This document shows, in pieces, positions 1 to 21,523 of a stretch of DNA of 21,523 nucleotides. A program made the translations under genes and the position numbers. The DNA is from a virus: IMG/VR virus record IMGVR_UViG_3300042879_001721, positions 1-21,523 of that record. One strand, 5' to 3'. The notes below the pieces were generated by a model. The model did not search any database. It saw only the letters and a program-made list of their open reading frames with translations, and was not told where the DNA came from. Each line of letters starts with the position of its first letter. Positions within the stretch are counted from its first letter, which is position 1.

Positions 1-57
1 GGTTCTCCATTGCGTTATGCGGTTGCATGTGACGTTTTGATTAAAGCAGCGAGGTAA
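1..57 (+). CDS. 3' end of an upstream gene (partial)
   Basis: Frame 1 is open from the first base to a TAA at 55-57 and gives 18 residues ending in VLIKAAR. The other two forward frames close earlier, at 29-31 region and 38-40. The stop lies 5 bases before the GTG of the next gene, and that gene's ribosome site (GAGG, 51-54) sits inside this reading frame, which is the tight spacing seen throughout the window. Too little is present to assign a function. It could be chance, since an open run of 18 codons proves little. Confidence 0.45.
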   Translation, partial: GSPLRYAVACDVLIKAAR

Positions 58-62
58 TTGAA

Positions 63-218
63 GTGACAAAGAAAGTCAAAGGCAATCCTCAACTGCTGCT
101 GCGTGTTCCGCCGGAACTGCAAAAGCCGCTGGCGGATGAAGCGACGAAAACCGGCGAAAGTCGGCAGGGCGTGTTGTGGCGGATCGCGGCAAAGTATTTT
201 AAGGGGCGGAAAACGTGA
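63..218 (+). CDS. Small ribbon-helix-helix-type protein (51 aa)
   Basis: GTG start with GAGG at 51-54, 8 bases upstream; the frame has a stop at 42-44 so it cannot extend far. The 51-residue product begins with a basic stretch (MTKKVKGN) followed by a strand-like LLLRVPPEL and two predicted helices, the pattern of Arc/MetJ/CopG ribbon-helix-helix DNA-binding proteins. Such proteins act as dimers on operator DNA or as antitoxins. The stop overlaps the GTG start of the helicase (GTGA, 215-218), so the two are probably co-translated. The family call rests on pattern only. A regulator of this early operon is the simplest inference. Confidence 0.6.
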   Translation: MTKKVKGNPQLLLRVPPELQKPLADEATKTGESRQGVLWRIAAKYFKGRKT

Positions 219-1588
219 GTGCTGTAACTGATTACAGTCGATTCGTTGAAAAGAAATCGCAGTGGCTGAACGAGTCCGGATTTGAAGCGGAATCACTGCC
301 TGAATTCCTCTACGACTTCCAGAAGCATCTTGTGCAGTGGGCGTTGAGAATGGGTCGCTCAGCGATCTTCGCTGATTGCGGAATGGGTAAAACTGCGATG
401 CAGTTGGCCTGGGCGGAAAAGGTAATCGAGCGAACAAATAGACCTGTATTAATCGTTACGCCACTGGCTGTCGGTGCTCAGACAGTCGAGGAAGCGGACA
501 GATTCGGCATCAAGGCCGTTCGGTCTCGCGATGGAAAGCACGAGGAAATTACTCAGTGCGTTGTTACAAACTACGAGCAGCTTCACAAGTTCGATCCGTC
601 TACGTTTGCTGGTGTCGTTTGCGACGAATCAAGCGGGATAAAGGACTTCAAGAGCGAGCGAAAAGCAACAGTCGTCGAGTTCATGCGAACAATTCAATTT
701 CGACTGCTCTGCACAGCAACGGCCGCCCCTAACGATTTCTGGGAACTTGGCACGTCATCAGAGGCACTCGGATTGCTCGGCTTTCGTGACATGATCACGA
801 AGTTCTTTAAGCAGGAAACGTCAAAGGATCATCACGGATGGGGCCGCACAAAATACCGTTTTCGCGGTCACGCTGAAGAACCGTTTTGGTCGTGGGTTTG
901 CTCGTGGGCAAGATCAATTCAAAAACCTTCTGACCTCGGGTTTGATGATAGTCGATTTATTCTTCCGCCATTGACCGAGCGAGCACACATCATCGAATGC
1001 ACTAAGGCAAGAGCCGGAAATCTTTTTGCGATGTCAGCAAACGATATGCGAGAGGAGCGAGAAGAACGCCGCGTAACGATCAAAGAGCGATGCGAAAAGG
1101 CTGTCGAACTGGCGAACAATCACAACGGATCTACGGCGTTGTGGGGCGAACTGAATCCTGAATGTGATCTGCTTGAAAAGATGCTCGACGATTGCGTGCA
1201 GGTCAAGGGATCAATGAGTGATGAGCAGAAGGAAGAATACCTGCTTGGATTCGCAAAGGGCCAGATTCGTCGGCTGGTATGCAAGCCTAAGATTGGAGCG
1301 TGGGGCCTCAACTTTCAAATCTGCAATCACGAGGTGATCTTTCCGAGTCACTCTTTTGAGCAGTACTACCAAGTCGTGCGGCGATGCTACCGCTTCGGGC
1401 AAAAGAATCCCGTAACAATCGACATGGTGTTAAGTGAGGGCGAGCGAAAAATCGCTGAGAACCTCGACCGAAAGAAGCAGCAAGTGCAGCGAATGTTTCA
1501 GAGTCTCGTGGCTCATATGCAGGACAGTATGCACCTAGTGTCGAGTGATTATTTCCCGGAGAAAGAGCAGGTTCCGTCATGGCTGTAA
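215..1588 (+). CDS. SNF2-like superfamily 2 helicase (457 aa)
   Basis: DNA-dependent ATPase/translocase of the SNF2-like group. Visible motifs: Walker A CGMGKT (55-60), motif II as DES instead of DEAH (137-139), motif III CTATAAP (166-172), motif V GAWGLNFQ (361-368) and motif VI VVRRCYRFGQ (387-396), the RxGQ form typical of SNF2 relatives. At 457 residues it is a compact two-domain core with no added nuclease or DNA-binding domain. The last 10 bases overlap the downstream methyltransferase gene; this helicase-methyltransferase pair recurs in phage genomes. Roles in replication, recombination or protection from restriction are all possible. The family is firm, the role is not. Confidence 0.88.
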   Translation: MSAVTDYSRFVEKKSQWLNESGFEAESLPEFLYDFQKHLVQWALRMGRSAIFADCGMGKTAMQLAWAEKVIERTNRPVLIVTPLAVGAQTVEEADRFGIKAVRSRDGKHEEITQCVVTNYEQLHKFDPSTFAGVVCDESSGIKDFKSERKATVVEFMRTIQFRLLCTATAAPNDFWELGTSSEALGLLGFRDMITKFFKQETSKDHHGWGRTKYRFRGHAEEPFWSWVCSWARSIQKPSDLGFDDSRFILPPLTERAHIIECTKARAGNLFAMSANDMREEREERRVTIKERCEKAVELANNHNGSTALWGELNPECDLLEKMLDDCVQVKGSMSDEQKEEYLLGFAKGQIRRLVCKPKIGAWGLNFQICNHEVIFPSHSFEQYYQVVRRCYRFGQKNPVTIDMVLSEGERKIAENLDRKKQQVQRMFQSLVAHMQDSMHLVSSDYFPEKEQVPSWL

Positions 1589-2586
1589 TGGATCAAGTTA
1601 TTTGCGATCAGTACGCGATTTACAACGGCGATTCAGCCGAAGTGCTGCAGTCGATACCAGACGAGTCGGTCGGCATGTCAATTTACTCGCCGCCGTTTGC
1701 GACTGAGAACGGAGGGTGCTTATACAACTACAGCAGCAGCGTTCGCGACCTGTCTAACGCACGAACATACGCCGAGTTTTTCGAGCACTACGGATTCATT
1801 GTGAAGCAGATTCACAGAGCGATGAAGCCCGGTCGAATCTCGGCAGTGCATTGCATGGATGTACCAAAGCAAGGGGCCAACATTTGCGGGTACACAGATT
1901 TTCCGGGCGACATTATTAGGCTGCATGAGTCGCTTGGGTTCGAGATGCTTCCAAGAATTTGCATTTGGAAAGAACCACTTGCTGTTCGCAATCGCACAAT
2001 GAGCAAAGCACTGGCACATCGGCAGATTTGCGAGGACGCAACTTTGACGAATGTCGCATCAGCGGACTACCTGATTCCGTTCAGAAAACGCGGAGTCAAT
2101 CCAGAGCCAGTCACTCATCCGAACGGATTGTTTGAGTATCACGGAGAACGTGAAATACCGAAAGAACTGTTGAAGCTGAAGGGATGGAAAGGAAACCAGA
2201 TTGAGAATCGGTACAGCCACTGGATCTGGCGTCATTATGCGTCGTCGTTTTGGGATGACATCAGGATAGAAAACGTTTTGCCATACGAGGAGTCGAAGGA
2301 CGAAGGCGACGAGCGGCACCAGCATCCTTTGCAATTGGATGTAATCGCACGGGCTGTGCAGATGTGGACTAATCCCGGAGACGTTGTGTTGACTCCATTC
2401 ATGGGAGTCGGATCAGAAGTATATGCCCCAGTTATTCAGGGTCGTCGCGGCGTAGGGTGCGAATTGAAAACGAGTTATTACAGACAGGCTGTAAAAAATC
2501 TCGCAGCAGCTTGCCAGCCAAAAAAAGCAGATCCTCAGAGAACAATGTTCGAGATGGAAGACGAACTTGAGGAGGCCGCAACATGA
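1579..2586 (+). CDS. Beta-class N4-cytosine/N6-adenine DNA methyltransferase (335 aa)
   Basis: Transfers a methyl group from S-adenosylmethionine to an exocyclic amino group of a DNA base. Catalytic motif IV is SPPF (37-40). The SAM-binding motif I lies late (PGDVVLTPFMGVGSE, 266-280), so the order IV then I marks the beta class. The block HQHPLQLDVIARA (248-259) before motif I is typical. SPPF recalls N4-cytosine enzymes such as PvuII, but N6-adenine cannot be excluded. Start: ATG 1579 overlaps the helicase by 10 bases; a second in-frame ATG at 1588 makes a TAATG junction and may be the real start. No restriction nuclease lies alongside, so protection from host restriction is likelier than a full R-M system. 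Confidence 0.88.
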   Translation: MAVMDQVICDQYAIYNGDSAEVLQSIPDESVGMSIYSPPFATENGGCLYNYSSSVRDLSNARTYAEFFEHYGFIVKQIHRAMKPGRISAVHCMDVPKQGANICGYTDFPGDIIRLHESLGFEMLPRICIWKEPLAVRNRTMSKALAHRQICEDATLTNVASADYLIPFRKRGVNPEPVTHPNGLFEYHGEREIPKELLKLKGWKGNQIENRYSHWIWRHYASSFWDDIRIENVLPYEESKDEGDERHQHPLQLDVIARAVQMWTNPGDVVLTPFMGVGSEVYAPVIQGRRGVGCELKTSYYRQAVKNLAAACQPKKADPQRTMFEMEDELEEAAT

Positions 2587-2954
2587 GCCAACTAACCCTC
2601 TTCGACATCCCGGAAGCAACGGCCCCAATCGCCCGCCACAGCGACCCGATTACAAGCCACAAAGCAGCCGAACGAATTCAGCCAACAGTCAATGCTCGTC
2701 AACTGCAATGCCTGGCAGTTCTTCGCGAACACGGTCAGCCAATGACATCGAACGAGTTGGCTGAAGCCTGCTGCAATCGGTTCTGCTCAGACTTGAAAGT
2801 TGATCCTGTGCAGTACGCAAAGAAGCTTGACAACTTTCGAAAGAGGGCGGAAGAGATCAAGCGAAACGAAGACCTGTGCATTCGGCTGGATGCGGAGCGA
2901 GATGGCGGGCAATTGTTTAGAGCAAAGGAGCAGCAACTATGCCGCGAGAGCTAA
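2583..2954 (+). CDS. Small protein with clamp-binding-like N-terminus (123 aa)
   Basis: Overlaps the methyltransferase stop by ATGA (2583-2586). The N-terminus MSQLTLFD matches the sliding-clamp binding pattern QLxLF. It is followed by DPITSHKAAE (21-30), a segment I recognise from many phage proteins of unknown function. Residues 40-65 (QCLAVLREHGQPMTSNELAEA) look like a winged-helix domain. The C-terminal half is charged and helical. It may bring a partner to the host replication clamp or bind DNA. No enzyme motif is seen. The next gene starts 16 bases before this one ends. Confidence 0.75.
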   Translation: MSQLTLFDIPEATAPIARHSDPITSHKAAERIQPTVNARQLQCLAVLREHGQPMTSNELAEACCNRFCSDLKVDPVQYAKKLDNFRKRAEEIKRNEDLCIRLDAERDGGQLFRAKEQQLCRES

Positions 2955-3343
2955 TCGATCTCACGCAAAAAACGTTTGGCAAGCTGATCGTCATTCGGCT
3001 GCTTGAAATACTGCGGGCCAATGGAGAAGCAAGGCCGTATTGGATGTGTAAGTGCTCGTGCGGAAGACATGTAAGAGTTCGCGGCGATGTCTTGCGTGAG
3101 GGGCGAAAAACGGATTGTGGATGCAAGACGACAAGGCAGCACTTTCGCAAATCGATTCTTGAGGTCAACGGGCAACGAAGAACGGTCGACGAATGGGCAC
3201 GATTCTACGGAATACTCCCAAGCCACATTTATGATCGACTGCGATGCGGAATGAGCGTTGAGCAGGCGGTAACAACTCCAGTTGGCAAGCCCGGCGTGAG
3301 GATTAGGAACAACGAAAAAAGGAGGCTGGCAAATGCTCAATAG
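2939..3343 (+). CDS. Cys-rich (zinc-type) DNA-binding phage protein (134 aa)
   Basis: The N-terminal half follows a pattern common in phage HNH/AP2-associated proteins: IDLTQKTFGKL (6-16), then CKCSCG (37-42) and CGC (60-62), giving five closely placed cysteines that can bind zinc. The second half (75-113, NGQRRTVDEWARFYG then RLRCGMSVEQAV) is a helical module also seen beside HNH and AP2 domains and probably contacts DNA. No HNH catalytic motif is visible, so it is more likely a DNA-binding protein than a homing endonuclease. Translational coupling is likely on both sides: it overlaps the preceding gene by 16 bases and the following one by 11. Confidence 0.75.
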   Translation: MPRELIDLTQKTFGKLIVIRLLEILRANGEARPYWMCKCSCGRHVRVRGDVLREGRKTDCGCKTTRQHFRKSILEVNGQRRTVDEWARFYGILPSHIYDRLRCGMSVEQAVTTPVGKPGVRIRNNEKRRLANAQ

Positions 3344-3473
3344 TTGTTTGGCGTTTATGGTGCTGATGATGGCCGGAATCTTTGCGGCTGGTGCTGTCGA
3401 AATCTCCGCAGAGCGAAACGAGCGAAAGCGAATCGAACGTGAGATTCGCGAAAAGTACGGACGGACTTACTAA
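3333..3473 (+). CDS. Tiny single-pass membrane protein (46 aa)
   Basis: ATG with a perfect GGAGG at 3321-3325, 7 bases upstream, the strongest support for it being translated. Residues 4-21 are hydrophobic (SCLAFMVLMMAGIFAAGAV), followed by a highly charged helix (EISAERNERKRIEREIREKYGR). This predicts one membrane segment with a basic tail. The Cys at residue 5 is not in a convincing lipobox. It overlaps the previous gene by 11 bases and is the last gene before the structured non-coding block. Function unknown. Confidence 0.65.
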   Translation: MLNSCLAFMVLMMAGIFAAGAVEISAERNERKRIEREIREKYGRTY

Positions 3474-3582
3474 CCGGCGAGATCAAGGGGTCACCGGATT
3501 TGGAAAAGCTCCCGCTGGTGAGATGTGACCAGCACATTGAGTGACATCTGGAAAGACAGACGCAGCCCCAGCGTTAGGGGCG

Positions 3583-3680
3583 TTGATTGGCGGCGTGGTT
3601 TAGTTGACACGCTCTGAATGGCTCCATGCCATACAGCCGGGGAAGGACCGGCGAGCAGGTGCAATTCCTGCCCAATTAAA
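3583..3680 (+). ncRNA. tRNA-like fold with long variable arm and aberrant anticodon arm
   Basis: Acceptor stem TGATTGG (3584-3590) pairs with CCAATTA (3672-3678) with one G-T pair. D-like stem GCGTG/CACGC (3593-3597/3608-3612). T stem GCAGG/CCTGC (3655-3659/3667-3671) closes a 7-base loop TGCAATT. A variable-type arm GCCGG/CCGGC (3636-3640/3648-3652) has the loop GGAAGGA. The anticodon position instead has ATGGC/GCCAT (3618-3622/3628-3632) closing only a 5-base loop TCCAT, extended below by an A-A mismatch and up to three pairs. If only four pairs form, the loop CTCCATG would place CCA at the anticodon. It is either a degenerate tRNA or a tRNA mimic within the structured RNA. Confidence 0.45.
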
Positions 3681-3740
3681 TCGGAACGGGCAGATCGTTT
3701 CTGTCCGGCCCGCTGTCAACGGCGGCGGGCGAATCTCCCT

Positions 3741-3812
3741 CAGAGCCTGCTGCATTGAAAAATGATTTTCAACGGCTGGCCCCCGCAAGCCAATGAAGGC
3801 CAGCAGGCTCTG
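3741..3812. repeat. Perfect 12-bp inverted repeat with internal hairpins
   Basis: CAGAGCCTGCTG (3741-3752) pairs perfectly with 3801-3812. Inside, TTGAAAA/TTTTCAA (3755-3761/3766-3772) forms a 7-bp hairpin with a 4-base loop. GCTGGCC (3775-3781) can pair with GGCCAGC (3798-3804), competing with the top of the outer stem for 3801-3804, so two alternative folds are possible. No T run follows, so it is not itself a simple terminator. Confidence 0.75.
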
Positions 3813-3823
3813 AATTTGTACTC

Positions 3824-3888
3824 CTGCGAACAGTCACCAGGGTTCGACGTTCTTAGCAGTCACGTCGAGACTGTTCGCAGGTTTTTTT
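3824..3888 (+). terminator. Rho-independent terminator with branched stem
   Basis: A perfect 12-bp stem, CTGCGAACAGTC (3824-3835) with 3869-3880, is followed by G and seven T (3882-3888). Within it TCGACGT/ACGTCGA (3844-3850/3862-3868) forms a second perfect 7-bp hairpin stacked directly on the 3' side of the outer stem. It ends the structured RNA block 20 bases before the csrA-like start codon, so that gene needs read-through or its own promoter, which I cannot see. Confidence 0.82.
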
Positions 3889-3908
3889 CTCAGTGAAAGG
3901 ACTTCAAA

Positions 3909-4178
3909 ATGCTAGTGCTTCGGCGTGCTGTATCGGAAGAGATCATTATCACGGTCGGCAAAGAAACAATCGTCGTAAAACTGGTTGACACTATTGGAAC
4001 GAACCACGCACGGCTCGGCTTCACAGCATCAAAAAACGTGCGGATCGATCGCAAGGAAATTCACGACGCGATTCAGGAAACAGGCTTCAATCCGGAAGCG
4101 TTTCCAATCGCCCCGATCGTGCCAGTGATTCGAATCGGTGAACGGCTTCCCGGCGAATTGATGCGGAGAAAAGTCTAA
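3909..4178 (+). CDS. csrA: CsrA/RsmA-family RNA-binding regulator with C-terminal extension (89 aa)
   Basis: CsrA dimers bind GGA motifs in mRNA leaders and control translation and stability. Residues 1-56 align by eye with E. coli CsrA: MLVLRRAVSEE for MLILTRRVGET, then IIITVGKETIVVKLVDT, ARLGFTAS for VRIGVNAP, and IDRKEIHDAI for VHREEIYQRI. RNA-contact positions Leu4, Arg6 and Arg48 (E. coli Arg44) are kept; Arg7 is Ala. About 30 extra residues follow the usual 60-residue core. The ribosome site AAAGGA (3896-3901) is itself a GGA motif, which suggests autoregulation. It follows a structured RNA and overlaps the next gene by one base (TAATG). The family call is firm; target identity, host or phage, is unknown. 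Confidence 0.85.
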   Translation: MLVLRRAVSEEIIITVGKETIVVKLVDTIGTNHARLGFTASKNVRIDRKEIHDAIQETGFNPEAFPIAPIVPVIRIGERLPGELMRRKV

Positions 4179-4429
4179 TGACACGACGCAAAAAAGCCGG
4201 GAAGAAATCAAACAGGCTACACGCTCCAGTCGATCGCAAGCCAATGACGCGAGATCCATCATTGGAAGAGATTTGGGGCACTGAAACAACGATCGGGCTG
4301 GCGGAAATGATCCGCATGGAACGGCCTGACTTGCCACAGAACAAAGGGCTGCATCGGCCTTCGCAGATTCGGCAGTGTTCGACGCGGATGTTGCCAGGTG
4401 GTAGGGGCGTATTGAGGGGGCAGGGATGA
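4178..4429 (+). CDS. Small basic unknown protein (83 aa)
   Basis: Coupled to the csrA-like gene by TAATG (4176-4180) and to the resolvase gene by ATGA (4426-4429). The N-terminus is strongly basic (MTRRKKAGKKSNR), the middle is acidic and helical (SLEEIWGTETTIGLAEMIR, residues 28-46), and the C-terminus is rich in Gly and Arg. I recognise no family. Its place between a regulator and recombination genes suggests a nucleic-acid-associated accessory protein, but this is only inferred from charge and position. Confidence 0.6.
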   Translation: MTRRKKAGKKSNRLHAPVDRKPMTRDPSLEEIWGTETTIGLAEMIRMERPDLPQNKGLHRPSQIRQCSTRMLPGGRGVLRGQG

Positions 4430-4839
4430 GAGAGTTCACGGTGCATCACGAGCCAGTCGGACAGCCACGACATCGCATATCGACACACGGAAAACATGCC
4501 CGCATGTACCTGCCGACAAAGCATCCGGTTCACGCATTTAAGCGAGCGATACAGGCGGAATTCGGCAAGCGGTTGCCATTCCATGAGGCGGTGGAGATTG
4601 TCGTCAATGCTTGGTTCCCTCGGCCGAAATCGAAGACGTGGAAAACAAGGCCGATGCCATCGTATCGACATGTTAAAAAGCCTGACGCCGACAACGTGCT
4701 GAAGGCCGTGCTTGATGCGTTGAACGGGCTGGCGTGGGTTGACGACGCGCAGGTGTTTTCAGCGACCGTGAGAAAATTTGTGTGCAGTGGTGAGTGTGTT
4801 CCAAGGTGTGAAATTGTGATCAGAGGAGTGAGTGAATGA
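4426..4839 (+). CDS. rusA: RusA-type Holliday junction resolvase (137 aa)
   Basis: RusA enzymes are small dimeric nucleases that cut four-way DNA junctions made during recombination and replication. The signature KPDADNVLKAVLDALNG (85-101) followed by WVDDAQV (104-110) supplies the catalytic aspartates (Asp87, Asp89 and Asp106/107). The start of the protein (FTVHHEPVGQPRHR) is the usual RusA beta strand, and the length of 137 residues is normal (about 120-140). It overlaps its neighbours by ATGA on both sides. It fits functionally with the annealing ATPase and DUF669 protein that follow. Confidence 0.9.
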   Translation: MREFTVHHEPVGQPRHRISTHGKHARMYLPTKHPVHAFKRAIQAEFGKRLPFHEAVEIVVNAWFPRPKSKTWKTRPMPSYRHVKKPDADNVLKAVLDALNGLAWVDDAQVFSATVRKFVCSGECVPRCEIVIRGVSE

Positions 4840-5603
4840 AAATCTTGAAAGGTAAACAGGGCGGACCACGTCGCGTCCTGTTTCATGGGACGAACTTTAT
4901 CGGAAAGACAACGTTTGCTTCGCAGGCATTCGGCGGGGCACTGTTGGCGAATCTCGAAGACGATCGAGACGTTGACATGGACAAGACGCCCCCGATTCGA
5001 ACGTGGGATGAGTGGCAGGAATTTTGGTTGCATTGCGACACGACGGCGGCAAAAGGTGAATTCCCTTATCGCTGGATTGCCATCGACACAATCGACGCTT
5101 TGCAGCGGATCATTGAAAAGCAGATCTGCAAAGAAAAAAACGTCGAATCGATGGCAGACGATAAATTTAGCTATGGCAAGGGCAACAAGTTTATTGAGGC
5201 CATGTGGGACAAGATCAAGTTTCAACTGGATTGGCTGCACACCGAACGCGGGCTGGGAATCATCCTGCTGGCACACAGCGAAGCCGTGAAGATTACTCCG
5301 CCAGATGCACCATCCTACGAGCGGTGGGAACCGTCCGTCTGTGAGTTCGCTCGTGATCTCCTTTGCGATTGGTGCCAGGAAGTTTTCTTTGGATCGTTCC
5401 GAACTTACGCAGTCAAAGAAGACACCGGATTTAATCGCACTCGAAACATCGCGGCGGGTGGCAGCGAGCGTTTTGTCAGGACGCAGCCAACGGCGGGAGT
5501 CCGTGCCAAGAACCGTTTGAACATGCCGGAAGAAATGGTTGAGTTTTCGTTCGAGAAGTATGCAGAGTTTTTTGTCCCGAGTGAAGTTTTGAAAGGTAAT
5601 TGA
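4836..5603 (+). CDS. Sak4-like recombination ATPase (255 aa)
   Basis: RecA-fold phage ATPase of the Sak4/AAA_24 type, used in single-strand annealing recombination. Walker A is GTNFIGKT (18-25) and Walker B is WIAIDT (80-85). GIILLAHSEAVK (141-152) fits the next core strand and sensor region. The core starts almost at the N-terminus (RVLFHG, 13-18), as in Sak4 proteins. It lies between a RusA resolvase (ATGA overlap) and a DUF669 protein, and a Sak4-DUF669 pairing is a common phage arrangement. The ATPase fold is certain; the Sak4 assignment depends on fold and context. Confidence 0.82.
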   Translation: MKILKGKQGGPRRVLFHGTNFIGKTTFASQAFGGALLANLEDDRDVDMDKTPPIRTWDEWQEFWLHCDTTAAKGEFPYRWIAIDTIDALQRIIEKQICKEKNVESMADDKFSYGKGNKFIEAMWDKIKFQLDWLHTERGLGIILLAHSEAVKITPPDAPSYERWEPSVCEFARDLLCDWCQEVFFGSFRTYAVKEDTGFNRTRNIAAGGSERFVRTQPTAGVRAKNRLNMPEEMVEFSFEKYAEFFVPSEVLKGN

Positions 5604-5604
5604 G

Positions 5605-6054
5605 ATGGCTGATTTAGGTGGTTACGACGCATCGCAAGTGAAGGACAGCGAGTTTGAGGCTTTGCCTGCGGGCGAGTATCGGGCTGTCATGACTGAGAGC
5701 GAACGCAAGAAAACGAAGGACGGGGCGAGCGAGCTGCTGCAGGTCAAACTGCAGATCGTCGACGGGCCGTTTAAGAATCGGACGGTGATTGATCGGTTCA
5801 ACCTTTGGAACAAGAATCCAGAGGCAACGACGATCGCTCAGCAGCAGTTCAAAAAGGTTTGCGAGGCGCTGAACATTCCGAAGCCTCCGGACTCTTCGGC
5901 CCTGCACATGAAACCGCTGATGATCAAGCTGGCCGTGAAGGAATACAACGGCAACAACCAGAACGAAGTGAAGGGCTACAAAGCTTGCCTTCCCGCGTCG
6001 TCTTCTGCTCCTGCGGAAAAGACAGCAACCGCTGGCAAGCCTGCTGGCTGGTAG
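5605..6054 (+). CDS. DUF669 family protein, probable ssDNA-binding partner (149 aa)
   Basis: The pattern ALPAGEYRAVMTESERKKTKDGASELLQVKLQIVDGPFKNR is split here as ALPAGEYRAV (19-28), then TKDG (37-40), VDGPFKNRTVIDRFNL (52-67), and IAQQQFKKVCEALN (77-90). This is the DUF669 signature. The family is thought to bind single-stranded DNA next to annealing ATPases. The C-terminal 20 residues are low-complexity Ala/Ser/Lys and end in PAGW, so it lacks an acidic SSB tail; such a tail appears instead on the helicase at 7558. One base separates it from the previous stop; the site GAAAGG (5591-5596) lies 8 bases before the ATG. A terminator follows. Confidence 0.85.
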   Translation: MADLGGYDASQVKDSEFEALPAGEYRAVMTESERKKTKDGASELLQVKLQIVDGPFKNRTVIDRFNLWNKNPEATTIAQQQFKKVCEALNIPKPPDSSALHMKPLMIKLAVKEYNGNNQNEVKGYKACLPASSSAPAEKTATAGKPAGW

Positions 6055-6066
6055 TCTCAACAACAT

Positions 6067-6094
6067 AGGCGCGGGGCAACCTCCGCGCCTTTTT
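6067..6094 (+). terminator. Rho-independent terminator
   Basis: AGGCGCGG (6067-6074) pairs perfectly with CCGCGCCT (6083-6090); two further pairs (one G-T) leave a 4-base loop CAAC. Five T follow at 6090-6094. It sits 13 bases after the DUF669 stop and closes the recombination operon. Confidence 0.88.
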
Positions 6095-6114
6095 CGTCGA
6101 CGGAGGAAATGCAG

Positions 6115-7272
6115 ATGGGCAGAACAACGATTGACCACAGCGGGATTTACGAACAGGAGGAACAAGTGCAAACACAAGAACTTACGATGACAGACAGGGC
6201 CGTTCAGGAGCTGTCGACATTTAATGCGATGATTGAACAGGTTTTGCCCTATGGTCTTTTGACCGTGGCAGAGGCCGGAATCGGACAGGTTGAAGAGGCT
6301 CACAAGTTCGTCAAGAAACTGAACGCGAACATCGAGAAGAAGCGAAAAGAACTCAAGGCCGATGCTTTGGAATACGGGCGGACGGTCGACAGCATTGCGA
6401 AACAGTTGACTGAAAAAGTCGACGGAGTCGAAGCAAAATTGAAGGCCGAACGCGACGCCTTTGACGCTGTCGAGAAAGCCGAGAAGGCTGCAAAGGAAGC
6501 GGAGAAAGTCGCGAAGAAACAAAACCGCGTCAACGAGATGGTCGCGGCTGGAATCGCGATCGATTGGGTTGCTGCTGAAATGCCCGACGAAGAATGGATG
6601 TGGTGGTTTTCAAAGGCAAAGAAAGCCGCTGAAGAGAAGGCCGCTGTCATCGCTGAAGAAAAACGTATTGCTGAAGAGTTCGCCGAAAAGCAACGCAAAG
6701 AACGCGAAGAACTGGCCGCGAAGATGGCGGCTGAAGAGGCAGCAAAGCTGAAGACACAAAACCGCATTGCGAGAATGGAAGCACTTGGCGTTGCGATTGG
6801 ATCTGCTGAACGTGTTGGCCAGTTGACCGATGAGCAGTTCGAGCATGATTATCGAATTGCCAAAAAAGCCGTCGACGATCGCAGGGCGGCGGAAGAGGCA
6901 GAACGAATTCGACAGGCCGAAGAACTCCGCATCCGGGCCGGAGAAATGGAGAAGCAGCGACTGGCCGACGAAGCCGCGATGGCAGAACAACGCAAGGCGA
7001 TGGAAGCGGAGAAGGCGGAGTTATTCCGACAGCAGGAAGAACTCCGCAAGGCTGCTGAAGCGAAAGCCAAAGCCGAACGCGAAGCCGAAAAGCTTGCTCG
7101 CCTGGAAGCCCTGAAGCCTGAGATTGAGAAGGCTGAAGGCTTCGCCGAGTGCATGATCACGGACGCTCAAGATTCTCTGGTTCGCCTGGGGAATCCTGAG
7201 TGGGGGAGTGATGCGATGCACGCTATCCGTAACTGCGGCGCAACCATCATCTCATTGGTGCAATGTCGATGA
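6115..7272 (+). CDS. Long coiled-coil protein with internal duplication (385 aa)
   Basis: Almost wholly helical and rich in Ala, Glu and Lys, with heptad-like runs from about residue 60 to 340. Two modules resemble each other: QNRVNEMVAAGIAI (136-149) and QNRIARMEALGVAI (215-228), each followed by a DE-containing loop and an AKKA segment, at spacing of about 79 residues. Short non-coil segments lie at both ends. Start: ATG 6115 has GGAGG (6102-6106) 8 bases upstream; ATG 6109 is too close to it, and GTG 6166 has AGGAGG (6155-6160) 5 bases upstream, so the product may be 17 residues shorter. Similar coiled-coil proteins sit among phage recombination genes. No enzymatic motif is seen. Confidence 0.8.
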   Translation: MGRTTIDHSGIYEQEEQVQTQELTMTDRAVQELSTFNAMIEQVLPYGLLTVAEAGIGQVEEAHKFVKKLNANIEKKRKELKADALEYGRTVDSIAKQLTEKVDGVEAKLKAERDAFDAVEKAEKAAKEAEKVAKKQNRVNEMVAAGIAIDWVAAEMPDEEWMWWFSKAKKAAEEKAAVIAEEKRIAEEFAEKQRKEREELAAKMAAEEAAKLKTQNRIARMEALGVAIGSAERVGQLTDEQFEHDYRIAKKAVDDRRAAEEAERIRQAEELRIRAGEMEKQRLADEAAMAEQRKAMEAEKAELFRQQEELRKAAEAKAKAEREAEKLARLEALKPEIEKAEGFAECMITDAQDSLVRLGNPEWGSDAMHAIRNCGATIISLVQCR

Positions 7273-7460
7273 TCGACGCTTACGACAAAAAGACTGGCGA
7301 CGGCCAATGGCTTCGCCAGTCTATTCAAATCTTACAGGAGGCAATTGAACGTGTTCAGCGAACTAAAAGCCAGATGGCTGAAGAAGACCGGGGAGCCAAT
7401 GCCAGCGGAGATTCTGCGACTACCGCTCAAAAAGATTTGCAAAGCCGTGATGCTGGTTGA
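7269..7460 (+). CDS. Doubtful small ORF coupled to the coiled-coil gene (63 aa)
   Basis: An ATG at 7269 overlaps the previous stop as ATGA, the junction style used by real genes here, and opens 63 codons. The first 27 residues (MIDAYDKKTG, QSIQILQEAIERVQ) look protein-like, but the second half lies under the better-supported gene at 7351 in another frame and is low in hydrophobic residues. An overlap of 110 bases is unlike the rest of the window. Either it is a small real gene whose tail is tolerated, or chance. Confidence 0.25.
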   Translation: MIDAYDKKTGDGQWLRQSIQILQEAIERVQRTKSQMAEEDRGANASGDSATTAQKDLQSRDAG

Positions 7461-7557
7461 GGCTGGCGTAACGGTTGTGGTTCCGAAGGAACTGACGCCA
7501 GCCGTCAGCGATGGCGGCGATTCAATAACAGAGTGGGATTCGCACAAGGAGTTTTGA
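7351..7557 (+). CDS. Small unknown protein (68 aa)
   Basis: GTG at 7351 has a perfect AGGAGG (7336-7341) 9 bases upstream; an in-frame TTG at 7345 is too close to the ribosome site. The product has a basic helical first half (FSELKARWLKKTG, then LPLKKICKAVMLVEAG) and a strand VTVVVPKEL before an acidic tail. The stop TGA ends directly before the ATG of the helicase gene at 7558, with no gap. Function unknown. Confidence 0.65.
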   Translation: MFSELKARWLKKTGEPMPAEILRLPLKKICKAVMLVEAGVTVVVPKELTPAVSDGGDSITEWDSHKEF

Positions 7558-9243
7558 ATGCTGTCCCCTCGATGGTATCAGTCACAAGCCAACGAAGCCG
7601 TCTGGAAGTATCTCAATGAGAAGTCCGGAAACTGCGTTGCCGTTCTTCCTACCGGAGCCGGAAAGAGCCTCCTGATTGCACTGCTGATTCAGCAGGCTCT
7701 TGAATTCGGTGGCCGTGTTGTTGTGTTGGCTCACCGCAAGGAACTGCTTCAGCAAAACGCCGACGAGATCAGGGGATTGATTCCGGGCGTTGACGTCGGG
7801 ATCTATTCAGCGGGCCTAAAGTCAAAAGAGATCCACAACGCAGTTGTTGTCGCTGGCATCCAGTCCGTGTTCCGCAAGGCTGAAGATCTTGGGCGTCGTC
7901 ATCTCGTTATCGTCGATGAGGCCCATTTGATTTCAGATCTCGAAGAATCAATGTATGGTCAGTTTCTGACAGCGATGAAAGCCAACGAAGGACTCCGCAT
8001 TGTGGGCCTGACCGCGACGCCGTTTAGAACCGGGGCCGGTCCAATCTGCGGACCTGACCGACAGTTTCAGCGGATCGTTTTTGAGGCAAAAACGGCTCAG
8101 CTAATTGCAGAGGGTTTTCTTTGTCCGATCACAAACAAGCCATCGGACCTGAAGATCGACACGGACAAAGTCGGACTTCGCGGTGGTGAGTTCGTCGAAT
8201 CGGAAATGCAGGCGGCTTTTGATGTTGACGAAAAGGTTCAGGCCGCTTGTGCGGAGATCCTTGAGAAGACACAGGACCGTCATTCTGTCCTGATCTTTGC
8301 GTCTGGGGTTCACCATGCGGAGCAGATTGCGGAGTTGCTTCCTGACTCTGCTGTCGTCACTGGCGAAACGCTGCCAATCGAACGAGCGGAAACGCTGCGG
8401 AGATTTGTCGCGGGTGAATTGAGGTTTCTCGTTAACGTCGATGTTCTCACCACCGGCTTCAACGCCAAGTGCGTCGATGCGATTGCCATTTTGCGAGCGA
8501 CGATGTCGCCAGGGCTTTTCTGTCAGATGGTTGGCCGCGGGTTGCGTTTGCATGAGTCAAAGCAAAACGCATTGCTTTTAGACTTTGGCGGGAACATCGC
8601 TCGGCATGGTTCAATCGATGACGAGAACTTCGGGCGGTCGGAGGGCAAAGGGCGAGCGGGTATCGCTGCTGAAAACGGACGCGGGAAGAAATGCCCGTCC
8701 TGCGAGCTGGATGTGTCTCCGGCAACAGTCGTCTGCCCTGAGTGCAATTTCATTTTTCCTCGTGAGCGGGAACTGAAGCACGACACGACAGCGGATGAAA
8801 GCAGCCAGTTGACAGGCTCAATGCCACCGGAGGAATGGGAAGTCAAAGACGTTGTCGTTCGGGTCCACACAAAGAAGGATGACGGCGAAGCTCCGCAGAC
8901 CGTCAGAGTTGATTACGTTTGCACCAAAGAGGGCGAATCCGGAAACCTCGCAACGATCACCATCCCCGAATGGACCTGCCCAGGGCATCAAGGGTTTGCA
9001 CGCTCGAAGTTTCTGGCGTGGTGGGATGCTCGCTCGCTCTGTGATCCACCGGACAACGCAGCGGATGCGGTGGCCCTGATCAACATGGGCGTCTGTCGGA
9101 GGCCGGTCAGGATCACGACGAAGAAGGACGGGCGCTGGCACAGGATCACAGAGTGCTTCTTTGAGTCGGAGAAGCCGACGGAACTGGCACAGCAGGAAGA
9201 GACAAAAGTTTTCAGTGGGGTGGATGATGACTGTCCGTTTTGA
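7558..9243 (+). CDS. DEAH-type superfamily 2 helicase with zinc ribbon and SSB-like C-terminal tip (561 aa)
   Basis: ATP-driven nucleic-acid helicase. Motifs in order: RWYQSQA (5-11), Walker A PTGAGKS (31-37), DEAH (120-123), TATPF (152-156), motif V TTGFNAKCVDAI (298-309) and motif VI QMVGRGLRLH (323-332). After the core comes a zinc ribbon, CPSC (379-382) and CPEC (393-396), then a C-terminal domain of about 130 residues, possibly OB-like. The last seven residues, VDDDCPF, closely resemble the C-terminal tip of bacterial SSB (DDDIPF), which recruits repair and replication enzymes. The start has no gap from the preceding stop. Related phage helicases occur in replication modules, where unwinding or branch processing is likely. 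Confidence 0.9.
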   Translation: MLSPRWYQSQANEAVWKYLNEKSGNCVAVLPTGAGKSLLIALLIQQALEFGGRVVVLAHRKELLQQNADEIRGLIPGVDVGIYSAGLKSKEIHNAVVVAGIQSVFRKAEDLGRRHLVIVDEAHLISDLEESMYGQFLTAMKANEGLRIVGLTATPFRTGAGPICGPDRQFQRIVFEAKTAQLIAEGFLCPITNKPSDLKIDTDKVGLRGGEFVESEMQAAFDVDEKVQAACAEILEKTQDRHSVLIFASGVHHAEQIAELLPDSAVVTGETLPIERAETLRRFVAGELRFLVNVDVLTTGFNAKCVDAIAILRATMSPGLFCQMVGRGLRLHESKQNALLLDFGGNIARHGSIDDENFGRSEGKGRAGIAAENGRGKKCPSCELDVSPATVVCPECNFIFPRERELKHDTTADESSQLTGSMPPEEWEVKDVVVRVHTKKDDGEAPQTVRVDYVCTKEGESGNLATITIPEWTCPGHQGFARSKFLAWWDARSLCDPPDNAADAVALINMGVCRRPVRITTKKDGRWHRITECFFESEKPTELAQQEETKVFSGVDDDCPF

Positions 9244-9260
9244 AAGTTAGGAGTGCGATG

Positions 9261-10154
9261 ATGTTTAGAGATTACAGAACAACAGTAGACGACCTGAGAA
9301 AGCAGGTGAAGTCCGTGAAAACTGGACGCGATATGATGCGGAGAATGGGCGTAGATATTGATTCATATGAATCTATTTATGCTGCTGAGATGAAGAATGC
9401 TAAAAAATACAAAGACCCATTCTGCAAGATGCGAATGTTCTCCGAACTACTCTGGTATCGATGTCGCCGCCCATTTTTCAACGTGTACCCAGTCATAGAG
9501 AAGAAGCTGCTTGAGATAAGCGGAGAGGTAGATATAGGAGAACTGCACCTCCCTTTTTCAACAATAGAGATCAGGACAACATCTAGAACCATGCTTCTCT
9601 CCGACGCAGGTAGGCTTTTTGTGTTTACGGTTGAGCTTAAAGGCGGTCGATATCAAGAGTTTTGCATGGTAAAAAAGGGAATTGTGAAGCAGATAGAATC
9701 CGCTGACTACACAACCATAAACACAGACTGGCCTAGAAAAGATTCTGGTCCAGGGCTTTCCGATAGCGACCGCAGCGAGTGCGCTACCATCGCTTGTGGC
9801 GTGTGTTTATTAGCCAAAGATACTTCTATTGTGATGCCAGTGGTTCTAAACCGTGACCGCAAGGAAGAAATGACCGACGAAGAACTGAAGAGATACAAGG
9901 AGAAAGCCATTGAATCAACTGGGAAAACAGGCTTCGAAGTTGGCCGGGAGATGCAGTTAAATCAAAAGTCATGCCACTATAGAAATGGATGTTTTGCAAA
10001 ATACTATGTGAGCAAAACTCATCAGCAGTTTCCCGACAACTGCGACTTAGAAAAAGCCCCGATAATAAAGTGGCGTAGCGGCGCGGTTGTAAATGCTAGC
10101 AACGCTCCGAAAGTCCCGACAGGTTTCAAGGGTAGTGAGTCAGAGTTTAATTAA
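9261..10154 (+). CDS. Conserved-looking unknown protein of different base composition (297 aa)
   Basis: Start: AGGAG (9249-9253) lies 7 bases before ATG 9261 and 4 before ATG 9258; the frame is open back to TTG 9240, which lacks a site. The protein has a helical basic N-terminus, a hydrophobic block (SELLWYRCRRPFFNVYP, about residues 61-77 from ATG 9261), a mid region of strands, and a C-terminal Cys/His-containing segment (SCHYRNGC) ending in VPTGFKG. I recognise no enzyme motif. Unlike its neighbours it uses many ATA and AGA codons and is visibly richer in A and T, which suggests later acquisition. It sits between the helicase and the primase. Confidence 0.75.
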   Translation: MFRDYRTTVDDLRKQVKSVKTGRDMMRRMGVDIDSYESIYAAEMKNAKKYKDPFCKMRMFSELLWYRCRRPFFNVYPVIEKKLLEISGEVDIGELHLPFSTIEIRTTSRTMLLSDAGRLFVFTVELKGGRYQEFCMVKKGIVKQIESADYTTINTDWPRKDSGPGLSDSDRSECATIACGVCLLAKDTSIVMPVVLNRDRKEEMTDEELKRYKEKAIESTGKTGFEVGREMQLNQKSCHYRNGCFAKYYVSKTHQQFPDNCDLEKAPIIKWRSGAVVNASNAPKVPTGFKGSESEFN

Positions 10155-10168
10155 AGGGATCTGCGAAA

Positions 10169-12307
10169 ATGTACGAACGGATTCCCGAAGAACTTCGAGC
10201 CGTCAGTCAGTGGCATTGCTGGAAGAATGTTGACGGAACAAAAATTCCGATTCAGGTTGATGGGTCATCTGCAAAGTCAAATGATCCATCGACTTGGACC
10301 GACTTCGAGACGGCTTCAGATGCTGCTCAATTTCATTCCGGCCTGGCGTTCGAAATTACAGCGCCGTGGACTGGGATTGATCTTGATGACTGCATTGATG
10401 ACAACGGGATCAAGCCGTGGTGCCTTGAGATTTTGTGCCGATTTGACGGCGTTGGATTTGCAGAAGTCTCGCCGTCCGGGAACGGGATTAAGATCCTGAC
10501 ACGAGGCCGAAAGCCAGAGGGTTCCAGATGCTCGCACAAGCTGACGGAAGGCGGCGTTGAGTGTTACGACAATCGACGATTCTGGACCATCACTGGTGAT
10601 CTTTACAACGGGCAGGATGAGATCGGCGATGGACAGCAGGCCGTTGATTGGCTCTGCGAAAAATTCCTTTCGAGAGAAAAGAAAACCGAACAGCCAGTTC
10701 TTCCGGCGATGCCGCCGACGAAAACCGGCTCGCTCGAAAGTCGCGTCGAATCCTATCTGCAGTCAGTCCCGCAGGCGGGTGAAGGCCAGAGAAATCAGTC
10801 GGCGTTTCAGTTGGCTGGGCATCTTCGGAGCTTCGACCATGACGGACACAGACTCACTGACGATCAGGTTTTGGAATACTGCCGGGGCTGGAACGCGAAG
10901 AACGCGAAGCCATTGCCGGATGAAGAACTGAAAGCGGCAATCAGCTCCAGCGGTCGAAACGGAACGGCGCGAGAAACAAAACCGAATAGGCCATTGGAGG
11001 AATTCCGGTCATCGGTGGATCTGTCCGGAATCCTCGGGCCGGAACGGTCGGACGACTTTGATGATGAGCAGTTCTGCGTTGATGCGGTCCCGGAATCTGG
11101 ATTGCTCCGGGAGATCTTCGACTACTACTGCCAAACATCCCACCGAACATCGCCAGTCATGGGGCTGGCCGTTGCGGTCAGTCTTTGCGAAACGATCTTC
11201 GGCCGACGCATCGCAAGCCACACAGACATGCGGACCAATGACTACAACGTCATTATGGCTCCGACAGCGAGCGGGAAAGAAGCCTGTGAAACGACAATCA
11301 CGAAGATTCTCCAAGCGGCTGGCAGCGTTCCTATGCTGCCTCCCGATGTCCAGAGCGGTAACGGGCTGATTAAGGCAATCAGCTCTATTCCGTGCGGGAT
11401 CTGGTGTTGTGATGAGTTCGGGAAAATGCTCGAAGCCATCATTGATAAGAAGTCAAACAACGGTCACGCGAAGCAGATCGGAACGCATCTGCTGAAGCTT
11501 TACTCAAAGTCTTCAGGGGTTTACGGAGGGGCCGCGCATGCGGACGGGATTCGCAATCAGGTTGATCAGCCGCATCTGGTTTTGTTGGGACTGACAACGG
11601 GCCAGATGTTTGAAACGATTGACAGCCGTCAGGTTCAAGACGGGCTTTTCGGGCGGCTGGCATTCTGGCCGGTTCAGAATCGGCCAAAACGAAAAACAGC
11701 CAGAGCGATTCCGGTTCCGGATCGACTGGCGGAAATCGTTCGGCAGTGGATGCAATGGGAGCCAGTGAGCGGCAATCTTGGGATTCCTGCCCCGGTCATT
11801 GTCGAGATGACCGGCGAAGCCGTCAGCCGCTGGGATCATCACGCAGACGCGATCGACGAACGGATGGAGCATGAGAGCGAGTCACGCGCCGCGATCTGGG
11901 GGCGAGTTGCGGCCAGGGCGATGAAGCTGGCGATGGTCCATAGGGCGGCCCGGATTGATGATAACCCCGGAACAATCGACTGGCTCTTCCTGCACATTGA
12001 GATGCAGGATGTTGACTGGGGTATCCGGGTTGCCAATTGGCTCGCTCGTGTCGCTTGTGCCCTGATCCGCGAAAACGTTGTCGACACCCAGGCAAATCGG
12101 GCAAGGCATGTTTTGGAAACTGCTGTCCTGAAGTTGGGGTCTGTATCTCGGTCTGACTTGCTCAGGGAGTTCAGGTCAATCAGTGGATCAGAGTTTACTG
12201 CGGCTTCAGAATCACTTGCTTCTGAGGGTCGAATCCGGATTACGCATGAGCTAACGTCGGGCAGATCTCGCATTATTTACGCGAGGCCAGAAACTCAAAT
12301 TTTATAG
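10169..12307 (+). CDS. Primase-polymerase (AEP-like) fused to DUF3987-type ATPase (712 aa)
   Basis: A replication protein that probably makes primers and unwinds DNA. Residues 1-165 resemble the primase-polymerase of phage NrS-1: IPEELRAVSQWHCWK (5-19), NDPSTWTDFETA (38-49), metal-binding GIDLDDC (69-75), SPSGNGIKI (101-109), and YDNRRFWTITGD (133-144). Residues 195-265 look like a PriCT domain (LPDEELKAAI). The second half is a DUF3987-like ATPase: Walker A APTASGKE (364-371) and Walker B IWCCDEFG (411-418). The last 70 residues suggest a winged helix. AAAGGGA (10153-10159) precedes the ATG by 9 bases. It lies directly before the repeat-rich candidate origin. The Walker A codons contain one exact copy of the repeat decamer (11273-11282). 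Confidence 0.87.
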   Translation: MYERIPEELRAVSQWHCWKNVDGTKIPIQVDGSSAKSNDPSTWTDFETASDAAQFHSGLAFEITAPWTGIDLDDCIDDNGIKPWCLEILCRFDGVGFAEVSPSGNGIKILTRGRKPEGSRCSHKLTEGGVECYDNRRFWTITGDLYNGQDEIGDGQQAVDWLCEKFLSREKKTEQPVLPAMPPTKTGSLESRVESYLQSVPQAGEGQRNQSAFQLAGHLRSFDHDGHRLTDDQVLEYCRGWNAKNAKPLPDEELKAAISSSGRNGTARETKPNRPLEEFRSSVDLSGILGPERSDDFDDEQFCVDAVPESGLLREIFDYYCQTSHRTSPVMGLAVAVSLCETIFGRRIASHTDMRTNDYNVIMAPTASGKEACETTITKILQAAGSVPMLPPDVQSGNGLIKAISSIPCGIWCCDEFGKMLEAIIDKKSNNGHAKQIGTHLLKLYSKSSGVYGGAAHADGIRNQVDQPHLVLLGLTTGQMFETIDSRQVQDGLFGRLAFWPVQNRPKRKTARAIPVPDRLAEIVRQWMQWEPVSGNLGIPAPVIVEMTGEAVSRWDHHADAIDERMEHESESRAAIWGRVAARAMKLAMVHRAARIDDNPGTIDWLFLHIEMQDVDWGIRVANWLARVACALIRENVVDTQANRARHVLETAVLKLGSVSRSDLLREFRSISGSEFTAASESLASEGRIRITHELTSGRSRIIYARPETQIL

Positions 12308-12685
12308 TGTACAAGTCGTTTTGGGAAAGAAGGGGTCGTTTACCCTTCTTTCCCGGAGTGGTGTGTAGACATGTCGGAACAATCCTACACATCAGCGCGG
12401 GAAAGAAGGGGAAAGAAGTGGCTTCTTTCCCGGTTGGATTGGGAAAGAAGTCCAACGAGAAAAAGAGCATAAAAGACTATAAAAACTTAAAAAAACACTA
12501 AGTAATACTACCTTCTTTCCCTTCTTTCCCTTGGTGGGGGTAGCTCTTTCTTTTTTCTCTCTGGTCTTGGTCTTCCTGTTTTGGGTCGGGAAAGAAGGAA
12601 AGAAGGGTCGGCGGCAAGTGTACAGAGGATCGCACTTGAAAAGATAACTGTTGACTTCCCGCACTAAACCTAATAGCTTTTGTCT
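12308..12685. other. Candidate replication origin
   Basis: This 378-base gene-free stretch joins the iteron-like cluster to an AT-rich patch (40 of 50 bases A or T, 12461-12510) flanked by inverted copies of the repeat, and lies just after the primase-polymerase gene. It also has a 7-bp inverted repeat TGTGTAG/CTACACA (12362-12368/12385-12391) around the palindrome GACATGTC (12368-12375). Iterons beside an unwinding element is the standard origin layout. An alternative is a large operator controlled by the RHH protein encoded next to it. A poor promoter-like TTGACT lies at 12651. Confidence 0.5.
12323..12607. repeat. Iteron-like cluster of decamer GGGAAAGAAG
   Basis: Nine exact copies of GGGAAAGAAG lie in both orientations: + at 12323, 12399, 12409, 12441 and 12588; - at 12345-12354, 12422-12431, 12512-12521 and 12521-12530 (the last two share one base). 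A tenth at 12597 differs by one base. Some are tandem (12399-12418), others form perfect hairpins: 12323-12334 with 12343-12354 (12 bp, 8-base loop), and 12422-12431 with 12441-12450 (10 bp, 9-base loop). The repeats span only 285 bases and no convincing gene. Confidence 0.92.
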
Positions 12686-12859
12686 ATGAAAAAGAAAGCC
12701 TCAAAAGGTCGCCCGAAACATCCCGCAGGAATGCGAGCCAAAGTTATGTCGCTGTGGATCAGTCCGAAGCGTGAAAAGAAGATCAAGGCCCGTGCAAAGC
12801 GGCAAGGCCTGTCGGTGTCGGAGGCGATTGGCAGGCTGATTGATGGTGCTGAAGGCTAG
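12686..12859 (+). CDS. Ribbon-helix-helix DNA-binding protein (57 aa)
   Basis: Basic N-terminus (MKKKASKGRPKHP) followed by KVMSLWISPKREKKIKARAK (19-38) and QGLSVSEAIGRLIDG, the strand-helix-helix pattern of CopG/Arc repressors in which the strand pair enters the major groove. It begins right after the repeat cluster, so it may bind those repeats to control the origin or the downstream operon, much as CopG controls plasmid replication; this is inference. No clear ribosome site precedes the ATG. A 6-bp hairpin AGCGGA/TCCGCT (12858-12863/12872-12877) overlaps its stop codon. Confidence 0.7.
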   Translation: MKKKASKGRPKHPAGMRAKVMSLWISPKREKKIKARAKRQGLSVSEAIGRLIDGAEG

Positions 12860-12902
12860 CGGAGTGGAACATCCGCTGTTCATAAAAACAAAGGGTAAAG
12901 TT

Positions 12903-13325
12903 ATGAAAAGCAGGTTATTGGAAAACGGTATGATGTCGTGGGAATGCAGGATCGACAGGGATCACCCGGAAGCTGACGAGGCGACGGCGGTGATTCATAT
13001 CCCGATCGCAGGTAGTCCGCACATGGTGGTGCAGGTTTGCGAGATTGACTGCATTCCATGCGGGCCGGATGAGTACGGCGACAACAATATCATCCGCGAC
13101 GGTGAGGACGGCGATCGGTGGCGGAACGTGGTGTTGATCGCGTGTGCCCCACATTTGCTGAATGCCGTGCAGCAGGCGGAAAAGAAGTTAGAGGCCATCG
13201 TGCAGGCTGGAATGGCTGACGGCGGGATCTGCAAGACTGAGCATGATCTGTGGGTTAGCCTGGAGGGAATTCGCCGCGAGCTTGATGTGGCGGCGGATTG
13301 GGCTACGGATGTCGGGTCGTTTTAA
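12903..13325 (+). CDS. Phage accessory protein with 'LIAxAPxLL' segment (140 aa)
   Basis: Start chosen at ATG 12903, with AAGGG (12891-12895) 7 bases upstream; the frame is open back to 12840 but that would overlap the RHH gene. Strand-rich first half (TAVIHIPIAG, MVVQVCEID), then a helical half with NVVLIACAPHLLNAVQQAEKKL (split as 78-89 and 90-99). The NxxLIAxAPxLLxA segment is very common in small phage proteins of unknown role, usually near the end. The C-terminal helix carries REL and ADW motifs without catalytic meaning. Function unknown. Confidence 0.75.
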   Translation: MKSRLLENGMMSWECRIDRDHPEADEATAVIHIPIAGSPHMVVQVCEIDCIPCGPDEYGDNNIIRDGEDGDRWRNVVLIACAPHLLNAVQQAEKKLEAIVQAGMADGGICKTEHDLWVSLEGIRRELDVAADWATDVGSF

Positions 13326-13370
13326 ACAGAGGAAATTGCATCCGCTAGGCGCAAAAACATTGGAGTTGTT

Positions 13371-14219
13371 GTGAATTCGAAACCCATCACATTCGGAAGT
13401 CTGTTCGCCGGAATCGGTGGGTTTGACCTTGGTTTTGAGCGGGCTGGAATGGTCTGCAAGTGGCAGGTGGAGATTGACGACTATGCAAACCGAGTGCTTG
13501 CCAAACATTGGCCAGAGGTTCACAGGGAGCGAGATATCAGAGAAACCGGGCCCCACAATCTTGAGCGAGTCGATGTCATCTGCGGCGGGTTCCCCTGCCA
13601 AGATATTTCCTACGCCGGACTCGGGGCAGGACTTGACGGAGAACGCTCCGGATTGTTTTTCGAGGCCATTCGCCTGGTTCGCGAACTCAGACCGCGAATC
13701 GTTGTGCTGGAGAACGTGGCAGCGCTGCTTACTCGGGGGCTGGACAGAGTTCTCGGGACGCTGGCCGAGATCGGGTTCGATGCGGAATGGCATTGCATAC
13801 CGGCTGCCAGCGTTGGTGCCCCGCATATCAGGGACAGAGTCTTCGTTCTTGCCTACTCCCGACACTGGGGAATCGATCAGCGGGCATGGGGCCCGCGGAG
13901 TGAGCAAAAACCAAAAACATCAGTCGGCAAACAGCTTGGTGGCAATGGCGAAAACGGGGATGTGGCCGACTCCAACAAGTCGGGAATGGAAGGGTGGGCG
14001 GAAGCCAGAAACATTGGAGGCGGCAGGAAGAACACCGAACAACTCGCTATGCGATTCGGTGAACAATGCAGAGGGGATCACTGGGCAACTGAACCCGACG
14101 TGGGTCGAGTGGCTAATGGGGTTCCCAAGCGAGTGGACCGTCTGCGAGGACTCGGAAACGCCGTCGTCCCGCAAGTCGCGGAATGGATCGGCCGGCGAAT
14201 AGTTGAACGTGTAGGGTGA
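13371..14219 (+). CDS. dcm: C5-cytosine DNA methyltransferase (282 aa)
   Basis: Methylates carbon 5 of cytosine in a specific sequence. Motif I FGSLFAGIGGFDLG (8-21), catalytic Pro-Cys loop GGFPCQDIS (72-80, Cys76), motif VI VLENV (112-116), motif VIII-like IRDRVFVLA (153-161), and motifs IX-X RLRGLGNAVVPQVAEWIG (258-274, split by RVD before it) are all present. The target-recognition region (about 165-240) is short and Gly/Asn-rich, as in other small phage enzymes, and the whole is near the lower size limit of the family. GTG start with GGAG (13362-13365) 5 bases upstream. No nuclease partner, so protection from restriction is likely. The +1 frame inside this gene is also open. Confidence 0.93.
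   Translation: MNSKPITFGSLFAGIGGFDLGFERAGMVCKWQVEIDDYANRVLAKHWPEVHRERDIRETGPHNLERVDVICGGFPCQDISYAGLGAGLDGERSGLFFEAIRLVRELRPRIVVLENVAALLTRGLDRVLGTLAEIGFDAEWHCIPAASVGAPHIRDRVFVLAYSRHWGIDQRAWGPRSEQKPKTSVGKQLGGNGENGDVADSNKSGMEGWAEARNIGGGRKNTEQLAMRFGEQCRGDHWATEPDVGRVANGVPKRVDRLRGLGNAVVPQVAEWIGRRIVERVG
13573..14202 (+). CDS. Candidate overlapping +1-frame ORF inside the C5 methyltransferase gene (209 aa)
   Basis: The +1 frame within dcm is open from at least 13417 to TAG 14200-14202. From ATG 13573 it reads MSSAAGSPAKIFPTPDSG, then APDCFSRPFAWF, LCWRTWQRCLLGGW, FSGRWPRSGSMRNGIAYRLP, MWPTPTSREWKGG, LNPTWVEWLMGFPSEWT and TPSSRKS. From memory these strings match a phage protein family often annotated next to methyltransferases, in which they are main-frame genes. 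No good ribosome site is seen. If translated, this would be a 630-base dual-coding region. If not, the family in databases may itself be a misread methyltransferase frame. Confidence 0.4.
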   Translation: MSSAAGSPAKIFPTPDSGQDLTENAPDCFSRPFAWFANSDRESLCWRTWQRCLLGGWTEFSGRWPRSGSMRNGIAYRLPALVPRISGTESSFLPTPDTGESISGHGARGVSKNQKHQSANSLVAMAKTGMWPTPTSREWKGGRKPETLEAAGRTPNNSLCDSVNNAEGITGQLNPTWVEWLMGFPSEWTVCEDSETPSSRKSRNGSAGE

Positions 14220-14275
14220 GCAGCGGAACTTGTATTCTCTGTCCCTCTGTACCATTAAAAACAAAGGAGATTTAC

Positions 14276-14746
14276 GTGGATTGGTTCAAGGCCTTGCGCT
14301 CGTCTGGTGAGAAGAATCAGCCAGGGGAATTCACCGTCGAAGACTCCGACGGCGCTGAGTGGCAGGTTACTGCGGTCGAGAGCAAGAAAAAGCCGGGGAC
14401 ATTAACCCTGCTGAATGAGGTCGTCTGCATGAACAAGGGCTACGAATGTGGCTGGGAAATGCGTGGCGACATCCATCAGGCAGTGAAGGACCTCCTTGAG
14501 GCAGAGGCGGCTGAAGATCCAGAGAAGCGGCGGCAAGCCTTCATTCACGACATCGTGGCAGTCTGCAGAAAACATCGAGTGATGCTGCAACCAGACGGCG
14601 ATGAGTGGGAAGGGCTTGCTGTTCACGAGATTTCGTTCTCGGAATTCCATGCATCGCATAGCACAGGATTCAATGTCGAAATCGGCGATCTGGAAAGTGC
14701 AATTCGGCTCGATGTGTTTCCGGTCGTGCATCCAGAGTCGGCGTGA
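14276..14746 (+). CDS. Unknown phage protein (156 aa)
   Basis: GTG at 14276 is preceded by AAAGGAG (14263-14269) with a 6-base gap, a much better start than the GTG at 14216 that would overlap dcm. The product begins MDWFKALRSSGEKNQ, then a strand-rich region (FTVEDSDGAEWQVTAVES), an acidic helical stretch (DLLEAEAAEDPEKRRQAF, about residues 89-106) and a strand-rich C-terminus. It has three cysteines but no metal-site spacing that I can defend. No family recognised. Confidence 0.7.
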   Translation: MDWFKALRSSGEKNQPGEFTVEDSDGAEWQVTAVESKKKPGTLTLLNEVVCMNKGYECGWEMRGDIHQAVKDLLEAEAAEDPEKRRQAFIHDIVAVCRKHRVMLQPDGDEWEGLAVHEISFSEFHASHSTGFNVEIGDLESAIRLDVFPVVHPESA

Positions 14747-14782
14747 AAGTAACAGCGGAATTCCGTTCCGATCGTCGGGGGT

Positions 14783-15043
14783 ATGAAAGTGGATCTTCCG
14801 GTAAGTGATGAGTTTCGTGAGGTAAAAATCACTCGTGTCACCATCGTGCCGCGTGGTGAGGCGATATTCTGCGAGCGTGCGACACACGTCGAAACTCAGG
14901 ATGAGGCGGCTGGTGAGTACGTGCGAATTGTGCAGCAGGACGATAGGCAGACGGCTACGGAGCAAACAATCCAGATCGATCCGGCAGAGTGGCCGACGAT
15001 CAGAAACGTGATTGATTACATGATTCAAAACTGCCGGAGTTAA
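14783..15043 (+). CDS. Unknown small protein (86 aa)
   Basis: ATG at 14783 after a G-rich stretch (GGGGG at 14777-14781) that is a poor ribosome site. The sequence alternates strands (REVKITRVTIVPRG, EYVRIVQQDD) and ends in a helix (PTIRNVIDYMIQNC). It shows neither membrane segment nor catalytic motif. It sits between another unknown and a tRNA-like gene. No family recognised. Confidence 0.55.
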   Translation: MKVDLPVSDEFREVKITRVTIVPRGEAIFCERATHVETQDEAAGEYVRIVQQDDRQTATEQTIQIDPAEWPTIRNVIDYMIQNCRS

Positions 15044-15068
15044 GCAGCGGATGTCGATGTTCGATCGT

Positions 15069-15138
15069 GACTCATTACCTCAATGGTAGAGGGCTGGCGA
15101 GAAGCCGGAAGACGGTGGTTCGATTCCATCATGAGTCC
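15069..15138 (+). tRNA. tRNA-like gene with undersized anticodon loop
   Basis: Acceptor stem GACTCAT (15069-15075) pairs perfectly with ATGAGTC (15131-15137). TA follows, then D arm CCTC/GAGG (15078-15081/15089-15092) with loop AATGGTA containing the conserved GG. T arm GGTGG/CCATC (15114-15118/15126-15130) closes the canonical loop TTCGATT. The variable region is AAGAC. The anticodon arm has only 15 bases: CTGGC/GCCGG (15094-15098/15104-15108) around a 5-base loop GAGAA; it lacks the expected U33 and two bases. The 3' CCA is not encoded. It is probably a decayed or repurposed tRNA; the other three arms are intact. Confidence 0.6.
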
Positions 15139-15191
15139 TAAACAGCGGTTGTGAATGTTTGGCGCGGATCTGGTGGCAAAATGGTGGTGCA

Positions 15192-15404
15192 ATGACAGAA
15201 GAAGAGCGTTCAAAGCTGATGAAACTGGCAAGCGAAATGGTGCTATGTCAAAACATGCCACCGCATTGCATTGGGGATTGGGACATGCCAGCGCCGAAAT
15301 CTGCAAAGGCGTGCCGCAAGATCACTCGTGTTTTGCTTGCGTCACATGATCAGTGCCGGACATGGTCGAAGCGAATTATGGAAATTGTCGACGGTGGAAA
15401 GTAA
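15192..15404 (+). CDS. Unknown small protein (70 aa)
   Basis: ATG 15192 (MTEEERSKLMKL) is favoured over an upstream in-frame TTG at 15159, though neither has a clear ribosome site. The product is mostly helical, with cysteines at 20, 27 and 41 and a Cys near RTW in the C-terminal third. The middle PPHCIGDWDMPAP is Pro-rich. No family recognised; it lies in a run of small accessory genes between methylation and lysis regions. Confidence 0.55.
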   Translation: MTEEERSKLMKLASEMVLCQNMPPHCIGDWDMPAPKSAKACRKITRVLLASHDQCRTWSKRIMEIVDGGK

Positions 15405-15443
15405 ACGAGGTTCTGCACTCCGTCGTTCCTGAGAGTTAAGACT

Positions 15444-15635
15444 ATGCCGCAAGATTTCATAGTGTTTTCGAAGTCACGATTGAGCGTGTTTCGCTTCAAA
15501 ATTAGACCAGACAAATCATGGGACATGCTCATCCGTCGTAATTGTGCCTGGGCGTTTTACGACAATGTAGGGCTGAATATAGCAGCGAGCTACCACGCAG
15601 ATCCGGACAACGAAGTGTTTTTGGGGTATGAGTAA
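15444..15635 (+). CDS. Unknown small protein (63 aa)
   Basis: ATG with a weak GAGAG site about 10 bases upstream. The sequence is rich in aromatic and strand-forming residues (FIVFSKSRLSVFRFKI; WAFYDNVGLNIAASYH) and ends in VFLGYE. No membrane segment or motif. It is the last gene before the promoter-like sequence at 15669. It could be real or chance; its amino-acid mix favours real. Confidence 0.5.
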   Translation: MPQDFIVFSKSRLSVFRFKIRPDKSWDMLIRRNCAWAFYDNVGLNIAASYHADPDNEVFLGYE

Positions 15636-15668
15636 ACGCCAATCGGAACTCCGATCGTCACGAAGCCA

Positions 15669-15696
15669 TTGACATCGGCCAGATCCCTGGTAGACT
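15669..15696 (+). promoter_or_regulatory. Sigma-70-like promoter before the lysis block
   Basis: TTGACA (15669-15674) is a perfect -35 element, followed after 16 bases by TAGACT (15691-15696), a 4-of-6 match to TATAAT. It lies in the gene-free stretch 15636-15785 just upstream of the holin-like gene, where a new transcription unit would be expected. A hairpin ATCGG/CCGAT lies nearby (about 15640-15655). Confidence 0.45.
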
Positions 15697-15785
15697 GTCG
15701 GCACCCCATGTGATCTCGAATTTAATCCTATGACTGCTGACCGCCCTCAGAAATGTGGCGGATAATCGCGTCGTGGGGTGTCGAG

Positions 15786-15992
15786 ATGTCGGCAAAGACT
15801 AAGAAGGTTTGGTGGAAATCCAAAACGATTTGGATAAACGCCATCACCGCTGCGACAGCAACGCTGACCGTGCTTGGTGGGCAGCAGATCGTCGTCGATC
15901 ACCCTGCAATCGCTGCGGGTCTCGTGGCTGCTCTTGGCGGGCTAAACATTGCCCTGCGAATCATCACCGTGCTGCCGATCGGCGGTGAGTGA
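15786..15992 (+). CDS. Holin-like small membrane protein (68 aa)
   Basis: ATG 15786 with GGGGTG (15775-15780) 5 bases upstream. A basic N-terminus (MSAKTKKVWWKSKT) is followed by two hydrophobic segments (about 14-31 and 40-62: NAITAATATLTVLGG and AIAAGLVAALGGLNIALRIIT) joined by a short polar loop, then the short tail VLPIGGE. Size, two-segment layout and location first in a block with a peptidase and a lipoprotein suit a holin, which forms membrane holes to time lysis. Small phage membrane proteins of this pattern are common and not all are holins. The stop overlaps the next ATG (TGATG). Confidence 0.7.
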   Translation: MSAKTKKVWWKSKTIWINAITAATATLTVLGGQQIVVDHPAIAAGLVAALGGLNIALRIITVLPIGGE

Positions 15993-16441
15993 TGGCCAAG
16001 AAAGCCCCCGCAAAGAAGGCACCAGCAAAGCGAAAGCCAGCGGCTAAGAAAGCCCCTGCTGCTGTCGTCGTGCCGCTTAAGTCAATCGCGTGGCGGCCTT
16101 GGTTAGTCAGTGGGGCCAAGGCTGTCGCGTTGATTGTTGCCGGGGCTGTTGCTGGGATCTGGGGAGCGGGCGGCATTGAGATTGGGCCGGGGCCAGTTGT
16201 CTACACAGACTCGCTCGCACAATCGCACAGAAACGATCGAGCCAGTCAGATTCGCATTCTTCGCGAGTATGCTGGCAAGACCTTCTCAGGCGATCCAGAT
16301 GCCCAAAAATGGCTGAACGAGCAAAGAATTGCGGCTCGGCCTACAGATTGGATTCCCTACACCGACGAGCTGGGCTTTGCGGCTGATGCTGGTGTTGATG
16401 CGGTCAAGGCGTTTGCCGATAAACTGGAGGGCAAGCGATGA
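15992..16441 (+). CDS. Lys/Ala/Pro-rich membrane protein (149 aa)
   Basis: ATG 15992 overlaps the previous stop (TGATG). Residues 1-24 (MAKKAPAKKAPAKRKPAAKK then APA) are a histone-H1-like basic tail. A hydrophobic segment follows at about 39-59 (VSGAKAVALIVAGAVAGIWGA), then a soluble domain of about 90 residues rich in Asp, Ala and Arg. By the positive-inside rule the basic tail should face the cytoplasm and the C-terminal domain the periplasm. In this position it could be an inner-membrane spanin-like part of the lysis set, or a membrane-bound DNA-binding protein. A role is not proven. Confidence 0.75.
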   Translation: MAKKAPAKKAPAKRKPAAKKAPAAVVVPLKSIAWRPWLVSGAKAVALIVAGAVAGIWGAGGIEIGPGPVVYTDSLAQSHRNDRASQIRILREYAGKTFSGDPDAQKWLNEQRIAARPTDWIPYTDELGFAADAGVDAVKAFADKLEGKR

Positions 16442-17265
16442 CAGATCCACGAGTCGGCTATTGGCTGCATGACGAAGAAGATCAGGCGTACCTCAACTCG
16501 CTGCCGAACGAGTCGCCCGTGCTCGCAATGCGTGGCACATACGACGAAATCGCATTCGATCCTCGCAAGGTAATGAAGGTCGAAAATCAGGGATCTGTCG
16601 GAAGTTGCCAAGGTCACGCAATCAGCAGCGTGGCAGAGCTTTGTTATTACATTGCGACGGGGGATCTGACGCGACAGTTGAGCAGAGCCTATGGTTATTA
16701 CGAAACACAGCGAATCGACGGCATCACGTCCGACCGTGGCAGCACTATCAGCGGCGGCATCAAACTGGCAACGACCAGGGGAATCCCAGAAGAATCGCTG
16801 TGGAAGTATTCTGGCCGATACGACAACAAACGCCCTGCTAACTGGTCAGATATCGAAGCCAATGCGGCAAAACACAAGATCGGCCAGTCCTATCGGATGA
16901 CCACATACGACGGCGTGAGAACGTTCCTTGGCAGTGGTCAGGGCGGAATCTCGATCGGCATTTCGTGGGGCGGCGAAATGGACCGAGCTGTCGTGAATTC
17001 ATTCAGCGGATCTGGCGGCGGCGGTCACGCAATCGCGTTGCTTTCGTTGTCAAAACGCAATGATGTTTCCGGTCGGCCGTTCATCTGGATGATGAATTCA
17101 TGGAGTGTAAACTGGGGCAATGGCGGATGGTCGGAGTGGGCACCAGCGGCAATCGAGCAAATGCTGCGGCATCGTTACACAGCTTGCTTTGGATGCTCCG
17201 ACATGCCGAACGTCAAGCCGCGTGAGCTGGACCTGAAACAATGGCAGGAAGGGTTGAGAGTATGA
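16438..17265 (+). CDS. Papain-family (C1) cysteine peptidase (275 aa)
   Basis: Papain-fold peptidase with the full active-site set: oxyanion Gln51 and nucleophile Cys57 in VENQGSVGSCQGHA (48-61), His197 in GGGGHAIALLS (193-203) and Asn220 in MMNSWSVNWG (218-227), with the typical NSWxxxWG pattern. No signal peptide and no long propeptide are visible, and the catalytic region starts about 48 residues in. Strong site GGAGG (16426-16430), 7 bases before ATG, and ATGA overlap with the previous gene. Lying between membrane proteins and a lipoprotein, it may act as a lysis enzyme on cell-wall peptides or surface protein, or process particle proteins. Confidence 0.9.
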   Translation: MTDPRVGYWLHDEEDQAYLNSLPNESPVLAMRGTYDEIAFDPRKVMKVENQGSVGSCQGHAISSVAELCYYIATGDLTRQLSRAYGYYETQRIDGITSDRGSTISGGIKLATTRGIPEESLWKYSGRYDNKRPANWSDIEANAAKHKIGQSYRMTTYDGVRTFLGSGQGGISIGISWGGEMDRAVVNSFSGSGGGGHAIALLSLSKRNDVSGRPFIWMMNSWSVNWGNGGWSEWAPAAIEQMLRHRYTACFGCSDMPNVKPRELDLKQWQEGLRV

Positions 17266-17870
17266 AAAATCTCATTTGGTTCGTGCTGCTGCTGGTTGGT
17301 TGCTCAGAATCAGCCACCGAACTTTCCGCATGGCAAAAGGCAATGCGAGACGGCAGCGTTGAGGCTGTCGCAGCAACAAAGACCGTCGAATCAAAGACCG
17401 ACGAAGCAATCGGCATTCTTCGCGACAACACAACCGCACTGGCAGCGATAAAAGCCAAAGTGGACGCACTTCAGGTCGTTTCCAATCCTAACGGAAAGGA
17501 TGGTGATCCAGAGTCTGCCCCTGAGTCCCCGGCAAAAGCGAACGACACCCCAAATCCTCTCAAGGTCGCTACGCCGGGGACTTCTTCTCGTGTTGCATCG
17601 GACGGGACCGTGCTGCGATGGAACATCGAAGGCAACTGGAGTCCAACAATCCTGCAAACATCAGCACATTTGCGAGAGCATGGCATTGATACGAACGGCA
17701 TGACGCACCAACAAATGGCCGACCTTCATGCGTCGATTCATGATGGCAAGCCAGTCGCGATGAAATCAAAGCCAGTGCAGATGATCAATCGAGGATCGAA
17801 TTGCCCTGGCGGAGTCTGCCCAACGAACACGCGGCAGCGGCGTGGGCTGTTCGGGGGTCTGTTTCGATGA
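17262..17870 (+). CDS. Lipoprotein with C-terminal CPGGVCP motif (202 aa)
   Basis: ATG 17262 overlaps the peptidase stop (ATGA). The N-terminus MKNLIWFVLLLVGC is a signal peptide ending in a lipobox (LVGC, Cys14), so the mature protein should be lipid-anchored in a membrane. Residues 20-75 are helical (EAVAATKTVESKTDEAIGI). A Pro/Ser/Asp-rich linker follows (82-105), then a compact domain (LRWNIEGNWSP, GMTHQQMADLH) and a basic tail after NCPGGVCPTN. In a lysis block it could be an outer-membrane spanin-like partner of the preceding membrane protein, although it is longer than usual. Alternatively it is a surface lipoprotein. Confidence 0.78.
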   Translation: MKNLIWFVLLLVGCSESATELSAWQKAMRDGSVEAVAATKTVESKTDEAIGILRDNTTALAAIKAKVDALQVVSNPNGKDGDPESAPESPAKANDTPNPLKVATPGTSSRVASDGTVLRWNIEGNWSPTILQTSAHLREHGIDTNGMTHQQMADLHASIHDGKPVAMKSKPVQMINRGSNCPGGVCPTNTRQRRGLFGGLFR

Positions 17871-18139
17871 GCTTCATCAAGCCGATCGACTTGAGGCACT
17901 TAAACATCCGCGAAGCAATTCAGGCGGTTATCAGTGGACGCATTGAGCGTATTGAGTTCAGCGAGACGGTTAATCTGAAGCTGAAACACGACGGCGAACA
18001 GGCGATCCTGACAATTACAGACGGCACGGTCGAGGTTGATATTCCGGGGCCAATCAGCCCGGACGTGTTACGGGTGACAGCGTTCGAGGATCATGCTTTG
18101 GTGGATCTAAGGTTGAGTCAGGTGAGGATCAATTACTGA
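17867..18139 (+). CDS. Unknown strand-rich protein (90 aa)
   Basis: ATG 17867 overlaps the lipoprotein stop (ATGA); translation may be coupled. MSFIKPIDLRHLNIREAI is helical, and the rest alternates strands (IERIEFSETVNLKLKHDG, QAILTITDGTVEVDIPG, ALVDLRLSQVRINY). No membrane segment and no family that I recognise. Its stop overlaps the next start (TGATG). Confidence 0.7.
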   Translation: MSFIKPIDLRHLNIREAIQAVISGRIERIEFSETVNLKLKHDGEQAILTITDGTVEVDIPGPISPDVLRVTAFEDHALVDLRLSQVRINY

Positions 18140-18429
18140 TGAGCCGCGATGACACAATCATGACCAGCCTGCTCTACGAGCGAGCCGCGCAATGTGGATC
18201 ATGGGCAGGGGATCTGGCCGTCAGTAAAGAGGGTGAGACAATCGACTTTTATGGTCGGCGAATGTTGAGACTGGAAAATAAAAAGCGGATCAAATCGACG
18301 GACACAGACGAGGAAATTGCAAGGGCGATAACTCCAATCATGGCGTGGCTGTTCTGGCAGATCGCTCCGGAACTTCTCATGTGGATTGTCGCAGCGATCA
18401 GAAAACGAATTTGGCAACAACAGGACTGA
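18139..18429 (+). CDS. Unknown protein with C-terminal membrane-associated helix (96 aa)
   Basis: ATG 18139 in a TGATG junction. A polar first half (MSRDDTIMTSLLYERAA) with basic stretch LENKKRIKS is followed by ITPIMAWLFWQIAPELLMWIVAAI (about 65-88, split as ITPIMAWLFWQI and APELLMWIVAAI), a Trp-rich hydrophobic segment long enough to cross or lie on a membrane, then RKRIWQQQD. It is probably membrane-associated with the N-terminus on the outside or in the cytoplasm; orientation is unclear. Function unknown. Confidence 0.7.
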   Translation: MSRDDTIMTSLLYERAAQCGSWAGDLAVSKEGETIDFYGRRMLRLENKKRIKSTDTDEEIARAITPIMAWLFWQIAPELLMWIVAAIRKRIWQQQD

Positions 18430-18447
18430 CAACAGGAATTGAGGCGA

Positions 18448-19107
18448 ATGTGGATCGACGAAACAGCAAACGAGCATCATTTACGGACATGGATTAAGCA
18501 TTGTCCCGCGATGAAACTCGTGAGCACTTTGGATGGTCAAATACTCTGGGCGAATGCTGCTTTCTGCGACTGGTCGCAATACACGTTGACGGAACTCAGG
18601 AAGCTGACATGGATGGCAATCAGTGTTCCGGACAAGAACCTTGAATCCGATATTGATGAGTCAAGAAACCTCGATGCGTATAACCCAACGTATCAGGTTA
18701 AAAAGCAATACATTCCCAAAGGCGCAAAGCCCGAGTGGGGCCAGTTAACAGTTATGAGATACCCGCTATCGGGCGAAATTGAATGTTGTCTCTGCACATG
18801 GGAGCCACTAAAAAACGGGACGGCTACAGCGTTTGCAATGGCGATGGAGCACACTCAGAAACTGGATGCGAGAATCGAAGCGATGACGGTCGAATTAAAG
18901 GCGATAACGACGCAGACGGATGAGGACAAATTTGTGCTCGGGGCGATTCGAATGGTGCAACGACACCCGAAGATGGCGGCCGCATTTATCGTAATGGCGT
19001 TGTCCATTTTTGGGCTGAATAACGTTGTTGAACTGTTGCAACGGACGGGCCTTGTGAACCTGCCAGTCAAGGTGACGATGCAGGAACAGGTTGGCGGTCG
19101 GGAATAA
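18448..19107 (+). CDS. Membrane-anchored PAS-domain protein (219 aa)
   Basis: Residues 20-120 resemble a PAS sensor fold: MKLVSTLDGQILWANAAFC is split as MKLVSTLDG (22-30) and QILWANAAFCDW (31-42), then YTLTELRKLTWM (45-56) and a strand pair ending CLCTWEPL. This is the usual S-x-D-G-x-I-x-x-x-N-x-x-F pattern. A helical linker (126-160) leads to a membrane segment (176-193, KMAAAFIVMALSIFGLN) and a short tail. ATG 18448 is preferred to TTG 18439, which lies 1 base after AGGA. No kinase or cyclase follows. A PAS protein in a phage tail/lysis region is unusual; ligand sensing or a scaffold are both possible. Confidence 0.72.
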   Translation: MWIDETANEHHLRTWIKHCPAMKLVSTLDGQILWANAAFCDWSQYTLTELRKLTWMAISVPDKNLESDIDESRNLDAYNPTYQVKKQYIPKGAKPEWGQLTVMRYPLSGEIECCLCTWEPLKNGTATAFAMAMEHTQKLDARIEAMTVELKAITTQTDEDKFVLGAIRMVQRHPKMAAAFIVMALSIFGLNNVVELLQRTGLVNLPVKVTMQEQVGGRE

Positions 19108-19114
19108 AACAAAC

Positions 19115-19142
19115 GCGGATCGTTGATCCGCTGTTGATTTTT
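19115..19142 (+). terminator. Weak Rho-independent terminator
   Basis: GCGGATC (19115-19121) pairs perfectly with GATCCGC (19125-19131) across a 3-base loop GTT. Five T lie at 19138-19142, 6 bases after the stem, so the T run is late. It closes the block ending with the PAS gene. Confidence 0.6.
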
Positions 19143-19156
19143 GGGGAAGTGGAAGA

Positions 19157-19576
19157 ATGACAAACGCAGAGCTAAAAGCACTGATTGAATCCGATGCGGA
19201 AGCCCTCGGTCACTTCCTTGCGTCTCGTGATCAGCTATGTGCCGAGCGATGCTCTCTGATCGCCCCCACGATCCGTGTTCCAGTCCCCGCTGCGGATATC
19301 CAGTATGACGCATCGGTCAATGGAGTGTGGGCCAAGATCACGATCGCCCGTGAGTCAGCGGCCACTCCTGACGAGATCAAAGGCGTGTGCATCACGTTTC
19401 TCGACTGGATTAAATCAGGCAGGCCGATTGATTTTGACATGCCCGAAGTTGTAGGGATGCTGGCCGGTCTGGTTGCTGTTGGCTTGGTGACATCGCAGCA
19501 GGCAATTGATATGGACGCACGGGCCACGGTCGCTCAAGTCATCACATCAAATCAGGTCTCAGCCTGTAGGAGCTAA
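19157..19576 (+). CDS. Conserved phage protein of unknown function (139 aa)
   Basis: ATG with GGGGAAG (19143-19149) 7 bases upstream. The opening MTNAELKALIESDAEA and the AERCSLIAPTIRVPV segment (30-44) resemble a phage family found near tail genes in which a short helical N-terminus precedes a Cys/Pro-rich strand region. The C-terminal half is helical (VVGMLAGLVAVGLVTSQQA, about 94-112), moderately hydrophobic but interrupted. Probably a particle-associated protein. Stop is followed by the next ATG after 3 bases. Confidence 0.72.
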   Translation: MTNAELKALIESDAEALGHFLASRDQLCAERCSLIAPTIRVPVPAADIQYDASVNGVWAKITIARESAATPDEIKGVCITFLDWIKSGRPIDFDMPEVVGMLAGLVAVGLVTSQQAIDMDARATVAQVITSNQVSACRS

Positions 19577-19579
19577 CGA

Positions 19580-20110
19580 ATGGCACTGCCAGATTTTTTC
19601 AAGGTGTCAACAGGCACCGCCAAGACGATCAAAAACAGCAGCGGTGATGCAGCGATCACACTAGCAAGCCTTGCCAACGGCAACGGCACGAGTGCAGGCG
19701 GTCGGCAAGCCGTGACGCTGGATCTTGGAACCAAGTGGGCACAACGCTGGCGTGTGAATGCGGCTTTTGAACTGGCCGCAACTCCCACAGCAGGCAACGC
19801 GATCAATCTGTTTGGAGCATGGCAAGACGCGACCGGAGCAGGAGACGGCAATACAAGCGGCACCGATGCGGCCTACACTGGGTATTCGAACAACATTGAC
19901 GCAAGCACGCGGCAACTAGAGTTTCTGGGTGCTCACATTTGCACGGCACAAGCGACATCGACAGTCCAGAAATCGCTGGTGGGTATCATTTTTCCAAAAG
20001 GGCGTTATCTGAATCTAGTGGTGGATAATCGCAGTGGAGCTGCTTTCCATAGCACCGACACAAATCAGGTCATCACGTTGACGCCGCTCGAAGAAAGCAT
20101 TGAAGACTGA
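19580..20110 (+). CDS. Probable phage structural protein (176 aa)
   Basis: ATG 19580 with AGGAG (19567-19571) about 8 bases upstream. The protein is strand-rich, high in Gly, Ala, Thr and Asn, without membrane segments or catalytic motifs, typical of virion proteins. It has a KSLVGIIFPKGRYLNLVVDN stretch (about 136-155) and ends in PLEESIED. Its stop overlaps the LamG gene start (TGATG), so it is probably a neck or tail protein, although capsid or fibre roles cannot be excluded. Confidence 0.65.
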   Translation: MALPDFFKVSTGTAKTIKNSSGDAAITLASLANGNGTSAGGRQAVTLDLGTKWAQRWRVNAAFELAATPTAGNAINLFGAWQDATGAGDGNTSGTDAAYTGYSNNIDASTRQLEFLGAHICTAQATSTVQKSLVGIIFPKGRYLNLVVDNRSGAAFHSTDTNQVITLTPLEESIED

Positions 20111-20913
20111 TGATTTTACCAGCATCATACTCTAACGGATTTGCACCGCGAGACGGACAGCCACTCTATCCGGAGTTGTGGCGTGGTTGCGTCGGTGCGT
20201 GGGCACCATGCCTCGGGCCGACAGGACTGACGCTCAGAGATTGGAGCGGATTTGGCAATCACGGCACGCTGACAAACATGGATGCTGGTAGTGATTGGGT
20301 TTCAAGCACAAAATGTATTGCGTTAGATTTCGACGGGACCAACGATTTTGTCGATTGTGGAACACGAGTAACAGCAGCGGTGTCAGATGTTGTTTCCGTC
20401 TCAATGTGGGTAAGAGTTCGCAGCCGAGCATCGTTGCAATACCTTTTTGCAAACGTCAACGTAGCTGGGAACAGTTGTAATTTCGGCCTGATTTTCGGGC
20501 TAACAGCCAACAAACTTGGTTGGACCCAATCCGCAAACTCACAAGATGCGGTGAGTGCCGGATCAATAACCGATGGTGAATGGCATCACGTTTGTGCAAC
20601 GCGTGGCGGAACAACAGGTGCGTGGCGGATCGGCTTGTACATTGACGGAAGCGGGGTTGTCACGACAACAACGGTCAATCCAGGATCATCCGCCGATGCC
20701 CTAGCAATTGGGCGTGCGGGCTCATTCAATGGGCTTTACAGCAATGTCATTGTGGGTGATGCAAGATTGTATAACCGCGAAATCGCTCACAAAGAAGTTT
20801 TGCTTTTGGCTTCAAATCCTTCAGCCGCATACATGGTTGCACCGCGTCGCAGGTCTGCATTAATTGCTGGTTTCAACCGTCGTCGTCGTTTGCTGATAGG
20901 AGCATCATCATAA
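20110..20913 (+). CDS. LamG-like (concanavalin fold) domain protein (267 aa)
   Basis: LamG-type jelly-roll domain that usually binds sugar or protein. Key patterns: DWSGFGNHGTLTN (44-56), CIALDFDGTNDFVDCG (69-84), VSVSMWVR (95-102), DGEWHHVC (about 156-163) and GLYIDG (about 174-179), all typical of bacterial and phage LamG_3 domains. The C-terminus is basic (RRRSALIAGFNRRRRLLIG), which is odd for a surface protein and could attach to another virion part. It overlaps both neighbours (TGATG, TAATG). Likely a tail-fibre or receptor-binding component, or a decoration protein. Confidence 0.85.
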   Translation: MILPASYSNGFAPRDGQPLYPELWRGCVGAWAPCLGPTGLTLRDWSGFGNHGTLTNMDAGSDWVSSTKCIALDFDGTNDFVDCGTRVTAAVSDVVSVSMWVRVRSRASLQYLFANVNVAGNSCNFGLIFGLTANKLGWTQSANSQDAVSAGSITDGEWHHVCATRGGTTGAWRIGLYIDGSGVVTTTTVNPGSSADALAIGRAGSFNGLYSNVIVGDARLYNREIAHKEVLLLASNPSAAYMVAPRRRSALIAGFNRRRRLLIGASS

Positions 20914-21523
20914 TGTGGGCTAAGCAAAGCACAGCAGCGACATTGATCGTTGGGCCGATCCTCGACAGCACGGGAGCAGAGTTCACGACTGCGGTAATCG
21001 GTGATTTGTCATTGTCAAAGAACGGTGGCACGCTGACGGCATTGGCCGCAGCAGCAACGCTGACTCACGTCGCAAACGGCCAGTACACGCTTGTGATGAC
21101 GACGGGCAATCTCGACACATTGGGACGTGCTCAGATCACATGCAACAAAGCCACCTATCAGATGCCGGAAGTGCGGCTCATGGTTGTGCCTGCGATGGTG
21201 TTTGACAGCATGATCCTTGGCACGGATGTGCTGACGGCTGATGTGACGCAAATCGGAGGCGACACCCAATCAGCCACCGACCTGAAAGACTTCGCGGACG
21301 CGGGATATGATCCGGCGACGAACAAGCTGACAGGAGCAGTGGAACTGGACTCCGCTGCTACTGCCGCATTGGTTGACCTGATCTGGGACGAGCCATTAAC
21401 AGGTGCCACGCATAATGTCGCCACTTCATCTGGTAAGCGACTGCGTCAGTCAACAGCATTCCAGCAAATCGACTCGACTGTCATTGATGCGTCTGCGACC
21501 ACAACTACGTTCATCACTGGCCT
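20913..21523 (+). CDS. Phage structural protein, runs off the window (>203 aa)
   Basis: ATG 20913 overlaps the LamG stop (TAATG) and the frame stays open to the last base. MWAKQSTAATLIVGPILDSTGAEF (split MWAKQSTAA and TLIVGPILDSTGAEF), LSLSKNGGTL, YTLVMTTGNLDTLGRAQI and VFDSMILGTDVL follow a pattern I know from many phage particle genes next to tail or baseplate genes. It would be a virion protein with a repetitive strand-rich body. The C-terminus lies outside the window. Confidence 0.8.
   Translation, partial: MWAKQSTAATLIVGPILDSTGAEFTTAVIGDLSLSKNGGTLTALAAAATLTHVANGQYTLVMTTGNLDTLGRAQITCNKATYQMPEVRLMVVPAMVFDSMILGTDVLTADVTQIGGDTQSATDLKDFADAGYDPATNKLTGAVELDSAATAALVDLIWDEPLTGATHNVATSSGKRLRQSTAFQQIDSTVIDASATTTTFITG

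Follow-up and report, generated by a model that had tools for sequence, protein, structure and literature searches.

In the SaPI/PICI elements (phage-inducible chromosomal islands), the iterons of the origin are recognised by the Rep helicase through its C-terminal domain, and each element carries iterons specific to it (PMC6092414, PMC7581432). This origin organisation has been stated to occur in no other bacterial replicon (PMC6092414). PrimQH-type AEP primases of mobile elements, as presented in Kazlauskas 2018 (PMC5862659), combine an AEP domain, a PriCT domain, a putative helicase (DUF3987 is named) and a C-terminal winged helix (WH) that is predicted there to recognise the origin. The alpha protein of satellite phage P4 is a primase-helicase whose C-terminal WH binds origin repeats (Yeo 2002, as cited in PMC4234260). 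In plasmid pRN1, orf904 joins an AEP primase to a helicase and a WH, and its origin, just 3′ of the gene, is a stem-loop without iterons (PMC4234260); a stem-loop of ~100 nt downstream of the replication gene is required (PMC4234260). Finally, the PrimPol of the deep-sea phage NrS-1 begins DNA synthesis at TTTGGTTA, an 8-nt site (PMC8718748).

The stretch analysed here, termed the window, comprises 21,523 nt (IMG/VR record IMGVR_UViG_3300042879_001721) and contains a cluster of decamers directly behind a primase gene. It is highly likely, judging from sequence comparisons, that a tailed phage starts its replication from this interval, with the predicted WH of the adjacent initiator binding there in a manner resembling SaPI/PICI Rep-ori pairs. 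The decamer cluster is very probably the start site of phage genome copying. As in SaPI/PICI, the origin lies immediately 3′ of the initiator gene, and two iteron sets, of six and four copies, surround an A+T-rich region. C-terminal iteron binding has its putative counterpart in the predicted WH, which covaries with iteron type. The N-terminal primase domain also matches PDB 7ola (‘DNA primase’) by profile at 4e-33. We take 7ola to be SaPI5 PriRep1. The helicase is of a DUF3987/MCM-like kind, where SaPI/PICI have SF3/D5 or DUF927, and the carrier is a tailed phage and not a satellite: the lack of head and packaging genes that marks satellites is not seen in the record of a near relative, L014.

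The remaining systems differ in other ways. All four PrimQH parts (AEP domain, PriCT, the P-loop ATPase DUF3987 and a predicted C-terminal WH) are present in the window protein. Origin recognition is a prediction in PMC5862659, to which the present comparison adds the matching iteron origins and shows that they covary with the WH. NrS-1 shares the N-terminal PrimPol fold, a similar length (718 versus 712 aa) and a gene neighbourhood with a helicase and an SSB, but it has an SF3 helicase and a novel Tail where the window protein has DUF3987 (MCM-like AAA+) and a WH; the NrS-1 arrangement of an SF3 helicase with Head and Tail domains is absent from the window protein. NrS-1 also has two copies of its 8-nt site, compared with ten iterons in the window (PMC7102993). 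P4 alpha has a Toprim primase, whereas the N-terminal domain here is an AEP-type PrimPol. The literature searched, with incomplete coverage, yielded no description of iteron origins for these phages. A preliminary description of the locus had called the origin new. Its architecture is known, being that of SaPI/PICI origins (PMC6092414, PMC7581432); what is new is the phage/DUF3987 setting, iteron switches that form a natural series, and residue 662 as a candidate for specificity.

Anatomy of the decamer cluster and its neighbours

The features of the locus, in window coordinates, are:

10169-12307, + strand: initiator gene, 712 aa, with PrimPol (N-terminal), PriCT_1, DUF3987 AAA+ helicase-like and C-terminal WH domains (ORF, Pfam, profile, Foldseek)
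12086-12283, + strand: WH-coding region, residues 640-705, proposed origin-binding domain (AF2, VIA, divergence peak)
12152-12154, + strand: codon of residue 662, inside the WH-coding region
12305-12624, no strand: origin module, with the TAGTGTACA box at its left end and the AAGTGTACA box at its right end (alignments; the homology of relatives ends just past the right box)
12323-12332, + strand: iteron 1, left set, exact word match
12339-12414, no strand: inverted repeat in which iterons 2 and 3-4 enclose an inner stem and which may form a stem-loop or cruciform (folding versus shuffles)
12345-12354, − strand: iteron 2, left set, exact word match
12399-12408, + strand: iteron 3, left set, exact word match
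12409-12418, + strand: iteron 4, left set, exact word match
12422-12431, − strand: iteron 5, left set, exact word match
12441-12450, + strand: iteron 6, left set, exact word match
12458-12511, no strand: A+T-rich stretch, probable DNA unwinding element
12512-12521, − strand: iteron 7, right set, exact word match
12521-12530, − strand: iteron 8, right set, exact word match, one base in common with iteron 7
12588-12597, + strand: iteron 9, right set, exact word match
12596-12605, + strand: iteron 10, AGGAAAGAAG, one mismatch, identical site in relative L091
12686-12859, + strand: RHH-like gene, resembling NikA at a score under the Pfam cut-off; shows no correlation with iteron type

Nine exact copies of GGGAAAGAAG lie at 12323-12597, 5 on the + and 4 on the − strand, as the preliminary description had found; the exact copies span 275 bases, and the 285 given there are reached once the tenth, one-mismatch copy is included. 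In the 400 bases past the primase stop, the commonest 8-mer occurs 10 times on both strands, versus at most 3 times in 200 dinucleotide shuffles. Across the whole window, GGGAAAGAAG with no more than one mismatch occurs 12 times, compared with 2.3 expected; the highest count among 100 shuffles was 6. Six copies are found to the left of the A+T-rich stretch, and three exact copies plus the mismatched one to its right. This stretch contains the A+T-richest 50-mer of the 21.5 kb, 80% A+T as first noted; in the L014 record of 40 kb, the 50-mer with the highest A+T content likewise sits between two iteron sets. The first iteron starts 16 bases past the primase stop codon, and likewise in relatives. 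Exact copies of the respective word fall within the origin in 9 of 10 cases in the window, 7 of 7 in the 40-kb L014 and 4 of 4 in the 39-kb L024. An exact GGGAAAGAAG at 11273, inside the primase gene, was rejected as an origin element: it encodes Gly-Lys-Glu of Walker A, is found as well in L008, a relative with other iterons, and is a coding coincidence.

The motif TGTACA, at 12308-12313 and 12619-12624, brackets the origin module, as it also does in L006, L007, L008, L010, L014, L091 and L094. These boxes are possibly the site of a second factor or a recombination anchor.

The neighbours are those first reported, a primase-polymerase gene on one side and an RHH-like gene on the other. The primase-polymerase has Pfam matches to DUF3987 (1.4e-9) and PriCT_1 (8.8e-7) and a profile match to NrS-1 primase (5e-35). 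Foldseek returns NrS-1 PrimPol at ~1e-14 and, for the DUF3987 part, MCM-type AAA+ helicases at 8e-5. The AF2 domain model of the WH (pLDDT 86) follows the pattern H-E-H-H-E-E and compares with many winged-helix DNA-binding proteins at a VIA Z of ~10; the P4 origin-binding domain was absent among the fold matches of this comparison. Upstream, RusA, Sak4-like, SSB-like and SF2 helicase genes form a replication module. The window is a fragment, and the 40.9-kb L014 record contains matches to terminase, portal, head and tape-measure genes, which places the group among the tailed phages. A plasmid collection gave N-terminal matches only, and the genome contigs scanned for host-linked relatives contained none. 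GC skew is uniformly positive, with no sign change or turning point, both in the window and in two relatives of 39-40 kb, so that the cumulative-skew check proposed earlier is uninformative. The window also encodes two DNA methyltransferases (1579-2586 and 13371-14219), one of the N6/N4 type and one of the C5 type.

Same layout, different iteron words in related phages

Relatives were fetched from IMG/VR with the primase as query. In ~35 of them, nearly all of those tested, the homologous gene is followed immediately on its 3′ side by an iteron cluster. Their best 8-mer occurs in 4-11 copies, versus a shuffle maximum of 2-4; in L042 and L012, the most distant (34-36% identity), the downstream 8-mer count was not clearly above shuffles. 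The word itself is specific to the lineage. The window, L006, L009 and L091 have GGGAAAGAAG in common, while L014 carries GGGACAGAAG, L008 GGGACAGATT, and L010 and L007 GGACATCTAG. Further words are CGGGACAGGT (L094), GGACAAAAGG (L096), GGGACAGTGG (L015), GGGACAAAAAT (L020), GGGACAGAATG (L022), GTGACAGATTCG (L024), GTTGCCAAACG/GTTGACAAACG (L028) and TTGCGACAACTT (L035). The comparison of this interval between related phages, suggested in the preliminary description, thus finds the layout kept and the word changed, and strongly supports its proposal of an origin built from iterons, an unwinding element and an adjacent replication protein.

Close relatives point to selection acting on the iterons. 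Between the window and L091, 97 of 97 iteron bases are identical, compared with 84% in the rest of the origin. The L014 sites are in register with those of the window, and base 5 is C rather than A in 8 of 10, which is a concerted change.

Iteron clusters are also found 3′ of the related primase in 6 of 10 cultured phages, with the regions upstream of the gene as negative controls. The words are CCTATCCCC in Pseudomonas phage PSASB_03, CCTTATAC in Halfdan (host E. coli MG1655), CATACAACG in nyashin_LB6, CCGAAAACA in Axy18 and AGGGAAA in VpKK5; Pavpe01 has the same word as Halfdan, CCTTATAC, as judged from 115 downstream bases. KL1 (L188), RcThunderbird (L189) and Kaya (L190) have a related primase with no cluster downstream, and the cluster of Eidolon is weak. 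The origins of the first three must look different or lie elsewhere. The Achromobacter phages nyashin_LB6 (L182) and Axy18 (L191) have one host genus, related primases and differing iterons, apparently an independent iteron switch. In another six relatives (L126, L128, L134, L136, L142 and L145), the match begins at about residue 281 and covers helicase and WH only, the PrimPol half having been exchanged; the iteron cluster is still present in most of them.

Separate inheritance of protein body and origin

The quartet formed by the window, L010, L007 and L091 pairs in two different ways. In the helicase domain, the window is 95% identical to L010, and L007 94% identical to L091. By iterons and origin, the window goes with L091, and L010 with L007. 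Up to 12239, informative sites favour the first pairing by 142:43; from 12240 to 12626 they favour the origin pairing by 90:1. The formal p of 5e-38 is indicative only, as the sites are not independent. This turnover falls within the WH-coding sequence at the 3′ end of the gene. The split may have arisen by recombination or by parallel change. WH identity is 72% between the window and L010 (helicase 95%) and 55% between L007 and L091 (helicase 94%); in most pairs compared, the WH diverges faster than any other part of the initiator. Together, the switch of pairing in the WH-coding end and the high divergence of the WH point to this domain, rather than PrimPol or helicase, as the reader of the iterons.

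The same data bear on a reading in which it is the PrimPol domain that recognises the origin, in single-stranded form as in NrS-1, with the decamers serving as primer start sites. Homology of the N-terminal domain to NrS-1 PrimPol speaks for it. PrimPol and helicase, however, track the pairing of the body, and it is the 3′ end of the gene that goes with the origin; moreover, the NrS-1 site is present in two copies only (PMC7102993). We regard PrimPol recognition as quite improbable.

Still less probable is that the repeats form an operator or partition site, bound by a repressor or a ParR/CopG-like protein encoded by the RHH-like gene. RHH proteins bind short repeats, and this gene begins ~80 bases downstream of the last one. 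Among relatives, however, RHH and iteron types dissociate: the window and L006 have the same iteron and different RHH genes, L006 and L014 the same RHH type and different iterons, and L010, L007 and L091 no RHH gene at that place. The repeats overlap no consensus promoter on the + strand, and a scan for sigma-70 promoters and terminators gave nothing above chance. The operator alternative raised initially therefore fails with the RHH protein as specific binder of the decamer, and on this evidence the RHH-like gene appears to lie outside the origin system.

A comparably slight probability attaches to a functional DNA structure, whether a triplex of purine/pyrimidine mirror tracts or a cruciform of the long inverted repeat, comparable to the pRN1 stem-loop. 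The segment 12339-12414 does fold at z −8.0 relative to shuffles in the window, and at −10.7 in L014. Inverted iterons, however, yield hairpins automatically, and the long inverted repeat is not retained in L008 or L010. By analogy with the pRN1 stem-loop, it could have a local role. The triplex is dismissed as a conserved feature or shared function, since the iterons of most relatives are not homopurine and homopurine content is peculiar to the window lineage. At 7173-7207 of L010, and at the equivalent place in L007, the inner stem-loop of the window is replaced by a terminator-like hairpin with a T run, situated between the iterons.

All WH columns were screened in 19 representative WHs of related sequence and unambiguous register; the register of residue 662 is uncertain in the L032/L132/L144 group. 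Residue 662 is the sole WH column that separates ACA-core from other iterons, being Arg in 15 of 15 ACA-iteron lineages and Ser, His or Gln in 4 of 4 others. The p of 2.6e-4 is before correction and for non-independent lineages; the next best column reaches 0.018. The window and L091 have Ser at 662 and an iteron reading AAA where near relatives read ACA. Residue 662 is thus a candidate for iteron specificity, a lead that comes from an all-column screen without an independent test set.

A proposed course of initiation and its specificity

From this layout we infer physical binding, melting, helicase loading, priming and origin activity in the following order. The PrimPol-DUF3987 protein would first bind the decamers through its C-terminal WH, at the two sets flanking the A+T stretch. 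Bound protein would then assemble AAA+ rings, which would melt the A+T-rich element. Subsequently, the rings would unwind the DNA while the N-terminal PrimPol primes or starts synthesis. The initiator would be self-loading and would act on an origin immediately 3′ of the gene that encodes it. Iteron and WH would form a matched specificity pair that switches jointly and apart from the remainder of the protein.

A further and more tentative reading, which we consider possible though rather doubtful, is that the WH end and the iteron origin constitute a portable replication-specificity cassette, exchanged among related phages or re-coded by a few residues. Residue 662 would read base 5, and co-infecting relatives or satellites could not fire each other's origins. 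If so, replication compatibility in these phages would be a typed trait that evolves fast.

Phage PrimPol-DUF3987 proteins form a large class of uncharacterised function, for which the clusters offer candidate origins; they also show that the SaPI-like origin layout extends beyond satellites. In addition, they provide a natural series of close initiators, each with its matching iterons, the words being one to several bases apart. This series makes the specificity of origin recognition directly testable, including in the E. coli K-12 phage Halfdan.

In L012, a gene at 4138-4854 that overlaps the start of the primase opens with a WH-like segment resembling the C-terminal WH of that primase. Its product might be a regulator that binds the same sites as the L012 primase.
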